In this document: positions 1-64,000 of the stretch, in pieces
How positions within the stretch are numbered: the first letter of the stretch is position 1
How the letters are laid out: each line of letters opens with the position of its first letter
Notes under the pieces: generated by a model
Database searches by the model: none
What the model was told of the DNA's origin: nothing
The model's input: the letters and a program-made list of their open reading frames with translations, nothing else
Translations under genes and position numbers: made by a program
DNA from: Halolamina sediminis
GTDB taxonomy: Archaea > Halobacteriota > Halobacteria > Halobacteriales > Haloferacaceae
Length of the DNA stretch: 64,000 bases
NCBI RefSeq assembly: GCF_001282785.1
Contig: NZ_CVUA01000001.1
Coordinates: 1,612,001 to 1,676,000, forward strand
Reading direction: 5' to 3'

Positions 1-57
1 GGCTTCGGGCTGGAGTACGTCAGCGACCGCGAGAGCGAGGAGGTGAGTCGCGTATGA
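1..57 (+). CDS. C-terminal end of a truncated upstream gene, unidentified
   Basis: An open frame enters from the left edge and ends at the TGA at 55-57. It encodes GFGLEYVSDRESEEVSRV. The stop overlaps the ATG of the next gene (ATGA at 54-57), so the two are probably translationally coupled. Eighteen residues are too few to assign a family. Confidence 0.6.
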   Translation, partial: GFGLEYVSDRESEEVSRV

Positions 58-299
58 GCCGACTCGACGCGTTCCTCGCGGGCATGGAGTTCCGGACGGC
101 GACGCCGACGTACAGCCCCGGCGACGAGCTGACCGCCATCATCACCAGTCGTGACGGCGACGACGCGGTGATCCGGATCGGCGACACCGTGCTCCGGCTG
201 CCCGGTGCCGCCGACGACGTGACCGTCGACGAGGAGACGCGGATCCGCGTCACCGCCTTCGACGAGGAGAACGCGACGGGCGAAGCGGAACTGCGCTGA
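54..299 (+). CDS. Small haloarchaeal protein, probable beta-barrel (81 aa)
   Basis: Unrecognised 81-aa acidic protein with no signal peptide or membrane segment. Alternating short hydrophobic strands and turns (for example EFRTATPTYSPGDEL, AVIRIGDTVLRLPG) suggest a small beta-barrel such as an OB-like or TRAM-like fold. That fold is inferred from the pattern only, with no motif match. It overlaps the preceding gene by 4 bp and probably works with that product. The ATG at 54 is the only sensible start. Confidence 0.7.
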   Translation: MSRLDAFLAGMEFRTATPTYSPGDELTAIITSRDGDDAVIRIGDTVLRLPGAADDVTVDEETRIRVTAFDEENATGEAELR

Positions 300-343
300 G
301 CGGCCACTCGCGGCTCTTTCTTTCGGCAGGAAGAAACAGAGAA

Positions 344-670
344 TCAGCGGTAGGCTTGACTCGCGCGGCGCTCCACGTCGACCTCGACGCGGATGGAGTC
401 GGGAAGGTCGGTCGCGACGACTTCGCGGGCGATGTGGTCGGAGCCGTGGATCTCCAGCCAGCGAGTGTACACCGTGTAGTTCCACGGGTCGATCTGCTCG
501 CCCGGCTGGCACCGGCAGTACAGCGGGACCGCGTGGTGTTCGGGCTGTTCCTGGTGAGGGCCCTTGCACTCTGCGCCCTTGCGCTCGACGCGCTGTTTGA
601 GCCCGTCGACCGTGTCGTCTAGTACGTCCCGGTCCCCGCTCCGGAACGTAAGCGTCGTTACGAAGGTCAT
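344..670 (-). CDS. Ribosomal protein uS10/mL48-like protein (108 aa)
   Basis: Small S10-fold protein beginning MTFVTTLTFRSGDRDVLD. The basic central stretch (DGLKQRVERKGAECKGPH), then VPLYCRCQPG and WNYTVYTRWLEIHG, follow the layout of ribosomal protein uS10. The last part, PDSIRVEVDVE, matches the S10 closing strand. The frame stays open a long way upstream into the Nudix gene region, so the ATG at 670 was taken as the start because homologous sequence begins there. It is not the canonical rpsUS10, which normally sits beside EF-1alpha. It could be a paralogue with a ribosome-associated or other role. YCRC might bind metal. Confidence 0.7.
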   Translation of the reverse strand: MTFVTTLTFRSGDRDVLDDTVDGLKQRVERKGAECKGPHQEQPEHHAVPLYCRCQPGEQIDPWNYTVYTRWLEIHGSDHIAREVVATDLPDSIRVEVDVERRASQAYR

Positions 671-758
671 ACTCGGTGGTTGGGTTCGAGCGTGAAAAGC
701 GCATCTACCGGCTCCCGCGCCGGGAGCGTGCGCGGGGATTTCGGCCCACCGAAGCCAA

Positions 759-764
759 TTTAAG
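759..764 (+). promoter_or_regulatory. TATA box of the Nudix gene
   Basis: TTTAAG, preceded by a purine-rich stretch (GAAGCCAA) that fits a BRE. The motif is centred about 26 nt before the ATG at 788, which predicts a leaderless transcript. No Shine-Dalgarno sequence precedes the ATG. Confidence 0.55.
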
Positions 765-787
765 AGCACGACGCTTACCCGAACGCA

Positions 788-1246
788 ATGACGGTCGAAG
801 CGACGTCTGCCGGAGCCATCCTCTTCCGCGACACCCGCGGCGAACGGGAGTATCTCCTCCTGAAGAGCCGACCGGGGGACTGGGAGTTCCCCAAGGGCGG
901 GGTCGAGGGGGAAGAGGAGCTCCAGCAGACCGCGATCCGCGAAGTGACGGAGGAAGCCGGTATCGAGGACTTCAGACTCATCGACGGCTTCCGCAAGGAG
1001 TACGACTACGTGTTCGAGGCCGACGGGAACACGATCCACAAGACGGTCCACCTGTTCATCGCCCGGTCGTTCGAGGCCAGCGCGGAGCTCTCCGCCGAGC
1101 ACCGCGACATGCAGTGGCGCGACTACGACCAGGCGCTCAACACGATCACGCAGGACGGCCCCCGCGAGATCCTCGAGGACGCCCACGACTACCTCGACGA
1201 GGTCAAGGAGGCCGAGGGCGAGGGGTACGTCGGCACGCCGGCGTAA
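788..1246 (+). CDS. Nudix hydrolase, Ap4A-pyrophosphatase type (152 aa)
   Basis: The Nudix box is complete at about residues 37-59 (GGVEGEEELQQ, then REVTEEAGI), with the catalytic REVTEE glutamates that bind divalent metal. The start MTVEATSAGAILFRD and the EFPKGG lead-in to the box match bis(5'-nucleosyl)-tetraphosphatase-type Nudix proteins of about 150 aa. The probable role is hydrolysis of dinucleoside polyphosphates or related nucleotides in the cytoplasm. The substrate cannot be fixed from sequence. The next gene starts only 3 bp after its stop, which suggests an operon. Confidence 0.85.
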   Translation: MTVEATSAGAILFRDTRGEREYLLLKSRPGDWEFPKGGVEGEEELQQTAIREVTEEAGIEDFRLIDGFRKEYDYVFEADGNTIHKTVHLFIARSFEASAELSAEHRDMQWRDYDQALNTITQDGPREILEDAHDYLDEVKEAEGEGYVGTPA

Positions 1247-1249
1247 GCG

Positions 1250-2263
1250 GTGCCGACCCCCGCCACCGACTCGGAGTTCTCCTTCGAACTTCTGGTCTGT
1301 CGCTGGGCGGAGCTGGGCTGGCCGCCCGGCGACGACGCCGCGGGGAGTGACGACGCCGCGCCCGTGCTCGTCTCGCGCCAACTCGGGACGAAGAAGCGCC
1401 GCTGGGACACGATCGTGATCGAGTGCGACCCCGAGGGGCTCGCCGCGCGCCGCGAGTTCGGCGACCGGACCATCGACGGCGACCTCCTGCCGGTGGTCCG
1501 CCACGCGCCCGCCGAGTGGGAATACTACCGCGACGCGCTCCCGGACCCGGGCTACCCGTGGCGCTACGTCCGGGAGGCGATCCACCGCGCCGCCGCCCGC
1601 GGGCTGGTCGAGAAGCGAAAGAACGGCAACCGGATCGAGATCCGGCGGAAACGGCCCTACCCCGACTGGGTGTCCCGGATCATCGCGATCGAGAACAAGC
1701 CGGACCTCGACGCGAGCGCCGCCGCCGCGCTGTCGGACCAGCTCGAACACGACGTGGACACCGCGCTGGCCGACGAGGTGTGGCTCGCGACCGGGCGGAC
1801 GGGCGAGCGGGTGGAGCCGGCGCTGCTGCGGCAGTTCCCCGTGGAGGCGGGCGTGCTCACGTTCGACTTCTCGGCCGGCACATCCGCGGACGCGGCGGCG
1901 GTGGACTGGCTCCCGTCGGCGCTGGACCCCACGGCTGGCGGGGAGCGGTTCGATTCCGCGGAGAAAGCGCGGCGCCGACGGCTGATCGCCGAGCGTGCCT
2001 ACGGTAAGGGGTGGCGGTCGTTCACCGAGACGACCCGGCCAGACTGTCGGTGGTTCGAGCTGGCCCGAAGCGGTCGGGGGACGGTACCGACCTGTGCCGC
2101 GAAGGATCGCTGTCAGAGCGAGGCCGAGTGTGGGCGCCGCTGTGGCTCGTTCGAGCCGGAGCCGCCACAGTGGCGGACGAACGGCTGGCCGATCGACGGC
2201 GGCCCCGGGCAGGGCGTACGGGAGCTGCTGGAGCGACGGCGCGAGCGCGTCCGGGAGCGGTAG
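1250..2263 (+). CDS. DUF5787-like protein with nuclease-like core and Cys cluster (337 aa)
   Basis: The GTG start at 1250 lies 3 bp after the Nudix stop. The family name DUF5787 is from memory and unverified. The N-terminus (FSFELLVCRWAELGW) is followed by a conserved VSRQLGTKKRRWDTIVIECD segment. At about residues 140-152 the protein reads WVSRIIAIENKPDLD. A hydrophobic strand ending in E-x-K resembles the PD-(D/E)xK nuclease core, with IVIECD as a possible earlier acidic strand. The C-terminal part holds a Cys cluster (TCAAKDRCQSEAECGRRCGS) that could bind Zn or an Fe-S cluster. Exonucleases such as Cas4/RecB pair the same fold with an Fe-S cluster. Function is unknown, and a DNA-processing role is inference. 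Confidence 0.7.
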   Translation: MPTPATDSEFSFELLVCRWAELGWPPGDDAAGSDDAAPVLVSRQLGTKKRRWDTIVIECDPEGLAARREFGDRTIDGDLLPVVRHAPAEWEYYRDALPDPGYPWRYVREAIHRAAARGLVEKRKNGNRIEIRRKRPYPDWVSRIIAIENKPDLDASAAAALSDQLEHDVDTALADEVWLATGRTGERVEPALLRQFPVEAGVLTFDFSAGTSADAAAVDWLPSALDPTAGGERFDSAEKARRRRLIAERAYGKGWRSFTETTRPDCRWFELARSGRGTVPTCAAKDRCQSEAECGRRCGSFEPEPPQWRTNGWPIDGGPGQGVRELLERRRERVRER

Positions 2264-2304
2264 CGCCCGCCTGAGGATGTCCGAAGAAAGCGGTCGTGGA
2301 GAGC

Positions 2305-4143
2305 CTACCGGTTCAGGCTCGTGCTGTCGTGTTTCTGCTTGTACGACCCACCGCTACCGAACGGATCGACGTCGACGTGGTCGTAGTGGAACCGCTGCTC
2401 GATCTCGTGGAAGACGGGGAGGTTCGCCACGTCCTCCCAGTTGGCCTCCTCCATCGTGATCGCTGCCTCGTTCCGGATCTGTGTCTCCTCGTCGTTGGCG
2501 AGCGGGTTGTCCACGATGCGTTGCCACGCGTCGATCGCGTTCTGGGCCGCTTCGGTGTCGTTCGGCCAGTCGACGAACATCTCGGCTGCCCCCTCGGTGG
2601 GATCAGAGCGGGCCGGGTCGAGATGTTTGACGAACGCGTCTGGCGCCGCCCACGGCACGATCCACGCCAGCGTGAACGCCTCGACGTTGAGGGCGCGCAC
2701 CCGTTCGAGCAGCGTCGAGAACGGCGCCTGCTCGATCTGCATGTCGATGTGGGCGTTGGTCAGCTTGTCGCGGAGCGTGTTCGCCACGCTCAGCCACGTG
2801 CTCGACTGGTACTGGAGCCACTCAAGCTCGTAGCGGTTGTTCGGGCCGTAGCCGGCGTCCTCCATCACCTGCCTCGCGCTCTCGAGGTCGGTCTGGTTGT
2901 AGCCGTAGGGGTAGCTCTCCTCGGCGTGTTGGTTGTACGCCTCGGAGCCACCGGGGTAGACGGTGGGCGACATCGTGTGGTACGCCGGCGCTGCACGGTC
3001 CTTGAACACCTGCTGGGCGATCGTCTCTTGGTTCATCGCGTACGCCATCGCCTGCCGGACCGCCTTCGGAACCTCCGGCATGTTGAAGCCGACGTAGTTG
3101 TAGTTGAGCGTCGGCACGCCCACCGCGTTGAGCGACTCGCCGTTGCGTGCCTCGTACGTGCCGCGCTGTCGCCCTTTCTCGTCCGTGCGGTCGACGGTGT
3201 AGTTGTCGGAGTTGAACTGGGAGGTCGGGATGGCGAACATGTCCGCGTTCTCGTTCATCGCGTAGTTGAACCGCGCCGAGGGATCCGCGATGATCTGCCA
3301 GTGGATGCCGTCGACCTCCGGCCCGCTCCCGTGGTAGTCGTCGTACGCCGAGACGACCGCCTCGGTCCCGGACTGCCAGCTCTCGAACTCGAACGGCCCG
3401 GCGCCGATCGGGTTGTCCGACGCGAACGTGCCCTGGTCCATCTCGCCGTCGTACCCCTCGATGTCGCCGACGATCCCCTCCGGGTAGATCGCGAACTGAT
3501 TGTTGGCCATGACCTGCGTGGCCGAGGCAAACGGCGCCGCCAGCGTGCACTCGAACGTGTAGTCGTCGACGGCCTCCATCTCCATCGTTCCCGGCACGTA
3601 CGAGCCGTCCTCGGTCTCCTCGTGGGCGACGTTTACCGCGCTCAGGATGTCCGCCGGCGCCTGCGAGTTCGGCGACGCCGCGAGCCGTTCCCACGCGAAG
3701 ACGACGTCCTGTGCCGTCACCTCGTCACCGTTGTGGTAGGTGACGCCTTCCTTGAGTTCGAACGTGTAGGTGAGGAAGTCGTCACTGACCGAGTAATCCG
3801 TGGCCAGGCGTGATTCGACGGGGATCCCCCCGTCAACCCAGTTCATCAGCCCGTCGAAGATCTGGGTCGTGACCTCCGAGGAGGCGGTATCAGAGGCCTG
3901 CACGGGGTCGAGCGAGCTCATCGTCGCGTTGATGAGCTGGAGCTCGTTGCTCCCGCCGCTGCCGCCACCGTCGGTGCCGGTGTCGGTATCGGTGTCGTCC
4001 ATGCCGCCACCCGCGCTCGTGGTGTTGGTGCCCTCCGTCGGTTCGTCGCCGCCAGTACAGCCCGCCAGCGCCGCGCCGGTCGCGACGGTGCCGGTTGTTT
4101 TCAGGAAGGTACGCCGTGAGGCGCCCCTGTCATCGTGTCCCAT
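2305..4143 (-). CDS. Peptide-type ABC transporter substrate-binding lipoprotein (612 aa)
   Basis: Extracellular solute-binding protein of family 5 (DppA/OppA type). The ATG at 4143 is chosen because a twin-arginine signal (SRRTFLK) and a lipobox (LAGC) follow directly, so the protein is Tat-exported and lipid-anchored. Frames extending further upstream add no homologous sequence. A Thr/Gly/Asp-rich linker follows the Cys. Family motifs are present: LEPVQA-like SLDPVQASDTASSEV, TYTFELKEGVTYHNGDEVTAQDVVFAWER, and the hinge segment near AVRQAMAYAMNQETIA. It is divergent from the permease/ATPase genes starting at 4247 and should deliver substrate to them. Substrate type (di- or oligopeptide, or another compound) cannot be told. 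Confidence 0.92.
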   Translation of the reverse strand: MGHDDRGASRRTFLKTTGTVATGAALAGCTGGDEPTEGTNTTSAGGGMDDTDTDTGTDGGGSGGSNELQLINATMSSLDPVQASDTASSEVTTQIFDGLMNWVDGGIPVESRLATDYSVSDDFLTYTFELKEGVTYHNGDEVTAQDVVFAWERLAASPNSQAPADILSAVNVAHEETEDGSYVPGTMEMEAVDDYTFECTLAAPFASATQVMANNQFAIYPEGIVGDIEGYDGEMDQGTFASDNPIGAGPFEFESWQSGTEAVVSAYDDYHGSGPEVDGIHWQIIADPSARFNYAMNENADMFAIPTSQFNSDNYTVDRTDEKGRQRGTYEARNGESLNAVGVPTLNYNYVGFNMPEVPKAVRQAMAYAMNQETIAQQVFKDRAAPAYHTMSPTVYPGGSEAYNQHAEESYPYGYNQTDLESARQVMEDAGYGPNNRYELEWLQYQSSTWLSVANTLRDKLTNAHIDMQIEQAPFSTLLERVRALNVEAFTLAWIVPWAAPDAFVKHLDPARSDPTEGAAEMFVDWPNDTEAAQNAIDAWQRIVDNPLANDEETQIRNEAAITMEEANWEDVANLPVFHEIEQRFHYDHVDVDPFGSGGSYKQKHDSTSLNR

Positions 4144-4175
4144 GGAAGGACGGTAGGAACTTACGCTGATAAACG

Positions 4176-4210
4176 GTTTCCAACGGGCAAGTCTATACAC
4201 TATTGGAAAC
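4176..4210. promoter_or_regulatory. Dyad in the divergent ABC-transporter promoter
   Basis: GTTTCCAA at 4176-4183 and TTGGAAAC at 4203-4210 are perfect inverted 8-mers separated by 19 bp. The spacer contains TCTATACAC (4192-4200), a possible TATA box for the rightward operon. A leftward TATA box (TTTATC on the minus strand, about 4169-4174) lies 26 nt before the ATG at 4143. Half-sites about 2.5 helical turns apart over both promoters fit an operator for a dimeric regulator. The regulator is not identified. Confidence 0.5.
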
Positions 4211-4246
4211 TCTTATCCCTGCCAAGTAGTACCATACCTCACATCG

Positions 4247-5290
4247 ATGGCCAAATGGAACTACTTCCTCCGTCGGCTCCTCCTCTCGATACCCGTCCTC
4301 GTTCTGGGCACGACGGTGGCGTTCTTGATCATCCGGGTCGGCCCGATCGACCCGGCCGCGGCGATCCTCGGGCCGAGCGGCGACCCCACCGAGTACGAGC
4401 AGATCCGGGAGTCGCTGGGGCTGAACGACCCGCTGTGGGACCAGTACATCGACTACATGTGGAACCTCTTCACGTTCAATCTCGGCCAGTCGTGGGTGAT
4501 CAGCCCGGGCGACGGCGCCTACGAGCTGATCGCGTCGTACGCCCCCCGGACGCTGTGGCTCGGCTTCTGGTCGATCCTGATCCCGCTGTTCATCGGGATC
4601 CCGCTGGGGTTCTACGCGGGGCTGAACCCGAACACACTGAGCGACTACTTCGCGTCGTTCGGCGGGATCGTCTGGCGCGCGATGCCGAACTTCTGGCTCG
4701 CGATCATCCTCGTCTCGGTGCTCTCCCAGTCCCAAGAGCTGCTCGGGTTCGAGTGGGCGACGTTCCTCGTCGAGACGAACATCGTGACGCCGCCGCCGCT
4801 CGACTTCCTCGGCGACCCGCTCAGCCTGCTCACGGCACCCGGGGAGACCTGGCCGACGGTCCTCGCGGCGACCAAGCAGATCCTCCCGGCCGCGCTGGTG
4901 CTGGGCTCGGCGTCGATGGGGAACGAGATGCGTATCGGCCGTACCGCGGTGCTGGAGACGGTGAACTCGAACTACGTCGAGACCGCGCGGGCGAAGGGGA
5001 TGAGCCGGCGCAACATCGTCTGGAAACACATCTTCCGAAACGCGATGATCCCGCTGGTGCCGGTGATCACCGGCGAGGCGTTCCTGCTGATCGGCGGCTC
5101 AGTGCTAGTCGAGGTCGTGTTCGCGATCAACGGGATCGGCTACCTGTTCTTCCAGTCGGCGATCCAGGGCGACCTGCCGCTGGTCTCCTCGCTGCTGTTC
5201 GTGTTCATCCTGACGCTGGTCGTGCTCAACATCATCCAGGACCTGCTGTACACGGTGCTGGACCCGCGTGTCGGCTACGAGGACCGCTGA
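4247..5290 (+). CDS. Peptide-type ABC transporter permease, DppB-like (347 aa)
   Basis: Integral membrane subunit of the importer. It has the typical DppB N-terminus (FLRRLLLSIPVLVLGTTVAFLIIR) and about six membrane segments. The cytoplasmic EAA loop that contacts the ATPases lies at about residues 244-270 (NYVETARAKGMSRRNIVW). It is first in a five-gene rightward run; the next permease starts 4 bp after its stop. Length is normal for the family. The ATG at 4247 opens straight into the conserved N-terminus. Confidence 0.92.
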   Translation: MAKWNYFLRRLLLSIPVLVLGTTVAFLIIRVGPIDPAAAILGPSGDPTEYEQIRESLGLNDPLWDQYIDYMWNLFTFNLGQSWVISPGDGAYELIASYAPRTLWLGFWSILIPLFIGIPLGFYAGLNPNTLSDYFASFGGIVWRAMPNFWLAIILVSVLSQSQELLGFEWATFLVETNIVTPPPLDFLGDPLSLLTAPGETWPTVLAATKQILPAALVLGSASMGNEMRIGRTAVLETVNSNYVETARAKGMSRRNIVWKHIFRNAMIPLVPVITGEAFLLIGGSVLVEVVFAINGIGYLFFQSAIQGDLPLVSSLLFVFILTLVVLNIIQDLLYTVLDPRVGYEDR

Positions 5291-5294
5291 AACC

Positions 5295-6755
5295 ATGTCT
5301 ACTGACCAACCGAGAACGGCGACGACGTACCGGGACCGAATACGCGACCGACCCGTCCCGCTCGTTCGGTGGCTGGCGGGGGCGTTCGTGCTCCTGCTCG
5401 CGGAGCTGGGGGCCGTGCTCTCCGTCGTGCTGGGGACGCTCGACGGGCTGTTGACGTTCGTCCTCGGGAGCAGTCCGCTGGCGGGGGCGGTCGCCGCCTC
5501 CCGATCGCTTCCGACACTGCTCTCCCGCGAGCTCGTGCCGAACCGCGGCTACTTCACCGGCGAGGAGTGGATGGGGACGTTCCTCGGGCTGGAGCCGAAG
5601 TACGCCTGGCTGCTCCGGATCGCGCTGATCGGCGTCTACGGCGCGCTCTGGTGTGGCTGGCTGTGGTTCGGCTACATCACGTTCCGCCGCCACTACCGCG
5701 TCGCCAACTGGACCCCGACGGACGACATCGTCGACCGGCTCAGGGGCCACCAGTGGGGGAAGTTCGGGATGTTCATCGTGGCGCTGTTCCTCATGCTGGC
5801 GCTGTTCGCGCCCGCCGTGAGCCCGACGACGATGGAGCAGAACATCCAGGACCCGTACTCCCACGAAATCCAGTACTTCTCCGAGCAGACCGGCGAGGTC
5901 GAGACAATCACGGCTGGCGCCGCGAACCGACAGTCGACGTCGGTCGGCTCGGCGTCGCGCAACGTCGGCCCGTGGCAGTACGACAGCTTCGATCGGTTCC
6001 ACCCGTTCGGGACGTTGCCGTCCGGCAAGGACTTGTTCACCTTCCTCGCGTACGGGGCGCGGATCTCGCTGTTCATCGGCCTGAGTTCGATGCTCGGAGC
6101 GGGCGTGCTCGCGATGGCGTTCGCGATGATCTCGTCGTTCTACAAGGGTGCGGTCGACCTGGCGTTGGTGGTGACCAGCGACTCGATCCAGGCGCTCCCG
6201 GTGTTGATGATCCTGATCCTGGCTGCGGTCGTGTTCGCGAACACCTGGATCGCGACGGTGTACAACGGGGCCCTGCTGTTTATCGCACTGTTCACCATGA
6301 TCTACTGGCCGTACCTCTGGCGGGCGGTCCGTGGCCCGTCGTTCCAGGTTGCCGAGGAGGAGTGGATCGACGCCGCGAAGAACTACGGCCAACACCCCGC
6401 ACAGATCATGCGGAAACACATGGCCCCCTACATCGTCGGCTACATGCTGATCTACGCCTCGCTCACGCTCGGTGGCGTGATCATCTCCGTGGCCGGCCTC
6501 TCGTTCCTCGGGCTGGGGATCACGCCGCCGACGCCGGAGTGGGGGCGGGCGATCAGCGTCGGGCAGCCGTACGTCGCCTCCGCGTCCTGGCACATCTCGC
6601 TGATCCCGGGGTTCCTGATCACGCTGGTCGTGACCGCGTTCAACGCGATGGGTGACGGGATCCGCGACGCTATCGACCCACAGAGCGAGGGCGGTGGCGG
6701 GGACGTCTCGGACGAGGACGCGACTGCGGCCGCCGCCGGCGGGGGTGGCGCATGA
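5295..6755 (+). CDS. Peptide-type ABC transporter permease, DppC-like with extended N-terminal half (486 aa)
   Basis: Second membrane subunit. The ATG at 5295 is preferred over an in-frame GTG at 5268 that would overlap dppB. DppC family proteins are usually about 300 aa. Here an extra N-terminal part has a hydrophobic segment (WLAGAFVLLLAELGAVL), a loop, and a second segment (LLRIALIGVYGALWCGWLWF) before the family N-terminus (GKFGMFIVALFLMLALFAP) at about residue 153. A long external loop (about 180-240) follows. The EAA loop reads EEWIDAAKNYGQHPAQIM. Its stop overlaps the next ATG (ATGA), so it is coupled to the ATPase gene. Confidence 0.9.
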   Translation: MSTDQPRTATTYRDRIRDRPVPLVRWLAGAFVLLLAELGAVLSVVLGTLDGLLTFVLGSSPLAGAVAASRSLPTLLSRELVPNRGYFTGEEWMGTFLGLEPKYAWLLRIALIGVYGALWCGWLWFGYITFRRHYRVANWTPTDDIVDRLRGHQWGKFGMFIVALFLMLALFAPAVSPTTMEQNIQDPYSHEIQYFSEQTGEVETITAGAANRQSTSVGSASRNVGPWQYDSFDRFHPFGTLPSGKDLFTFLAYGARISLFIGLSSMLGAGVLAMAFAMISSFYKGAVDLALVVTSDSIQALPVLMILILAAVVFANTWIATVYNGALLFIALFTMIYWPYLWRAVRGPSFQVAEEEWIDAAKNYGQHPAQIMRKHMAPYIVGYMLIYASLTLGGVIISVAGLSFLGLGITPPTPEWGRAISVGQPYVASASWHISLIPGFLITLVVTAFNAMGDGIRDAIDPQSEGGGGDVSDEDATAAAAGGGGA

Positions 6756-7846
6756 GCCACACACCGGAGAGTCGGGCGACGCCCGAGACGGCCGAAGCGC
6801 CGATGCTCGCCGTCGACGACCTGCAGACGGTGTTCCACACCGACAAGGAGACCGTCCGGGCCGTCGAGGGGATCAGCTTCGACGTACAGGAGGGCGAGAC
6901 CGTCGGCATCGTCGGCGAGTCCGGCTCGGGCAAGAGCGTGACCGCTCGGTCGATCATGGGGCTGGTCGACGCCCCCGGACAGCTCGCGGCCGGCTCGTCG
7001 ATCGAGTTCCGTGGCCGCGAACTGACCGGGCTGACCGAGGACGAGTACCGCGAGGTGCGAGGGAGCGGGATCGCGATGGTGTTCCAGGACCCGCTCACCA
7101 GCCTGAACCCGGTGTACACCGTCGGGAACCAGATCAAGGAGACGCTCAGAGTCCACCAGGACCTCCGGGGCGACGAGGCCGACGAGGCGGCGATCGAGCT
7201 GCTCGAGTCGGTGAGCATCCCCGACGCACGGCGGCGGCTCGACGAGTACCCACACCAGTTCTCGGGTGGGATGCGCCAGCGTGCGGTGATCGCGATGGCG
7301 CTTGCGTGTGATCCGGATCTGCTGATCTGTGACGAGCCGACGACCGCGCTCGACGTGACGATCCAGGCGCAGATCCTCGAACTGCTCCAGGAACTGCAGG
7401 AGGAGCGCGACCTCAGCATCGTGTTCATCACCCACGACATGGGGGTGATCGCGGAGGTCAGCGACCGCGTGAACGTGATGTACGCCGGCGAGATCGTCGA
7501 GTCAGGCCCCGTGGGGGATATCTTCGAGAACCCCGCACACCCCTACACCGACGGGCTGCTCGAGAGCATCCCCGGCCGGTACCCCGACGAGACGTACCTC
7601 AGGACGATCGAGGGGGAGGTGCCGACGCCGACGTCGCAGCCGACGGACTGTCGGTTCGCGCCGCGGTGTCCGAAGAAGTTCGACGCCTGCGAGGAGATCC
7701 ACCCCGCCCCAGTGGCCGTCGAGTCCGGGGCGGCAGACCACAGGGCGGCCTGTCTGCTCTACCCCGAGGATCGGGGTCGGGAGGCGGCCGTCGACGAGCA
7801 TCGACAACTGCGGGAGGGAAAGGAGACGGAGGTCGAAGATGAGTAA
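6752..7846 (+). CDS. Peptide-type ABC transporter ATP-binding protein, DppD-like (364 aa)
   Basis: Cytoplasmic ATPase subunit. Walker A GESGSGKSVT, Q-loop VFQDPLTSLNPV, signature FSGGMRQR, Walker B LLICDEPTTALD and switch His (FITHDMG) are all intact. The C-terminal oligopeptide-transporter domain has the Cys motif DCRFAPRCPKKFDAC and a later AACL, which in this family may bind an Fe-S cluster. The gene overlaps dppC by 4 bp and the next ATPase by 8 bp, so expression is tightly coupled. The two different ATPases form the heterodimer that drives import. Confidence 0.93.
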   Translation: MSHTPESRATPETAEAPMLAVDDLQTVFHTDKETVRAVEGISFDVQEGETVGIVGESGSGKSVTARSIMGLVDAPGQLAAGSSIEFRGRELTGLTEDEYREVRGSGIAMVFQDPLTSLNPVYTVGNQIKETLRVHQDLRGDEADEAAIELLESVSIPDARRRLDEYPHQFSGGMRQRAVIAMALACDPDLLICDEPTTALDVTIQAQILELLQELQEERDLSIVFITHDMGVIAEVSDRVNVMYAGEIVESGPVGDIFENPAHPYTDGLLESIPGRYPDETYLRTIEGEVPTPTSQPTDCRFAPRCPKKFDACEEIHPAPVAVESGAADHRAACLLYPEDRGREAAVDEHRQLREGKETEVEDE

Positions 7847-9176
7847 CGAGAACGCGACAGTCGAGCGGGAGCAACGGTCCACGACTACCGACGACGACGT
7901 GCTGGTCAGCGTCCGCGACCTGAAGAAACACTACGGCGCGGACAGCCTCCTCTCGGACAACCCCGTCAAAGCCGTCGACGGCGTGAGCTTCGACATCCAC
8001 CGGGGCGAGACGCTGGGGCTCGTCGGTGAGTCGGGCTGTGGCAAGACGACGCTCGGCCGGACGCTCGTCCGGCTGGAGACGGCGACCAGCGGCGACGTCC
8101 AGTTCGAGGACACCGACATCACGACGCTGTCGGGGAGCGATCTCAAACAGTGGCGGCGGAACGCCCAGATGGTGTTCCAGGACCCCGACTCCAGCCTCAA
8201 CGAGCGGATGACCGTCGGGGAGCTGATCCGTGACCCGCTGGACGTCCACGACTGGAAGACGAAAGCCGAGCGGGACGAGCGGGTGCGGGAGCTGCTGGAG
8301 AAAGTCGGGCTCTCGGAGAAACACTACTTCCGCTACCCCCACCAGTTCTCGGGCGGGCAGCGCCAGCGCATCGGGATCGCCCGCGCGCTCGCGCTCGAAC
8401 CGGAGTTCCTCGTGCTCGACGAGCCGGTGTCGGCGCTCGACGTGAGCGTGCAGGCCAAGATCCTGAACCTCCTTCGGGACCTGCAGGACGACCTCGGCCT
8501 GACGTACCTGCTCATCGCCCACGACCTCTCGGTTGTGCGCCACCTCGCCGACCGCGTCGCGGTGATGTATCTCGGCCACATCATGGAGCTCGGCGAGACC
8601 GAACGGCTGTTCGAGAACCCCGCGAACCCATACACCCACTCGCTGCTGTCGGCGATCCCCGAGCCGGACCCGTACGCCGAGTCCGACCGCATCACGCTGC
8701 GGGGCGCGCCGCCGAGCCCCCGGAACCCGCCGGAGGGCTGCCCGTTCTCGACGCGGTGTCCGATGAAGATCCGGCCGGAGGCGTACCAATCGGTCGACGA
8801 CGACGCCTGGCGGGCGATCCAAGAGCTGCGGGAGATCCTCCGGGAACGGGTGCGTACCGACCGCTCGATCACAGTGATCGCCCGAGAGCTGCTCGGGCTA
8901 GAGACCCGGATCTCCGACATCGACGAGATCACCGAGGAGGTGTTCGGCGACGTGGAGCTCCCGCCGGAGCTGGCTACCCACGTCGACCGCGTCGTCGAGG
9001 ACGTGAGCGACGGCAACCCCGAGGACGCCCGCCAGTACCTGAAAGGCGAGGTCGGCGGACCGTGCGACAGGGACGCTCCCGACTACTACACCGTCGACGA
9101 CGAGGAGCGGACCAGCTACTGCCACCGCCACGCCCCCGAGTACGAATCGCCGGCGGCCACGCTCGACTCGGAGTGA
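7839..9176 (+). CDS. Peptide-type ABC transporter ATP-binding protein, DppF-like with C-terminal insertion (445 aa)
   Basis: Second ATPase subunit, with Walker A GESGCGKTTLGR, signature FSGGQRQRIGIAR and Walker B FLVLDEPVSALD intact. The C-terminal Cys motif is split. GCPFSTRCPMK lies at about residue 300, but the partner Cys residues (GGPCDRDAP and YCHRHAP) come only at about 405-430, after a roughly 95-residue predicted helical insertion (AIQELREILRERVRTD and following). Ordinary DppF proteins are about 320-340 aa. The insertion looks like a lineage-specific regulatory or docking element. This gene ends the transporter operon, and its TGA overlaps the ATG of a small membrane protein. Confidence 0.92.
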   Translation: MSNENATVEREQRSTTTDDDVLVSVRDLKKHYGADSLLSDNPVKAVDGVSFDIHRGETLGLVGESGCGKTTLGRTLVRLETATSGDVQFEDTDITTLSGSDLKQWRRNAQMVFQDPDSSLNERMTVGELIRDPLDVHDWKTKAERDERVRELLEKVGLSEKHYFRYPHQFSGGQRQRIGIARALALEPEFLVLDEPVSALDVSVQAKILNLLRDLQDDLGLTYLLIAHDLSVVRHLADRVAVMYLGHIMELGETERLFENPANPYTHSLLSAIPEPDPYAESDRITLRGAPPSPRNPPEGCPFSTRCPMKIRPEAYQSVDDDAWRAIQELREILRERVRTDRSITVIARELLGLETRISDIDEITEEVFGDVELPPELATHVDRVVEDVSDGNPEDARQYLKGEVGGPCDRDAPDYYTVDDEERTSYCHRHAPEYESPAATLDSE

Positions 9177-9577
9177 TGGGCTTCGATCGGTCGTCCGCGG
9201 TCGCGGTGTTCGTCGCCAAGACGATCGACGGCGTCGTCTACGCCGGGATCACCGCGGGAATCGCGTGTCTCGCCGGGCTGGCAATCGGCGCGCTGCTGGG
9301 GGAGCCGTGGATCCTCCTCAAGTACCTGCTGTTCGTCGGCGGGTTCCTGCAGCTCGGTGTCGGCGTCGCACAGCTCTGGCCGACCGACCCCTCTGATCTC
9401 GAAGGGCCGACGCCGGAGCAGAGCTCCCGGACGCAGGCGGTCGTCGACCGGCTCTCGCCGCTCGAGCGCCTCGGCCTCCCGGTGGGTCGGCGGTTCGACC
9501 TGGGCGCGAAGCGGTTTCTCTCCGGGCTGGCCATCCTGTTCGTCTCGTTCGCGCTGGAGGCAGTGTTCGGCGTCTGA
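9176..9577 (+). CDS. Small membrane protein, unknown function (133 aa)
   Basis: The ATG at 9176 overlaps the ATPase stop (TGATG), so it is translated with the transporter operon. There are two hydrophobic segments near the N-terminus (DGVVYAGITAGIACLAGLAIGALL and YLLFVGGFLQLGVGVAQLW), a polar loop rich in Pro and Arg, and a C-terminal hydrophobic helix (FLSGLAILFVSFALEAVF). Three transmembrane helices are likely. I do not recognise a family. Operon position suggests, but does not show, an accessory role in the transporter. Confidence 0.75.
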   Translation: MGFDRSSAVAVFVAKTIDGVVYAGITAGIACLAGLAIGALLGEPWILLKYLLFVGGFLQLGVGVAQLWPTDPSDLEGPTPEQSSRTQAVVDRLSPLERLGLPVGRRFDLGAKRFLSGLAILFVSFALEAVFGV

Positions 9578-9621
9578 CCGATCGCCGGGAGGTATTTACG
9601 TCGCATCTCCATAAGGCGCCC

Positions 9622-10116
9622 ATGCCCGACCCGACGGAGGACTCACCGCCGAGCGTCGACGCGAGAAAGGACGCGTGGCGCCGGACGCTACAGGAGATGG
9701 AGTCGATCGCGGCAGAGCTCGACGAGGAGGGGTGGGAGACGGTCGCGATCCCCGTCGGCCACGCCGCGCCCGAGCCGCCCGAGGCCGGCGAGGAGGGGCG
9801 GTTCGGCTTCGTTCACGTGATCCCGGGTAACTACGAGTCGGCGTTCCGGGAGGCGTTCGACGCCGGCGGGTTCGAGCGCTACGACGTGTTCCGCCAAGAG
9901 ATCGGCGGGAAGGTGTTCTTCCTGCTCCAGCTGCTCGATCCGCCCTCGGGGACCGCGATCCTGCTGGCCGCACAGTACGACACACAGCACAGCGGGCCGC
10001 TGGAGTCGGCGGTCGAGGAGGAGGGCGTGGTGTACACGCACGTCCAGAAGCTCGACACGACCCACCTCGGCTCGTTCCGGCACGACGAGCCGGGGAAGTT
10101 CTTCCCCGAGGACTGA
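9622..10116 (+). CDS. Conserved haloarchaeal protein, unknown function (164 aa)
   Basis: Soluble acidic alpha/beta protein with an N-terminal helix (RKDAWRRTLQEMESIAAELDEEGW). Conserved-looking segments follow: TVAIPVGHAAPEPPE, FGFVHVIPGNYE, VFFLLQLLDPPSGTAILLAAQYD and VVYTHVQKLDTTHLGSFRHD. No catalytic motif was recognised. The ATG at 9622 follows a short AT-rich stretch (GGTATTTACG, about 9591-9600) that could be its TATA box. It is convergent with the minus-strand gene ending at 10153. Confidence 0.7.
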   Translation: MPDPTEDSPPSVDARKDAWRRTLQEMESIAAELDEEGWETVAIPVGHAAPEPPEAGEEGRFGFVHVIPGNYESAFREAFDAGGFERYDVFRQEIGGKVFFLLQLLDPPSGTAILLAAQYDTQHSGPLESAVEEEGVVYTHVQKLDTTHLGSFRHDEPGKFFPED

Positions 10117-10152
10117 GCCGGCGCTACTGGCAGCCGAGCCGGCGGCGACGCG

Positions 10153-10608
10153 TCACCGCTGCCACTCGGGATCCGCCGCGGACCGGTCGTACAGCTCCAT
10201 GTAGTCCGCTTCCGCTCGCTCCAGTTCCTCCCTGAGCCACTCGTTCTCCTCGACGAGGCGGTCGATCGTGCTCTCACTGTCGACAGCGTCGTCGGCGCCG
10301 AGTTCGAGCGAGAACTCGGTCACGTCGCGGCTGAAGTGTTCGTCCATCGCCTCGAGGACGGTCCCGGCGATCTTCTGGTCGGATGCGCCCTGCGCTTCGA
10401 GGTCGAGAATCTGCTTCCGGAACCGCGCCATCAGTTCGCTCGTCCCTCGCAGGAACTGCTTCTGTTCGCCGTCCTCTAGATCCTGTGCCAAGGACTCGGC
10501 GACGAGGCAGATCTGTTCGACGAGGCGCTTCGCTTCGTCGATGTTCGCGTGGTTGAGCCGGTAGATGAGGACCTCGGTGTCCTGGACGAAGCGGTTCTTC
10601 CGCTCCAT
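10153..10608 (-). CDS. Unknown helical protein with C-terminal coiled coil (151 aa)
   Basis: Almost entirely helical by composition. An N-terminal helix set (RFVQDTEVLIYRLNHANIDE, VEQICLVAESLAQDLEDGEQ) is followed by DEHFSRDVTEFSLELGADD and a charged C-terminal coiled coil (STIDRLVEENEWLREELERAEADYMEL). No membrane segment, signal peptide or known motif was found. The coding sequence is somewhat poorer in GC than its neighbours. It lies on the side of tRNA-Gly where an integrated element would insert (see the repeats at 11040-11186), so it may be a leftover of one. Confidence 0.6.
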   Translation of the reverse strand: MERKNRFVQDTEVLIYRLNHANIDEAKRLVEQICLVAESLAQDLEDGEQKQFLRGTSELMARFRKQILDLEAQGASDQKIAGTVLEAMDEHFSRDVTEFSLELGADDAVDSESTIDRLVEENEWLREELERAEADYMELYDRSAADPEWQR

Positions 10609-10712
10609 TGGGTGGGCCGTGAGACGGCTGCGAGTTAGTTCTTCGGCCAGCGGATCTGTTCCACGGGGAGCGTCGACGCGGCTCCGAAGCGGACCGAACG
10701 ACGCCGACTCGC

Positions 10713-10985
10713 TTACTCGGCGTCGAGTTCGGCGGCGATGGCCTCCAGTTCGGCTTTTCGGAAGCCACTGCCCTGGTCGCGGCGCTCGTCGACGCCGTCG
10801 ACTGCCTCGCTGATCGCTTGCCGCATCACGTTCTTCCCGGGGATGTTCGCGGTCGCCACGTCGGCATCCAGCGACTCACAGATGGCAGCCAAGGCTTCCT
10901 TCGTGAATCCGGAGGAGACCAGTCGTTCGTGTCGGCCGACAGCGACCCGGATCTCGTTGCGGAGCTCGTCGACGGTCTTGGTCAT
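10713..10985 (-). CDS. Small protein with a duplicated GF-[TR]-K-x-x-L motif (90 aa)
   Basis: Unrecognised 90-aa protein. Two similar segments frame it: SGFTKEALAAICESLDAD near residues 25-42 and SGFRKAELEAIAAELDAE at the C-terminus, joined by NIPGKNVMRQAISEAVDG. Both halves look like short helix-turn-helix-like pairs of the kind seen in small DNA- or protein-binding adaptors. It lies about 105 bp upstream of the 151-aa gene on the same strand and directly beside the tRNA-Gly repeat module. Mobile-element origin is possible but unproven. Confidence 0.6.
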   Translation of the reverse strand: MTKTVDELRNEIRVAVGRHERLVSSGFTKEALAAICESLDADVATANIPGKNVMRQAISEAVDGVDERRDQGSGFRKAELEAIAAELDAE

Positions 10986-11039
10986 GGGAGGTGGGTTTCG
11001 GGCGAAGGAACGTGTAGCTCTCGGTTCTGCGGCGACTTC

Positions 11040-11165
11040 CGACAGAAATGCACCGACCGGGATTTGAACCGTTGTGAGACGTTCCTGCTCGCTTCGCTGC
11101 GCGGGCTGCGACTCACAGGGTTCAGAATCCCCTGTGCATTTCGTCTCACTCCGTTCGACAGAGAT
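11040..11165 (-). repeat. Post-tRNA-Gly module ending in a copy of the tRNA 3' end
   Basis: Read on the minus strand, it starts right after tRNA-Gly. In order it contains CGAACGGAGTGAG (11145-11157), a 7-bp hairpin CACAGGG/CCCTGTG (11114-11136) with GATTCTGAA in its loop, GTCGC, GCGCAGCGA, ACGTC, and a copy of the tRNA T-arm/acceptor 3' end. Positions 11040-11070 repeat 11156-11186 with one mismatch in 31 bp; this match includes 10 bp beyond the tRNA 3' end. The copy lacks the 5' half, D-arm and anticodon, so it is not a tRNA gene. See the parallel module after tRNA-Arg. Confidence 0.75.
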
Positions 11166-11236
11166 GCACCGACCGGGATTTGAACCCGGGCCATGAGCTT
11201 GGAAGGCTCAGGTCCTGCCACTAGACCATCGGTGCG
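11166..11236 (-). tRNA. tRNA-Gly (anticodon TCC)
   Basis: A 71-nt cloverleaf can be folded by hand. It has a 7-bp acceptor stem GCACCGA/TCGGTGC, D-arm GTC...GAC, anticodon stem TGAGC/GCTCA around loop CTTCCAA (anticodon TCC, reading GGA and possibly other GGN codons), T-stem CCGGG/CCCGG with loop TTCAAAT, and discriminator A. CCA is not encoded. A likely TATA box, CTTATTTC on the minus strand (11259-11266), is centred about 27 nt before the 5' end. Confidence 0.95.
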
Positions 11237-11288
11237 CAGTCGGAGTAACCACACGCAGAAATAAGGGCGTTCCCCTTCGGCCCGATTC

Positions 11289-11327
11289 TTCAAGTACGAT
11301 GCCGGGACCACGCTGCCCGTGCGCTGA
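11289..11327. repeat. 39-nt conserved hairpin element, copy A
   Basis: Plus-strand sequence begins TTCAAGTACG, then CGGGACCACGCT, then CCCGTG, and ends CTGA. Copy B at 40854-40892 matches at 32 of 39 positions without gaps. CGGG and CCCG can pair around ACCACGCTG. It lies about 65 nt beyond the stop of the minus-strand gene ending at 11393 and about 50 nt before tRNA-Gly. It could be a 3'-UTR element of the minus-strand mRNA, or a plus-strand promoter (TTCAAGTACG as a TATA-like box) for an antisense RNA. Confidence 0.55.
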
Positions 11328-11392
11328 CCATCGCCACCGACGGGGTCGAGAGCGCGGTGTGTCCGTCGGCGCCGCCCAGCACCGCCTGTTCG

Positions 11393-12418
11393 CTAGTCGT
11401 CGGCAGCCGCCGGCTCGACCTCGTCGCGGCGTCGGGCAGCCTCGCGGAGCTCGTCGGAGATCGCCGGCGTCGACGCCGGATCGACCTGCTCGCCGTCGAG
11501 CTCGTCGAGCGACTTAGGGAACTCCCGGAGGTCGTAGTGCAGCGCGATGCCCGCCTTCGCGCCCTCGCCCATCGCGACCGGGATCTGGTTGTGGCCGGGC
11601 GTGAGATCGCCCACCGCGGACACGCCGTCGACGGACGTGCGGCCGTGGTCGTCGACCGCGACGTTGCCGTCGTCGGCGCGCTCCAGCCCCAGCGCGTCCG
11701 CGAGATCGGCGTTGTAGTCCGAGCCGTACATCGGGAAGCCGCCGCGGTACTCCCGGACGGTGCCGTCCTCGAACTCGAACGACTCCAGCCAGCCGTCCTC
11801 GCCGGTGTTCATCCCCGCGATTTCGGTCTCGATCACGTCGACCGGGTGGGCCCGGAGCTGTCGGTCGGTCTCCTCGCTCCACGCCGGCTCCTCGCCGCGG
11901 AGCAGCAGGTCCACCTCGTCGGTGAAGTTGAGCATGATCATCGCGACGTGGGCCGCGCTCTCGCCGGTGCCCATCACGTACACCGACTCGTCGACGAACA
12001 TGTAGGCGTCACAGTGCAGACAGTAGTGGAGCCCCCGCCCCGTCCGGGGCAGCGGCGGGTCCGGGCGCTCGTCGGCGAACCCCGTCGCGAGCACCACGCG
12101 CTCGGCGGTGTACGTCTCCTCACCGACGGCGAGTTCGAAGCTCCCCGCCGAGCCGTCGATGTCGGAGACCATCCCCCGAACGGTGTCGGCGCCGTAGGAC
12201 TCGATCTGTGCTTTCGCGGTCTGCAGCAGTTCGTTCCCGGAGGTCTCCTCGGTGATCCCGATGACGTTGTGCGTGTCCTGCATCATCGCCGCGCGCCCGC
12301 CGCCGCGGTCGATCAACACCGTGTCGTGGCCGAGTCGGGTCGTGTAGAGTGCGGTCGTCAGCCCTGCCGGGCCGCCGCCGACGACGGCGACCTGATAGTC
12401 GGAGTCGGCTTCGCTCAT
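11393..12418 (-). CDS. Thioredoxin-reductase-like FAD/NAD(P) oxidoreductase (341 aa)
   Basis: Two-dinucleotide-binding-domain flavoprotein. The FAD site VVGGGPAGLTTALY is near residue 11. A possible redox pair CLHCD lies at about 133-137, where thioredoxin reductases have CATC or similar. The NAD(P) site VMGTGESAAHVAM is at about 150. The second FAD motif VDGVSAVGDLTPGHNQIPVAMGEG lies at 263-287. Length fits the family plus a roughly 35-residue Arg/Glu/Ala C-terminal tail. It probably reduces a thioredoxin-like or ferredoxin-like partner in the cytosol; the partner is unknown. It is convergent towards tRNA-Gly and monocistronic. Confidence 0.85.
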   Translation of the reverse strand: MSEADSDYQVAVVGGGPAGLTTALYTTRLGHDTVLIDRGGGRAAMMQDTHNVIGITEETSGNELLQTAKAQIESYGADTVRGMVSDIDGSAGSFELAVGEETYTAERVVLATGFADERPDPPLPRTGRGLHYCLHCDAYMFVDESVYVMGTGESAAHVAMIMLNFTDEVDLLLRGEEPAWSEETDRQLRAHPVDVIETEIAGMNTGEDGWLESFEFEDGTVREYRGGFPMYGSDYNADLADALGLERADDGNVAVDDHGRTSVDGVSAVGDLTPGHNQIPVAMGEGAKAGIALHYDLREFPKSLDELDGEQVDPASTPAISDELREAARRRDEVEPAAADD

Positions 12419-12496
12419 ACACGTACTCCGCGGCTCGCAGGGAAAAGGGCACCACTCGTGTGCGCGGCCGGCGGGAAGCCGCCCCGCAAGGGATCG

Positions 12497-13471
12497 CTAC
12501 GGTTCGGGGAACAGCTCCTCGACGTCCGGCTCCTCGACGACGAGGCGGTAGTCGGTCGCCTCCCGCTCGACGATCCCGTGCCGTTCGAGGTGATCCAGAT
12601 GCGCGAACGCCTCGCCCGGCCCGTGGAGGATGTGGATCATCTTCAACTCGCCGAACAAGTGGTGGCTCACGGTCCAGGCGTCACACGCGCCGTGGCGCTC
12701 GAGCACGTCAACCACGTTTTCCGTCCGCTCGCGGTGGTGGCCGAGGATCTCCCGGGCGCGGCCTGCCGGCTCCTCGATCGGGTCGCGGTGGCCGGGCAGC
12801 GCGCGGTCCCAGTCCCGCTCGATCACCTCGACGAGGCTGTCGACGTACTTCGCCAGCGGCGACGCCACTCGCACGTCGGCGCCGCCGACGTTCGGCGTGT
12901 ACTTCGGGAGGATGACGTCCCCGACGAACGCCTGCCGCTCCCCGTCCGCCTCGAACGCGAAGGCGGTGAGCCCGGCGGAGTGGCCCGGGAGGTGGACCGC
13001 CTCGAACTCGGTCCCGTTCACGTCGAAGCGGTCGCCGCCCGTGAACGGCGTCACCGCCACGTCCTCGCCGGCGAGCTCGGCGTGGCCTTCGAGGAAGGAG
13101 ACCAGTTCCTCGCGCGGGCCGTCCGGGATCTGCCACGCCTCGAACGTCTCCTGCTGGAGCGCTCGATCCTCCATCAGGGACGGCTCCTCACCCGAGACCA
13201 GCCCGGCATCGGCCTCGTGGACGTGGACGGTGGCCCCCCCGGCGTTCTGGATCATCCCCGCCAGTCCGGCGTGGTCGTAGTGCCAGTGGGTGAGGAACAC
13301 GCGGTCGACGTCCGCGGGCGTGACGCCGAACGACGCCAGCCCGTCCACGAACTCCTCACGCGTCGGCTCGGTGGCGACCCCGGCGTCGACGAGCACGGTC
13401 TCCTCGCCCTGCAGGAGGTAGACGTTGTTCTCCCCTTCGAAGACGGTGTTCCCCAGACGGATCCGTTCCAT
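12497..13471 (-). CDS. MBL-fold metallo-hydrolase with C-terminal helical domain (324 aa)
   Basis: The zinc-binding signature THWHYDHAG (HxHxDH) lies at about residues 61-69. The later metal ligands are in LPGHSAG (about 162), FVGDVI (about 182) and ALPGHRDP (about 221). A C-terminal winged-helix-like segment (TVSHHLFGELKMIHILHGPGEAFAHLDHL) resembles lactamase-B proteins related to glyoxalase II or LACTB2. The probable role is hydrolysis of a thioester, ester or phosphoester; the substrate is unknown. The adjacent plus-strand J-protein gene is divergent across about 110 bp. Confidence 0.85.
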   Translation of the reverse strand: MERIRLGNTVFEGENNVYLLQGEETVLVDAGVATEPTREEFVDGLASFGVTPADVDRVFLTHWHYDHAGLAGMIQNAGGATVHVHEADAGLVSGEEPSLMEDRALQQETFEAWQIPDGPREELVSFLEGHAELAGEDVAVTPFTGGDRFDVNGTEFEAVHLPGHSAGLTAFAFEADGERQAFVGDVILPKYTPNVGGADVRVASPLAKYVDSLVEVIERDWDRALPGHRDPIEEPAGRAREILGHHRERTENVVDVLERHGACDAWTVSHHLFGELKMIHILHGPGEAFAHLDHLERHGIVEREATDYRLVVEEPDVEELFPEP

Positions 13472-13584
13472 AGCGGAACTGTTCAGCGGTCACCCAAGAG
13501 GGTTCCCACTTCGCGCGGCGGGGTGCGCGACCGCGGCGAACGGAGGGCGGTAGATTCAAACACGGACTGGGCGTATCGGGAGCC

Positions 13585-14691
13585 ATGCCGGCGGACCTCT
13601 ACGACGTTCTCGGTGTCCCCGCCGACGCCGCCGCCGAGGAACTGAAGCGCGCGTACCGGGAGCGTGTCCGAAAGTATCACCCGGACGTGAACGACCACCC
13701 AGAAGGCGAGGCGCAGTTCAAGCTCGTCAAGACCGCCCACGACGTGCTCTCGGACCCGGCCGAGCGCAAGACGTACGACCGGCTTGGCCACCACGAGTAC
13801 GTCGAGCAACACCTCGACGGCCTCCCGCCGGTGTCGGTGTTCCCGGAGGAGGACCTGCCGGACGGCACAACTACCGACGACGGGTCGACGGATAGCGGTC
13901 CAAGCACCTCCGAACCGATGGATAGGGCGGCGAAATCGTCGACGAACAGCCCCGCGGATACGTCGACCGACGCCGCCACGAGCGATCGATCCGGCGGCTC
14001 CACCGCCTCGACTGGGTCGAGCAGTGACTACGGCAGTACGGGAAGCAGCACGTCGACGACCGACAGTCGTTCGTCGACCACTGGGACGACAACCGGAGGG
14101 AAGTCCTCGACTGATCGCAGCGACGAGGCCGCCGGCACGGACCGGGACAGCTGGGACGCCGCCGCCAGTTCGACGCAGACGGCGACAGCCGACTCGTCGG
14201 TGCCGGAGGGCGTCCGTCGCCGGCGCGGGCTGAAGCGGTGGTACGGCGTCGTCGTGCTCTCGCTCCTCCTCTATGCGGGCGGCCTCGGCGCGTACGCGCT
14301 CCCGCGACGGGCCGCGATGCGCTCGTTCGTCGGCGACGTGGCGGCATCGCCGATCCCGACGCTGCTCGGCACGTTCCCGCTGGACTCGCCCACCGAGTAC
14401 GTCCTCGCGGCGGCCCGGACGGCGACTGCCGGCACGCCGACGCTGGGGCTGGTGCTGCTCGCCGGGACGGTGCTGCTCCCGCTTGTCGTGCTGACGACCG
14501 TCGGGCGGTTCGGGCGCGGCGCCGCGTGGGTGTACGCGCTCCCCTCGATCGCGCCGGCGCTCTGTCTCGCGGTCTGGCCGGTCGTCGCGGTCCCGACGTG
14601 GGGCGCGCTGCTGGGCCTGATCGTGCTACCCCTTCTCAGCGGCGGCGGGTTCCTCGTCGACGTGGGGCGGTACCTGCTCGCGACGCGGTGA
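13585..14691 (+). CDS. Membrane-anchored J-domain protein (368 aa)
   Basis: The N-terminal J domain at residues 1-68 (LYDVLGVPADAAAEELKRAY, KYHPDVNDHPEGEAQF, DRLGHHEYV) has the HPD tripeptide needed to stimulate Hsp70 ATPase. A long Ser/Thr/Asp/Gly-rich linker (about 90-210) contains no Cys zinc repeats. The C-terminal half has about three to four hydrophobic segments (YGVVVLSLLLYAGGLGAY, LGLVLLAGTVLLPLVVL, SIAPALCLAVWPVVAV). This is a type III J-protein that probably recruits DnaK to the membrane. The linker resembles extracellular S-layer-type linkers in composition but must be cytoplasmic if the J domain is to reach DnaK. Confidence 0.85.
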   Translation: MPADLYDVLGVPADAAAEELKRAYRERVRKYHPDVNDHPEGEAQFKLVKTAHDVLSDPAERKTYDRLGHHEYVEQHLDGLPPVSVFPEEDLPDGTTTDDGSTDSGPSTSEPMDRAAKSSTNSPADTSTDAATSDRSGGSTASTGSSSDYGSTGSSTSTTDSRSSTTGTTTGGKSSTDRSDEAAGTDRDSWDAAASSTQTATADSSVPEGVRRRRGLKRWYGVVVLSLLLYAGGLGAYALPRRAAMRSFVGDVAASPIPTLLGTFPLDSPTEYVLAAARTATAGTPTLGLVLLAGTVLLPLVVLTTVGRFGRGAAWVYALPSIAPALCLAVWPVVAVPTWGALLGLIVLPLLSGGGFLVDVGRYLLATR

Positions 14692-14697
14692 GCCGCG

Positions 14698-15330
14698 CTA
14701 TCGAACGTGGTAGCTCTCCCCGCCGGGGAGGAACCGCCCGAGGTCGGTCTCCCGACGGAAATCAGTCGACTGGAGCTCCAGCAGCGACTCGACGAGCCGT
14801 TCGGCCTCGTCTCCCGCCCAATCGCTCGGATCCTGAATCGGGAGTACGAGCCAGCCGCTGCCCAGAATCTCCTGCCCGTGGAGGCGGTCCATCTCGATCT
14901 CGGTCCGGTGGGCCCGGGCGGTGAACGTTTCGACGACGTGGCGGGTCGCGCGTTCGCCGACCGGCAACAGGACGTGGGCGGCGATCGCGCGGAGTTCGGC
15001 GTCGAAGTACCGCTCCATCTCCGTGTACTCGGCGTCGCTCGGGGTATCGTCGGCCGGAACGCACATGTGGAGGTACGAGAGGAACGTTCGATCGACCGCG
15101 GGTTCGTCGCCGACGGTGTGGAGCAGCCCCGCCTCGCGGAGGGCGTCCTGGAGGCGTTCGGCCGCCGGCGTGCCCGTGAACGGGACGCCGGTATCGGCGC
15201 CGCCGTGGACGCCGGGATGGTCGCCGACGACGTGGAAGTCGGCGTTGGCGTCGCCGTAGCCGGGGACGAAGCGGTCACAGGGCGGCTCCATCCCGAAGGG
15301 GTTTGAGACCCGGTCGGTGACGTTTCGCAC
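14698..15330 (-). CDS. Uracil-DNA glycosylase family protein (210 aa)
   Basis: The motif GDHPGVHGGADTGVPFTG (about residues 34-51) is the haloarchaeal form of the family IV/V-like uracil-DNA glycosylase loop (GEAPG..E...G.PF.G). LPVGERATRHV corresponds to the second active-site segment. The frame is open to 15498 but then overlaps the next gene. The GTG at 15330 is chosen because it starts at RNVTDRVSNPFGM, where family-like sequence begins. It probably removes uracil or deaminated bases from DNA. The four Fe-S Cys residues of classical family IV enzymes are not obvious; Cys residues appear only in PPCDRF and HMCVPAD. Confidence 0.75.
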   Translation of the reverse strand: MRNVTDRVSNPFGMEPPCDRFVPGYGDANADFHVVGDHPGVHGGADTGVPFTGTPAAERLQDALREAGLLHTVGDEPAVDRTFLSYLHMCVPADDTPSDAEYTEMERYFDAELRAIAAHVLLPVGERATRHVVETFTARAHRTEIEMDRLHGQEILGSGWLVLPIQDPSDWAGDEAERLVESLLELQSTDFRRETDLGRFLPGGESYHVR

Positions 15331-15430
15331 GCCCGTCCGTAGTGGGCTGGCGGGCTTAGCTGGCGTGGTTCCGGCCGGCGCCCCGCCGGGACCGGAATAG
15401 CCATACGCCCCCGCGCCCCAGCCACGGCCG

Positions 15431-15934
15431 ATGAGTCTGAGCGACGAGGCCAGAGAGCGCCTCGCCGACATCGTGACCCTCCAGCCGACCAAGAACAAGG
15501 AGCTACAGGACCGCTGGGGGATGGAGTCGGGGAGCGAGGTCCACCAGTATCTCGAATCGGAGCTGAGCGACTACTACTACCGCGACGACGACAGCCTGAT
15601 CCGGGCGACTGCCGAGGGCGTCGATCTCGTTGACGTTGAGCCCAGCGTCCCCCCGGAGGAGGAGGGCGGGATCCCCGACCGCATCAGGGTTCCCGAACTC
15701 CACGTGCAGGTGCTCGACGTGCTCGCGGGCCCCGAGGAGCGCTCCGAGAGCGTCGTGAGCGTGCTCGGGAAGCTCCGGGAGGAGTTCGGCATCGACCCCG
15801 ACGTCGAGGCCGTGCGGGACGCGCTGGGCAGCCTCCGGCGGAAGAACGTCGTCGAGGTGGAGTACCGGACGGTGCCGACGTTCCGGCTCGCTGCCGAGCG
15901 CTCGTCGTTCGACGTCGAGACGATCGAGAGCTGA
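15431..15934 (+). CDS. DUF5797-like winged-helix protein (167 aa)
   Basis: The N-terminal part (LSDEARERLADIVTLQPTKNKELQDRWGM, then SEVHQYLESELSDYYYRDDDSLIRATAEG) looks like a winged helix with its wing. A second helical domain follows (VPELHVQVLDVLAGPEERSESVVSVLGKLREEF), ending in FRLAAERSSFDVE. The family name DUF5797 is from memory and unverified. The likely role is DNA binding or transcription control; the target is unknown. The ATG at 15431 lies about 100 bp from the divergent glycosylase start and belongs to a separate unit. Confidence 0.7.
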   Translation: MSLSDEARERLADIVTLQPTKNKELQDRWGMESGSEVHQYLESELSDYYYRDDDSLIRATAEGVDLVDVEPSVPPEEEGGIPDRIRVPELHVQVLDVLAGPEERSESVVSVLGKLREEFGIDPDVEAVRDALGSLRRKNVVEVEYRTVPTFRLAAERSSFDVETIES

Positions 15935-15961
15935 TCCGTCCGGGGGCGGTCGACCGAGCGA

Positions 15962-17326
15962 CTAATCGGCGACCGCGGGCTCCGACTCCCCGGACATCGT
16001 GTGGGTGAGCCAGAACACGCCCGTCGCGAACACGACGAACGCCGACGCGGTGAGGAACGCCTGCACGGTGCCGACGAAGTCCTTGATCAGCCCGACGCCG
16101 AGCGGGCCGGCGGTCTGCCCGATCTTCCAGGAGATCGACCGCAGCGACATCGCGCTCGCGACCGAGTCGTACTTCTCGCCCTCCTCGACGAACAGCGCCA
16201 TGCTCGCCGGCAGCCGGATCGAGTCGCCGATCCCCAGTATCGCGTAGGCCAGAAACAGCACGAGGAATCCGCCACCGAGCTCCTGTCCGTGGCCGAAGTA
16301 GCCGAGGTAGAACCGTCCCATCGTCTCCTCGGCGGGCAGCGACAGGGGGATCAGCGCGATCCCGAAGCCGTACACCAGCGCGCCGGCGGCGACGAACTTC
16401 GCGCGGTCGCCGATCTGGTCGGTGAGGTCGCCGACGTACCCTTGGAGGAGCGACTTGGTGAGCTTCCCGCCGGCGAGGATCCAGCCGATCGCGAACGCGT
16501 CGATCCCGAACTCCGTGCGTGCGAGGATGGGGAGGAAGATGATCACCGCCATCTTCCCCACCGAGAACGAGAGCCGGAACAGCACCAGCGAGCGTAGCAT
16601 CGGCAGCTTCAGCAGCTTCTTGATCGTGCCGATCCCCGATTGGGCCTCGGGATCGTCGACGCCCCCGCCGGGGTTGTCGCGGAGTTCGAAGTAGACGAGG
16701 ACGAACGCGACCATCGTGACTGCCGCGAGCACGATGAACACCACCCGCGACTGGAGCGGATCGTACATCGAGAGCAGCAGGCCGCCGACTAGATCGCCCG
16801 CAAGCGAGGAGAACGCCGCGACCTGATTGTACGAGCCGAGCCAGCGGCCGCTCTCGTCGTCCGGCGAGATCTGCCCGACGACGGTCGAGCCCGTGATCCA
16901 GAGGATGCTGGCGCCGATCCCCTGCAGCATCCGGACGAGGACGACCTGGATCGAGCCGTTGGTCGTCCAGAGCGCGCCGGCGCCGACGCTCTTGAGGAGG
17001 GCGACGATCTCCGCGTTGACCGGGTCGCCGATGAACATGTACCCCGCGAACACGAGGACGTTGATCAGGAGGCCGGCGAGCAGCCAGCGCTTGGCGTTCC
17101 CGGTGTCGATCTTCCGTCCCAACGGGAGAACGATCAGCAGCTGGACCGACGCGAACGCGGTCCCCCACAGCCCCTCGATGAACCCGGAGGTGCCGAACGC
17201 GTCGGCGTACAGCGCGAGCGCGATGATGATGGTCGAGTACGCCTGACTCCGGGCGAACGCGGTGCCGGCGAGCGAGAGGAACTCCCGGTTGCGGAGCAGC
17301 GCGACGGAGTTGCCGAAACGGGCCAC
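15962..17326 (-). CDS. MFS transporter (454 aa)
   Basis: Twelve hydrophobic segments are arranged in two halves, with the A-like motif LGRKIDTGNAKRWLL between segments 2 and 3 and a long cytoplasmic middle loop (YFELRDNPGGGVDDPEAQSG). Another conserved stretch is GWILAGGKLTKSLLQGYVGDLTDQIGDR. It is a major facilitator of unknown substrate, possibly a drug exporter. Two GTG starts are possible. The one at 17326 (VARFGNSVALLRNREF) is preferred because the TATA box TTTATG on the minus strand (17355-17360) predicts transcription starting near 17332. The alternative at 17344 would add six residues. Confidence 0.85.
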   Translation of the reverse strand: MARFGNSVALLRNREFLSLAGTAFARSQAYSTIIIALALYADAFGTSGFIEGLWGTAFASVQLLIVLPLGRKIDTGNAKRWLLAGLLINVLVFAGYMFIGDPVNAEIVALLKSVGAGALWTTNGSIQVVLVRMLQGIGASILWITGSTVVGQISPDDESGRWLGSYNQVAAFSSLAGDLVGGLLLSMYDPLQSRVVFIVLAAVTMVAFVLVYFELRDNPGGGVDDPEAQSGIGTIKKLLKLPMLRSLVLFRLSFSVGKMAVIIFLPILARTEFGIDAFAIGWILAGGKLTKSLLQGYVGDLTDQIGDRAKFVAAGALVYGFGIALIPLSLPAEETMGRFYLGYFGHGQELGGGFLVLFLAYAILGIGDSIRLPASMALFVEEGEKYDSVASAMSLRSISWKIGQTAGPLGVGLIKDFVGTVQAFLTASAFVVFATGVFWLTHTMSGESEPAVAD

Positions 17327-17483
17327 TTTCGTCGGACCGAACACGACACCGACGCATAAAGGAATCCTTCGCCGCAGCCTTTTCCGGGAGGGACGGGCGG
17401 TCCGATAAACAGTCACGTCTCTGATTAGACTGTCCCGCTTCAACAGATACATCCCTCTCACTTCACTGGACATCGGCCGGATG

Positions 17484-17498
17484 CACGCAATCTGCGTG
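17484..17498. promoter_or_regulatory. Palindrome in the MFS/BCCT divergent region
   Basis: CACGCA-ATC-TGCGTG is a perfect 6-bp dyad with a 3-bp centre in the 252-bp gap between the MFS gene and the BCCT gene, about 80 bp before the BCCT start. It could be an operator. A weaker dyad ACAGTC...GACTGT lies at about 17410-17432. No regulator gene is adjacent. Confidence 0.35.
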
Positions 17499-17578
17499 AG
17501 TTCGCACGGATCTGAGACGATAGCGTCGGCGAACGGTGTCGAACGACAGGCTGCGGTACTGACCCTCCTTCCGCACTC

Positions 17579-19222
17579 GTGAGTGTATCGTCGCAGCTCG
17601 TGGGCGCAGTCGAATCGTTCCGGGAGAAGTCGGACGTGGCCGTCTTCTCGCTGTCGGTGGCCGCGCTGGTGGGGATCATCGTCGCCGTCGTCGCGTTCTC
17701 CGACACCGCCGCCGCGACGCTGGCGACGGCGAACCAGTTCATCGTAGGGAACCTGGGGTGGCTCTACCTCTGGGTCGTGTTCCTCGCCTTCGTCTTCGTC
17801 GTCTACGTGATGATCGGCCCGTGGGGCCGGATCAAGCTGGGCGGCCCCGACACGGAGCCGGAGTTCACGTTCTGGCAGTACCTCGTCATGACGTTCACCG
17901 CGGGGCTCTCCTCCGGCGGACTGGAGTTCTGGGGCCCGGTCGAGCCGCTGATCCACTACGGGACGCGGCCGCCGTACTTCGACTCCTCGGCGGGGACGTG
18001 GGCGCGGATGGCCGACGCCCTGCAGTACGCCATCTACCACTACGGGCTGTCGGCGTGGGCCACCTACCTCGTGTTCGCGGTGGCGATCTCCTACTACGTC
18101 TACCGGAGGGGTGCGCCGTTCCGTCCGGCGGTGATTCTCGCGCCGTTCGTCGGCGTCGACAACCTCGACGGCCCGCTGGGGAAACTCGTCGACGCGTTGG
18201 CGGTCGTCGTCACCGTCAGCGGGATCACCGTCTCCTTCGGGCTGGGGATCAGCCAGTTCGCCTCCGGCCTCTCGTTCAAGTGGGGGGTCGGCCTCGGCCA
18301 GCTCGGCCGGATCGGGCTGATCCTCCTCGTGGGGGTGCTGTTCCTGCTGTCGGTGATCGCCGGCATCCAGAAGGGGATCAAGCGGTTCGCCGACCTCAAC
18401 GTCGTCCTGCTGATCGGGCTGATGGCGGCGATGTTCGCGTTCGGGCAGGCGACGACACTGGTCAACCTCACCACGCAGGCGCTGACCGGTTACGCGACCG
18501 ACTTCGTCGGGATGAGCCTCTTCTTCGCGCCGAACGGCGACGCGACGGGCTGGCTCGGCTCGTGGACGCTCTTTTTCTGGCCGTGGTGGCTCACGTTCGC
18601 GCCGATGATCGGGATCTTCATGGCCCGGATCTCCAAGGGTCGAACCCTGCGTGAGCTGGTGTTCGCCGGCCTGTTCGGCTCGTTCGCACTGACGGTGCCG
18701 TGGTACGCCGCCACCGGCGGCTCCGCGCTGCTGCTCCAGAGCTCCGGCGCCGCGGACCTGCTGGGTGTGTACGAGTCCTCGGGGTTGGAGGCCGTCGGAT
18801 TCGCGCTGTTCGAGCAGCTACTCCCCTACCCCGCCGTGTTCTCGGCGGCGCTGCTGCTGCTGGTGGTGAGCTTCCTCATCACCACGCTCGACTCCTCGAC
18901 ACTGAGCATCGCGATGATGGCCGCGGGCGGCGAGGAGTCGCCGTCGACGATCAACCGGCTGGTCTGGGGGCTGATGATGGTGCTTCTCACCATCGCGCTC
19001 AGCCTCGCCGGCGGGATGCCCGTGCTCCAGTCGTTCACGATTCTCGTCGGGCTCCCGACCGCGATCCTGTGTGCGATCGCGATGCTGGGGATGCTGATCG
19101 AGTTCGAACGCGAGTTCCCGATCCTCACCGAGAGCGACAGCGAGGAGAGCGAACGGTCGACGCCGGCGGGACCGTCGGTTCAGCAACAGCGCCAGTCGGC
19201 GGGCACCACCTCTGACGACTGA
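17579..19222 (+). CDS. BCCT-family transporter (547 aa)
   Basis: Betaine/choline/carnitine transporter. About 12 membrane segments, with the BCCT core (FGLGISQFASGL, then GIQKGIKRFADLNVVLL) and the substrate-region Trp-rich stretch WTLFFWPWWLTFAPMIGIFMARISKGRTLREL. Near the N-terminus GLEFWGPVEPLIHYGTRPP replaces the more usual W-AEP-Y pattern. The polar C-terminal tail is acidic and Ser/Gln-rich. It probably takes up a compatible solute with Na+ or H+, which fits osmoadaptation. The GTG at 17579 starts a short cytoplasmic segment before the first helix. No TATA box is obvious directly upstream. Confidence 0.9.
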   Translation: MSVSSQLVGAVESFREKSDVAVFSLSVAALVGIIVAVVAFSDTAAATLATANQFIVGNLGWLYLWVVFLAFVFVVYVMIGPWGRIKLGGPDTEPEFTFWQYLVMTFTAGLSSGGLEFWGPVEPLIHYGTRPPYFDSSAGTWARMADALQYAIYHYGLSAWATYLVFAVAISYYVYRRGAPFRPAVILAPFVGVDNLDGPLGKLVDALAVVVTVSGITVSFGLGISQFASGLSFKWGVGLGQLGRIGLILLVGVLFLLSVIAGIQKGIKRFADLNVVLLIGLMAAMFAFGQATTLVNLTTQALTGYATDFVGMSLFFAPNGDATGWLGSWTLFFWPWWLTFAPMIGIFMARISKGRTLRELVFAGLFGSFALTVPWYAATGGSALLLQSSGAADLLGVYESSGLEAVGFALFEQLLPYPAVFSAALLLLVVSFLITTLDSSTLSIAMMAAGGEESPSTINRLVWGLMMVLLTIALSLAGGMPVLQSFTILVGLPTAILCAIAMLGMLIEFEREFPILTESDSEESERSTPAGPSVQQQRQSAGTTSDD

Positions 19223-19227
19223 GCCGC

Positions 19228-20028
19228 CTACAGCTCGATTCGCTCGACCAGATCGTCGTCACCTTTCGTGTTGACGGCGACGATGCGGACGTCGTCTTCG
19301 AGCATCGAGTCGTGGAGCTTGTCCTTGAGGAGGTTGTCCACCTGATAGACGCCGGCGGCGTTGATCATCTCGATCTCGACGAGCACGGCCTTCCCGTTGC
19401 CCGGCTGGAGGCTCACCTGCCGGATCGCCTGACTGGAGAGGGTGTTGATCCCCCGACCGCCCTCCTCGTAGGGGATGCGCGAGCGGCCACGCTCCATGTC
19501 GAGGGCGTCGGCGACGCGGATCACGCCTGCCTCCCGGGTCAGCGGGGTCTCCGCAGTGTGGTGACAGAGAATCGCGTGGAGCACCTCCGCCTTCACGCGC
19601 ACCTTCTCCGGCGTCTCGTAGAACTGATCGAGGAAGCGGTCGAGCAGGTCCGCCGCCAGCGGGATCGAGTAGTAGGCGTGCTCGTCGCGGTGGACGACGT
19701 GGCCCACGTCGTGCAGCGTCGCCGCGAGCGCGACGATCACCGGCTCGTCGGCCTCGTCGAGCCCCTGCTCGCTGGCGCCGTTGAACTCGACGCCGCCGGC
19801 TTTCAGCAGGTCGTACAGCCGGAGCGCACGGTTCCGGACGATCTCGATGTGTTTGCTCCCGTGGTCGTTGTACCCCTTCCGCGTGACCGCGTTGACGTTC
19901 TGGGCTTCGAGGTAGGCGACGACTTCGGGGTCCTCGACCAGCGCGGGAAGCACCTCGTTGAGTCGGTCGTCGGGGAAGGCGTGCTCCTCCTGCGGGTCGT
20001 ACTCGTGATCGGAGACTTCCATAGCCAT
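19228..20028 (-). CDS. HD-domain phosphohydrolase (266 aa)
   Basis: Metal-binding HD residues are visible: NDHGSKHIEIV (about residue 54), ATLHDVGHVVHRDEHA (about 103), ILCHHT (about 152) and VIRVADALDMERGR (about 170). This order fits HD phosphohydrolases acting on nucleotides or small phosphoesters. Length is normal for archaeal members. The C-terminal domain (VLVEIEMINAAGVYQVDNLLKDKL) is separate and of unknown role. The gene is convergent with the BCCT gene, 5 bp from its stop. The substrate is unknown. Confidence 0.8.
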   Translation of the reverse strand: MAMEVSDHEYDPQEEHAFPDDRLNEVLPALVEDPEVVAYLEAQNVNAVTRKGYNDHGSKHIEIVRNRALRLYDLLKAGGVEFNGASEQGLDEADEPVIVALAATLHDVGHVVHRDEHAYYSIPLAADLLDRFLDQFYETPEKVRVKAEVLHAILCHHTAETPLTREAGVIRVADALDMERGRSRIPYEEGGRGINTLSSQAIRQVSLQPGNGKAVLVEIEMINAAGVYQVDNLLKDKLHDSMLEDDVRIVAVNTKGDDDLVERIEL

Positions 20029-20080
20029 ACCCTTCGTCTCGCGGAGCCGACGGAAAAAGGTCGTCGGGTAGCTACTCGCC

Positions 20081-20156
20081 CGCCGCGGCTGCCAGCGTGC
20101 CGTCGGCGATCAGTCGTCCGCCGCAGCTGCCAGCGTGCCGTCGGCGATCAGTCGTC
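20081..20156. repeat. 38-bp tandem duplication over the peroxiredoxin stop codon
   Basis: 20081-20118 and 20119-20156 are two copies of a 38-bp unit with one mismatch (G at 20087, A at 20125). The second copy contains the stop codon and the last codons of the minus-strand peroxiredoxin gene. The first copy is therefore a downstream replica of that gene end plus stop. A recent slippage or duplication event is likely. Confidence 0.85.
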
Positions 20157-20648
20157 CGCGGCGTTCCGGACCGCCTCGTCGACGGCCTCGTAGTCGGGCT
20201 CGTTCCCGGGATCGTCGGCCAGCCAACGGTACGTGACCGCACCGTCGGCGTCGAGAACGAACACCGATCGGCGGGCGACGCCGTCGATGCCGAGGCGTTC
20301 GTACCGTGTCCGGACGCCGTAGTCCGCACAGATCGCGCCGTCGTTGTCGGCGACCAGCGGGAACGGTAGCGACTCCACCTCACGGAACTCCGCGAGCGCC
20401 CACGGGAGGTCGGTGCTGATTCCGAGCACCGTCGCCGACTCGCTGGCCAGCGGACCGAGCCGGTCCCGGAACGTACAGAACTCCTCGGTGCAGGTGCCGG
20501 AGAACGCGGCGGGGAAGAAGGCTAACACGGTCGGCGTTTCGCCGAGATACGCCTCAAGCGGGCGGGGCGTGGTGCCGTCGGCGTCGACAGTTGGCGCGGT
20601 GAACCCCGGTGCGTCGTCACCGACCGCCGGCGGTGTGGTGTCGTCCAT
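20148..20648 (-). CDS. Peroxiredoxin, AhpE/BCP-like (166 aa)
   Basis: Thiol peroxidase of the AhpC/TSA superfamily. PAAFSGTC places the peroxidatic Cys in the canonical P-x3-T-x2-C-like loop (about residue 53), and a second Cys follows five residues later in TEEFC, fitting a resolving Cys. VLGISTDLPWALAEFREVESLPFPLVAD and RRSVFVLDADGAVTYRW are the family core. It reduces hydroperoxides in the cytosol; the reductant could be a thioredoxin system. The ATG at 20648 is about 90 bp from the divergent tatA start. Confidence 0.9.
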   Translation of the reverse strand: MDDTTPPAVGDDAPGFTAPTVDADGTTPRPLEAYLGETPTVLAFFPAAFSGTCTEEFCTFRDRLGPLASESATVLGISTDLPWALAEFREVESLPFPLVADNDGAICADYGVRTRYERLGIDGVARRSVFVLDADGAVTYRWLADDPGNEPDYEAVDEAVRNAADD

Positions 20649-20735
20649 AGTCGATCGTCTGCCGTCGTCGGGGAAAAGCGCTCCCCCCGATTTCCAAAAG
20701 GCCTATAGTCGGGAGTGGGGTACATCCGCATAGAG

Positions 20736-21014
20736 ATGTTCCAGACTGCGCCGCTTCAAGTACCGATCCCCGGGGGCCCCGAGCTCGTCATCATCCTCCT
20801 CGTGCTCGTGCTCCTGTTCGGCGCGAACAAGATCCCGAAGCTGGCTCGGTCGACCGGGCAAGCGATGGGTGAGTTCCAGAAGGGCCGACAGGAGCTCAAC
20901 GAGGAGCTCGAAGAGATGAAGGACGGACCGGACACGGACGACGACACCACCTCCTCGACGACCGACGACACCGAGGAGGAGACGGCGACCGAGACCGAGA
21001 CGTCGAGCAACTGA
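20736..21014 (+). CDS. tatA: Twin-arginine translocase subunit TatA (92 aa)
   Basis: One N-terminal membrane helix (PELVIILLVLVLLFGANKIPKLA) contains the FG-x-x-KIP-L-A hinge motif. An amphipathic helix (RSTGQAMGEFQKGRQELNEEL) and an acidic Asp/Thr/Glu tail follow, the full TatA layout. The ATG at 20736 is used because an in-frame upstream GTG would add seven residues with no family match. It forms the protein-conducting part of the Tat pathway, used heavily by haloarchaea and needed here by the 2305-4143 lipoprotein. No tatC is in the window. Confidence 0.93.
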   Translation: MFQTAPLQVPIPGGPELVIILLVLVLLFGANKIPKLARSTGQAMGEFQKGRQELNEELEEMKDGPDTDDDTTSSTTDDTEEETATETETSSN

Positions 21015-21059
21015 CGCCGAAGCGGGTTCTTTTGCCCCCCGGCCCGGTAGCGGCCAGTA

Positions 21060-21132
21060 GGGCGTGTGGCCTAGCGGACAAGGCGAGGGGTTCCTAACTC
21101 CTCGATCGTGGGTTCGAATCCCACCACGCCCG
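21060..21132 (+). tRNA. tRNA-Arg (anticodon CCT)
   Basis: A 73-nt cloverleaf: acceptor GGGCGTG/CACGCCC, D-arm GCC...GGC, anticodon stem AGGGG/CTCCT around loop TTCCTAA (anticodon CCT, reading AGG), T-stem GTGGG/CCCAC with loop TTCGAAT, discriminator G. CCA is not encoded. It lies 45 bp after tatA. Its 3' end is copied twice downstream. Confidence 0.95.
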
Positions 21133-21255
21133 TTTTCCGGCGAACGAAGTGAGCCGTGAAAACGGCTCGGTGGGATTCCGAAACAGGGAGGTCGCGCGCA
21201 GCGAGCGAACGCGAGCGAGCACGTCCGACCGTGGTTCGAATCCCACCACGCCCGT
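21133..21255 (+). repeat. Post-tRNA-Arg module ending in a copy of the tRNA 3' end
   Basis: Directly after tRNA-Arg come CGAACGAAGTGAG (21141-21153), a 7-bp hairpin GAGCCGT/ACGGCTC closed by a GAAA tetraloop (21151-21168), GGGATTCCGAA (21172-21182), GTCGC, GCGCAGCGA (21196-21204), ACGTC (21221-21225), and GGTTCGAATCCCACC...GCCCGTT, an exact copy of the tRNA T-loop/acceptor end (21233-21255). Motif order and the 12-nt spacing between GGGATTC and GTCGC equal those after tRNA-Gly. No complete second tRNA can be folded. Confidence 0.75.
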
Positions 21256-21325
21256 TCACTCCTTGCAGTCGTTCACTGGCATGGTTTACTCTCACTCCCT
21301 CCCGATGGTCGCTTGCGAGAGTCCT

Positions 21326-21335
21326 ACCACGCCCG
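21326..21335 (+). repeat. Third, short fragment of the tRNA-Arg acceptor end
   Basis: ACCACGCCCGT recurs here, preceded by GTCCT in place of the T-arm. It may be a further decayed copy of the tRNA-Arg 3' end, since it falls at a similar interval (about 90 nt) after the second copy. On its own the match is short. Confidence 0.4.
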
Positions 21336-21357
21336 TCCACCCTCCTCTGTACTGAAG

Positions 21358-22032
21358 CTAGCGCCCGTCCAGCAGTCGCTTCCACGTCTCGTCGGGCAGT
21401 CCGGCGGCCCGGACGCGTTCCCGAACCGCGTTGACGTCGTACTCCACCCGCCGGAGGTCGGCCGTCCGGTCGTCGGTGTCGACGATCGCGTAGGCGGCGC
21501 CCGGCTCCCCGTCACGGGGCTGTCCGACGCTGCCGGGGTTGACGACGAGCGTCTCGCCGACCATCTCTGCCCCCTGGACGTGGGTGTGGCCCATCGCCAG
21601 GAGCGCGGTGTCGACGGTGGAGCCGACATCCGAGAAATCCGCCGGGTAGACGTAGCGGTCGGTGTGTTCGGGGACCGGATGGCTGTGTGCGACGGTCGTC
21701 GAACACGCTTCCAGTCGCCGGCGCTCGGGGAGTTCGTCGAGCCAGGCGAGTTCGTCGTCCCCGAGCTCCTCGTAGGTGTGTTCGAGCCCCGGGCCGGCGG
21801 TAGGGTGCCCGCTGTATCGCTCGGGCGTGTTAGCCTCGCGGTCGTGGTTTCCGGCGACACAGACGTCGGCGTGGTCACGAACGAGCGAGAGGCAGGCCGC
21901 CGGGTCCGGACCGTACCCGACGATATCCCCGACGCAGACGAGTCGATCGAACGACTCGTCGGCGAGATCCGCGAGGACGGCTCGGAGGGCGGGCTCGTTC
22001 GCGTGGACGTCCGAGAGGAGTACGAGACGCAT
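21358..22032 (-). CDS. Calcineurin-like metallophosphoesterase, YfcE/MJ0936-like (224 aa)
   Basis: Dimetal site motifs are all present: LLSDVHAN (about residue 5), CVGDIVGYGPDP (about 33), AGNHDREA (about 60), VAHSHP (about 113) and MGHTHVQG (about 145), then NPGSVGQPRDGEPGAAYAI. This is the small archaeal/bacterial family of phosphodiesterases or ApnA-type hydrolases of about 160-240 aa. Substrate is unknown. It is divergent from the P1B ATPase gene across 140 bp of AT-rich sequence. Confidence 0.88.
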   Translation of the reverse strand: MRLVLLSDVHANEPALRAVLADLADESFDRLVCVGDIVGYGPDPAACLSLVRDHADVCVAGNHDREANTPERYSGHPTAGPGLEHTYEELGDDELAWLDELPERRRLEACSTTVAHSHPVPEHTDRYVYPADFSDVGSTVDTALLAMGHTHVQGAEMVGETLVVNPGSVGQPRDGEPGAAYAIVDTDDRTADLRRVEYDVNAVRERVRAAGLPDETWKRLLDGR

Positions 22033-22142
22033 CGGGACCGAAGCTTCGTGCCTCCGAACTATGAAGCCGACGACTCGTTAATAACTCGGTCCGCAATATT
22101 TACCAAAGTAGCGCATACTGACCCGCCTATTTAGCAGCGGGA

Positions 22143-22149
22143 TTATTAA
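22143..22149 (+). promoter_or_regulatory. TATA box of the P1B ATPase gene
   Basis: TTATTAA centred about 26 nt before the ATG at 22173 predicts a leaderless mRNA. The 22070-22150 stretch is strikingly AT-rich for this genome and also contains ATATTTAC and CCTATTTAG, which may serve the divergent phosphoesterase or bind a regulator. Confidence 0.55.
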
Positions 22150-22172
22150 CCGACGAGCGACTACGGCTAGGT

Positions 22173-24713
22173 ATGAGCGGCGACGAACCAGACGACCCGC
22201 GGGAACCACCCGACGAACCCAGCGACGGGGAGTCACTCCAGCTCACCGTCACGGAGATGGACTGCCCGTCCTGTGCCGGGAAAGTCGAGAGCAGCGTCCG
22301 CGAACTCGACGCCGTCGAGCGTGTCGACCCGCAGGTCACCACCGGCACGGTCACCGTGAACTACGACCCCGAGGGGACGAATCCCGCGGACGTGGCCGAG
22401 CGGATCGAACAGGCGGGCTACACGGTCGACTCCGGCGTCGGTGAGGCCACCGAGACGTTCACCGCCCCCGAGATGGACTGTGCCTCCTGCGCCGGCAAGG
22501 TGGAAAACGCGGTCGACGCCGTCGACGGCGTCACCGCCTACCAGACCCAGCCCACGACGGGGAAGGTCACAGTCACGTTCGACCGGGAGCAGACCTCCGC
22601 GGGGGCGGTCACGCGGGCGGTCGAGAACGCCGGCTACGAGGTGACGGAGTCGACGGCCGACGGCGACGACGGCGGCGTCGCCGAGACCGGGACTGTCTGG
22701 CGGAGCCGGCGGGCGATCAAGACGTGGATCAGCGGCGTCTTCACCGCGCTCGGCCTGCTGCTGGAGTTCGTGCTCACGGGGGCGAACGCCGAGCTCCTCG
22801 CCGCCGGGGGAGTGACGCTGGCGATCGCCGACGTCCTGTTCCTCGCCGCGGTCGTCGTCGGCGGGCAGGAGATCGTCCGCGGGGGCTACTACTCGCTGCG
22901 GAACCGCAACCTCGACATCGACCTGCTGATGAGCCTCGCGATCGGCGGCGCCGTCGCCGTCAGCCTCGGCTTCGGGGAGGCGCTGTACATGGAGGCCGCG
23001 ACGCTGGCGTTCCTGTTCAGCGTCGCGGAGCTACTGGAACGCTACTCGATGGACAAGGCACGGAACTCGCTGCAGGAGCTGATGGATCTCTCGCCCGACG
23101 AGGCGACGGTGCGGCGCGACGGGGAGGAGACCACGGTCCCCGTCGACGAGGTCGCGGTCGGCGACGTGGTCGTCGTGAAGCCGGGGGAGAAGATCCCCCT
23201 CGACGGCGAGGTGATCGACGGCGAGAGCGCGGTCAATCAGGCGCCGATCACCGGCGAGAGCGTGCCCGTCGACAAGACGCCCGGCGACGAGGTGTACGCC
23301 GGGACGGTCAACGAACAGGGGTACCTCGAGCTACAGGTCACCTCCGCGGCCGGCGAGAACACGCTCTCCCGGATCATCGAGATGGTGGAGGACGCCCAGT
23401 CGAACAAGACCGAACGCGAGCAGTTCGTCGAACGGTTCGCGGGCTACTACACGCCGGTCGTGGTCGCCTTTGCGGTGCTGGTGACGCTGGCGTCGCCCTC
23501 GCTGCTCGGCGTCTCGACCACGCAGGCGATCGTCTACGGCCTGACGCTGCTGGTGCTCGCGTGTCCCTGCGCGTTCGTCATCTCCACGCCCGTCTCCGTG
23601 GTTTCGGGGATCACCAGCGGCGCGAAAAACGGCGTGCTGATCAAGGGGGGGAACCACCTCGAAGCGATGGGCGAGGTCGACGCCGTCGCCCTCGACAAGA
23701 CGGGGACGCTCACCGTCGGCGAACTGCGCGTCACTGACGTCGTCCCGCTGGGGGACCACACCGAGGCGGACGTGCTTCGGTGTGCGAAGGGACTCGAATC
23801 GCGTTCGGAACACCCCATCGGCGAAGCGATCGTCGAACGCGCCGAGGCGCGGGATGTCGACGACCGCCGGGTCGACGAGTTCGAGAGCATCACCGGCAAG
23901 GGCGTCCGGGCGGAGCTCGACGGTCGGACCCACTACGCCGGGAAGCCGGGGCTGTTCGAGGAGCTCGGCTTCGACCTGAACCACGTCCACGCGGCGACCG
24001 ACGGCGGGGCCGTCACGCAGAAGAGCCAGCAGCTGTGTGAGCGCAACGACTGCGTCGATCTGCTGGAGACGATCGTGCCGGACCTCCAGTCGGAGGGGAA
24101 GACGGTGGTCCTCGTCGGTACCGACGACGAGATCGAGGGCGTGATCGCCGTCGCCGACGACGTGCGTCCGGAGGCCGAGCAGGCGGTCGCCGCCCTCCAC
24201 GATCACGGCGTCGAGCACGTCGCGATGCTGACGGGGGACAACGAACGGACCGCGCGTGCGATCGCCGAGAAGGTGGGCGTCGACGAGTACCGCGCGGAAC
24301 TGCTCCCGGAGGACAAGGTCGACGCGGTGCAGGAGCTCGACGAGGCGTACGGCGGCGTCGCGATGGTCGGCGACGGGATCAACGACGCCCCCGCGCTCGC
24401 CACGGCGACCGTCGGCGTCGCGATGGGCGCGGCGGGCACCGACACCGCGATCGAGACCGCCGACATCGCGCTGATGGGCGACGACCTCTCGCGGCTGCCG
24501 TACCTCTACGAGCTCTCCCACGACGCCAACGGCGTGATCCGGCAGAACATCTGGACCAGTCTGGCGGTGAAGGCGGCGCTCGCGCTGGCGGTCCCGTTCG
24601 GGGTGGTACCGATCTGGGCGGCGGTACTGGTCGGCGACGCCGGGATGACGCTGGGCGTGACGGGGAACGCGATGCGGCTCTCCCGTATTCAGCCGGAGAA
24701 TTTCGGGGAGTAA
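22173..24713 (+). CDS. Heavy-metal P1B-type ATPase with two HMA domains (846 aa)
   Basis: Metal-exporting membrane ATPase. Two N-terminal HMA domains carry MDCPSCAGKV (about residue 29) and MDCASCAGKV (about 102). The membrane CPC motif is in LACPCAFVISTP (about 464), the phosphorylation site is DKTGT (about 507), and hinge motifs LTGDNERT and MVGDGINDAPAL are present. CPC followed by xxISTP and a final helix with GDAGMTLGVTGNAMRL fits the P1B-2 (Zn/Cd/Pb/Co) group better than copper pumps, which usually read CPCALGLATP. A Cys-containing insertion in the catalytic loop (SQQLCERNDCVDL) is unusual. The Lrp/TRASH regulator encoded at 25277 is a candidate controller. Confidence 0.9.
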   Translation: MSGDEPDDPREPPDEPSDGESLQLTVTEMDCPSCAGKVESSVRELDAVERVDPQVTTGTVTVNYDPEGTNPADVAERIEQAGYTVDSGVGEATETFTAPEMDCASCAGKVENAVDAVDGVTAYQTQPTTGKVTVTFDREQTSAGAVTRAVENAGYEVTESTADGDDGGVAETGTVWRSRRAIKTWISGVFTALGLLLEFVLTGANAELLAAGGVTLAIADVLFLAAVVVGGQEIVRGGYYSLRNRNLDIDLLMSLAIGGAVAVSLGFGEALYMEAATLAFLFSVAELLERYSMDKARNSLQELMDLSPDEATVRRDGEETTVPVDEVAVGDVVVVKPGEKIPLDGEVIDGESAVNQAPITGESVPVDKTPGDEVYAGTVNEQGYLELQVTSAAGENTLSRIIEMVEDAQSNKTEREQFVERFAGYYTPVVVAFAVLVTLASPSLLGVSTTQAIVYGLTLLVLACPCAFVISTPVSVVSGITSGAKNGVLIKGGNHLEAMGEVDAVALDKTGTLTVGELRVTDVVPLGDHTEADVLRCAKGLESRSEHPIGEAIVERAEARDVDDRRVDEFESITGKGVRAELDGRTHYAGKPGLFEELGFDLNHVHAATDGGAVTQKSQQLCERNDCVDLLETIVPDLQSEGKTVVLVGTDDEIEGVIAVADDVRPEAEQAVAALHDHGVEHVAMLTGDNERTARAIAEKVGVDEYRAELLPEDKVDAVQELDEAYGGVAMVGDGINDAPALATATVGVAMGAAGTDTAIETADIALMGDDLSRLPYLYELSHDANGVIRQNIWTSLAVKAALALAVPFGVVPIWAAVLVGDAGMTLGVTGNAMRLSRIQPENFGE

Positions 24714-24817
24714 GACGTCGTTACTTGTTCGATTTTCCGGGCGTATCGGTTGGCGTGAGCGTATGTCTGCTCGGTAGCGACTGCAACTGGATCTCGATCA
24801 TTGGCAACTGAGACCGC
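24714..24817. repeat. Degenerate extra copy of the TIR-like sequence
   Basis: No gene is seen between the ATPase stop and the element at 24818. Positions 24776-24816 resemble the left terminal repeat of that element in the same orientation: both contain GCAAC..G and ATCTCGAT and end in GACCGCA. It looks like a partial tandem copy of the element end. Confidence 0.45.
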
Positions 24818-25114
24818 AACAGCAACGGCATCTCGATGCTTGACCACTTGCGACCGCAGTGCGCCGGACACAGAGTCCGGCGCAGCACCGAGTCCCCACC
24901 CCTCCCCCGCGGGCCGGCGACAACTGCCGGCCCGCGGCGTCCACCGCTACCGCACCGCGGCCGGGGTCGGCGCGAAGCAGGAGCGCCCCTTGTGGGCGCG
25001 ACCAGCGCGAGGGACGAGTGAGGGCGAAGCCCGAACGAGTCGGTTGGGGAGGCGTGAGGGCTGTGCGGGGCGGTGCTGTCGCAAGTGGTCTACGATCGAG
25101 ATGCTGTCGCTGTT
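24818..25114. mobile_element. 297-bp MITE-like structured element with 41-bp inverted ends
   Basis: 24818-24858 and the reverse complement of 25074-25114 match at 35 of 41 positions without gaps; shared blocks are AACAGC, GCATCTCGAT and GACCACTTGCGAC. Inside are two perfect hairpins: 10-bp TGCGCCGGAC/GTCCGGCGCA with a 5-nt loop (24860-24884), and 11-bp CGCGGGCCGGC/GCCGGCCCGCG with a 7-nt loop (24908-24936). No credible protein is encoded. It resembles dispersed non-coding sequences I recall from Halorubrum-type genomes, but I could not verify that. No target-site duplication was identified. Classification as a transposable MITE is inference; it may be a structured RNA or a repetitive extragenic element. 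Confidence 0.65.
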
Positions 25115-25222
25115 CGGGGTGGGGCCGTACTGTCGCTGTTCGCGGTGGGGCCGTACTGTCGCTGTTCGCGGTGGGGCCGTACTGTCGCTGTTCGCGGTGG
25201 GGCCGTACTGTCGCTGTTCGCC
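25109..25222. repeat. 26-bp tandem repeat, 4.4 copies
   Basis: Units start at 25109, 25135, 25161, 25187 and 25213 (partial). The unit is GCTGTTCGCGGTGGGGCC plus GTACTGTC, with one G/C difference in the first copy. The first unit overlaps the right inverted end of the 297-bp element, so the array seems to have grown from that end. There are no unique spacers, so it is not a CRISPR. From 25223 to 25276 nothing further is seen. Confidence 0.9.
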
Positions 25223-25276
25223 CTAACTCCAAACCACGATAAGCCGAAAAGTACCCAATCAACGATCCAACCACGA

Positions 25277-25867
25277 TCACCCCGCGCCTTCCTCCATCCG
25301 CTCGTAGCGCTCCACGAACCGCGACCGACAGGAGGAACAGCAGAAGTGGTACACGTCGCCGCCCAGCCGTTCGGTCTCGCCCTCGCTGTCGACGGTGTTG
25401 CCGCACTCGTCACACGTCAGCGCGAACTCCACCCCGCCCAGCGCGGGGCTCCACTCCATCTCGTCCAGGACGCGCACCTCGCGATCGCGCACGTCGGCGT
25501 CGCCCACGAGGTCGGTCAGCCAGTCGCGCACGCCGTTGGCCTCGGCACGGGCGGAAAACAGCAGCTCCTCGTCGGCGGTGACGAATAGGTGCTCGACGGC
25601 GCTCGCCATCGAGACGCGCTCCCGGAGCTCGGCCAGCCCGTCGTCGACGACGAGGCGGACGAACACGGGGACGCCGGCCCGAAGCTGCGAGCGGTCCACG
25701 TCGACCGTGAACCGCTTCAGGACACCCGAGTCCTGCAGCCGCTTTATGCGGTCGGACACCGCCGGTCCCGAGAGCCCAACGTCGTCGCCGATCTCGCTGT
25801 ACGGTCGGCGGGCGTCCGCGGCCAGTAGTTCGATGATCCGGAGGTCGGTCTCGTCGAGATCTCGCAT
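25277..25867 (-). CDS. Lrp/AsnC-family regulator with C-terminal TRASH metal-sensing domain (196 aa)
   Basis: The N-terminal AsnC helix-turn-helix (LDETDLRIIELLAADARRPY, DVGLSGPAVSDRIKRLQDSG) is followed by an RAM-like middle domain. A C-terminal TRASH domain reads TCDECGNTV at about residue 159, then YHFCCSSCRSRFVERY. The ATG at 25867 is chosen because it begins MRDLDETDLRI; upstream in-frame sequence is not family-like. In Halobacterium a protein of this architecture (VNG1179C) activates a metal-efflux P-type ATPase in response to copper. By analogy it may control the ATPase gene at 22173, here separated by the TIR element. Confidence 0.88.
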   Translation of the reverse strand: MRDLDETDLRIIELLAADARRPYSEIGDDVGLSGPAVSDRIKRLQDSGVLKRFTVDVDRSQLRAGVPVFVRLVVDDGLAELRERVSMASAVEHLFVTADEELLFSARAEANGVRDWLTDLVGDADVRDREVRVLDEMEWSPALGGVEFALTCDECGNTVDSEGETERLGGDVYHFCCSSCRSRFVERYERMEEGAG

Positions 25868-25974
25868 GGGCGGGGTAAGGAGACCGGGCCCAAAGAGCTT
25901 CGCCGTCGCCGTTCTCCGTGTTGATACTCCCAGGCGAGAGTTTTTGCGTGCGGAGTGAGTTACCCAACTAGTCA

Positions 25975-28900
25975 ATGGCTACCGACGAGGGGGACTCGAC
26001 CCCGAGCCCGCTCGATGGGGAAGTGCAGGACGGGGTCGAGCCCGGGGAGGGGACCGGGACGGCTCCGGACGCCGTCGTCGGCTCGTACACGTGGGACGAT
26101 TTCCTTCGGGAACACGGTGAGAGCCAAGCGGCGAGCGCGCTCTACCGGCGGTTCGACGAGACGCCGGGTAGCGAGCGCTGGGGGGAGGAGGATCGCACGC
26201 TCACGCCCGAGGACTGGGAGCGGACCGACGTGGATCCCGCGGCGTATCTGGGGTTTCCGCCGTGGGAGATCGAGGCCCGGATCGGCGCAGCCGGCCGGGT
26301 CGCGGGGGATATCACCGACTACTCACCGCTGATCGGCTACGACGAGACGCCGGTCATCAAGGACATCTACGGCTGGGCGGACTACAAACGCGAGTACTTC
26401 TACGACGAGGAGGGGAAGGCGCCGACCGACAGCGACGGCGAACCCGTCGAGTTCGACCCCGACACGGCGCTGGGGTTCCCCGCCGACAGCATCGACCGGA
26501 CGATGGCCGACTGCGAGCGGGCGGGCGAGGAGCTCGAGGAGCTGATCGACGAGCGCACCGTCGACGTGGACGAGGAGATCGACGAGGACGCGTTCTTCTC
26601 TGACACGCAGGGGCGGACGACCGTCGCCAACCGCTACGACTTGGAGAAGACCGTCCCGCTGGCGAAGAAACAGCATTTCCGGGAGCGGGACCGCTACTGG
26701 GTGAACAAGCCCTACTCCTACGTGGTGATCTTCCACTCCACGAAGGAGAACGAGATCAAGTACTACGTCGTCGAGCCCCACCTCACCCAGATCGAGGACG
26801 AGCTCAGCGACTACCTGACCGACAAGCTGCGGGCGTCGATCAAGTACGAGGACGAGGGCGGCACCGCGGGCGACGAGGACCACCGCCGGTCGGTGATCGA
26901 GAGCCGGACCCGGGAGCTGCTCGATCGCTACGACCTCTACGACGAGCCCGACGAGCCGGGCGAGCGCGGCGGGCTGGGCAACCGCATCGCCGACGCGTTC
27001 GGCCTCGACCCGAGCGGCGGGGTCTCCGGCCGCGTCGTCGACCTACTGGGCTACGAGGAACCGATCGAGGGCACCCGGCAGTTGGAGGGGATCGAAGTCC
27101 GGCCCGAGCCCGTGCTGCTCGAAGAGGACGAGGACACGCTCAACGAGTACCAGGTCGAGAAGCTGCTGTACTATCTCGAACGGGACTTCATCGGCTACGA
27201 GCGCATCGACGGGATCAAACACGACATCAACGTCGAGGACATCTCGTGTGACGGCTACAACTCACCCGTCTTCGTCTACCACTCGGACTACGAGCAGATC
27301 ATCACCAACGTCTACCACGGCGAGGACGAGCTCGACGACTTCGTCGTGAAGCTGGCCCAGCGCTCGGGGAAGGGTATCTCGAAACGCCGGCCGCAGGTCG
27401 ACGCGACGCTCCCGGACGGCTCCCGTGCCCAGCTCACGCTGGGGAAGGAAGTCTCCGACCACGGCACCAACTACACGATCCGCCAGTTCAAGGACGTGCC
27501 GTTCACGCCGGTCGACCTGATCAACTGGCAGACGTTCAGCCTGGACCAGATGGCCTTTCTCTGGCTCTGTATCGAGAACCACAAGTCGCTGATCTTCGCC
27601 GGCGGGACGGCCTCCGGGAAGACCACCAGCCTGAACGCCGTTTCGCTCTTTATCCCCTCGAACACGAAGATCGTCTCGATCGAGGACACCCGCGAGGTCG
27701 AACTGCCCCAGCGCAACTGGATCGCGTCGGTCACCCGGCCCTCGTTCTCCGACGACGACAAGGGCGACGTCGACGAGTTCGACCTGCTGGAGGCCGCGCT
27801 CCGCCAGCGCCCCGACTACATCGTGATGGGCGAGATCCGCGGGGAGGAGGGGCGGACGCTGTTCCAGGTCATGTCCACGGGCCACACCACGTACACGACG
27901 TTCCACGCCGACAACGTCGGCGAGGTGCTGAAGCGGTTCACCACCGAGCCGATCAACGTCTCGAAGACGATGTTCACCGCGCTGGACCTCGTCTCGATCC
28001 AGACCTCCACCCGGGTGCAGGGCCACAAGGTTCGCCGGAACAAGTCGCTCACGGAGATCAACCACTACGACGCCGAGAACGACGAGATCAACGTGCAGGA
28101 CGTCTACCAGTGGCAGGCCGAGACCGACGAGTTCCTGAAGATGGGCGACTCGAACACCTTAGAGGAGATCATGTTCGACCGCGGGTGGGACCGCCAGCGG
28201 CTCGACGACGAGATATTCAAGCGCCAGACGGTGCTGGCGTACCTGATCCACGAGGGGCTCAACACGTACACGCAGGTGGCGGCGACGTTCCAGGCGTTCA
28301 TCAACGACCCCGAGACGATCCTCTCGCTGATGGCTAACGACCAGCTCGAAGCGTCGCTGGAGGACCTCCGGGAGATGGAGTCCGTGCTGATCGACATCGA
28401 TCCCGCGAAGGAGGAGATGGTCCCCCGCCCCGACCCTAACGACGAGATCTTCGAACAGACTGCGGGGATCCTCGAAGAGGCGGAGGAGCGGCTGTTCGAG
28501 AAGTACTACGGCGAGACCCCCGACGACGTCGCCGACGCGCTGGTCGACAGCCAGCCACAGGGCGACGTGGAAGCGACACCCGACGCCGCCGGCGAGCTCC
28601 CCAGCGGGACCGAGGAGGGCGTCGAACTCGACGAGCCCGAGGGGCCGGCGCTGGACGACGTGGACGGGGAGGACAGCGCGGACGAGTCGACGCCGGAGCT
28701 CGAACCGGGCGACGACGAACCGGACGACGACGAGCCGGAAGACGACGAAACCGCCGACGCCGCCGGGCCCGACTTCGACGGAGCCGATACCGATCGGACA
28801 GAGGCCGACCGAGAGCCCGAGGAGGGGGGAGACGCCGACGAGGAGAGTGACGAACCCCCGACCGGCGCGAGCGCATCGGCCGTCGATGGGGGCGAGAACG

Positions 28901-29292
28901 ATCAGCCCGAGGATGACGGCGTCGACGAGTCTCACGAGCCGGCGATCCAGTGGGACCCGGAAGGCGACGAGTGGGACGATCCGAGCGACCTGACGACCCA
29001 TCCGGAGCCCGAGGATTCGGAGTTCGGCTCGTCCGACGACGGAACGGAGGGATCGCTGTTCGACTCCGACGACGACGCGGAGCCGGACGAATCACTGTTC
29101 GACTCCGACGACGGCACGGGGACGGAGGAATCGGGGTTGGGTTCGTCCGATGACGACGCGGAGCCGGAGGAGTCGCTGTTCGACTCCGAGGACGAATCGG
29201 ACGATCTGGACGATCTGTTCCGGAGCCCGTCCGACACCGAACCGGACGATCTGTTCCGGAGTGGGGCCGACGACGAGGAGGGCGAGGAGTAG
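25975..29292 (+). CDS. pilB: Type IV pilus assembly ATPase PilB, with long acidic repeat tail (1105 aa)
   Basis: Type II/IV secretion ATPase. Walker A GGTASGKTTSLN is at about residue 543, with Asp box and Walker B PDYIVMGEIRGEEGRTLFQVMSTGHTTYTTFHAD at about 615-650. A long N-terminal domain precedes it (TADTD-type regulatory region; WGWADYKREYFYDE, YWVNKPYSYVVIFHS, QIEDELSDYL). The last 250 residues or so are Asp/Glu/Pro-rich and end in degenerate repeats of SLFDSDD and DDLFRS. Ordinary archaeal PilB proteins lack such a long tail. It powers pilin polymerisation at the cytoplasmic face and is followed directly by PilC. It is divergent from the Lrp/TRASH gene. Confidence 0.92.
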   Translation: MATDEGDSTPSPLDGEVQDGVEPGEGTGTAPDAVVGSYTWDDFLREHGESQAASALYRRFDETPGSERWGEEDRTLTPEDWERTDVDPAAYLGFPPWEIEARIGAAGRVAGDITDYSPLIGYDETPVIKDIYGWADYKREYFYDEEGKAPTDSDGEPVEFDPDTALGFPADSIDRTMADCERAGEELEELIDERTVDVDEEIDEDAFFSDTQGRTTVANRYDLEKTVPLAKKQHFRERDRYWVNKPYSYVVIFHSTKENEIKYYVVEPHLTQIEDELSDYLTDKLRASIKYEDEGGTAGDEDHRRSVIESRTRELLDRYDLYDEPDEPGERGGLGNRIADAFGLDPSGGVSGRVVDLLGYEEPIEGTRQLEGIEVRPEPVLLEEDEDTLNEYQVEKLLYYLERDFIGYERIDGIKHDINVEDISCDGYNSPVFVYHSDYEQIITNVYHGEDELDDFVVKLAQRSGKGISKRRPQVDATLPDGSRAQLTLGKEVSDHGTNYTIRQFKDVPFTPVDLINWQTFSLDQMAFLWLCIENHKSLIFAGGTASGKTTSLNAVSLFIPSNTKIVSIEDTREVELPQRNWIASVTRPSFSDDDKGDVDEFDLLEAALRQRPDYIVMGEIRGEEGRTLFQVMSTGHTTYTTFHADNVGEVLKRFTTEPINVSKTMFTALDLVSIQTSTRVQGHKVRRNKSLTEINHYDAENDEINVQDVYQWQAETDEFLKMGDSNTLEEIMFDRGWDRQRLDDEIFKRQTVLAYLIHEGLNTYTQVAATFQAFINDPETILSLMANDQLEASLEDLREMESVLIDIDPAKEEMVPRPDPNDEIFEQTAGILEEAEERLFEKYYGETPDDVADALVDSQPQGDVEATPDAAGELPSGTEEGVELDEPEGPALDDVDGEDSADESTPELEPGDDEPDDDEPEDDETADAAGPDFDGADTDRTEADREPEEGGDADEESDEPPTGASASAVDGGENDQPEDDGVDESHEPAIQWDPEGDEWDDPSDLTTHPEPEDSEFGSSDDGTEGSLFDSDDDAEPDESLFDSDDGTGTEESGLGSSDDDAEPEESLFDSEDESDDLDDLFRSPSDTEPDDLFRSGADDEEGEE

Positions 29293-31323
29293 ATGAGCCT
29301 GGAACTCGGCGAGGGTCGCGACGACGACTGGGGGACGCTGGCGGACGCGTTCTACCCATTGTACCGCTTCCTGTTCGACACGGAGGGCGATTTCGTCGGC
29401 AACGTCGAGGAGAAGCTGACCGAGGCTCGGATGAACCAGGCGGTCGAGCTCTACCTCTCTCGAGCGCTCGCAGTCGGCGTGCTGGTCGGCGGCCTGCTCT
29501 GGGCGTTCGGCAGCCTGCTCGGCTGGGCGATCTTCGAGTTCGGGCTGGTGACTCCGGAGTCGCTCAGCCTCGGTATCCCCGCCGGGAACGCCCAAACCGC
29601 AGCGATGCTCAGGGCGGCGACGGTGCCCGTGGCGATCCTGCTGTCGGGGCTGGTGTTCGGCAGCATCGGGTTCCTGATGGGGTTCGGCACGCTGGCGGCG
29701 ATCCCCTACTCCCGGGCGTCGGCCCGCAAGCGGGAGATCAACATGCTGCTCTCGGACTCGGTCTCCTACATGTACGCGCTGTCGGTCGGGGGGCTGAACC
29801 AACTCGAGATACTCGAGTCGATGGCCGAGGCCGACGACACGTACGGCGAGGTCGCAAAGGAGTTCCAGAGCATCGTCAACGAGACGGAGTACTTCGGCAC
29901 CGACTACCGGAACGCGGTGCGCAAGCAGTCGATGGAGACCCCAAGTGACGAGCTCTCGCAGTTCCTCACGGACATGCTCTCGATCATCAACTCCGGGGGG
30001 GACATGGAGCAGTTCCTCTACGACAAGAAGGAGAAGCACATGCGCACCGCCAAGCAGGAGCAGGAAACCACACTGGAGACCTTGGAGCTGTTCGGCGAGA
30101 TGTACATGACGCTGTCGCTGTTCCCGCTCCTGCTGATCATCATCCTCGTCGTGATGAGCATGATGGGCAGCGGCCGGGAGCAGCTCATCTACGGCACCGT
30201 CTACGCGCTGATCCCGCTGACGGGGGTCGGCTTTCTCGTGATGATCTCGACGGTAAAACAGGACGAGATCGGCGACGGCTACCTCTCGCCACAGGACGGC
30301 AGCGAGCGGCTCGAAGCCAGCCAGCGGGAGGGGTTGATCCACCTCGGCCTGATCGAGGCGTTCACGGGACGGTTCAGCGTGTTCAACCGCATCAAGTCCC
30401 GCGAGGGGAACTACAAGACGAAACAGCTGCTGTCGGCGCCACAGATCTTCTTCCGGGACAACCCTCTGTTTACGCTTGCGCTCACGGTGCCGACGGCGGC
30501 CGCGGTGGTGGCCGTCCTGTTCGTCAACGGCGCGATGCCGACGGCGTGGGACGGGATGATCGCGAACCCGATCTGGGGGACGTTTGCGTGGTACTACATC
30601 CCCTCGTACATGGTGCTGCTCCCGCTGGCGGTGTTCTACGAGTGGAACGGGCTCACCCGGCGGTCGATCACCGGGAAGCTTTCGGAGAACCTCCGGAAGC
30701 TCTCCTCGGCCAACGACACCGGACAGACGCTACTCGAATCGATCGAGACGGTCTCTGACACCTCGACGGGGAAGCTCGCCGACGAGTTCGAGGTGATGTA
30801 CGCGAAGGTGAACTACGGGATGAGCCTGCGGGAGGCGATGGTCGAGTTCAACAACAAGTACCACATCCCGCGGCTGGCCCGGACGATCAAGCTGATCTCG
30901 GAAGCACAGGAGGCGTCCAGCCAGATCACCGACGTGCTGTCGACTGCGGCCCAGTCCTCCGAGAACCAGGACGACATCGAACGGGAGCGCAAGTCCCGTA
31001 CCCGGATGCAGGTCGCGATCATCCTGATGACGTATCTCACGCTGCTTGCGGTGATGGCGATCCTGAAGGTACAGTTCCTCGACACCATGGCGTCGATGGG
31101 CGGGAGCGGCGGCGGCGAAGCGGCCGGCGCCGGCGGGCTCAGCTTCGGCGCCAGCATCGACACCCAGCTGCTCTCGCTGCTGTTCTTTCACGCGGTGACG
31201 CTGCAGGCGGTGCTCTCGGGGATCATCTCGGGGTACATCCGCGACGCCCAGATCATCTCGGGGGTGAAGTTCGTCGTGATCCTGCAGACGCTTGCGCTGG
31301 CGGTCTGGGTGGTGGTCGTATGA
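29293..31323 (+). CDS. pilC: Type IV pilus membrane platform protein PilC (676 aa)
   Basis: Type II secretion F/TadC-type membrane protein with two T2SSF domains. Cytoplasmic helical domains read LLSDSVSYMYALSVGGLNQLEILESMAE (about residue 150) and LRKLSSANDTGQTLLESIETVSDTSTGKL (about 462). Each is followed by membrane helices (MTLSLFPLLLIIILVVMSMMG; AIILMTYLTLLAVMAILKVQF; LFFHAVTLQAVLSGIISGYI). Its ATG comes directly after the pilB stop, so the pair is cotranslated. It anchors the pilus and transmits ATPase motion. Duplicated F domains are normal for the archaeal TadC type. Confidence 0.92.
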   Translation: MSLELGEGRDDDWGTLADAFYPLYRFLFDTEGDFVGNVEEKLTEARMNQAVELYLSRALAVGVLVGGLLWAFGSLLGWAIFEFGLVTPESLSLGIPAGNAQTAAMLRAATVPVAILLSGLVFGSIGFLMGFGTLAAIPYSRASARKREINMLLSDSVSYMYALSVGGLNQLEILESMAEADDTYGEVAKEFQSIVNETEYFGTDYRNAVRKQSMETPSDELSQFLTDMLSIINSGGDMEQFLYDKKEKHMRTAKQEQETTLETLELFGEMYMTLSLFPLLLIIILVVMSMMGSGREQLIYGTVYALIPLTGVGFLVMISTVKQDEIGDGYLSPQDGSERLEASQREGLIHLGLIEAFTGRFSVFNRIKSREGNYKTKQLLSAPQIFFRDNPLFTLALTVPTAAAVVAVLFVNGAMPTAWDGMIANPIWGTFAWYYIPSYMVLLPLAVFYEWNGLTRRSITGKLSENLRKLSSANDTGQTLLESIETVSDTSTGKLADEFEVMYAKVNYGMSLREAMVEFNNKYHIPRLARTIKLISEAQEASSQITDVLSTAAQSSENQDDIERERKSRTRMQVAIILMTYLTLLAVMAILKVQFLDTMASMGGSGGGEAAGAGGLSFGASIDTQLLSLLFFHAVTLQAVLSGIISGYIRDAQIISGVKFVVILQTLALAVWVVVV

Positions 31324-31817
31324 GCCGCCGGGAGGTCGTCGGCGATCGGCGGGGCCAGACCGTACTCGACTACGCCATCGGGATCGGGATCTTCCTCGTG
31401 GCGGTCACGTTCGTCGTCGCCACGATTCCGGGGATGTTCTCGCCGTTTCTCGGCGCGGGCGACACGCAGGTCGCCGACCGGACCGCCACCTCGCTGGCGA
31501 CCGAGCGGCTGGGCGCGCCCGACCAGCCGTACGTGCTCGATCGGGACTGCACGGTCGCGTTTTTCGAACAGCTGAACGGCAGCGACCCGCCGGCGGAGGG
31601 CTGCCGGTTCGACACGAACGCGACCACGCTGCAGGAGATGTTCGGCCTCGACTCCGGGCAGTCGGTCCAGATCCGGATCGAGAACACGACCGACACCGCG
31701 GCGCTCGGGACACACCAAGCGGGGGGCGAGCCGCCGAGCAGCGTCTCGGTGACGACCGCGCGGCGGGTCGTCTCGATCGACGGGGAGAACTACTGGCTGG
31801 AGGTGCGTGCGTGGTGA
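31320..31817 (+). CDS. Prepilin-like protein 1 (165 aa)
   Basis: Overlaps pilC by 4 bp (ATGA). The N-terminus has a class III signal: VVGDRRG, a cleavage site before QT, then the hydrophobic helix VLDYAIGIGIFLVAVTFVVA. PibD peptidase would cut after the Gly and leave Gln first. The remaining domain (with NATTLQEMF, VQIRIENTTDT, RRVVSIDGENYWLEVR) is exported. Two Cys residues (RDCTVAFF, GCRF) could form a disulfide. I recall this family as DUF7287, unverified. It is probably a minor pilin of this pilus. Confidence 0.75.
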   Translation: MSRREVVGDRRGQTVLDYAIGIGIFLVAVTFVVATIPGMFSPFLGAGDTQVADRTATSLATERLGAPDQPYVLDRDCTVAFFEQLNGSDPPAEGCRFDTNATTLQEMFGLDSGQSVQIRIENTTDTAALGTHQAGGEPPSSVSVTTARRVVSIDGENYWLEVRAW

Positions 31818-32428
31818 GCGACCGCGGGCAGGCCCGCACGCTGGAGGCGATCACCGCGGGGATGTTGCTGCTGGCCAGCATCGTGTTCGCGCTGCAGGTC
31901 ACGGCGGTCACGCCGCTGACCGGCAGCACGTCCAGCCAGCACATCGAGAACCAACAGGCCAAGCTCGCGGAGGGGATACTCGCGGCCGAAGCCGAGAGGG
32001 GCTCGGTCGTGCCGACGCTGCTCAGCTGGAACGAGGACGGCCACTTCGACGGCGCCGAGGCGGGCGGGTTCCACGGCGGCGGGCCGCCAACTGCGTTCGG
32101 GAACGGGCTCGATCGAACGCTCCGCGAGCGGAACATCGCGTTCAACGTGAAGGTGTACTACGTCACCGGGGAGGGGAGCCGTGACTCCGAGCTGCTGGTC
32201 GATCTGGGCTCGCCGTCGGACCACGCCTCGACGGCTACGCGCTCGTTTACGGTGTACGACGACGACGTGCTCCACCGCGTCAACGAGACGGCCCAGCGGG
32301 CCGAGCCCACGGCCACCACGCTGGAGAACACGTCGATGTCGAACAGCACGTATCTGGGGTACAACGTCGACCCGGACGGCCCCGTGTACAACGTGCTGGA
32401 GGTGGAGGTGGTCGTATGGCGGATGTAG
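31814..32428 (+). CDS. Prepilin-like protein 2 (204 aa)
   Basis: The GTG at 31814 overlaps the preceding stop (GTGA). A second in-frame GTG lies 3 bp earlier. The signal is MSDRG, cleavage before QARTLEA, then AITAGMLLLASIVFALQV. An unusual feature is polar residues (ARTLEA) inside the start of the helix. The exported domain (QQAKLAEGILAAEAERGSVV, FNVKVYYVTGEG, LLVDLGSPSDHA) is mixed alpha/beta. I recall this family as DUF7288, unverified. It probably pairs with the other minor pilins in the pilus tip or base. Confidence 0.72.
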   Translation: MSDRGQARTLEAITAGMLLLASIVFALQVTAVTPLTGSTSSQHIENQQAKLAEGILAAEAERGSVVPTLLSWNEDGHFDGAEAGGFHGGGPPTAFGNGLDRTLRERNIAFNVKVYYVTGEGSRDSELLVDLGSPSDHASTATRSFTVYDDDVLHRVNETAQRAEPTATTLENTSMSNSTYLGYNVDPDGPVYNVLEVEVVVWRM

Positions 32429-33375
32429 ACGACCGCGCCCAGCTGATGCTCGTCGGCGCGCTCGTGCTGGCGGTCATATTCGTGACGCTGGCGGTGTTGC
32501 TCAACGCCGCCATCTACACCGGCAACGTCGCCACCCGCGACCCGGGCCCGGGCACGGGCGAGGCGATCGAGTACGAGAACGAGGCGACAGCGATGGCGCG
32601 GACGACCGTCGGCGAGATCGACGGCGGCGGGAGCGCCACGTACGCGGAACTTCGCGGGAACTTCACCGACACCGTCGGCGATTGGAGTCGTGCCGCCGGC
32701 ACCCACGCAGTAGTGGGGCTGGTCGAGGCGAGACTGGAGAGCCGCTCCATGCAGAACGGAACCCGAATCACCCAAGCAAGCGACCGGAACTTCACGAGCG
32801 ACAGCGGCGCAAGGAATTGGACTGTCGCGAACGACAGCCGAGCCCGGGCGTTCCGGCTGAACGTCACCCAAGACTCGCTCGCCTCGACGGATACGCCCGT
32901 CGCCGACGGCGCCTTCCGGGTGACGTTCGACAACGGCACCGACGAGTGGGCCACCTACCTCCATCAGAGTGGGGGCGATACCGGCGACGTGGCGGTCAGC
33001 GTCGAAGATCCGGACGGGAATGTCGAGAGCTGTACGGTTGACCCCGGCTCAGACGACCGAGCAGTGGTGGACCTCACGGCCGGCACGATCGCCGGCGAGG
33101 ACTGCTCGGCGATGCAGTTCTTCGGTACCCTCTCCGGGGAGTACACGATCAGATACGTCGACGCGCTCGACGGCGGCGGGAACGAACAGGTCGTCGGCAC
33201 CTACGCCGTCGTGGTCGACCGCCGGCTGGACCGTCTCGAGACGGGCGCCGACGTCGTCGGGGAGCCGACGGCCACGCGAACGCTGTACAGCGCCGAACTC
33301 CGGGTGACGTACCGGACGTCGAACGTCTACTACCAGTCGGAGGTCCGGATCGCGCCGGGTGAGCCCGATGCGTGA
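32416..33375 (+). CDS. Prepilin-like protein 3 (319 aa)
   Basis: Starts with ATG at 32416 inside the 3' end of the previous gene (13-bp overlap). N-terminus MADVDDRAQLMLVGALVLAVIF fits a class III signal with cleavage before QLMLVG. The large exported domain is rich in Asn-x-Thr/Ser sequons (for example NFTDTV, NGTRIT, NFTSD, NVTQDS), fitting N-glycosylation. Two Cys residues (ESCTV, GEDCSAM) could pair. I recall this family as DUF7261, unverified. At 319 aa it is longer than a standard pilin, so it is more likely a minor or adhesive subunit. Confidence 0.72.
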   Translation: MADVDDRAQLMLVGALVLAVIFVTLAVLLNAAIYTGNVATRDPGPGTGEAIEYENEATAMARTTVGEIDGGGSATYAELRGNFTDTVGDWSRAAGTHAVVGLVEARLESRSMQNGTRITQASDRNFTSDSGARNWTVANDSRARAFRLNVTQDSLASTDTPVADGAFRVTFDNGTDEWATYLHQSGGDTGDVAVSVEDPDGNVESCTVDPGSDDRAVVDLTAGTIAGEDCSAMQFFGTLSGEYTIRYVDALDGGGNEQVVGTYAVVVDRRLDRLETGADVVGEPTATRTLYSAELRVTYRTSNVYYQSEVRIAPGEPDA

Positions 33376-33922
33376 GGACGCCCCGGCACCGGAGCCCGAC
33401 GCCTCGATCGCCGCGGACCGCCGCGGCGTCTCGACGGCGCTCGGCTACACGCTCACGCTCTCGATCACGGCGGTTCTGATCGCGGGGCTGTTGACTGCCG
33501 GCGGGACGCTGGTCGAGAACCAACAACGGGCGGTCGTCACCGACGAACTGACCGTGACCGGCCAACAGCTCGCCAGCGGCATCGAGGACGCCGACCGCCT
33601 CGCCGGCGCCGCGGACGGGGAGAACGGAACCGTCAGGGTGCGCGTTTGGCTCCCCGACGACGTGGGAACCGGCGGGGGGTACACGCTACAGTTGGTGAAC
33701 CGATCGGACGAAGCGGGCCAGCCAGCCAGCGGCACCATCGTCGTCACTGCCGAGAGCGTCGACGTGAGCCGGAACGTCAGCTTCCGGACCGAACACCCGG
33801 TCGCGAACGAAACACTATCCGGCGGCCCGGTGACGATCCGGGTCGCCGGCGACGGTGACGAGCAGGAACTGGTGGCTGCGCCGACTAACGAGAGCGGACT
33901 CGCTGGGGATGGTGGGTCGTGA
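33368..33922 (+). CDS. Prepilin-like protein 4 (184 aa)
   Basis: The ATG at 33368 overlaps the preceding gene by 8 bp; a GTG at 33359 is an alternative that adds three residues. The N-terminal polar region ends in ADRRG, with cleavage before VSTALGYTLTLSITAVLIAGLL. The exported beta-rich domain (TVRVRVWLPDDVGTGG, YTLQLVN, RNVSFRTEHPVANETL) has no Cys. I recall this family as DUF7266, unverified. Confidence 0.72.
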   Translation: MREDAPAPEPDASIAADRRGVSTALGYTLTLSITAVLIAGLLTAGGTLVENQQRAVVTDELTVTGQQLASGIEDADRLAGAADGENGTVRVRVWLPDDVGTGGGYTLQLVNRSDEAGQPASGTIVVTAESVDVSRNVSFRTEHPVANETLSGGPVTIRVAGDGDEQELVAAPTNESGLAGDGGS

Positions 33923-33986
33923 TATCTCCCCCGCTCAGCCGCCCCAGCGAGGGGAGCAACTATCCCCGTGGAGGTCGTATCCGGCG

Positions 33987-35405
33987 ATGATGCGAACGGA
34001 TCGTGGCGTCTCGAGCGTCGTCGGCGTGGTGTTACTGCTCGGTATCACCATCATCGGGACGGGCGCCGTCGTCGGCATCGGCTCGCAGGCGTTCGCCGAC
34101 GCCGAGCGGACGGCGACGACCTCACAAGCCGGCCACGCGCTCACGCAGTTCGACTCCAAAGCCGCGATCGTCGCGCTGGGGGAGAGTAGCTCCCAGCGCG
34201 TCGATCTCGGCCCCTCCGGCGACGGCGAGTTCGTCGCCGAGAACGACTCGGGCTGGCTTCGGGTCGTCCACCACAACGCCACCGGTAACGGGACCGAGAA
34301 GCAGATCTACAACGCCTCGCTGGGCTCAGTGAGCTACCGGAACGGCGACACGGAGATCGCCTATCAGGGCGGCGGGGTCTGGGAGCGCCGTGGCAACGGC
34401 AGCGTGATGCGCTCGCCGCCTGAGTTCAACTACCGCCGCGCGACGCTTACACTGCCCGCGATCAGGGTGACCTCCGAGGGGCAGGCGTCGGGCCGAACCA
34501 CCGCGGTCGTCACACAGAGTGAGGAGTCTCGGCGGGTGTTCCCCAACAGCTCCGCGTCCTACGACGACGGGACGGCGTACGACAACCCGATCACCACCGG
34601 GAACGTCACCGTCACCGTCCAGAGCCGCTTCTACGAGGGCTGGGCCGACTTCTTCCGGACCCGGACCAGCGGCAACGTGACCGTCGATCACGACAACCGG
34701 CGGGCGACTGTCGAGCTGATCACCCCCGACACGATCGGCGAGTTCCAATGGCTGCAGGTGGATTCGGAGGACGGGCTGACCGCCCGTGGAAAAGCCCCGG
34801 GACACACGCTCACGGAGTTCAACGTGACCCTCCAGCCAGACACGAACAAGAACGGGAAGCCGATCGGGAACACGTTCAACAGCCAAGAGGTGTACTTCAC
34901 GGTGAGCTCGGGCGAGAAGACCCTCGATTACACGATCGCGATCGACAAAGGCTGCCAACAGGGTGGCGGCACCGGGCCGATATCGGTAACCGTCACGTAT
35001 GGGAACGACACGACGACACAACGGTGGGAGAGCGGCGATACGTCCGCCATGAGCGGCCCCTTCCAGCTGGACTGCGACGGGGACGTTCCGCAGCTCGAAG
35101 CGGACTTCACGTCGGATCTGGACCTCGAGTACCAAGGGAGCGAGAACGTCACGTTCGATCACGAGGACGCCCCCGACGAGCCACGAACGTTTGAGTCCGG
35201 CGACTCGACCACGATCGAGCAGCTCTCGAACCACTACGTGGCGCTGCTCGGCGACGAGTTCACCGTCAGCGGCGAGCTGAAGAGCTCAGGCTCACAGCTC
35301 GACAAGACGGCCTCCACCGGCGTTCTCGACTACGAGACGGACGGTCGGAAGTACATCGCGTACCTCCACGTGACCGAAAACGAGATCGAAGTCGAGCTGG
35401 AGTAA
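33987..35405 (+). CDS. Prepilin-like protein 5, large (472 aa)
   Basis: ATG at 33987 or 33990. The signal is RTDRG with cleavage before VSSVVGVVLLLGITIIGTGAVV, very like haloarchaeal pilins. An in-frame ATG at 33909 would give 26 extra residues without a matching signal and is less likely. The exported domain is beta-rich with many sequons (NATGNGT, NASLGS, NGSVMR). After a conserved-looking core, a segment with CQQGGGTGPISVTVTYGND and QLDCDG provides two Cys residues. I recall this family as DUF7289, unverified. It is the last gene of the pilus operon and a candidate tip adhesin. Confidence 0.72.
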   Translation: MMRTDRGVSSVVGVVLLLGITIIGTGAVVGIGSQAFADAERTATTSQAGHALTQFDSKAAIVALGESSSQRVDLGPSGDGEFVAENDSGWLRVVHHNATGNGTEKQIYNASLGSVSYRNGDTEIAYQGGGVWERRGNGSVMRSPPEFNYRRATLTLPAIRVTSEGQASGRTTAVVTQSEESRRVFPNSSASYDDGTAYDNPITTGNVTVTVQSRFYEGWADFFRTRTSGNVTVDHDNRRATVELITPDTIGEFQWLQVDSEDGLTARGKAPGHTLTEFNVTLQPDTNKNGKPIGNTFNSQEVYFTVSSGEKTLDYTIAIDKGCQQGGGTGPISVTVTYGNDTTTQRWESGDTSAMSGPFQLDCDGDVPQLEADFTSDLDLEYQGSENVTFDHEDAPDEPRTFESGDSTTIEQLSNHYVALLGDEFTVSGELKSSGSQLDKTASTGVLDYETDGRKYIAYLHVTENEIEVELE

Positions 35406-35529
35406 TCGCCCGTTCACGGGCACTTTTTCGAATCGGCTGACATCGGCGCCTCTCGACAGCGCCGGCGCCTCACCGCGTCCCGCGGCAAACGTTTTTGGGC
35501 GCAGAGTTCTGACCTTCGAGTGAACACAC

Positions 35530-36087
35530 ATGTCTCAGGACTCAGAAACCGACGAGGACGTCAGTTCGGCGCGGGAACGGCTCGAGGAGGGTGCCGACAA
35601 GGCGATCGGCGAGTTCGATCAGGGCGTCGTCGACCTGCTTGCGTGGCTGCTCGACACCGAGACGCGCGCGCGGATCTACGTCTACCTGCGACAGCACCCC
35701 GACAGCACCAGCGATGAGGTCGCCGAGGGGACCGGGCTCTACCCGAGCACCGTCCGTGAGGCGCTCGCCGAACTCCACGAGGAGGGGACCGTCTCCCGCG
35801 GGAAGCGGGAGAGCGAGGGCGCCGGCAACAACCCCTACGAGTACGACGCGATCTCGCCCAGCGAGCTCGTCTCCGACGCGGTCGGGCAGGTCCAGAACCA
35901 GCTCAACGCCGTGTTCAACCTCGACGAGCGGCTCGATCGGGGCGAGACCGGCGACGACGGCGGGCCCGTGACGATCTCGGTCAGCGACGCCGACGATGGC
36001 GACGATCGGACGGACGAGGGCACCGACGATGGCGTGACCGACGACGCCGACGCGAGCGACTCGCCCGACCCCGCCGAGAGCGAATGA
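35530..36087 (+). CDS. Winged-helix transcriptional regulator (185 aa)
   Basis: A winged helix occupies about residues 35-95 (DLLAWLLDTETRARIYVYLRQHP, SDEVAEGTGLYPSTVREALAELHEEGTVSRG), with a basic wing (KRESEGAGNN) and a dimer-like helix (SDAVGQVQNQLNAVFNLDERL). The tail is very acidic. The ATG at 35530 is preceded by CAAACGTTTTTGGGC (about 35487-35501), a plausible TATA region. It resembles haloarchaeal ArsR/TrmB-type regulators. It lies 125 bp after the pilus operon on the same strand, so it could regulate it, but there is no direct sign. Confidence 0.8.
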   Translation: MSQDSETDEDVSSARERLEEGADKAIGEFDQGVVDLLAWLLDTETRARIYVYLRQHPDSTSDEVAEGTGLYPSTVREALAELHEEGTVSRGKRESEGAGNNPYEYDAISPSELVSDAVGQVQNQLNAVFNLDERLDRGETGDDGGPVTISVSDADDGDDRTDEGTDDGVTDDADASDSPDPAESE

Positions 36088-36123
36088 CTGCGCTTTAACA
36101 GTCGGCGGCCCGTTCCCCGGGGT

Positions 36124-36651
36124 ATGCAGGTCGCCATCGGGGGGACGTTCGACCCCGTTCACGACGGTCACCGGGAGCTGTTCCGCCGAGCGTTCGAGCT
36201 CGGCGACCTGACCGTCGGCCTCACGTCGGACGAGCTCGCCCCGGAGACACGCCACGTCGATCGGTACGTCCGCCCCTGGTCGGAGCGGAAGACCGATCTC
36301 GAAGCCGAACTCGAACCGCTGGCCGAGGAGTACGGCCGCGAGTTCGAGATCCGGACGCTGGAGGAGCCGACCGGTATCGCGACCGAGCCGCAGTTCGACG
36401 TCCTGATCGTCTCGCCGGAGACCCAGGAGGGCGGCGAACGGATCAACGAAATCCGGGAACAGCGGGGCCACGAGCCGCTCGACATCGAGGTCGTCGATCA
36501 CGTCCCCGCGGCGGACGGCGACCGGATCTCTTCGACGCGGATCGTCAGCGGCGAGATCGACCGCCACGGCAACCGCACGCCCGACCGGGAGGGACGCGGG
36601 AAGTTCCCGCCCGAAGGCACCGAGTCGGCCTCTTCCTGCGACGCCGAGTAG
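36124..36651 (+). CDS. coaD: Phosphopantetheine adenylyltransferase, archaeal type (175 aa)
   Basis: Nucleotidyltransferase fold with GGTFDPVHDGHRELF (the T/HxGH site) at residues 6-20 and the second ATP motif ISSTRIVSGEID at about residue 139. Archaeal PPAT is about 150-175 aa and distinct from bacterial CoaD. It joins ATP to 4'-phosphopantetheine in coenzyme A synthesis. It starts 36 bp after the regulator gene. The last 25 residues or so are a Gly/Glu-rich extension. Confidence 0.88.
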   Translation: MQVAIGGTFDPVHDGHRELFRRAFELGDLTVGLTSDELAPETRHVDRYVRPWSERKTDLEAELEPLAEEYGREFEIRTLEEPTGIATEPQFDVLIVSPETQEGGERINEIREQRGHEPLDIEVVDHVPAADGDRISSTRIVSGEIDRHGNRTPDREGRGKFPPEGTESASSCDAE

Positions 36652-36960
36652 CTACCACGTCGGCGGGCGAAAGCCCGCTTCCTCCAGCAGCGGTTTCCAG
36701 CGCTGCTGGACCGAGAGCCGCGACACGTCCATCGCGTCGGCGACCGCGGTCTGTGCGCGTTCCTCGCCGGACAGCAGCGCGGCCGCGTAGAGCGCGGCGG
36801 CCGCGACCGCGGGCTTGGAGCGCTCGCTCTCGGGGACGTTGCTCAGGAACAGGTCCTCGGCGGTCGATCTGGCGTCGGCGCCCAGTTCGAGGCTGTCGGC
36901 CGCGCGGTCGATCTCCGCGAGCCACCCCGCTTCTTCGACGCGATCACGGGCGCTGTACAC
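36652..36960 (-). CDS. Mini-TFB-like protein: single cyclin-type repeat (102 aa)
   Basis: GTG start at 36960, chosen because TTTATC on the minus strand (36985-36990) predicts a leaderless start there and upstream frame sequence is not family-like. The core ADSLELGADARSTAEDLFLSNVPESERSKPAVAAAALYAAALLSGEERAQ and VADAMDVSRLSVQQRWKPLLEEAG match one cyclin-type repeat of TFB/TFIIB. The N-terminal Zn ribbon and the second repeat are missing. It could compete with full TFBs or modulate transcription; no function is shown. It is convergent with coaD, immediately adjacent. Confidence 0.8.
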   Translation of the reverse strand: MYSARDRVEEAGWLAEIDRAADSLELGADARSTAEDLFLSNVPESERSKPAVAAAALYAAALLSGEERAQTAVADAMDVSRLSVQQRWKPLLEEAGFRPPTW

Positions 36961-36997
36961 GGTCGAACGTCGTCGTCCAGTCCGATAAACCGTCGGC

Positions 36998-37396
36998 CTA
37001 CAGATCGTGGTACGACTCGATTGCCGTGCGCCACGCCTCGGGGATGGGGACCGACTCCTCGGCGTCGCGGTCGTACGCCACTTGCACGCTCTCGACGCTC
37101 GCCGCGAGGTTCCCGTCGGCATCGCTGATCTCGTAGGTCATCGGGAGGCTGGACTCGCCGAGGCTGGGCACGTCGACCGCGACGGTGACGGGGCCGTCGT
37201 CGAGTTCGATCGGGCGGTGGTAGTCGATCTCGATGCGAGCGAGCACCGAGGAGACCGCCGAGAGGTCGGTGTCGAGCACGTCCGCGAAGTAGTCGACCCG
37301 GGCCTGTTCGGCGTAGCTGGCGTACACCGCGTTGTTGACGTGGCCCATCGCGTCGATATCACGAAAGCGCACGCCGACGGTGGTCTCGTAGCTCAT
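36998..37396 (-). CDS. Hotdog-fold acyl-CoA thioesterase (132 aa)
   Basis: 4HBT-type thioesterase. N-terminal VRFRDIDAMGHVNNAVYASYAEQARVDYF contains the catalytic Asp of the D-x-x-GHVNN motif. The rest fits the hotdog helix and sheet (ARIEIDYHRPIELDD, SLPMTYEI). Length (132 aa) is normal. It hydrolyses an acyl-CoA ester in the cytoplasm; the chain length is unknown. It lies 37 bp upstream of the mini-TFB gene on the same strand; the TATA box in the gap suggests separate transcription. Confidence 0.88.
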   Translation of the reverse strand: MSYETTVGVRFRDIDAMGHVNNAVYASYAEQARVDYFADVLDTDLSAVSSVLARIEIDYHRPIELDDGPVTVAVDVPSLGESSLPMTYEISDADGNLAASVESVQVAYDRDAEESVPIPEAWRTAIESYHDL

Positions 37397-37440
37397 GTGC
37401 CGACCTCGTCTGGCAGCGAAAAAGGGGCACCGATCCGGGC

Positions 37441-37632
37441 TCAGTCGTGTTCTTCGACGTCGGCGCCGGCGGCGTTGTTCTTCACGCTCTCGATCCCCTG
37501 GCGGGCTTTCTGCTTGCTCGCGTACCCCTCGCCGCTGTCGGCGACGATGTTGCCGTTGTCGTGGCGGAGCCGCCAGCGGTACTGCCCGGCGTCGTCCTCG
37601 TACAACTCGAAGGTGGCTTTTGACTCGGCCAT
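37441..37632 (-). CDS. DUF1508 (YegP-like) small protein (63 aa)
   Basis: A single DUF1508 repeat: ATFELYEDDAGQYRWRLRHDNGNIVADSGEGYASKQKARQGIESVKNNA, with the RWRL and GEGYASK signature. The ATG at 37632 starts MAESKATFEL and is preferred over longer frame extensions. Bacterial homologues often have two such repeats. The molecular role is unknown. The neighbouring thioesterase lies 44 bp downstream on the same strand. Confidence 0.88.
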   Translation of the reverse strand: MAESKATFELYEDDAGQYRWRLRHDNGNIVADSGEGYASKQKARQGIESVKNNAAGADVEEHD

Positions 37633-37767
37633 CAGTTGGTAATTACCCTCATACCTGAAACTTCTTCCGGCCCTGTCCTTCCCCGGCCACTTTCTGCCCC
37701 GAGGCCGCCGCCCGCATCGGCCACCGGAGGAGGTGTACTTTTCCCGATACTCGCGTAACACCGTCCC

Positions 37768-40700
37768 ATGGCAGCGGACCCGGACCCGTCGACAGACGGC
37801 GACTTCGACTACCACGGCGGCGAGGTGGCCCGGCCGGGGCTGCTCGACGATCTCGAGTCGCTCGTCGACGGCGACGTGCGCTTCGACAGCTACTCCCGAC
37901 AGCTCTACGCGACCGACGCCTCGGCGTACGAGGTAACGCCGATCGGGGTCGTATTCCCCGAGTCGACCGCGGACGTGGCCGCCGTCATCGAGTACTGCAG
38001 CGAGCGCGGGATCCCCGTGCTCCCTCGCGGCGGCGGCACCAGCCTCGCCGGGCAGACCGTCAACGAGGCGGTCGTCCTCGACTTCACCGCCGAGATGGAC
38101 GGGATCGGCGAGATCGACCCCGAAGCGGCGACCGCGACCGCCGAGCCCGGGGCGATCCTCGCCGAACTCAACGCCGCCTGCGAACCGCACGGGCTGAAGT
38201 TCGCGCCCGACCCCGCGTGGCGGGACAAGTCCGCCCTCGGCGGCGCGATCGGCAACAACTCCACCGGATCGCACTCGCTGAAGTACGGGAAGACCGACGC
38301 GTACGTGGAGTCCTGCGAGGCCGTGCTCGCCGACGGCACCGTGGCCGAACTCGGCGAGTCGCGCGTCGGCGATCTACGGGAGCGCGCGGACCCCGACGGC
38401 GACCTCCAGCAGCGGATCGCCGCGGACGTCGTCGACGTGCTCGACGACCACGCCGACGAGGTGCGCGAGCGGTACCCCGAACTCAAGCGGAACGTCTCGG
38501 GGTACAACCTCGACGTGCTGGTCGACGAAGCGACGGTCGACGGCGAGGTAGCCGACGACGCGACGGTCAACCTCGCGCGCCTGCTGGCGGGCAGCGAGGG
38601 GACGCTCGCGATCGTCACGGAAGCGACCGTCTCGCTCGAACCGATCCCCGAGACCAAGGCCGTCGCGCTGCTGGCGTACGGCGACCTGCTCTCGGCGATG
38701 GAGGACGTGAGCGCGGTGCTCGAACACGACCCCGCGGCCGTCGAGGTGATGGACGACACGCTGCTCGACCTCGCGCGGGACACCCAGGAGTTCGGCGACG
38801 TAGTGGGGATGCTCCCCGAAGGCACCGACTCGGCGCTGCTCGTGGAGTTCTACGCCGGGAGCGGCGACGCGGGGCGGCAGAAGGTCGCCGACCTGCTCGC
38901 CGACCGTCGGCCGGGGACCACTACCGCGGCGGAACCGAGCGACCACCCGCCGAGCGCCGGCGACCCCGTCCGTGCCGACGCGGCGATGGAGGCCCACGAC
39001 GAGACTACACGGGAGCGGTTCTGGAAGATGCGCAAGGCTGGGATGCCGATCCTGCTCTCCAGAACGACCGACGAGAAACACCTCTCGTTCATCGAGGACT
39101 GTGCGGTGCCCCCCGAGAAGCTCCCCGAGTACACCCGCCGCTTCCAGCAGGTCCTCGCGGACCACGACACGTTCGCCTCGTTCTACGCCCACGCCGGCCC
39201 GGGAGTGCTCCACGTCCGGCCGCTGATCGGGACGAAGACCGACGCCGGCGTCGAGCGCTTCGAGTCGATCGCCGACGCGGTCAGTGACATCGTCGTCGAC
39301 CTCGGGGGCAGCGTCTCCGGGGAACACGGCGACGGCCGGGCCAGAACGCAGTGGAACCGGAAGCTGTACGGACAGGAGCTTTGGGAGGCGTTCCGCGACC
39401 TCAAGTCGGCGTTCGACCCCGACTGGCTGCTGAACCCGGGACAGGTCTGCGGCTACGCGCCCGACGAGCAACGGCCCGGGTCGCTGCCCGAACGCGCCGA
39501 CGCCGTGGCGATGACCGAGCACCTCCGGTTCGACCCGGAGTACGAGTTCGACGCCGGCTTCGACCCCGAACTCCGCTGGGAGAACGACAACGGGTTCCAG
39601 GGGATGGCGGAGCTCTGTCACGGCTGCGGCGGCTGTCGCGGCGGGCAGGAGACCACCGGCGGGGTGATGTGTCCGACCTACCGCGCGGCCGACGAGGAGA
39701 TTCAGGCCACCCGCGGCCGGGCGAACCTGCTCCGGCAGGCGATGAGCGGCGACCTCCCCGAGGAGGAGATCTTCACCGAGGAGTTCGAGGACGAGGTGCT
39801 CGATCTCTGTATCGGCTGTAAGGGCTGTGCGAAGGACTGCCCGAGCGAGGTGGACATGGCGAAGATGAAGACCGAGATCGAGCACGCGCGCCACGAGCGC
39901 GAGGGGAGCAGCCTCCGGGAGCGACTGTTCGCCAACGTCGACACGCTCTCGCGGATCGGCAGCCGGCTCGCGCCGCTGTCGAACGTCGCCGCGAGGCTCC
40001 CGGGCGCGCGCTGGGCGATGGAGAAGACCGTCGGCATCGCGGCCGACCGGAGCCTGCCGACGTTCCACCGCGAGAGCTTCGCCGACTGGATGGCCGATCG
40101 CGAGCCGGCGGTCCCCGAAAGCGAGGCCGAGCGGAAAGCAGTCGTACTCCCGGACACCCACACGAACTACAACGCCCCCGAACAGGGCAAGGCGGCGGTC
40201 CGGGTGCTCGAAGCGGCCGGCGTCCACGTCCGACTGGCGGAAAAAGCGGGCTCCAGCGGCCGGCCGCCGCTCTCGAAGGGGTTCGTCGACGAGGCGCGTG
40301 AGCAGGCCCGCGAGAACGTCGACGCGCTCGCCCCGAAGGTCGCCGACGGCTGGGACGTGGTCGTCGTCGAGCCGTCCGACGCGGTGATGCTCCAGTCCGA
40401 TTACCACGATCTGCTGGCCGGCGACGACGTGGCGGCCGTCTCGAACGCTACCTACGGCGTCTTCGAGTACCTCGACGCGTTCCGCCTCGACGACGGCCTC
40501 GACGCGGCGGGCGAGGGGGAACTCGTCTACCACGGCCACTGCCACCAGAAAGCGAGCACGAAGGATCACCACGCGGTCGGCGTGCTCCGCCGGGCCGGCT
40601 TCGAAGTCGACCCGCTGGACTCCACTTGCTGTGGAATGGCCGGGAGCTTCGGTTACGAGGCCGAACATCTCTCGATGAGCAGAGCGATCGGCCGGATGCT

Positions 40701-40845
40701 GTTCGATCAGGTCGACGACGCCGACGGCGACGAGGTCGTCGCGCCGGGCGCATCCTGTCGAACCCAGCTCGGCGACCGACCGGACGCCGATGCGGAGCCG
40801 CCCCACCCAATCGAGACGCTCGCGGCGGCCGTCGACGTCGACTGA
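37768..40845 (+). CDS. FAD-binding and Fe-S-binding oxidoreductase, GlcD/DLD-GlcF/GlpC fusion (1025 aa)
   Basis: Multi-domain dehydrogenase. A PCMH-type FAD domain occupies about residues 40-220 (PRGGGTSLAGQTVNE, GGAIGNNSTGSHSLKYGK), followed by a D-lactate/glycolate oxidase C-terminal domain with VSGEHGDGRARTQWNRK (about 515). Fe-S ligands lie in CHGCGGCRGG (about 617) and CIGCKGCAKDCPSEVDM (about 680). The C-terminal half has the CCG-type domain HCHQKAS and STCCGMAGSFGYE (about 950). In bacteria these parts are split between GlcD and GlcF or GlpC. It probably oxidises a 2-hydroxy acid such as D-lactate or glycolate and passes electrons to the respiratory chain. The substrate is not fixed by sequence. 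Confidence 0.88.
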   Translation: MAADPDPSTDGDFDYHGGEVARPGLLDDLESLVDGDVRFDSYSRQLYATDASAYEVTPIGVVFPESTADVAAVIEYCSERGIPVLPRGGGTSLAGQTVNEAVVLDFTAEMDGIGEIDPEAATATAEPGAILAELNAACEPHGLKFAPDPAWRDKSALGGAIGNNSTGSHSLKYGKTDAYVESCEAVLADGTVAELGESRVGDLRERADPDGDLQQRIAADVVDVLDDHADEVRERYPELKRNVSGYNLDVLVDEATVDGEVADDATVNLARLLAGSEGTLAIVTEATVSLEPIPETKAVALLAYGDLLSAMEDVSAVLEHDPAAVEVMDDTLLDLARDTQEFGDVVGMLPEGTDSALLVEFYAGSGDAGRQKVADLLADRRPGTTTAAEPSDHPPSAGDPVRADAAMEAHDETTRERFWKMRKAGMPILLSRTTDEKHLSFIEDCAVPPEKLPEYTRRFQQVLADHDTFASFYAHAGPGVLHVRPLIGTKTDAGVERFESIADAVSDIVVDLGGSVSGEHGDGRARTQWNRKLYGQELWEAFRDLKSAFDPDWLLNPGQVCGYAPDEQRPGSLPERADAVAMTEHLRFDPEYEFDAGFDPELRWENDNGFQGMAELCHGCGGCRGGQETTGGVMCPTYRAADEEIQATRGRANLLRQAMSGDLPEEEIFTEEFEDEVLDLCIGCKGCAKDCPSEVDMAKMKTEIEHARHEREGSSLRERLFANVDTLSRIGSRLAPLSNVAARLPGARWAMEKTVGIAADRSLPTFHRESFADWMADREPAVPESEAERKAVVLPDTHTNYNAPEQGKAAVRVLEAAGVHVRLAEKAGSSGRPPLSKGFVDEAREQARENVDALAPKVADGWDVVVVEPSDAVMLQSDYHDLLAGDDVAAVSNATYGVFEYLDAFRLDDGLDAAGEGELVYHGHCHQKASTKDHHAVGVLRRAGFEVDPLDSTCCGMAGSFGYEAEHLSMSRAIGRMLFDQVDDADGDEVVAPGASCRTQLGDRPDADAEPPHPIETLAAAVDVD

Positions 40846-40853
40846 CCCCGACG

Positions 40854-40892
40854 TTCAAGTACGGGAACGGGACCACGCTCCCCGTGACCTGA
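40854..40892. repeat. 39-nt conserved hairpin element, copy B
   Basis: Matches copy A at 11289-11327 in 32 of 39 positions: TTCAAGTACG, CGGGACCACGCT, CCCGTG and the closing CTGA are shared. ACGGG and CCCGT can pair. It lies 8 bp after the oxidoreductase stop and about 90 nt past the stop of the convergent aminotransferase gene, in the same orientation relative to the minus-strand gene as copy A. Confidence 0.55.
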
Positions 40893-40981
40893 GAACCGCG
40901 GCGGGGCAGCAGCGGGAGCGTGCCACCTGCCTCGCCGGCGGCCTGCCACCTGTTCGCCAGCCTCGGCGTCGACGTCCGGGC

Positions 40982-42064
40982 TCAGAGCTCGTCCAGCACC
41001 TCGCCCAGCGTGTCCAGCCCCGCTTCGACCGCCTCGGGGCTCCGGCCGGCCGAGATCCGGACCCCGGACGGCGCGTCGAAGAACCGCCCCGGCACGACCA
41101 ACACGCCGGCGTCCCACGCCGCCTCGGCGAGCTCGTCGCCGTCGGCGCGCGGGTGTTCGACGAACCCGTACGTGCAGCCGGCGGCGATCTCGCCGTCGAG
41201 CGCCGGGCGGTCATCGACGAACGACGAGAGCAGCTCGTGGTTCCGTCGGAGGTGCGAGCGGGAGTCGGCGACCAGCTCGTCCCGGTGGGCGAAGAAGCGC
41301 CGAGCGAGCGCGCGGCTCGGCGCCGCGACGGAGGGGACGTGCATGAACACCTCCCGAGCGCGCTCGACGAACGGCTCCTCGGCGATCAGCCAGCCGATCT
41401 GGAGCCCGCCGAGCCCGTGGAACTTCGTGAACGAGCCCGTCACGACCGTGTTGGGGAGCCCCGCCGCCGTGACGCCGCCGAACGCCCCCTCGGCGTCGGC
41501 TTCGGCGGTGTAGGGACCGTACACCTCGTCGACGAGCAGCCGGCTGTTCGCGTCGGTGACGGCCTCCCCGACCGACGCCAACTCCGGCCGGGAAGCGAGT
41601 CGACCCGTCGGGTTGTGGCGGTTCGTGACGGTGACCAACGCCGTCTGCCCGGAGACGGCCGACGCGATCTCGCCCGGGAGGAGTGGGTAGCCCGATCGGG
41701 CGGGGCGCTCGAAGCGCGTCACCGTCCCGCCGATCCCGGCGGGCGTGTGGACGAGCGGATCGTAGCCGGGATCCTCGACGACGATTTCTTCGCCTTCGCT
41801 CAGCGACAGCGCCGCGGCGGCGGCGAGGAAGTTCGCGTGGGTTGCCCCCGCGGTCACGAGTACCGACGACTCGTCGACGCCGTACTCCGTGGCGATCGAA
41901 GCGGACAGCGACGGCGGATCGTCCGGATCGGCCAGCCCCGAGAGCGGCGGCGGGGTCACCGATCCGTCGGCTCGGTGCGTCCGGAGGTCGCTCGACCCGA
42001 GATCGTGGTCGGCCGCCGCCGGCCGCCCCTCGATCCACTCCAGGTAGGGCATCGGTTCGAACAT
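40982..42064 (-). CDS. PLP-dependent aminotransferase, class I/II (360 aa)
   Basis: Fold-type I aminotransferase. The PLP-lysine site is in VVTGSFTKFHGLGGLQIGWLI (about residue 215-235), with the phosphate-site Arg further on and TNRHNPTGR (about 148) matching the N-P-T-G motif. LLVDEVYGPY contains the catalytic Asp that binds the pyridine N. The start ATG at 42064 begins MFEPMPYLEWIEG, where homologous sequence starts; the frame upstream is out-of-family. Amino-donor and acceptor are unknown. It overlaps nothing and is preceded by the DUF123 gene on the same strand. Confidence 0.87.
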   Translation of the reverse strand: MFEPMPYLEWIEGRPAAADHDLGSSDLRTHRADGSVTPPPLSGLADPDDPPSLSASIATEYGVDESSVLVTAGATHANFLAAAAALSLSEGEEIVVEDPGYDPLVHTPAGIGGTVTRFERPARSGYPLLPGEIASAVSGQTALVTVTNRHNPTGRLASRPELASVGEAVTDANSRLLVDEVYGPYTAEADAEGAFGGVTAAGLPNTVVTGSFTKFHGLGGLQIGWLIAEEPFVERAREVFMHVPSVAAPSRALARRFFAHRDELVADSRSHLRRNHELLSSFVDDRPALDGEIAAGCTYGFVEHPRADGDELAEAAWDAGVLVVPGRFFDAPSGVRISAGRSPEAVEAGLDTLGEVLDEL

Positions 42065-42122
42065 GCTCGCCCAGTAGTGCTGTGGGGGGTTAAGAGTCAC
42101 CGCCTCCCCTTCTCGTCGTGCG

Positions 42123-42530
42123 TTATTGGCGATCGTGTACGGCGGCGGCTCTCTCGGCGGCGAGTTCCGGGCTCTCGAACCGCGCGAGGTGTGTCTCGCA
42201 GTCGCAATCGGAGGCCCCGAACCCGGGAACGGGGCCGTTCCCGAGTGTTCGCGCCACTGCACATTCGCGGTCCTGGCCGCGCGTGCGCTCGACGGCAACC
42301 AGTTCCGTCGCCGGGTGGCTGCCGAAGTAGTCGACGTGCCAGTGACGCACGTCGTGTTCGCCGGCGGCGACGCGACGGTGGCGGTCGATCCGGGAGAAGC
42401 CGCCGCTGCCCAGCGCGCTCCCCGTGTAGCAGTAGCCACCCGCCGGGAACCGGTGCTCGCCGAGCGCACCGACCTCGATATGGGTGGCGCTCGGCAGCGA
42501 AAAGACGAGCGTGTACGTTCCGCCGTTCAT
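42123..42530 (-). CDS. DUF123 (GIY-YIG-like) protein (135 aa)
   Basis: DUF123 is a small archaeal domain related to GIY-YIG nucleases. TYTLVFSLPSATHIEVG corresponds to the GIY strand, and FPAGGYCYTGSALGSGGFSRIDRHRR to the YIG part and helix, followed by HWHVDYF. C-terminal Cys residues (RECAVARTL, DCDCETHLA) may bind metal. The start at 42530 (MNGGTYTLV) is chosen over upstream in-frame sequence for homology. It may act on DNA, but this is inferred from the fold only. It lies 58 bp upstream of the aminotransferase gene. Confidence 0.82.
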   Translation of the reverse strand: MNGGTYTLVFSLPSATHIEVGALGEHRFPAGGYCYTGSALGSGGFSRIDRHRRVAAGEHDVRHWHVDYFGSHPATELVAVERTRGQDRECAVARTLGNGPVPGFGASDCDCETHLARFESPELAAERAAAVHDRQ

Positions 42531-42605
42531 ACGTTCACGTCGCCGCCGGCGGTCAAAAGCGGCCGGGACCAGAACCGTCATGGCTCGCGGGCGCCGAGCG
42601 GGCGC

Positions 42606-44945
42606 GTGCACGACCCGCTCGACTGGCTCCGGGAGCGCCAGTACCACGCGGACCAGGTGGCCGCTCACCGGCGAGTGTCAGCCCGGAAGCCCACGTTCGC
42701 GGATCTCGACCTCGAACCGCGGCTGGAGAGCGCGCTCGCCGACCGAGGGATCGAGCGACCGTTCCGGCACCAGAGTAACGCGATCGAAGCCGTCAGGGAG
42801 GGTGACGACGCCGTGATCGCGACCGAGACCGCCAGCGGGAAGAGCCTCGCCTACACCGTTCCCGCGTTCGAGCGAGCGATGGACCACGGCGGCCGAACGC
42901 TGTATCTCGGCCCGCAGAACGCGCTCGTTTCGGACCAGCTAGAGACGCTCTCGGAGCTGGCCCGCGATCTCGGCTTCGGTTCACGCGTCTCGGTCGACCA
43001 GTACACCGGCCGACTCTCGAAATCCGAAAAGCGCGACGTGCGGGATCGCCGACCGACCGTGCTGCTCTCGAACCCCGACATGGTCCACTACGCGCTGCTC
43101 CCCCACGCCCACCGGCTCTGGGAGTGGTTCTTCTCCTCGCTCGAACTGGTGGTGATCGACGAGGTCCACAGCTACCGCGGCGTGTTCGGCTCGCAGGTCG
43201 CGCTGCTGCTCCGGCGGCTGAACCGGATCTGCGAGCGCTACGGCGCCGACCCGACGTACGTCTGCTGCTCGGCGACGATCGGTAACCCGATTGAGCACGC
43301 GGCGACGATCACCGGCCGCGACCCCTCGGGGTTCACGCTCGTGGACGACGACGCCTCCGCGACGGGGCCGCGGGACTGGGTGCTCTGGAACCCACCCGAG
43401 TACGAACAGGACCGCGACACGGGACGGCGACGCTCCAGTCACGTCGAATCCATGCGACTGTTCACCGACCTCGTGGAGGCGGGCCAGCAGACGCTCGTGT
43501 TCACGCGGAGCCGTCAGACCGCCGAGCGCTACGCGGCGGAGTCCGCAAAGGAGCTCCGGAGCCGCGGGTCGACCGAGGTCGCGGGGAAGGTACAGGCATA
43601 CCAAGGGTCGCTGACCGACGACCGCCGGCGGGAGCTTGAGGATCGGCTCCACAGCGGCGACCTCCGCGGGGCGTGGAGCACGAACGCGCTCGAACTCGGC
43701 GTCGACGTGGGCGGGCTGGACGCGGTGATCGTCGACGGCTACCCGGGCACCCGGATGGCGGCGTTCCAGCAGGCCGGGCGTGCCGGTCGGGGCGACGATC
43801 CCGCGCTGGTCGTGATGGTGGCCGGCGAGGACCAGTTGGACCAGTACCTGATGAGCAACCCCGAGACGTTCTTCGAGGGCGAACCGGAGGACGCCATCAG
43901 CGACCCGGAGAACGAGGCGGTGATGCCCGACCACGTCGCCTCGGCGGCCGCCGAGAACTGGCTCTCCCGAGACGACCGGCGCCACTTCGGCGAACCGTTC
44001 CCTGACGTGGTCGCCGACTTGGAGGAGTCGGGCGTGCTGGAGCGTCGCGAGACGGGGAACGGGCTCCGCTGGACCCACGACGGCAGTGAAAGCCCCCAGC
44101 ACAGCATGAACCTCCGGACGATCGACGACCGCGAGGTCGAGCTCCGTGACTCCCGCTCGAACGACGTGATCGCCTCCCTGTCGTTCTCGGACGCGCTCCG
44201 AGACGCCCACCCGGGAGCGATCTACCATCACCAAGGCCAGCGCTACGAGGTCACGGAGTTAGATCTGGACCGGGACACCGCCCGCCTCCAGCCGACCTGG
44301 GCGGACTACCACACGCAGGTCCTGACCGAGAAAGACGTGACCGTCCACGAGGACCTGCGGGAGAAGTCGCTGTCGGCCCGCCCCGACACGGCGGTCCGGT
44401 TCGCGGACGTCTCCGTAACCGAGCAGATCACCGGGTTCGAGCGCCGTGACGCCGCCTCCGGCGAGACGATGGGGCGGGAGTCGCTGGACCTGCCGGAGAC
44501 GACGCTCCGGACGAAAGCGTTCTACTGGACGGTCCCCGAGGACGTGGAGGTGGAGATGCGCGCGATGGCCGCCGAGGACGGCGACCCCGAGTACGGATTC
44601 AACGGCGGGATCCACGCCGCCGAGCACGGCGTCATCTCGCTGTTCCCGCTGTACCTGCTCTGTGACCGGGCGGATATCGGCGGGCTGTCGACGCCGTACC
44701 ACGGCCACACCGACCAGTCGACGATCTTCGTCTACGACGGCCACCCCGGCGGCGTCGGGCTGACCCGGCGCAGCTACGACCGGATCGAGGAACTGATGGC
44801 CCGGACCGCCCGACTGATCGACGACTGCGACTGCGCCGACGGCTGCCCGTCCTGTGTGCAGTCGCCCCACTGTGGTAACGCGAACGACCCGCTCTCGAAG
44901 CCCGAGGCGGTGTTCATGCTCGACGAGCTCACCGGCGGCGACTGA
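42606..44945 (+). CDS. DEAD/DEAH-box helicase with DUF1998 domain, MrfA/Hrq1-like (779 aa)
   Basis: SF2 helicase. Walker A ATETASGKSLAYTVP is at about residue 73 and the DEVH box VVIDEVHSYRG at about 183. Helicase C-terminal motifs include TLVFTRSRQTAERYA, STNALELGVDVGGLDAVIVDGYPGT and QQAGRAGRGD. The DUF1998 part has GGIHAAEHGVISLFPL and a four-Cys site CDCADGCPSCVQSPHCG near the C-terminus (about 741-757), the Zn site of MrfA and Hrq1. The GTG at 42606 is chosen because family-like sequence starts at HDPLDWLRERQYHADQV. Known relatives unwind DNA 3'-5' in repair of crosslinks or alkylation. Confidence 0.9.
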   Translation: MHDPLDWLRERQYHADQVAAHRRVSARKPTFADLDLEPRLESALADRGIERPFRHQSNAIEAVREGDDAVIATETASGKSLAYTVPAFERAMDHGGRTLYLGPQNALVSDQLETLSELARDLGFGSRVSVDQYTGRLSKSEKRDVRDRRPTVLLSNPDMVHYALLPHAHRLWEWFFSSLELVVIDEVHSYRGVFGSQVALLLRRLNRICERYGADPTYVCCSATIGNPIEHAATITGRDPSGFTLVDDDASATGPRDWVLWNPPEYEQDRDTGRRRSSHVESMRLFTDLVEAGQQTLVFTRSRQTAERYAAESAKELRSRGSTEVAGKVQAYQGSLTDDRRRELEDRLHSGDLRGAWSTNALELGVDVGGLDAVIVDGYPGTRMAAFQQAGRAGRGDDPALVVMVAGEDQLDQYLMSNPETFFEGEPEDAISDPENEAVMPDHVASAAAENWLSRDDRRHFGEPFPDVVADLEESGVLERRETGNGLRWTHDGSESPQHSMNLRTIDDREVELRDSRSNDVIASLSFSDALRDAHPGAIYHHQGQRYEVTELDLDRDTARLQPTWADYHTQVLTEKDVTVHEDLREKSLSARPDTAVRFADVSVTEQITGFERRDAASGETMGRESLDLPETTLRTKAFYWTVPEDVEVEMRAMAAEDGDPEYGFNGGIHAAEHGVISLFPLYLLCDRADIGGLSTPYHGHTDQSTIFVYDGHPGGVGLTRRSYDRIEELMARTARLIDDCDCADGCPSCVQSPHCGNANDPLSKPEAVFMLDELTGGD

Positions 44946-45020
44946 TCGGGACCAGGGGGCGACACGGGATCGCGGGGCGCTTTTGCAACGCTTAAACCCA
45001 CGGCGGCGCTTCCTTCGGGT

Positions 45021-45626
45021 ATGACCGACGACGCCGACGCGGCAGCCGAGGAGCCGACCGACGCCGACGAAGGGACCGAGGTCGAACCCGACGCTGACGC
45101 GCCGGAGGCGGAGACCGACGAGGAGCTCGACCGATCGCTGATCGAGCGCGTCGCCGACTACGACGAGAAACTGGCCGAGGCGGTCCGGGAGGACCGCGCC
45201 GACTACGAGGAGCGCATCGACGACTTGGAGGGGAAGCTCACCCGGAAACAGGCCGACTTCCAGAACTTCAAGAAGCGCCAACAGAAGAAGCTCGAACAGC
45301 AGCAGGCCCGCGCGACCGAGAGTCTAGTCGAGGAGCTGCTCCCGGTCCGGGACAACCTCGCTCGCGCGCTGGAGCAGGACAGCGACGCCGACATCCGCGA
45401 GGGCGTCGAGGGGACGCTCCGCGAACTGGACACCGTGCTCGCGGACGAAGGCGTCGAGCGGATCGAGCCCGAGCCCGGCGAGGAGCCCGACCCCGAGCGC
45501 CACGAGGTGCTGATGCGCGTCGAGAGCGACCGCCCCGCCGGCACCATCGAGGAGCTCTACCGCCCCGGCTACGAGATGGGCGAGAAGGTGATCCGGACCG
45601 CACAGGTCACGGTCAGCGAGGAGTAG
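45021..45626 (+). CDS. grpE: GrpE nucleotide exchange factor (201 aa)
   Basis: An acidic disordered N-terminal region leads into a long coiled coil (YEERIDDLEGKLTRKQADFQNFKKRQQKKLEQQQARA) and the C-terminal beta domain ending in PAGTIEELYRPGYEMGEKVIRTAQVTVSEE. PGY and the V-I-R-T-A strand are GrpE signatures. It exchanges ADP on DnaK. The ATG at 45021 is 28 nt after CTTAAACC (44990-44997), a TATA box that predicts a leaderless mRNA. It is 135 bp upstream of dnaK, which has its own promoter. Confidence 0.93.
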   Translation: MTDDADAAAEEPTDADEGTEVEPDADAPEAETDEELDRSLIERVADYDEKLAEAVREDRADYEERIDDLEGKLTRKQADFQNFKKRQQKKLEQQQARATESLVEELLPVRDNLARALEQDSDADIREGVEGTLRELDTVLADEGVERIEPEPGEEPDPERHEVLMRVESDRPAGTIEELYRPGYEMGEKVIRTAQVTVSEE

Positions 45627-45683
45627 CGGTCGGACGACGCTTCGGGATAAACCCTTCTCCACATCCCAACACCGACTGGTAGA

Positions 45684-45734
45684 ACCGCAAGCCGGCAGAG
45701 GGACGGTCTGCGGTCGTGAAAGCAACCTTTAACC
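45684..45734 (+). promoter_or_regulatory. dnaK promoter with upstream dyad
   Basis: CCTTTAACC (45726-45734) is a TATA box preceded by AGCAA, a BRE-like tract, and centred about 26 nt before a predicted start near 45756. The mRNA leader is then about 6 nt. Upstream, ACCGCA (45684-45689) and TGCGGT (45709-45714) form a 6-bp dyad that might be a heat-shock operator. The dyad is weak evidence. Confidence 0.5.
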
Positions 45735-45761
45735 GATTCAGCCCGGAATACACGACCAAGA

Positions 45762-47663
45762 ATGGCGAGCAACAAGATCCTCGGAATCGACCTCGGTACC
45801 ACCAACTCCGCCATGGCCGTCATGGAGGGTGGTGATCCCGAGATCATCGTCAACAGCGAGGGCGACCGGACCACGCCGTCGGTCGTCGCGTTCTCCGACG
45901 ACGGCGAGCGCCTGGTCGGCAAGCCCGCCAAGAACCAGGCGATCCAGAACCCCGACAACACGATCGCCTCCATCAAGCGCCACATGGGCGAGGAAGCGTA
46001 CGCCGTCGAGGCCGACGGCGAGGAGTACACGCCCGAGCAGATCTCGGCGATGATCCTCCAGAAGCTCAAGCGCGACGCCGAGGAGTATCTCGGCGACGAG
46101 GTGGAGAAGGCGGTCATCACGGTTCCCGCGTACTTCAACGACAAGCAGCGACAGGCGACCAAGGACGCCGGCGAGATCGCCGGCTTCGAGGTCGAGCGAA
46201 TCGTCAACGAGCCGACGGCGGCGTCGATGGCGTACGGGCTCGACGACGACTCCGACCAAACGGTGCTCGTCTACGACCTCGGCGGCGGGACGTTCGACGT
46301 GTCGATCCTCGACCTCGGCGGCGGCGTCTACGAGGTCGTCGCGACCAACGGGGACAACGACCTCGGCGGCGACGACTGGGACGAGGCGCTGATGGACCAC
46401 CTCGCCGACGAGTTCGAGAACGAGCACGGGATCGACCTCCGCGAGGACCGACAGGCGCTTCAGCGGCTCAAGGACGCCGCCGAGGAGGCCAAGATCGAGC
46501 TCTCGAACAAGAAAGAGACCACCGTCAACCTCCCGTTCATCACGGCGACGGACTCCGGCCCGGTCCACCTCGAACAGTCGATCACGCGTGCGACGTTCGA
46601 GTCGCTGACCGACGACCTGATCGAGCGAACGGTCGAGCCGACCGAGCAGGCGCTCGACGACGCCGGCTACAGCAAGAACGACATCGACGAAGTGATTCTG
46701 GTCGGCGGGTCGACCCGGATGCCGCAGGTCCACGAGCAGGTCGAAGATCTCGTCGGGCAGGAGCCCAAGAAGAACGTCAACCCCGACGAGGCAGTCGCAC
46801 TGGGTGCAGCGATCCAGGGCGGCGTGCTCTCCGGCGACGTCGACGACCTCGTGCTGCTCGACGTGACCCCGCTCTCGCTGGGGATCGAAGTCAAGGGCGG
46901 CCTGTTCGAGCGCCTGATCGAGAAGAACACCACGATCCCGACCGAGGAGTCGAAGGTGTTCACCACCGCCGCGGACAACCAGACCTCCGTGCAGGTCCGG
47001 GTGTTCCAGGGCGAGCGCGAGATCGCCGAGGAGAACGAGCTGCTGGGTGAGTTCCAGCTGACCGGTATCCCGCCGGCGCCGGCCGGAACGCCCCAGATCG
47101 AGGTCACGTTCAACATCGACGAGAACGGGATCGTCAACGTCGAGGCCGAGGATCAGGGCTCGGGTAACGCCGAGTCGATCACCATCGAGGGCGGCGCCGG
47201 CCTCTCCGACGAGCAGATCGAGGAGATGCAGCAGGAGGCCGAGCAGCACGCCGAGGAGGACCAGCAGCGCCGCGAGCGAATCGAGGCCCGCAACGAGGCC
47301 GAGGGCGCGATCCAGCGCGCCGAGACGCTGATCGACGAGAACGAGGAGAACGTCGACGACGAGACGATCGAGGAGATCGAGGCCGCGATCGACGACGTGC
47401 AGGACGTCCTCGACGACGAGGACGCCACCGCCGACGAGCTGAACGAGGCCGCCGAGGAGCTCAGCGAGGAGCTCCAGGAGATCGGCAAGCAGATGTACCA
47501 GGAGCAGGCCCAGGCGGGCGCCGGCGGCGCCGGTGCGGGTGCCGCGGGCGGTCCGGGCGGCATGGGCGGCGCCGGCCCCGGCGGCATGGGCGGCGAGTCC
47601 GGCGGTGACGACGACGAGTACGTCGACGCCGACTTCGAAGACGTTGACGAAGACGAGTCGTAG
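45762..47663 (+). CDS. dnaK: Hsp70 chaperone DnaK (633 aa)
   Basis: Complete Hsp70. N-terminal ATPase motifs: [64 protein letters not shown]. The substrate domain begins [14 protein letters not shown] (about residue 366), with NENAID-like [18 protein letters not shown]. The C-terminal helical lid ends in a Gly/Met-rich stretch and an acidic ending DVDEDES. Bacterial-type in sequence; archaeal Hsp70 is thought to have been acquired from bacteria. It refolds proteins with GrpE and DnaJ. The ATG at 45762 is the start of the conserved N-terminus. Confidence 0.96.
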
Positions 47664-47808
47664 ACTCGTCTCGTCAGCCAATCAGAAATCTTCGATTTCT
47701 GATGACGTCGACGAGAACGACGACGAATAGTCGTCGTTCTCGTCTGCTCACGAGAGCGAAGCGAAGTCCCTCGTGATTTCAGAAAGCGACCGCAGGGAGC
47801 TTTCTGAA
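47651..47808. terminator. Five consecutive hairpins at the 3' end of dnaK
   Basis: In order: AGACGAGTC/GACTCGTCT with loop GTA (47651-47671, spanning the TAG stop); ATCAGAAATC/GATTTCTGAT with loop TTC (47681-47703); a 15-bp perfect stem GACGAGAACGACGAC/GTCGTCGTTCTCGTC with loop GAATA (47710-47744); TCACGAG/CTCGTGA (47748-47776); and TTCAGAAAGC/GCTTTCTGAA (47778-47808). No T-run follows. They could form a 3'-end processing or stability structure, and also fold as the 3' end of the convergent gene. Confidence 0.75.
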
Positions 47809-47849
47809 CCGGACTGAGACGAAACTTCCCGAGACGAACTCTTCCCGAC

Positions 47850-49022
47850 TCACTGACGCTCCAGCGGCACGGTCATGCAGTTGATCCCGCCGGCCCCCTG
47901 CGTTAGCACGCCTTCCGGAATCCCCTCGCCGTCGGGGAGAACCTCGACGCCTCGTTCCTTCAGGCGCTCGATCGTGCCGTTCAGGTCGGGGTCGTACTCG
48001 CCGTCCTCGTCGGTGCGGTGCATCGGGACGATCGTCCCGTCGTCGACGGTCAGGAAGTTCGCCGCCCAGCGTTCTTTCGGTCCCATCTCGACGATATCGT
48101 ATCCCTTCTCGCGGAGGTACGCGAGCGTCGACGTGGAGCGGTCGAACGCGTAGCAATCGCCCGTTTTCCGGAACACGTCGACCGTCGCCGCCTTGGCCAG
48201 CGTCGGGTCGGTCACCGCCAGCCCCTCGGCGGCGAGGTTACACCAGCCGAGCAGGTGGAGCACCCGGGAGCCGATCCCGTGCTGCTCGCGGTGGCGTCGG
48301 TCAGCGGCCAGTGGCGCGCGGACGAGCCCCACCTCCTCGAACCCGACCGCACCCGCGTCGATGAACTCCCGGCCCGCCTCGTAGGTGGTCCGGATCACTT
48401 CTTCTTCGCCGTCGGTCTCCGCGGAGACGCCCAGCAGCGCGAACTCGTCGGCGGGGAGGAACTCCCCGCCTTCGAGCGGGCGGGACATCTCGTGGGTGAA
48501 CTCGGCGCCCAGCCCCTCCCACGCCCGGCGGACGATCGGGAGTTCGTCCTGTCGAATCGGCTCGCCCATCTCACAGAGCACCGGCCCCTCGTCGCCGACG
48601 ACGACGGTGTCGCTCTGGAACAGCGTGTTCGAGATCGGTTGACGGAGTTCGACGTTCGGCCCGTCGCCGCCCTCGGTGAGTCTCGCTCGCGAGAGGATCA
48701 GTTCGAGCGTCTCGCGGGCGTCGAACTCGGCGGTCGCCGCGGCCGGATGGCGACCGTCGGGGAGATCGACGTACTCGGCGACGAGATCGTCGAGCGCGCC
48801 AGCGTCGGCGAGATCGTCGGCGAGCAGGTGGACCTCGACGCCCGCCCTCGCGAGCGCGTCGGTCATGCGCTCGTGCTCTCGTGTGGCCTGTGCGGGCGGG
48901 ACGGTCGCGTCGAAGAGATTGGATTCGGGGTCGAGCGCGCCCGACCAGAGTTCGAGGCCGGGGCGGTGGGCGCGGACGTGGGCGAGGCGGTCGTACTCGG
49001 CGCGGGCGGTGAACGATGGCAT
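47850..49022 (-). CDS. Arginine deiminase / dimethylarginine hydrolase family protein (390 aa)
   Basis: Guanidino-modifying enzyme fold (GME superfamily). EGGEFLPAD (about residue 188) corresponds to the substrate-binding acid region, PMHRTDEDGEYD (about 344) to the His/Asp part, and GAGGINCMTVPL (about 378) carries the catalytic Cys at the C-terminus. The N-terminal ELWSGALDPESNLFD is typical of longer archaeal members. The reaction is probably arginine or methylarginine to citrulline. No arcB or arcC genes flank it, so a role in arginine fermentation is not supported here. It is convergent with dnaK. Confidence 0.8.
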   Translation of the reverse strand: MPSFTARAEYDRLAHVRAHRPGLELWSGALDPESNLFDATVPPAQATREHERMTDALARAGVEVHLLADDLADAGALDDLVAEYVDLPDGRHPAAATAEFDARETLELILSRARLTEGGDGPNVELRQPISNTLFQSDTVVVGDEGPVLCEMGEPIRQDELPIVRRAWEGLGAEFTHEMSRPLEGGEFLPADEFALLGVSAETDGEEEVIRTTYEAGREFIDAGAVGFEEVGLVRAPLAADRRHREQHGIGSRVLHLLGWCNLAAEGLAVTDPTLAKAATVDVFRKTGDCYAFDRSTSTLAYLREKGYDIVEMGPKERWAANFLTVDDGTIVPMHRTDEDGEYDPDLNGTIERLKERGVEVLPDGEGIPEGVLTQGAGGINCMTVPLERQ

Positions 49023-49245
49023 CAGTTACCACGATCTGTGGGTCGGGGGGCGATCAATCCATCGCTGCGTGGGGGCTGCCATCGAACCGCACGACAGAGG
49101 TAGGTTTTTCACACGTCCGCCACACGCTTCAGTCGATGTCTTCGACACGCGAGTTCCGCGGGTTCAGCACGGCCCGTGGACGCGTTCCGCGATGGCGGTA
49201 ACGAACAGCGAATTCTCCAGCAGTCCGTAGCGAGCGAGGTGGCCC

Positions 49246-50520
49246 ATGCGTCGGAGTGACCTCTTTCTCCCCGCGAGCCGCGAGCGCCGCGGCGAGGGGA
49301 CGGAAGCGACCGAACTCCTCGTGCGTGCGGGGCTGATCCGGGAGTTCGGCAGTGGGCTCTGGGCGCTCACGCCCGCCGGGCAGCGGATTCGGGAGAAAGC
49401 CGTCGACCGAATCCGGAGAGGGATGGACGGCGTCGGTGGGCAGGAGGTCACCCTTCCCGGCCTCCAGCAGCGCGAGCGCTGGGAACAGAGCGGCCGTTGG
49501 GGATCCTTCGAGGGCGAGATGTTCACCCTCGCGGACCGCGACGGCCGCGACCTCTGTTTCGCGCCCAGCCACGAGGAGGGGATGGTTCACCTGCTCGACG
49601 GGCTGGTGCGCTCCTACGACGAGCTCCCCCTGACGCTGTACCAGGTCGGCGCGAAGTTCCGGGACGACCACGCCCGCGCGGGCCTGCTGCGCTGCAAGGA
49701 GTTCACGATGAAGGACGCCTACTCGTTCCATACGGGCGAGGCCTCGCTGCGGGAAGGGTACCGCGAGATACGGGCGGCCTACGAGCGCATACTCGCCGAT
49801 CTCGGCATCGAGTTCGTGATCGCCGACGCCGCCAACAGCGTGATGGGCGGCGACCGCTCGGAGGAGTTTCTCGCGCCCGTCGAGAGCGGGACCTGCGAGC
49901 TGTTGGGCTGCACCGCCGACGGCTGCCGGTTCGGCCTGAGCGACGAGTCACCCCGGTTCGACGCGTTCGCGGACGGGGACGACTGCCCCGACTGCGGCGG
50001 CAGCCTCCGGAGCAGTGGCGGCGTCGAGGTGGGCCACACGTTCGAACTCGGGACGCGCTACGCCGACGCGATGGGGTTCACGGTCGACGATGCCGACGGC
50101 CGGCCCCGCGAGGTTCACATGGGTAGCTACGGGCTCGGCATCGGTCGGATCGTCCAGACGATGGTGATGCAGGGCGGCGCCGACTCGGGGGAAGCGGCCT
50201 GTCGTTGGCCCGTCACCGAGTGGGGATCGGTCGCGCCCTACCGAGCCGCGATCGTCCCCATCGGCGACGGGGAGATCGCGGCGGTGGCTACCGAGATTCA
50301 CGACGCGATCGGCGAGGACTGCCTCCTGTTCGACGGCGAGCAGTCCGTCGGCGAACGGTTCGCCGAGAGCGAACTGCTCGGGATTCCCGCGAAAATCATC
50401 CTCGGGAACCACTACCGCGAGACCGGCGAGGTGGAGGTCGAGGACCGCGACGGCGAGAGTCGGTCGGTGGCGCCCGAGGCAGTCCACGACGCCGTCGAAC
50501 GGTTCGCCGCCGGGAACTGA
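49246..50520 (+). CDS. proS: Bacterial-type prolyl-tRNA synthetase-like protein (424 aa)
   Basis: Class II synthetase fold. The N-terminal SDLFLPASRERRGEGTEATELLVRAGLIREFGSGLW matches bacterial ProRS. Motif 2 is KFRDDHARAGLLRCKEFTMKDAYSFH (about residue 142-167); motif 3 is MGSYGLGIGRIVQT (about 287-300); an anticodon-binding domain follows. Full-size bacterial ProRS is about 570 aa with an editing insertion; here it is replaced by a short Cys-rich segment (CELLGCTADGC...CPDCGGSL, about 225-252) that could bind Zn. Archaea normally use another type of ProRS. It may be a second ProRS or have a non-standard role. The 223 bp before it (49023-49245) show only TAGGTTTTTC (about 49100-49109) as a possible TATA region. 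Confidence 0.8.
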   Translation: MRRSDLFLPASRERRGEGTEATELLVRAGLIREFGSGLWALTPAGQRIREKAVDRIRRGMDGVGGQEVTLPGLQQRERWEQSGRWGSFEGEMFTLADRDGRDLCFAPSHEEGMVHLLDGLVRSYDELPLTLYQVGAKFRDDHARAGLLRCKEFTMKDAYSFHTGEASLREGYREIRAAYERILADLGIEFVIADAANSVMGGDRSEEFLAPVESGTCELLGCTADGCRFGLSDESPRFDAFADGDDCPDCGGSLRSSGGVEVGHTFELGTRYADAMGFTVDDADGRPREVHMGSYGLGIGRIVQTMVMQGGADSGEAACRWPVTEWGSVAPYRAAIVPIGDGEIAAVATEIHDAIGEDCLLFDGEQSVGERFAESELLGIPAKIILGNHYRETGEVEVEDRDGESRSVAPEAVHDAVERFAAGN

Positions 50521-50618
50521 GCCCGGCGGGCAGCCCTCGGGCCGCGTGGCGGCGGTGCCGCGGGGACGCCGGAAGCCACGCGATTCAAATAGGCCGAGCC
50601 AGTTATCCCCGATAACGA

Positions 50619-51788
50619 ATGAGCGAGGACTTCTATGAGGTGCTGGGGGTCTCCCGGGACGCCGACGAGGACGAGATCCAGCAGGCGTTCCGCCAGAAGG
50701 CTTCCCAGTACCACCCGGACGTGAGCGACGATCCCGACGCCGAGGAGAAGTTCCGCAAAGCCAAGAAGGCCAAGGAGGTGCTCACCGACGAGGAGAAGCG
50801 GCAGGCGTACGACCAGATGGGTCACGAGCGCTTCGAACAGGCCGAGAAGCGCGGCGGCTTCGACCAGGGCGGCGGTGGCGCTGGTGGCATGGGCGGTGGC
50901 CCCTTCGGCGGCGGCATGGGTGGCGGGGGCGGCGGCTTCGAGGACATCTTCGAGCAGTTCTTCGGCGGCGGCCGCGGGGGCGGCCGTGGCGGCGGCGGCA
51001 ACCGCCCGCAGGCCGGTCGAGACATCCGCACCGGCATGTCGATCACGCTTTCGGAGGCCTACGAGGGCGTCAGCAAGGAGTTCACCATCGAGCGCCCCGA
51101 GCAGTGTCCCGACTGCGACGGCGCGGGCCACCCCGCCGACGCCGACGTAGAGACCTGCCCGGAGTGTAACGGGCAGGGGCAGGTCACGCAGGTCCAGCAG
51201 ACGCCGCTGGGTCGCGTCCAGCAGACCCAGACCTGCCGGCGCTGTGGCGGCGAGGGCGAGCTGTACTCCGAGGACTGTAAGACGTGTTCGGGCGACGGCG
51301 TCGTCCGGCAGGAGGCCACCCTGCAGGTCGACGTGCCTGCCGGCATCCAGAGCGGGCAGAGCCTCCGGATGAACCGCGAGGGCGCGCCCGGCGAGAACGG
51401 CGGCCCCAAGGGCGACCTGCTGATCGAGGTCGAGGTCGAGGACCACCCCGAGTTCGAGCGCGACGGCGCCGACCTCGAGCACCGCCACGCCATCTCGTTC
51501 CCGCAGGCCACCTTCGGCGCGACCGTCGAGGTGCCCACGCTCGACGGCCCCGTCGAACTCGACATCCCCGCCGGCACGCAGTCCGGTGAGCGGTTCCGCC
51601 TCCAGGGCAAGGGGATGCCTCGGCTGCGCGGGCGCGGGCAGGGCAACCTCTACGTCGACGTGCAGATCGTCACGCCCGACGATCTGAACGAGGAGCAGCG
51701 CGAGGCGCTCGAACAGTTCGCCGAGGCCGGCGGCGAGGAGGTCGACGTGGATCGCGGCTTCTTCGAGAAGCTCCGCAGTTCGCTGTAG
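50619..51788 (+). CDS. dnaJ: Hsp40 co-chaperone DnaJ (389 aa)
   Basis: Type I DnaJ. The J domain (residues 1-70) has YHPDVSDDPDAEEKF with HPD. A Gly/Phe-rich region follows (about 82-130, poly-Gly). Four CxxCxGxG zinc repeats lie at about 160-225: CPDCDGAG, CPECNGQG, CRRCGGEG, CKTCSGDG. The C-terminal client domains (VPAGIQSGQSLRM, PQATFGATVEVPTLDGPVELDIPAGTQSG) end in RGFFEKLRSSL. It delivers clients to DnaK. ATTCAAATAGG (about 50582-50592) about 35 nt before the ATG at 50619 is its probable TATA box. A T-run (51797-51801) after the stop may terminate transcription. Confidence 0.95.
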   Translation: MSEDFYEVLGVSRDADEDEIQQAFRQKASQYHPDVSDDPDAEEKFRKAKKAKEVLTDEEKRQAYDQMGHERFEQAEKRGGFDQGGGGAGGMGGGPFGGGMGGGGGGFEDIFEQFFGGGRGGGRGGGGNRPQAGRDIRTGMSITLSEAYEGVSKEFTIERPEQCPDCDGAGHPADADVETCPECNGQGQVTQVQQTPLGRVQQTQTCRRCGGEGELYSEDCKTCSGDGVVRQEATLQVDVPAGIQSGQSLRMNREGAPGENGGPKGDLLIEVEVEDHPEFERDGADLEHRHAISFPQATFGATVEVPTLDGPVELDIPAGTQSGERFRLQGKGMPRLRGRGQGNLYVDVQIVTPDDLNEEQREALEQFAEAGGEEVDVDRGFFEKLRSSL

Positions 51789-51831
51789 CCGCCGCGCGAT
51801 TTTTCACGGCAGCGGCCCACGACTTACGCGC

Positions 51832-52152
51832 ATGAGCCACGACACCGTCAGCTACGACGACGTGGAACCGAAGGCGCCCGGGATGTACTTCCTCCGGGAC
51901 GCGCTCGACTGCGAGAACCTCGGCGTCACCGTCGTCGAGGCCGACGCCGGCTGGGAGGGGATGGAACACGCCCACGAGAGCGACGGACAAGAGGAGGTGT
52001 ACGTCCTGCTCGCGGGATCGGCGAAGCTCACCGTCGAGGGTGACACTGTCGACATGGACGCCGGCGACGCCGTCCGCGTCGACGGGGAGGACTCCCGGAT
52101 GCTCCTGTTCGAGGAAGACGACTCCCGGATGGTGATCGCCGGCGCGCCGTAG
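51832..52152 (+). CDS. Cupin-domain protein (106 aa)
   Basis: Single cupin barrel. GMEHAHESDGQEEVYVLLAGSAKLTVEGD supplies the G(x)5HxH(x)3-4E(x)6G pattern, with the His-x-His and Glu metal ligands. The second motif (VDMDAGDAVRVDGEDS) has no clear His, so metal binding is reduced to three ligands. The protein is a small domain for binding or isomerising a sugar- or acid-type molecule; function is unknown. The ATG at 51832 is 43 bp after dnaJ. Confidence 0.82.
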   Translation: MSHDTVSYDDVEPKAPGMYFLRDALDCENLGVTVVEADAGWEGMEHAHESDGQEEVYVLLAGSAKLTVEGDTVDMDAGDAVRVDGEDSRMLLFEEDDSRMVIAGAP

Positions 52153-52243
52153 AGTCGTCGGCGTACCGTCGAGCCACGGAGCGCTACCCGTCCCGAGCCG
52201 TCGACCGCCGGAGCCTTATCGCTCCGGACCGCGTCCCCCGATC

Positions 52244-52978
52244 ATGGACGTAGTCGGCGACCTGCTCGCCCGTGACCGCCGCAGCGATCGACCGGCGCTC
52301 TCGATCGGGGACCGCGAGCGGAGCTACCACGAACTGATCACGAACGCGTACAAGGCGGGCAACGTTCTCCGTTTTCACGGCGTCGGCGAGGATCGAACGG
52401 TCGCCGTCGCCCCCGTTCCCGACCTGCCGCCCCTCCTCTCGTTCCTCGGCGCCGCCCAGCTCGGCGCCGCAACGCGGTTCGACCCCGCTGCCGGCAGCGA
52501 CGCCGGCGACCGACTGCTGCTCGTCCCCGCCGCCGAGCAAGCCGCCTACGCCCCCGGTCCCGGCACCAAAATCGCGGTGTTCGGGGGCGAGGCGACCGAC
52601 GCCGAGACGATCGACTGGGAGGAGTCCGTCTGGAGCGAGAACCCCGCGTTCCCGCCGACCGAGATCGATCCCGGGACGCCGCTGCTCGCCGACGGGGACC
52701 GCACGGTGAGCCACGGCGACGCGCTCGCGGCCGCCTCCGAGATCGCGGAGCTCCGCGGGCTCGACGCCGACAGTCGCGTGGTCCTCCGGGAGTCGCTCGC
52801 CGACCCGGCTGCGGTGGTCGTCGGGGTGCTCGCACCGCTTCTGGTCGGCGGCTGTATCGTACTCGCCGACCCGGCAGCCACGGCGACAGCGGCAGTCGGT
52901 GACCTCGCGGTGGTTTCGGGCGACGCCCCCGAGCCGGCCACCGTCGATCCTGACGAGCTCACGCTCTCACGGAACTGA
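52244..52978 (+). CDS. Truncated acyl-CoA-synthetase-like protein (244 aa)
   Basis: The N-terminal part (VGDLLARDRRSDRPALSIGDRERSYHELITNAYKAGNVLRFHGVGEDRTVAVAP) and LSFLGAAQLGAATRFDP match the start of an adenylate-forming (ANL) enzyme. The ATP-binding P-loop (normally (S/T)SGTTGxPKG) and the C-terminal lid domain are missing. A middle part (VVLRESLADPAAVVVGVLAPLLVGGCIVLADPA) resembles the N-subdomain helix after the P-loop. It cannot be catalytically active as a full ligase. It may be a degenerate or regulatory ANL protein; the frame is intact, so it is not a simple pseudogene. The full-length acetate ligase is encoded at 54397-56403. Confidence 0.72.
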   Translation: MDVVGDLLARDRRSDRPALSIGDRERSYHELITNAYKAGNVLRFHGVGEDRTVAVAPVPDLPPLLSFLGAAQLGAATRFDPAAGSDAGDRLLLVPAAEQAAYAPGPGTKIAVFGGEATDAETIDWEESVWSENPAFPPTEIDPGTPLLADGDRTVSHGDALAAASEIAELRGLDADSRVVLRESLADPAAVVVGVLAPLLVGGCIVLADPAATATAAVGDLAVVSGDAPEPATVDPDELTLSRN

Positions 52979-53032
52979 GAGCCGATGGGTCAGGCCGACG
53001 TAGGTAACGGCCGCAGTCGCCCCCACACGGTG

Positions 53033-53038
53033 TTTTAA
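53033..53038 (+). promoter_or_regulatory. TATA box of the DAACS gene
   Basis: TTTTAA is centred about 26 nt before a predicted start near 53062, just before the ATG at 53068. The mRNA would have a leader of a few nt at most. Confidence 0.5.
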
Positions 53039-53067
53039 GTACGGGTGCCCGGAAGATCGGGCGGATC

Positions 53068-54369
53068 ATGAGTACAGTTGGCGGATACTGGTCTCGGTAT
53101 CGGTCGGTTCCGATCGTGTATCGTATCGGGGCGGCGTTCCTCCTCGGCTCGGTCGTCGGGCTCGCGGTCGGACAGCCCGCGACGCAGCTCCAGCCGCTGG
53201 GCGACCTGTTCGTCCAGATGCTGAGCATGCTGATCATCCCCATTATCGTGTTCACGCTGCTGATGGGGGCGAGACGGCTGACACCGAGCAAGCTCGGCCG
53301 GATCGGCGGGCAGGTCGTGGGGCTGTACGCCCTCACGTCCGGGCTCGCCGTCGCCTTCGGGCTGCTGGTGGCGAACCTCATCAACCCCGGCGAGAACCTC
53401 GAACTAACCGGCGGCGAGGCGATGGAGGCGGAGGCACCCGACATCGTCGAAGTGATCCTGGGGATCGTCCCCTCGAATCCGATCGGCGCGATGGCCGCGG
53501 GCGACATTTTGCCGGTCATCTTCTTCGTTATCGTGTTCGGCTACGCGCTGGCGGTGGTCGAGGAGTCCGACGAGATCTCCGAGCAGGTCAGCGAGGGGAT
53601 CGAGAGCTTCTACAACCTCGCTGAGGCCGGCGCCGAGGCGATGTTCAAAGTCGTCTGGGGCGTGATGGAGTACGGCGTGCTGGGCGTGTTCGCGCTGATG
53701 GCGTCCGTGTTCGGGCAGGCGGGCGTCGACGCGATCGTCCCGTTCGCGCTGTTGATCCTCACGCTGCTGATCGCCGTGAGCCTGCACATCGCCGTCGTCC
53801 ACCTGGGCGGGCTGGTGATGCTACTGGCCGGCCAGTCGCCGATCAAGTTCCTGCGCGGCGGCCGCGAGGCGCTGATCACGGCGCTGTCGATCCGCTCCTC
53901 GTCGGGGACGCTGCCGGTGACGATGAACGACGCCGACGAGAACCTCAAGATCGACGAGAGCGTCTACAGCTTCTCGCTCCCACTGGGCGCGACGATCAAC
54001 ATGGACGGGACCGCGCTGTACCAGGGCGTCGCGGCGATCTTCGCCGCGAACTTGGTCGGGGTCTCACTGACGCTGCCCGAACAGTTCACGGTCGTCGTGG
54101 TCGCGGTGCTCGCGAGCATCGGCGCCGCGGGCGTCCCCGGCACGGGGCTGATCATGCTGACGCTGGTGCTGACCCAGCTGGGGCTGCCGCTGGAAGTGGT
54201 CGGGTTCGTCGCCGGCGTCGACCCGATCCTCGACCGGCTGCGCACGATGACCAACATCTCCGGCGACCTCGCGGTGACGACGGTCGTCGCGAAGTGGAAC
54301 AACGCCGTCGACTTCGCGAGCGGCTCGTGGGTGGGAGAGCCGAACGGCTCGGCACCCGCCGACGACTGA
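53068..54369 (+). CDS. Dicarboxylate/amino acid:cation symporter, DAACS/SDF family (433 aa)
   Basis: Membrane carrier of the glutamate/aspartate transporter type. Eight or so membrane segments, the re-entrant serine-rich loop SIRSSSGTLPVTMNDADE (about residue 275) and the transport core SLPLGATINMDGTALYQGVAAIFAAN (about 302-328) with the NMDGT motif. ASIGAAGVPGTGLIMLTLVL matches the second hairpin. A long acidic loop lies around residues 105-125. It takes up a dicarboxylate or acidic amino acid with Na+ or H+. It is a single gene, convergent with the ligase gene at 54397. Confidence 0.92.
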   Translation: MSTVGGYWSRYRSVPIVYRIGAAFLLGSVVGLAVGQPATQLQPLGDLFVQMLSMLIIPIIVFTLLMGARRLTPSKLGRIGGQVVGLYALTSGLAVAFGLLVANLINPGENLELTGGEAMEAEAPDIVEVILGIVPSNPIGAMAAGDILPVIFFVIVFGYALAVVEESDEISEQVSEGIESFYNLAEAGAEAMFKVVWGVMEYGVLGVFALMASVFGQAGVDAIVPFALLILTLLIAVSLHIAVVHLGGLVMLLAGQSPIKFLRGGREALITALSIRSSSGTLPVTMNDADENLKIDESVYSFSLPLGATINMDGTALYQGVAAIFAANLVGVSLTLPEQFTVVVVAVLASIGAAGVPGTGLIMLTLVLTQLGLPLEVVGFVAGVDPILDRLRTMTNISGDLAVTTVVAKWNNAVDFASGSWVGEPNGSAPADD

Positions 54370-54396
54370 GCCGCCACAAAGAGCGGTTCGGTGGCG

Positions 54397-56403
54397 CTAC
54401 GACGCGTCTTTCAGCTCGTCGAACGCCTCGGGGTTCTCCATCGAGGAGAGGTCCCCGGGGTCCTCACCCTTGTACGCCGCCTCGATCGCGCGGCGGATCA
54501 CCTTCCCCGACTGCGTCTTGGGGAACTCGTCGACGAACAGTATCTCGCGAGGGCGGAACGGCTTGCCGTGCTCCTCGCCGACCAGCTCGCGGAGCTCCTC
54601 GGCGAGTTCGTCGCTCGACTCGACGCCCTCCTCGGGGATGACGTAGGTCACGACCGCGGTGCCGGTGGTGTCGTCCGGGACGCCAACGGCGGCGGCTTGG
54701 TTCACGTCGCCGTGTTCGACAAGCACGCCCTCGATCTCGGCGGGGCCGACCTTCCGGCCGGCGACGTTGAGCGCGTCGTCGGCGCGGCCGTGGAGGAACC
54801 AGAACCCCTCCTCGTCCTTCTGGGCGAAGTCGCCGTGGTCCCAGAGATCGTCCCACGTCGACCAGTACTCTTCCAGGTAGCGCTCGTCGCCCGACCAGAG
54901 GCTCTTGGTCATCGACGGGCAGGAGTCACGCGCGACGAGGAAGCCGCGCTCGTGGTCCTCCTTCACGGAGTTGCCGTCGTTGTCGACGATGTCGATGTCC
55001 ATCCCCAGCCCCGGGCCGCCCAGCGTGCCGGGTTTGAGATCGTTGATCGGCAGCGGCATCAGGAAGCAGCCACAGATCTCGGTGCCGCCGGAGATGTTGA
55101 TGATCGGCGCCTCGCCGCCGCCGACCTGCTCGTAGTACCACAGCCACGACTCGGGGTCCCAGGGTTCGCCCGTCGAACCCAGCAGCCGGAGGCTGGAGAG
55201 GTCGTACTGCTCGACGACTTCGTCACCGTGCTTGCGCAGCGCGCGGATCGCAGTCGGGGAGACGCCGAACGTGGTGATCCCGTGCTCCTCGATCATCTCC
55301 CAGAATCGGCCGGGATGGGGGTGGTCGGGCGCGCCCTCGTACATGAACGTCGTGCCCGCGAAGTGGTGGTTGCCGATCAGCGTCCACGGCCCCATCATCC
55401 AGCCGATGTCGCTGACCCAGAAGAAGCGGTCGGACTCCTTCTGGTCGAAGCCGAAGTGGATCTCCTTCGCGCACTGAGTCAGCACCCCGGCGTGGGTGTG
55501 GACGATCCCCTTCGGCTCGCCCGTGGTCCCGGAGGAGTACAGCAGCATCGACTCCTGATCCGACGGCAGCGACTTGGTGTCGTACTCGCCGTCCTGCTCG
55601 GCGACCGTGTCGCCCCACCAGTCGTCGCGGTCGTCGTCCCACGGCACGTCTACTTCGGGGTTCTCACGATCACCGAGCCGGTCGAACACGACGACGTTCT
55701 CGACGTGGCCGGCCTGCTCGATCGCCTCGTCGGAGCCCGCCTTCAGCCGGACGGGGCTCCCGCGACGGTAGAACCCGTCGCCGGTGAACAGCACCGAGGG
55801 CTCGGCGTCGTCGATCCGGGTCGCGGTCGCCTCGACGCCGAACCCCGAGAAGATCGGCACCACGATCGCGCCCACCTTGAAACAGCCGTAGAGGATCGAG
55901 ATCACCTCCGGCACCATCGGCATGTAGAGGCCAACGGTGTCGCCGGTCTCGATCCCCGCCTCCTCGAGGTAGTTCGCGACGCGATTGGCCTGCCGGTAGA
56001 GGTCGTGGAACGTCCGCTCGTCGACTTCGCCGTCCTCGCCCTCCCAGATACAGGCGACCGTGTTGCGCTCGGGGGCGTCAGCCTCGGCGTAGCGGTCCAG
56101 CGTGTTGTGGGCGATGTTGATCTCGCCGCCGGGGTACCAGTCGGTGAACTGCGGCCCGTCGCTGTTGTCACGGACCGTATCGTAGGCCTCGTAGAACTCC
56201 ACGTCGAGGTAGTCCGCCATCTCGTCCCAGAACCAGTCGACGCCCGACTCGGGCTCGCCCTCGATCTCGGTCGTGGTGCGCTCGATCAGCTCCTCGTAGT
56301 CGTCGATACCGTACGCCTGCATGAACTGCCAGACGTTGGTCGACTCCACGAACTCCCGATCCGGCTCGTGGACGACCTCGTCGAACCCCTCGCTCGTTTC
56401 CAT
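54397..56403 (-). CDS. Acetate-CoA-ligase-like AMP-forming acyl-CoA synthetase (668 aa)
   Basis: Adenylate-forming enzyme, full length. Residues 40-150 form an ACS N-terminal region (WFWDEMADYLDVEFYEAY, DWYPGGEINIAHNTLDRY). The P-loop is LLYSSGTTGEPKGIVHTHAG (about 278), the ATP/Mg motif GSTGEPWDPESWLWYYEQVGG (about 408), then LHGRADDALNVAGRKVGPAEIEG (about 545). The C-terminal lid Lys is in FPKTQSGKVIRRAIE. It activates a short-chain acid with ATP and CoA. The exact acid (acetate or propionate) is not shown. It ends 27 bp from the convergent DAACS gene; the truncated synthetase-like gene at 52244 is a relative. Confidence 0.9.
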   Translation of the reverse strand: METSEGFDEVVHEPDREFVESTNVWQFMQAYGIDDYEELIERTTTEIEGEPESGVDWFWDEMADYLDVEFYEAYDTVRDNSDGPQFTDWYPGGEINIAHNTLDRYAEADAPERNTVACIWEGEDGEVDERTFHDLYRQANRVANYLEEAGIETGDTVGLYMPMVPEVISILYGCFKVGAIVVPIFSGFGVEATATRIDDAEPSVLFTGDGFYRRGSPVRLKAGSDEAIEQAGHVENVVVFDRLGDRENPEVDVPWDDDRDDWWGDTVAEQDGEYDTKSLPSDQESMLLYSSGTTGEPKGIVHTHAGVLTQCAKEIHFGFDQKESDRFFWVSDIGWMMGPWTLIGNHHFAGTTFMYEGAPDHPHPGRFWEMIEEHGITTFGVSPTAIRALRKHGDEVVEQYDLSSLRLLGSTGEPWDPESWLWYYEQVGGGEAPIINISGGTEICGCFLMPLPINDLKPGTLGGPGLGMDIDIVDNDGNSVKEDHERGFLVARDSCPSMTKSLWSGDERYLEEYWSTWDDLWDHGDFAQKDEEGFWFLHGRADDALNVAGRKVGPAEIEGVLVEHGDVNQAAAVGVPDDTTGTAVVTYVIPEEGVESSDELAEELRELVGEEHGKPFRPREILFVDEFPKTQSGKVIRRAIEAAYKGEDPGDLSSMENPEAFDELKDAS

Positions 56404-56558
56404 ACGTCGGGCGTTTTGGGGGAGCGGGGAAGTAACTTACTCGACGACCGCCGGCCGGAGTTGCCGACCGAGCAGACGAGAGTCGCGTCGTCCGTTCCGG
56501 CGGCTGTCAGAGCCCCGCACCGACGGTGGAAGCCGGAAACGGGTCGAACGCCGACCGC

Positions 56559-56999
56559 TTACGGCTCCGAAGCCGACGAGAAGGAGGACTCGGGGTCCTC
56601 CGCCGGCTGGACGAGATCGCCGTCGATGCGGTGTTTGGCCAACTTCGCGCGGAGCATATCGCCTTCGAGGTCGTCGTCGGCCAGCCTCGCGATGAACCGG
56701 AGCGACTTCGCGTGGGCGCCGAAGGGGGTTCCCGCGAGCGGGGAGAGCGGACCGGTGGGATGACCCGGCTCGTCGTACTTCTTCGAGTGTGTCTCCTCGA
56801 GCGAGAGCGCCTCTAGGTGTTGCTCGACCTCCCGACGGACCCCCGGAGAGATCCACGACAACCCCTCGTAGTACCGGAGCGAACAGAGCGCGCCGGCGGT
56901 GCCGAAGGTCGTGCCGAGGTACTTGACCCACTGGAGGAGCGGTTCGGAGCCGTCGAGGGGTCCCTCGAGGAACGGGCGCGTTCCGGAGACGTCTGGCAT
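56559..56999 (-). CDS. Archaellum accessory protein with FlaD/E domain, ArlE-like (146 aa)
   Basis: The core (EPLLQWVKYLGTTFGTAGALCSLRYYEGLSWISPGVRREVEQHLEAL) matches the FlaD/FlaE domain: conserved GxAxALxxYxxxGWIS. The start MPDVSGTRPF at 56999 was chosen because the family-like part starts just after it. The C-terminal part (IARLADDDLEGDMLRAKLAKHRIDGDLV) is distinct. It is last in the leftward archaellum operon after arlJ, separated by 61 bp. In haloarchaea ArlD/ArlE link the motor to chemotaxis proteins. Confidence 0.85.
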   Translation of the reverse strand: MPDVSGTRPFLEGPLDGSEPLLQWVKYLGTTFGTAGALCSLRYYEGLSWISPGVRREVEQHLEALSLEETHSKKYDEPGHPTGPLSPLAGTPFGAHAKSLRFIARLADDDLEGDMLRAKLAKHRIDGDLVQPAEDPESSFSSASEP

Positions 57000-57060
57000 G
57001 GGTCGGCGTTGGGCCACCGCCACCTAAAGTGGGGGGAGCGTTTCGAGAGTTGAGTCGCGC

Positions 57061-58785
57061 TCAGGCGAGCAGCCCAGCGACGACGATTTCGGTGACGGTG
57101 GCAACCAGCGCGCCGGTCCAGACCAGCGCCACGTAGTGGGGGAGCCCGCTCACGAAGTGCCCGCGGTCGGTGATCCGGATCATCACTGACGAGAACAGCG
57201 CGTTCAGCAACACGACAGTGAGGAGGAGGAACTCGATGACCGCGATATCGTAGCTCGCCGTCGAGAACAGCGAGTCGACGAACTGCTCGTTCCCCTCGGC
57301 GATCCCCGACGTGATCTCGAGCATCTGCTCGGCGACGCCGAGCCCGATGAACGCCGAGAACATCGCCGCCGCCGTCACGCCGTAGACGATCCCGACGAAC
57401 GTCGTCGTCGCCTGCTGGCGCTGCTCGCGGACGCGGAGCACCTCGTTGAAGTTCGTCGAGATCACCCGGCCGAGCTGTCGAGGTTCCCCGCCCATCCGGC
57501 GGCCGACGACGTACATATCGCCGAACTTCTGGATCAGGTACGACCCCGTCTCTGCGGCGAACAGCCGCCACGAGGACTCCGTGTCGATCCGCGTCCGAAG
57601 CCGCTTGTAGAGGTCGTCGACGTTGTCCGTCAGCGCGCCGAAATCTTTCTTCCGGAGCGACTCGAGGACGTTCGCGGTCGAAGTCTGTTTGACGGACTCG
57701 ACGCCGCCCAGCGCGCGGATGAACGACGGGAACCCCTGATCGCGCTCGGTCACCCGCTGCTCCTCTCGGCGCATCGCCAGCCCCGGAAGCAGCAGCGGCG
57801 TCGTCGGGATCGCGAGGTAGATCGGCGTCGGCAGCACGTCCGAAGCCAGCGGCGTGAGCCCGAGGCCGACTGCGAGCACGCCGGCCACGGCCAGCCCCGA
57901 GAGCGCGACGCCGCCGACGATCGCCGGGCGGACGCGGTGCATCGGCGAGTGGTCGCTCTCGGGGGCGAGCCAGACCGGATCCTTCGGCGCGATGTTGTGA
58001 ATGAGGAACACGAAGCCGGCTTGGACGATCCCGAACAGAACGATGATGCCGCCGAGCAGCAGCGTGGGTGGCACCGGGATCAGGATGGGGAGCACCGTCG
58101 CGAACACGAGAATGAACGTCACCGAGAGCATCAGCGAGAGGTAGAGCTCCTTCATGACGTCGAGTTTGTCGAGCGCCGACTCGTAGCGGATGACGAACTC
58201 CTGGATGATCGACTCCTGTTCGTCGAGGAGGAACTCGTCGAGCCCCTGCCCGGCGCCGACGGTGTAGGCCATTCGCCCGAGGAAGTCCGACAGCAGTTCA
58301 GAGGGAACGCGCTCGGACCGGCGCCGGCAGGCGTCGTCGAGGGACTGGTTCCACGTGTCGACGAGCGCGGTGATCCGGCCCATCTCTTCGGCGAGTGCAC
58401 CGTACTCCTCAACGCCGGCGAGGGTCCGAAACACTTCGACGCGATCGATGTTCGTCATGGAGAGGACGGTGATGTGGGTGAGGAAGAGGTGGAACTGCCC
58501 GCGGATCTCTCGGCGCTTCCGGTCGGCGATGATCTTCGGGTAGACGAACGCCGCCGTGGGGGCGAGCACGCCGAGGAGGACGGCCGGTGCCGCGACGAGC
58601 GGCGGGGGGCTGAACAGAACGAGGGCAACCGCGACGGCGACGGCGACGGCGATACCGGGCAGCAGGACGATGAGCACGTACCGCTCGACGGACATCTCCA
58701 TGTAGCGGTAGGCCTCGAACACCGACCGGACGACGTCGCGCACTCCAGGGTTCCAGCCGTCCCCGTCTCCCTCGGCGGTGCTCAC
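57061..58785 (-). CDS. arlJ: Archaellum membrane platform protein ArlJ (574 aa)
   Basis: T2SSF-domain membrane protein. N-terminal helical region (VRSVFEAYRYMEMSVERYVLIVLLPGIAVAV) and two F-type domains: FHLFLTHITVLSMTNIDRVEVFRTLAG (about residue 103) and FPSFIRALGGVESVKQTSTANVLESLRKKDFG (about 350). Membrane helices (LMLSVTFILVFATVLPILI; ILFGIVQAGFVFLIHN; VGVEQMLEI region) frame them. It anchors the archaellum in the membrane and works with ArlI. Start ATG at 58785 overlaps the arlI stop by 4 bp. Distinct from PilC at 29293 in its long central region. Confidence 0.92.
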   Translation of the reverse strand: MSTAEGDGDGWNPGVRDVVRSVFEAYRYMEMSVERYVLIVLLPGIAVAVAVAVALVLFSPPPLVAAPAVLLGVLAPTAAFVYPKIIADRKRREIRGQFHLFLTHITVLSMTNIDRVEVFRTLAGVEEYGALAEEMGRITALVDTWNQSLDDACRRRSERVPSELLSDFLGRMAYTVGAGQGLDEFLLDEQESIIQEFVIRYESALDKLDVMKELYLSLMLSVTFILVFATVLPILIPVPPTLLLGGIIVLFGIVQAGFVFLIHNIAPKDPVWLAPESDHSPMHRVRPAIVGGVALSGLAVAGVLAVGLGLTPLASDVLPTPIYLAIPTTPLLLPGLAMRREEQRVTERDQGFPSFIRALGGVESVKQTSTANVLESLRKKDFGALTDNVDDLYKRLRTRIDTESSWRLFAAETGSYLIQKFGDMYVVGRRMGGEPRQLGRVISTNFNEVLRVREQRQQATTTFVGIVYGVTAAAMFSAFIGLGVAEQMLEITSGIAEGNEQFVDSLFSTASYDIAVIEFLLLTVVLLNALFSSVMIRITDRGHFVSGLPHYVALVWTGALVATVTEIVVAGLLA

Positions 58786-60458
58786 GGCTCTCCACCGGCC
58801 GTGAGGCCGTGGATGTCGATCGGGAGCGCCTCGACGCCGTCGCGCTGGAACGTCTCGATAGCCTCGTTCACCTCGTGGTAGCCGGTCACGTCGGCGTCGA
58901 TGAGCCGACGGATCACCTCGGCGCGGCGGTCGAGTTCGTCGTAGATGCGCCGGGTGTCGTCGTAGCCCAGCAGCGTCGCGATCCCGTCCTCGAGGACGTG
59001 GCTGTTGTTCCGACCCTTGAACGTGACCTCGTCGTCCCGGGGGTCCCAGCCGAACGTCTCACGGGTGACGACCCCGCCCTCGTGTTCGGAGTACCCTTCG
59101 ATCTCCTGGACGCTCGTGACCCGCCGGAGCACCTCGTCGCCCTGTTTGACACGGTTCTGGAACAGCGCCACGTCGCAGTTGTCCATGAACGTCTCGGGGA
59201 CGTTGATCGGGTTCGAAGTGAACCGCTGGATCATCGAGACGATATCGCTGGCGTGGAACGTGAGCAGCACCGGGTGGCCCGTCTGGGCCGCCTGAAACGC
59301 CATCTGAGCCTCGGCACCACGGACCTCCCCGACGACGATGTAGTCCGGGCGCGATCGGAGGGCGGCGGCCACGAGGTCGAACATGTCCACGTCCGAACCG
59401 TCGCCGTTGCTCTCACGGGTGAGCAGCTGCTGCCAGTTGTCGTGGGGGGGCATCACTTCGGCGGTGTCCTCCGCGGTGTAGATCTTGTGGTCCCGCGGGA
59501 TGAACGAGAACATGGAGTTGAGCGTGGTCGTCTTCCCGGAGGCGGTCTCTCCGACCACGAACACGGTCTGTTCGTTCTCCATGCAGAGCCAGAGGTAGGC
59601 GGCGAGTTCGGGAGACAGCGTCCCCCACTTGGTGATCTGGAAAATCGACAGCGGGACGTCCTCCCCCTGTCGGACGGTGAGCGAGGGCCCCTTGATGCTC
59701 ACGTCGTCCGAGTAGATGATGTTGATCCGCGAGCCGTTCGGAAGCGTCGAGTCGATGACGGGGTCGGAGTCCGAGACGGGCGAGTTCATCCGTTCGCCCA
59801 TGTTCCGGATCCAGTTGCTGAACGTCTCGAGGTCGCCGAAGTCGACGCTCGTCTCGGTCATGCCGAAGACGCCGTGTTCGACGTAGCAGGCGTGTGGGCC
59901 GATGACGTGGATGTCCTCGTTCATCGGGTCGGCCATCACGGGTTCGAGCGGACCGAGCCCGACGATGTCCCGCTGGAGGACGTACCGGAGCCGATCGTAC
60001 GTCTCGCGGTCGACGACGAACTGGTCGCCCAGTAGCGAGGACCGGAGCCGGTCGAGGGTGGACCCCCCCCTAGCGTCGACGGTCAGGATCTCGTCGACGA
60101 GCTCGTCGAGATGCTCGGTGAAGTCGTCGCCCTCGGCGGGTGCGGGCTTCGTGACCGAACGGTCGAGCACCTCGGTCCGGACCTGCTCGTACAGCTGTTG
60201 CTCCTCGTCGGACAGCGTCGGCTCCAGACAGCGGTACGTCGGGTCGCGGCCGGTTCCCCCGTGGACGTGGACGTAGATCGGGGGCTCGGCCGGGTAGAGG
60301 ACGTTCGCCTCCCCGTCCGCGTGTTCCTCCGTCGGCTCCTCGGCGTACACCGGGTACGTACCGGTCTCCTCGTAGAGCGACTGGAGGTGGTCACGGACGT
60401 GGGGCTGGGCCTCCGTTACCGCGCGCAGGTCGTCCGTGAGTCGAGTGTTCGATCTCAT
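58782..60458 (-). CDS. arlI: Archaellum motor ATPase ArlI (558 aa)
   Basis: Type II/IV secretion ATPase of the archaellum. Walker A VVGETASGKTTTLNS is at about residue 301 and Walker B/Asp box RPDYIVVGEVRGAEAQMAFQAAQTGHPVLLTFHA at about 375. An N-terminal acid region (YVHVHGGTGRDPTYRCLEPTL, about 80) and the linker domain precede. The C-terminal domain reads FKGRNNSHVLEDGIATLLGYDD. Its start overlaps arlH by 4 bp. It drives filament assembly and rotation. Compared with PilB here it has no acidic repeat tail. Confidence 0.94.
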   Translation of the reverse strand: MRSNTRLTDDLRAVTEAQPHVRDHLQSLYEETGTYPVYAEEPTEEHADGEANVLYPAEPPIYVHVHGGTGRDPTYRCLEPTLSDEEQQLYEQVRTEVLDRSVTKPAPAEGDDFTEHLDELVDEILTVDARGGSTLDRLRSSLLGDQFVVDRETYDRLRYVLQRDIVGLGPLEPVMADPMNEDIHVIGPHACYVEHGVFGMTETSVDFGDLETFSNWIRNMGERMNSPVSDSDPVIDSTLPNGSRINIIYSDDVSIKGPSLTVRQGEDVPLSIFQITKWGTLSPELAAYLWLCMENEQTVFVVGETASGKTTTLNSMFSFIPRDHKIYTAEDTAEVMPPHDNWQQLLTRESNGDGSDVDMFDLVAAALRSRPDYIVVGEVRGAEAQMAFQAAQTGHPVLLTFHASDIVSMIQRFTSNPINVPETFMDNCDVALFQNRVKQGDEVLRRVTSVQEIEGYSEHEGGVVTRETFGWDPRDDEVTFKGRNNSHVLEDGIATLLGYDDTRRIYDELDRRAEVIRRLIDADVTGYHEVNEAIETFQRDGVEALPIDIHGLTAGGEP

Positions 60459-61165
60459 GCGATGGTTCGCGATTCGATGACGAGGCCGCGGCCCTGCTGG
60501 ATCGAGAAGCCGATCGTGTCGTCGACCGGGTTCTGCATCCCCGAGAAGCGACGGACCATCGCCTTCTTCCGGATGTTGTTGCCGACGGTCTCGCTGCGGA
60601 GTTCGAGGTAGACGTCGGCGGCCGAACGCAGCGGCCGCAGCGCCCGCTCGGTCACGCTGTCGGGGTCGACCGTGAGCAGGACCACCTTGTCGGCGGCCAG
60701 CGCGGGATCGAGCTGGCCGATGACGCGCTCCATCGCCCGATCCTCGTCGCCCGAACCGAGCTGCCCGCCGAACCAGCTGTCGCTGCGACAGAGCGAGCCG
60801 AAGCCGTCGACCGCGACGGTTCTGGCGTCCCAGAGGGGGCTCGGCTCCACGAGGCGGTGCAGCAGCGGGCGATCGGCCTCGGTGGGCGCCCGGAAGTACC
60901 GGAGGTGGCCGTCGAGGAGGTGGTCGACAACATCGTAGGACAGCGAGTGCATCTGGTCGACGAACTCGCCAGTCGAGAGTTGCGTCGAGACCAGCCCGAC
61001 GGCCGTCCCCTCCTCACAGAGCCCGTAGACGAACCGTGCGGTCAGAGCCGACTTCCCGGCCCCCGTCCCGCCCTCGACGAGCACGAGGCTCCCCTCGGGG
61101 ATGCCGCCGCCGATTGCGTTGTTGACACGATCTCGTGACTCGAGTCCGATTGACAGGTAGTTCAT
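60455..61165 (-). CDS. arlH: Archaellum ATP-binding protein ArlH (236 aa)
   Basis: RecA/KaiC-like fold. N-terminal NYLSIGLESRDRVNNAIGGGIPEGSLVLVEGGTGAGKSALTARFVYG carries the Walker A site. Walker B-like ADKVVLLTVDPDSV (about residue 170) and the final SIQQGRGLVIESRTI segment fit family members. ArlH binds ArlI and ATP and, in known cases, does not hydrolyse it. Length (236 aa) is normal. It overlaps arlG at 61162-61165 and arlI at 60455-60458. Confidence 0.92.
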   Translation of the reverse strand: MNYLSIGLESRDRVNNAIGGGIPEGSLVLVEGGTGAGKSALTARFVYGLCEEGTAVGLVSTQLSTGEFVDQMHSLSYDVVDHLLDGHLRYFRAPTEADRPLLHRLVEPSPLWDARTVAVDGFGSLCRSDSWFGGQLGSGDEDRAMERVIGQLDPALAADKVVLLTVDPDSVTERALRPLRSAADVYLELRSETVGNNIRKKAMVRRFSGMQNPVDDTIGFSIQQGRGLVIESRTIA

Positions 61166-61614
61166 GTTCTGAAACGGAGGGTCTCACGTTCGCTCTCGAC
61201 GATGATGGTGACACGGTGGTCTCCACTCGCGATCGGTTCGTTCACGACGATCCGGACGACGCCGCCCTCGTACCACTCGCCGCCGCCGATCACGCTGACG
61301 GAGTACTCGGAGGGCGAGACGTACTTCCCGTCGACCAGCACTTCGATGCTCGACCCGTCCGTTCCGATCGTCCGCCGACCGGTGTTTTTCACCAGGATGC
61401 GGACCGACTCGTTCTCGTCGTCGTAGACGGCGTCACTGCCCGGATCGCTGATCACGTCGATGTCGGTGTCGATGTCGGCGGCCACGTCGGCCCCTCGCTC
61501 GTCGAGGGAGTCGGAGATCCCCCCGACAGTCGTGACCATTACACCCGAGACGGCGGCGGCGACGCTCACCGCCGCGATGAACAGGATCAGTTCCGACACC
61601 GACGCGCTCGCCAT
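61162..61614 (-). CDS. arlG: Archaellum stator protein ArlG (150 aa)
   Basis: N-terminal hydrophobic helix VSELILFIAAVSVAAAVSGVMVTTV, without the canonical prepilin cleavage residues, followed by an exported immunoglobulin-like domain (SVRILVKNTGRRTIG, EVLVDGKYVSPSEYSVSVIGGGEW, RVTIIVESERETLRF). It anchors the motor to the cell envelope with ArlF. Its ATG directly precedes the arlF stop and its own stop overlaps arlH, so the three genes are coupled. Confidence 0.9.
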   Translation of the reverse strand: MASASVSELILFIAAVSVAAAVSGVMVTTVGGISDSLDERGADVAADIDTDIDVISDPGSDAVYDDENESVRILVKNTGRRTIGTDGSSIEVLVDGKYVSPSEYSVSVIGGGEWYEGGVVRIVVNEPIASGDHRVTIIVESERETLRFRT

Positions 61615-62058
61615 TCAGCGCACCTCCACCCGGGCGGTAACGGCGACACCCGGCCCGCTCACGACCTTAGTCCGGTTCGGCGCCGAGGCCCGGGAGAGTG
61701 TCAGCCTGAGCGTCTCCCCGGGGGCCCAGATGTCGGTTGTCGCGATCCCCTCGACGGTCGTGTTGGCCGCGGTCGGCCGGGCGTACTCGCCGTCGACGAG
61801 GAGATCGGTCGCGGCGACGGAGAGGCTGCTCGCGCCGGTGTTCCGGATCGTGACAGTAAGTTCGTCCGTACTCTCGTTGTACGTCGCGTTCACGAATTCG
61901 ATCGCGGTGTTCTGTCGGGTCAGATCTCGCTCCTCGGCCGCCGTTGCCGCCGCCGATCGGCGGTCGGCGTAGCGGTCGACCGCCGGGTAGACGGTCGCGG
62001 CGCTCACGAGGAGGCCGATGAAGATCACCGCCGTCGCGCCGCTGACGCTGAACCCCAT
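61615..62058 (-). CDS. arlF: Archaellum stator protein ArlF (147 aa)
   Basis: Starts MGFSVSGATAVIFIGLLVSAATVYPAV, a single membrane helix, then a Thr-rich exported domain (VNATYNESTDELTVTIRNTGASSLSVA, LLVDGEYARPTAAN, DIWAPGETLRLTL). Sequons (NATYNES, NTTV, NRTK) suggest N-glycosylation. ArlF binds the S-layer and anchors the motor with ArlG. The ATG overlaps the arlD stop (62058). The frame runs on well upstream but overlaps arlD, so this start was chosen. Confidence 0.9.
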   Translation of the reverse strand: MGFSVSGATAVIFIGLLVSAATVYPAVDRYADRRSAAATAAEERDLTRQNTAIEFVNATYNESTDELTVTIRNTGASSLSVAATDLLVDGEYARPTAANTTVEGIATTDIWAPGETLRLTLSRASAPNRTKVVSGPGVAVTARVEVR

Positions 62059-63026
62059 CAGATATCGTTCAGACAGGCGAGCACGCGAATGTACTCGTGT
62101 GAGACGGCGTGTTCCTCGGCGGTCGGCTCGCGGGCCTGTGTCGGGTCGACGAACACGTCGAGCGCCGGCCCACCGATCACGTCGACGAGTCGCTCCTCGA
62201 CTTTCGGGGAGATCCAGCCGACGTTCTCGTAGTAGTCGACCGCGCGGAACGCACCCGCGGGCCCGGACCGGTCCATCAGCGTCGCCAGCCACTCCATCAC
62301 GAGCACCTCGCCCGCGTAGCCGTCGGGGATCGACTCGAGCACCGGGCCGCCGTCCGCGGCCTGTGAGTCCCGAGCGGCGTCGTCGTCCCCGCCCCGGCGC
62401 TCCTGGTGGTCGGGGGCCGAACCCGTCTCGAACTCGGCAGCCGCATCGAACGGATCCGCCGCCGGCTCCTCCTGAAGATCGTCGAAGGAGACGACCGGAT
62501 CCGCCGCCGCCTCCGACTCCTCCGCCGGGGCGTGGTCGTCGCGTGCGGGTTCGTCCGGGGCCGGATCCGCGTCCGGGACCGCCGCGTCGGCCGCCTCGCC
62601 GTCGACCCCGGCCATCGGCGAAGCGCCGCCCGCCGCCTCGGTCGGATCGTCGACGAACGGGTTCTCCTCGGCTGCGAGCCGGTCGTAGACGCCGACGAGC
62701 TGTCTGACCGTGTCGTTCATCTCGTCGATCGAGTCCGCCATCTCCTCTTGGGAGTTCTGGAGGGCGCGGACCGAGGACTCCGTCGACGAGAGCTCGTCGT
62801 CCAGTTCGTCGAGTCGGACGTCGAGCTCGTTGACGTCCGGCCCGTCGTCTTCGGGGGCGGATACTTTCACGGGCGAGCCCTCGTCCCCACCCAGCGCCTC
62901 CCGATCGCTTTCTGGCGCTTCCGGCTCCGGGTTCGCGGACGGGTCGCCGTCCGCCGTGTCGGTCGGTCCTTCGTCGGTGTTTTCGTCGTCGTTCGAGCTG
63001 AACATGCTGCTGATGATTTCGAACAT
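62058..63026 (-). CDS. arlD: Archaellum accessory protein with FlaD/E domain, ArlD-like (322 aa)
   Basis: An acidic disordered N-terminal region leads into a helical coil (DVNELDVRLDELDDELSSTESSVRALQNSQEEMADSIDEMNDTVRQLVG), a Pro/Ala/Asp-rich linker and a C-terminal FlaD/E domain (GEVLVMEWLATLMDRSGPAGAFRAVDYYENVGWISPKVEERLVDVIGG). The start ATG at 63026 begins MFEIISSMFSSNDD, typical of the family; a further 21 in-frame residues upstream do not match. It is the first gene of the leftward operon. In haloarchaea ArlC/D/E form the ring that receives chemotaxis signals. Confidence 0.9.
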   Translation of the reverse strand: MFEIISSMFSSNDDENTDEGPTDTADGDPSANPEPEAPESDREALGGDEGSPVKVSAPEDDGPDVNELDVRLDELDDELSSTESSVRALQNSQEEMADSIDEMNDTVRQLVGVYDRLAAEENPFVDDPTEAAGGASPMAGVDGEAADAAVPDADPAPDEPARDDHAPAEESEAAADPVVSFDDLQEEPAADPFDAAAEFETGSAPDHQERRGGDDDAARDSQAADGGPVLESIPDGYAGEVLVMEWLATLMDRSGPAGAFRAVDYYENVGWISPKVEERLVDVIGGPALDVFVDPTQAREPTAEEHAVSHEYIRVLACLNDI

Positions 63027-63150
63027 AGTTTTCTTCCCGCGTACTGTGCCGTCGACGCTCTTGTGAGAATACAGAACCACCGAGCACATAGGTCGCGGGG
63101 CGAACTCGAGTCGCGTTTCGAGTCTCGATACGGTCGGCGAAACCGTTCGC

Positions 63151-63212
63151 TATACTAAGTGGATACCCCCCGGTGAACGAGATGGGAACGAACCCATCCG
63201 ATAAGGGAGTGA
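63151..63212 (+). promoter_or_regulatory. Archaellin promoter, leader hairpin and ribosome-binding site
   Basis: TATACTAAG (63151-63159) is a TATA box. Transcription should begin near 63180, right at a perfect hairpin GATGGG/CCCATC with loop AACGAA (63181-63198). GGGAGTGA (63205-63212) is a ribosome-binding site about 10 nt before the ATG at 63223. A structured 5' leader with a ribosome site contrasts with the leaderless genes elsewhere in the window and suits a highly expressed mRNA. Confidence 0.55.
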
Positions 63213-63222
63213 GACTACGACA

Positions 63223-63795
63223 ATGAAACTACCATCACGAGACGACGCCGACCGCGGACAGGTCGGTATCGGGACGCTGATCATCTTCATCGCGCTGGTG
63301 CTGGTCGCCGCGGTCGCCGCGGGGGTCCTCATCAACACGGCGGATGATCTCCAGACGCGTGCCTCCGATACCGGGGAGGACGCACAAGCACAGGTATCCA
63401 ACCAGATCGACGTCGTGTCCGCAACGGGCGCGACCGGCGGCGATAGCAACGTCGATAACGTCACGCTGGTCGTGAAGAAGTCGCCGGGGTCTGACCCAAT
63501 CGACCTCAGCGCGGCCACGATCGAGTATACGAGTAGTAGTAGTTCGGTGACGCTGACTCAAGGGGGCTCGGCCAACGGAACGGCATTCTCGACGGAAGCG
63601 ATCGTCGGCAGCGAGGACACGGTCCTCGAGGACACGAATCAGCGAATCGAGATCACGATCAACACGAGCGACATCCAAAGCGGCCTCGCCGAGGGCGAGG
63701 ACGCCCAGCTGCGGATCGTCGACCAGTCGGGCGCGGAGACGGTCTACGGCGTGAGCGTGCCGGAAGTGCTCACGGGCGACTTCGTGGAAGTGTAG
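63223..63795 (+). CDS. arlA: Archaellin (190 aa)
   Basis: Filament subunit. The class III signal ends DADRG with cleavage before [36 protein letters not shown], the archaellin N-terminal helix. The exported domain is Ser/Thr-rich and acidic, without Cys; sequons are NVTLVV, NGTAFS and NTSDIQ. It is divergent from the arlD-E operon across 196 bp. Only one archaellin gene is complete in the window; others may lie beyond its right edge. Confidence 0.93.
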
Positions 63796-63820
63796 GCGCT
63801 CGCGACGACGACCACACACG

Positions 63821-63876
63821 GCAGCCGGCTGCGTCCGGTGTGACGCGCCGACCGTGTGACTGCGTTCGCCTTTTTC
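63821..63876 (+). terminator. Terminator after the archaellin gene
   Basis: GCAGCCGGCTGC (63821-63832) is a 12-bp palindrome, followed about 40 nt later by TTTTT (63871-63875). The T-run in GCCTTTTTCCC fits an archaeal terminator. Confidence 0.45.
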
Positions 63877-63944
63877 CCAGACTGAAGCGATCGAGTACTG
63901 GCTCCAGTAACGATTCGGCGGGAGACCCACCACGGACGCGATAG

Positions 63945-64000
63945 ATGCTCGACGACGACACTGACGACACGACGACCGAACGGGAGGGATCGAGTGACGA
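63945..64000 (+). CDS. Possible start of a gene cut by the right edge
   Basis: An ATG at 63945 opens MLDDDTDDTTTEREGSSD and runs off the window. The acidic composition is typical of haloarchaeal proteins but 18 residues allow no identification. It lies 150 bp after the archaellin gene on the same strand, where archaellum or chemotaxis genes would be expected. Confidence 0.4.
   Translation, partial: MLDDDTDDTTTEREGSSD

Follow-up and report, generated by a model that had tools for sequence, protein, structure and literature searches.

Gene-less units behind haloarchaeal tRNA genes as candidate mini-cassettes that insert at tRNA 3′ ends

Introduction

In archaea and bacteria, viruses, plasmids, and islands enter mainly at tRNA genes. 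In Halolamina sediminis, the genes for tRNA-Gly and tRNA-Arg are each followed by a short module that closes on a copy of the tRNA's own 3′ end, and the question is what kind of unit this is. An earlier note on this DNA had left two readings side by side: an element inserting into tRNA 3′ ends and restoring its target, or an RNA gene family that borrows the tRNA end. Comparison across haloarchaeal genomes suggests very small mobile cassettes anchored at tRNA genes, of a kind not described before. The reading given a probability of about 0.55 is that of ORF-less, non-autonomous mini-cassettes, which insert at tRNA 3′ ends, recombine within the motif GGTTC, and rebuild the tRNA.

Architecture of the Modules

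Both modules are present behind their tRNAs, with ends a few bases away from those first given. The following features were assigned in the window, i.e., the whole stretch of 64,000 nt that was analysed:

11165..11235, minus strand: tRNA-Gly(TCC), anchor of the first module (ARAGORN; Rfam RF00005, 68 bits)
11049..11164, minus strand: Gly module, 116 bp, beginning at the base next to the tRNA and closing with the 3′-end copy (sequence, tRNA survey)
11143..11159, minus strand: Gly module hairpin 1, GTC-GA-AC-GGA-GT-GA-GAC, with tandem GA and a GNA triloop (sequence, fold)
11119..11132, minus strand: Gly antisense arm GGGGATTCTGAACC, complementary to the T-arm copy (fold, arm statistics)
11071..11118, minus strand: Gly exchangeable tip CTGTGAGTCGCAGCCCGCGCAGCGAAGCGAGCAGGAACGTCTCACAAC (sequence, fold)
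11049..11070, minus strand: Gly 22-nt copy of the tRNA 3′ end GGTTCAAATCCCGGTCGGTGCA (exact match to the tRNA)
21060..21132, plus strand: tRNA-Arg(CCT), anchor of the second module (ARAGORN; Rfam, 65.1 bits)
21133..21254, plus strand: Arg module, 122 bp (sequence, tRNA survey, BLAST)
21139..21155, plus strand: Arg module hairpin 1, GGC-GA-AC-GAA-GT-GA-GCC (sequence, motif statistics)
21169..21182, plus strand: Arg antisense arm GGTGGGATTCCGAA, one base more than the complement (fold)
21183..21232, plus strand: Arg exchangeable tip ACAGGGAGGTCGCGCGC...GCACGTCCGACCGT (same tip kind at Leu-TAG; tip exchange)
21233..21254, plus strand: Arg 22-nt copy of the tRNA 3′ end GGTTCGAATCCCACCACGCCCG (exact match to the tRNA)
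21255..21335, plus strand: degenerate second tandem unit behind the Arg module, ending in CCTACCACGCCCG at 21323-21335 (sequence, array scan)

In general, the left half is tRNA-specific and contains a hairpin; it is followed by an antisense T-arm, a hairpin tip that is interchangeable, and the 22-nt copy of the tRNA 3′ end. The units are non-coding, about 100-150 bp long, and filled by hairpins and the tRNA copy, in agreement with the earlier view that they encode no credible protein; no cargo-bearing unit was found among the tRNA loci examined. The array scan resolved the tRNA-Arg(CCT) array into units of 122/81. Model R1 matched the Gly module at 11059-11130 (minus strand, 29.2 bits) and the Arg module at 21172-21244 (19.1 bits).

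The terminal copies reported earlier are exact over 22 nt in both modules. Among 234 modules, the copy begins sharply at the invariant GGTTC, a uniform boundary: identity to the own tRNA is 0.91-1.00 across the last 22 nt and drops to background level one base beyond (0.34 versus 0.22), while identity to other isotypes is 0.29-0.46 at most acceptor positions. The own 3′ end recurs within 320 bp at 148 of 240 haloarchaeal tRNA loci, versus 13 for another isotype's end, a ratio that is only indicative because many of the 240 loci were picked by pattern. End copies from another isotype are rare, comprising a Leu case (see below) and one further candidate (L097).

The motifs common to the two modules are present, and their pattern lies far beyond chance. 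The proposed similar body is, however, not conserved in a simple way: the left half follows the tRNA and can be conserved across genera, the tip is swapped between tRNAs, and GTCGC...ACGTC, taken for part of a fixed body, is part of a hairpin tip, one of several that can replace each other. Eight pairs of modules share a left half of at least 80% identity with a tip of less than 60%, some of them across genera, and the module at Leu-TAG has the same tip kind as the Arg module but behind a different left half. As a search pattern in this genome, the generic tip GTCGC..GAGC..ACGTC was too loose to serve.

A point overlooked in the earlier note is that the motif GGGATTC-x-GAA repeats the tRNA's T-arm in antisense and pairs with the terminal copy. 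This arm covaries with the tRNA (R57 versus opposite Y = 95/8/8/32, Fisher p = 4e-17) and follows exactly the atypical T-arms at Arg-GCG and Gly-CCC. It pairs mainly with the T-arm and only weakly with the outermost acceptor bases (11% versus 6%). An outer helix with the last acceptor bases is not claimed, being barely over background, and a flexible alignment showed the same after shuffling.

Distribution

In a direct survey, modules were found behind about 15 of this genome's 43 tRNA genes, some in tandem; a count of 19/40 was discarded as inflated by identical tRNA sequences of other genomes. A BLAST search of the Arg module against its own genome finds three further modules, behind Leu-TAG, Leu-TAA, and His, each with its own tRNA end. 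A covariance model of the second hairpin, the kind of check proposed earlier, matches 142 of 145 Halobacteria genomes (up to 35 matches per genome), and outside this class but within the phylum it gives weak matches in 3 of about 130. The architecture occurs at the majority of tRNA types and across almost the whole class Halobacteria, and hardly elsewhere.

A module query had no match in a phage collection; in a plasmid collection it gave short unrelated matches only, with no tRNA-linked module. Viral-contig matches to the palindromic pattern were set aside as a different thing (contigs resembling prophages that combine an inverted T-arm with an end of the tRNA-Met type). The earlier statement that no named feature matches holds in that no described family was found, and the open-licence literature searched contains no description of such units.

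Gain, Loss, and Reordering between Relatives

Among seven congeners, the number of units per tRNA is 0/1/2 at Arg-CCT, 0-3 at Phe, and 0-2 at Val-TAC; Gly-TCC has units in two only, and many orthologous tRNAs have no module. Cassette order differs as well: V1-V2 in genome G000 and V2-V1 in G002 at Val, B-A-B' in G050 and A-B in G002 at Phe, and a-b-c-d in G068 and b-d-c-b in G063 at Gly-GCC. At tRNA-Leu(TAA), the tRNA ends of G068 and G063 are identical and the flanks nearly so, with one additional 88-bp unit in G068; the gap sits precisely at GGTTC. The end carried by this unit, TTCGAATCCTGACCCGCGCA, fits the tRNA-Leu(TAG) of G068, with 19 of 20 positions matching, and not its tRNA-Leu(TAA). 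Together with the anatomy and the copy boundary, this presence and absence, swapped order, tandem arrays, and precise one-unit indel support insertion at the tRNA 3′ end with rebuilding of the target, and the behaviour of the modules as insertion units is well supported.

Enzyme-free recombination is a serious rival, albeit a rather unlikely one. The modules would then be passive tandem repeats, shaped by import of tRNA-module DNA and by homologous recombination or single-strand annealing between ends, arms, and tips, with no dedicated enzyme. Direct repeats of at least 22 nt and shared tips supply homology, the variable unit number is as expected, and tip exchange resembles gene conversion between short flanking homologies; homologous recombination can change how many units there are and, given imported DNA, could add new ones. 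However, the uniform GGTTC boundary, the antisense arm that tracks each tRNA, and the recurrence of one architecture at most tRNA types of a single class are unexplained by it, and homology of 11-22 nt counts as short for RadA-type exchange.

Folding of the Modules

Hairpin 2 has a mean z of -3.9 with DNA parameters, and the best-folding strand is the transcribed one. The tip ends in a GNA triloop in 96 of 167 cases (0/169 in shuffled tips) and in GNYA in 13 of 167. Together with the depletion of G.U pairs described below, these features are of the ssDNA type and count in favour of the cassette reading. The GA/GNA hairpin is not module-specific, because non-tRNA intergenic hairpins of this genome have it too.

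The strand preference fits a structured RNA, i.e., a 3′ trailer, terminator, or small RNA produced along with the tRNA, whose hairpin sequesters the T-arm copy or competes for the 5′ half of the tRNA, as does the position of the modules directly behind the tRNA, often with a T-rich stretch, and the occasional conservation of left halves across genera. Nevertheless, this form of the RNA gene family reading is the weaker one and appears improbable: the loops are neither GNRA (none of the 167) nor UUCG, G.U makes up 3.4% of tip pairs versus 9.2% in shuffles, and G.T accounts for 77 of 491 arm mispairs, equal to its random share. Unit counts vary freely between congeners, down to the orthologous tRNAs that have none, and an Rfam search of the window matches the two tRNAs and nothing else, which leaves the modules outside the known structured RNA families.

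Proposed Mechanism and Candidate Enzymes

If the modules are mini-cassettes, each would contain the final 20-22 nt of one particular tRNA, reaching from the invariant T-loop GGTTC to the discriminator base. Recombination within GGTTC would place the cassette behind the tRNA, which would then be completed by the end that the cassette carries, leaving the former tRNA end as the terminal copy; tandem arrays would arise from repeated insertions, and the reverse reaction would delete or reorder units. All tRNAs share GGTTC, so a single machinery could act at every tRNA, and selection for an intact tRNA would presumably hold each cassette at its own. On the tRNA-sense strand, pairing of the antisense T-arm with the terminal copy would give a long hairpin whose GA-rich tip is capped by GNA. 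Integron attC sites and the CTXphi attP suggest by analogy that this folded single strand might supply a double-stranded core site on which a tyrosine recombinase acts in trans, a plausible suggestion held at somewhat less than even odds.

A tyrosine recombinase is the presumed enzyme. PF00589 proteins occur in 14 of 14 genomes checked and none was tied to the modules; this genome has five PF00589 genes, none adjoining the two modules, and such co-occurrence is uninformative because three genomes without a detected module also encode PF00589. No circular or excised form of a module was seen.

Single-strand transposition by a Y1 enzyme (IS200/IS605, RAYT-like) or casposon-like integration by Cas1 would offer other routes, since the hairpin ends and pairing foot recall the guide sequences of IS200/IS605, and casposons can use tRNA 3′ ends as targets. 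Yet Cas1 is missing from 88 of 145 Halobacteria, including this genome, and Y1 (PF01797) from 46 of 145, including G033, G078, and G007 with 17-20 module matches; both are encoded in the three genomes without a detected module. Their absence from module-bearing genomes rejects them as required enzymes, and such routes are very improbable.

Equally improbable is that the modules are shrunken scars of integrase-encoding elements that used tRNA attachment sites. Elements of this type occur in these genomes and leave a tRNA 3′-end copy behind, but in the two classical ones found in place the far end has no hairpin, and each lies between the tRNA and intact modules. At tRNA-Lys(CTT) of G000, a 5.9-kb element with an integrase separates the tRNA from an intact module array; at a tRNA-Arg(TCG)-type site of G068, an integrase gene lies immediately before a short end copy and a module, and in G063 the module at this type of site is directly behind the tRNA. 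Uniform size and common tips at unrelated tRNAs also clash with random decay.

More tentatively, the mini-cassettes may form a class-wide, tRNA-anchored, gene-less analogue of the integron in Halobacteria, with folded single-strand cassettes that recombine at GGTTC and rebuild the tRNA, and that may shield tRNA genes from viruses and plasmids with the same target sites, or compete with these.

Significance

If true, a near-universal cassette family of one class would represent a new mobile or recombining unit, possibly among the smallest known cassettes, at the very sites where foreign DNA enters. It would tie tRNA gene evolution to single-strand recombination and account for many partial tRNA matches and repeats in haloarchaeal intergenic DNA. 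Genetically tractable haloarchaea make the cassette idea testable.

Comparison with Known Systems

The modules resemble integrons and CALINs in their tandem small units with a recurring core and an imperfect hairpin able to form a core site from a single strand, and in that units are gained, lost, and reordered. Each has an attC-like hairpin; the layout is analogous without a sequence match, and the core GTTCRAA is only in part like the integron GTTRRRY. Integron cassettes usually have an ORF, whereas the modules have none, and neither an integron integrase nor attI was found for them when PF00589 genes were surveyed. Furthermore, their anchor is a rebuilt tRNA gene, their core varies by tRNA, and the presumed folded strand is tRNA-sense.

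With tRNA-integrating elements (proviruses, plasmids, and islands with tyrosine integrases), the modules share insertion at the tRNA 3′ end, restoration of the tRNA, and a displaced copy. Those elements encode their own integrase, while the modules are geneless at about 100-150 bp, have hairpin arms and tips, occur as several units per tRNA and at many tRNAs per genome, and carry a copy of 22 nt from GGTTC. In CTXphi-type attP, a site and its inverted copy likewise form a folded stem in imitation of the chromosomal site; the modules involve no phage or XerCD/dif, and their single-strand substrate is putative.

REP/BIME and haloarchaeal PATEs/MITEs are also short, non-coding, palindromic repeats with many copies per genome, but the modules are tRNA-anchored with tRNA-specific ends, and a Y1 transposase is not needed. 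Finally, antisense T-arm units with a tRNA 3′-end copy occur as isolated cases at tRNA-Met of the Planctomycete Pla163 and at alphaproteobacterial tRNA-Pro. These differ in including CCA, in their terminator-like hairpins, and in having no GA/GNA tip, and possibly arose convergently.

Anatomy of the modules

The modules behind tRNA genes make up a real, class-wide family of cassettes without genes, located at tRNA 3′ ends and recombining there; no earlier name for this family was found in the searchable literature. The repeats which the earlier note had described behind tRNA-Gly and tRNA-Arg were upheld, with slightly corrected coordinates, as was the tRNA-specific copy that closes each of them. 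A second unit follows the Arg module.

11049-11164, minus strand: Gly module, with an exact 22-nt copy of the tRNA-Gly 3′ end at its end
21133-21254, plus strand: Arg module, with an exact 22-nt copy of the tRNA-Arg 3′ end at its end
end at 21335, plus strand: second unit 3′ of the Arg module, closed by a degenerate third tRNA-end copy, CCTACCACGCCCG

Each module begins with a left half, whose start is often T-rich and which contains a hairpin of the type C-GA-AC-GAA-GT-GA-G. Next come an antisense copy of the T-arm (for example, GGGATTTGAACC) and a hairpin tip about 20-60 nt long; GGTTCRAATCC with the remainder of the tRNA 3′ end closes the module. Few kinds of tip occur in all, namely AGGGAG...GACCGTG, GAGGACGAGC-GAA-GCGAGTCCTC and similar, and xAGTCGC...ACGTCTx. 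In rare modules (L100, L118, and L123), the tip lies in reverse orientation between intact arms, as though it had been inverted.

The antisense arm tracks its own tRNA: the base facing R57 co-varies (95 A-T, 32 G-C, and 16 exceptions; p = 4e-17), it matches unusual T-arms (11/11), those of Arg-GCG and Gly-CCC among them, and at positions 61-65 its fit to the own tRNA exceeds that to other isotypes (3.41/5 vs 2.81/5; p = 1e-12). The tRNA-specific share of the arm is modest because the universal T-loop complement makes up most of it, and pairing with the outermost acceptor bases barely exceeds background. Across 234 modules, the terminal copy has an identity of 0.91-1.00 to its own tRNA at the positions between the discriminator base and position 52, both included, and drops to background at position 51. 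The unit of insertion and its boundary are established; the exchange point is placed in or adjoining GGTTC, since this motif is invariant in tRNAs.

Distribution

On the 2.84-Mb chromosome, in which the window occupies 1612001-1676000, a BLAST search with the Arg module turned up modules that follow tRNA-Leu(TAG), Leu(TAA), and His. When all 43 predicted tRNA genes were surveyed, about 15 had a clear module directly behind them: Gly-TCC, Arg-CCT, Arg-GCG, Leu-TAG, Leu-TAA, Leu-CAA, His, elongator Met, Thr-CGT (two), Val-TAC (two), Asp, Ser-GGA, Tyr, Glu-CTC, and a tRNA called TTA by ARAGORN. Degenerate modules stand behind Ala-CGC, Phe, and Ser-CGA, and two further modules have been pushed away from tRNA-Lys(CTT) by an element.

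A covariance-model search for relatives revealed the family in most Halobacteria: at a threshold of E <= 0.001, a model of hairpin 2 (antisense arm, tip, and terminal copy) had matches in 142 of 145 genomes, 35 being the most in any one. The three Halobacteria genomes lacking a match to this model (G005, G008, and G161) may reflect module loss or the limits of the model. In a phylum-wide draw, 25 of the 26 Halobacteria listed had matches, and among non-Halobacteria only three genomes did, with one match each (E 1e-4 to 1e-3). A palindromic arm pattern, which does not require a tRNA, matched at least 119 stretches in 85,000 species genomes; among the 119 listed, 86 stand 3′ of a tRNA, and 61 of these 86 end in that tRNA's end with at most 2 differences.

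Units with antisense T-arms were also seen behind bacterial tRNAs. In Planctomycetes bacterium Pla163 (L176), a tandem series of at least five 137-bp units stands behind tRNA-Met, each unit comprising a terminator-like hairpin and antisense and direct copies of the tRNA 3′ end, CCA included. Units of antisense T-arm plus tRNA 3′-end copy occur in L185, L137 (an alphaproteobacterial MAG), L147 (an actinomycete MAG), and L131. In prophage-like viral contigs (L050-L057), which appear to be Bifidobacterium-type judging by similar named genomes, a tRNA-Met-type 3′ end is joined to an inverted T-arm; together they make a long, perfect hairpin close to where the attachment site is presumed to be.

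Relation to classical integrating elements

The element in tRNA-Lys(CTT) of the own genome, G000 (L258, G000:872000-891900), is 5.9 kb long and separates the tRNA from two tandem modules: an integrase gene of the tyrosine type comes first, then, at 5.9 kb, an end copy without the hairpin, and then the two intact modules. In G068, an integrase gene stops just short of a tRNA-Arg(TCG)-type short end copy and module, and the counterpart of this module in its congener G063 sits directly 3′ of the tRNA. On the evidence of these two sites, modules are not scars of classical integrase elements. Such elements are able to enter between a tRNA and its module array, as their placement in G000 and G068 indicates.

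Gain, loss, and exchange of units

Among seven congeners, orthologous tRNAs carry 0 to 3 units. Unit order varies as well, being V1-V2 at Val-TAC in G000 vs V2-V1 in the congener G002, and it also varies in the Phe and Gly-GCC arrays. At tRNA-Leu(TAA), where the compared gene part is identical and the flanks are near-identical between G068 and G063, the G068 array has exactly one extra unit, of 88 bp, with the alignment gap at GGTTC. The extra unit carries a 20-nt end, TTCGAATCCTGACCCGCGCA, that matches tRNA-Leu(TAG) at 19 of 20 positions, and it is closed by the Leu(TAA) end. This difference is as predicted for a circular cassette inserted by exchange in GGTTC; the site is a module copy, no tRNA being harmed there, and the event may have been either a gain or a loss. 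The His, Asp, and Ser-TGA arrays of the pair also differ by at least one unit. Homologous recombination, which would change unit number with no dedicated enzyme, is a serious rival explanation for such differences.

Units are modular, tips changing independently of left halves. For one tRNA in different genomes or species, left halves may be 80-98% alike with unrelated tips, as at Leu-TAG (own genome and Halobellus captivus) and Ser-GGA (among Halorubrum species); between different tRNAs, tips may be 85-91% alike with unrelated left halves. At tRNA-Arg TCT of G068 (L326), three units all close with CCCACCGTGCCCG, which is not the same as the present tRNA end, CCCGTCGTGCCCG; it looks as if a replacement had taken place in the tRNA's own end.

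Fold and candidate enzymes

Among 167 distinct tips, the loop is a GNA triloop in 96, a GNYA tetraloop in 13, and a GNRA loop in none. In the first 173 modules, all four bases occur in the middle of GNA, and shuffled tips gave GNA in 0 of 169. C-GNA-G mini-hairpins between tandem GA are exceptionally stable DNA hairpins, and the GCGAAGC mini-hairpin is in use in published work. G.U accounts for 3.4% of tip pairs vs 9.2% in shuffled tips, and G.T for 77 of 491 arm mispairs, only the random share. The better-folding strand is the tRNA-sense one in 122 of 173 modules with DNA parameters and in 137 of 173 with RNA parameters. Loop types, few G.U pairs, and strand preference favour a single-strand DNA fold, short of proof because the GA/GNA motif also caps other intergenic hairpins of the own genome. 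A dispersed intergenic repeat of about 200-300 bp (ggctggggagg...gggactgaaaggggctg...caggggctttc; L264, L265, L267, L268, L270, L272, and L281) has such capped hairpins without tRNA linkage.

We infer a folded-strand route and an enzyme that serves it. Cas1 is absent from 88 of 145 Halobacteria genomes, the own genome included, and Y1 (IS200/IS605-type) transposase from 46 of 145, several of them with many module matches. Each of the 14 genomes checked encodes proteins of PF00589, the tyrosine recombinase/integrase family, whether or not modules were detected in it, so their presence singles out no particular recombinase. A tyrosine recombinase is a possible enzyme for these cassettes, and the one we prefer on the model of integrons, CTXphi, and tRNA-integrating elements.
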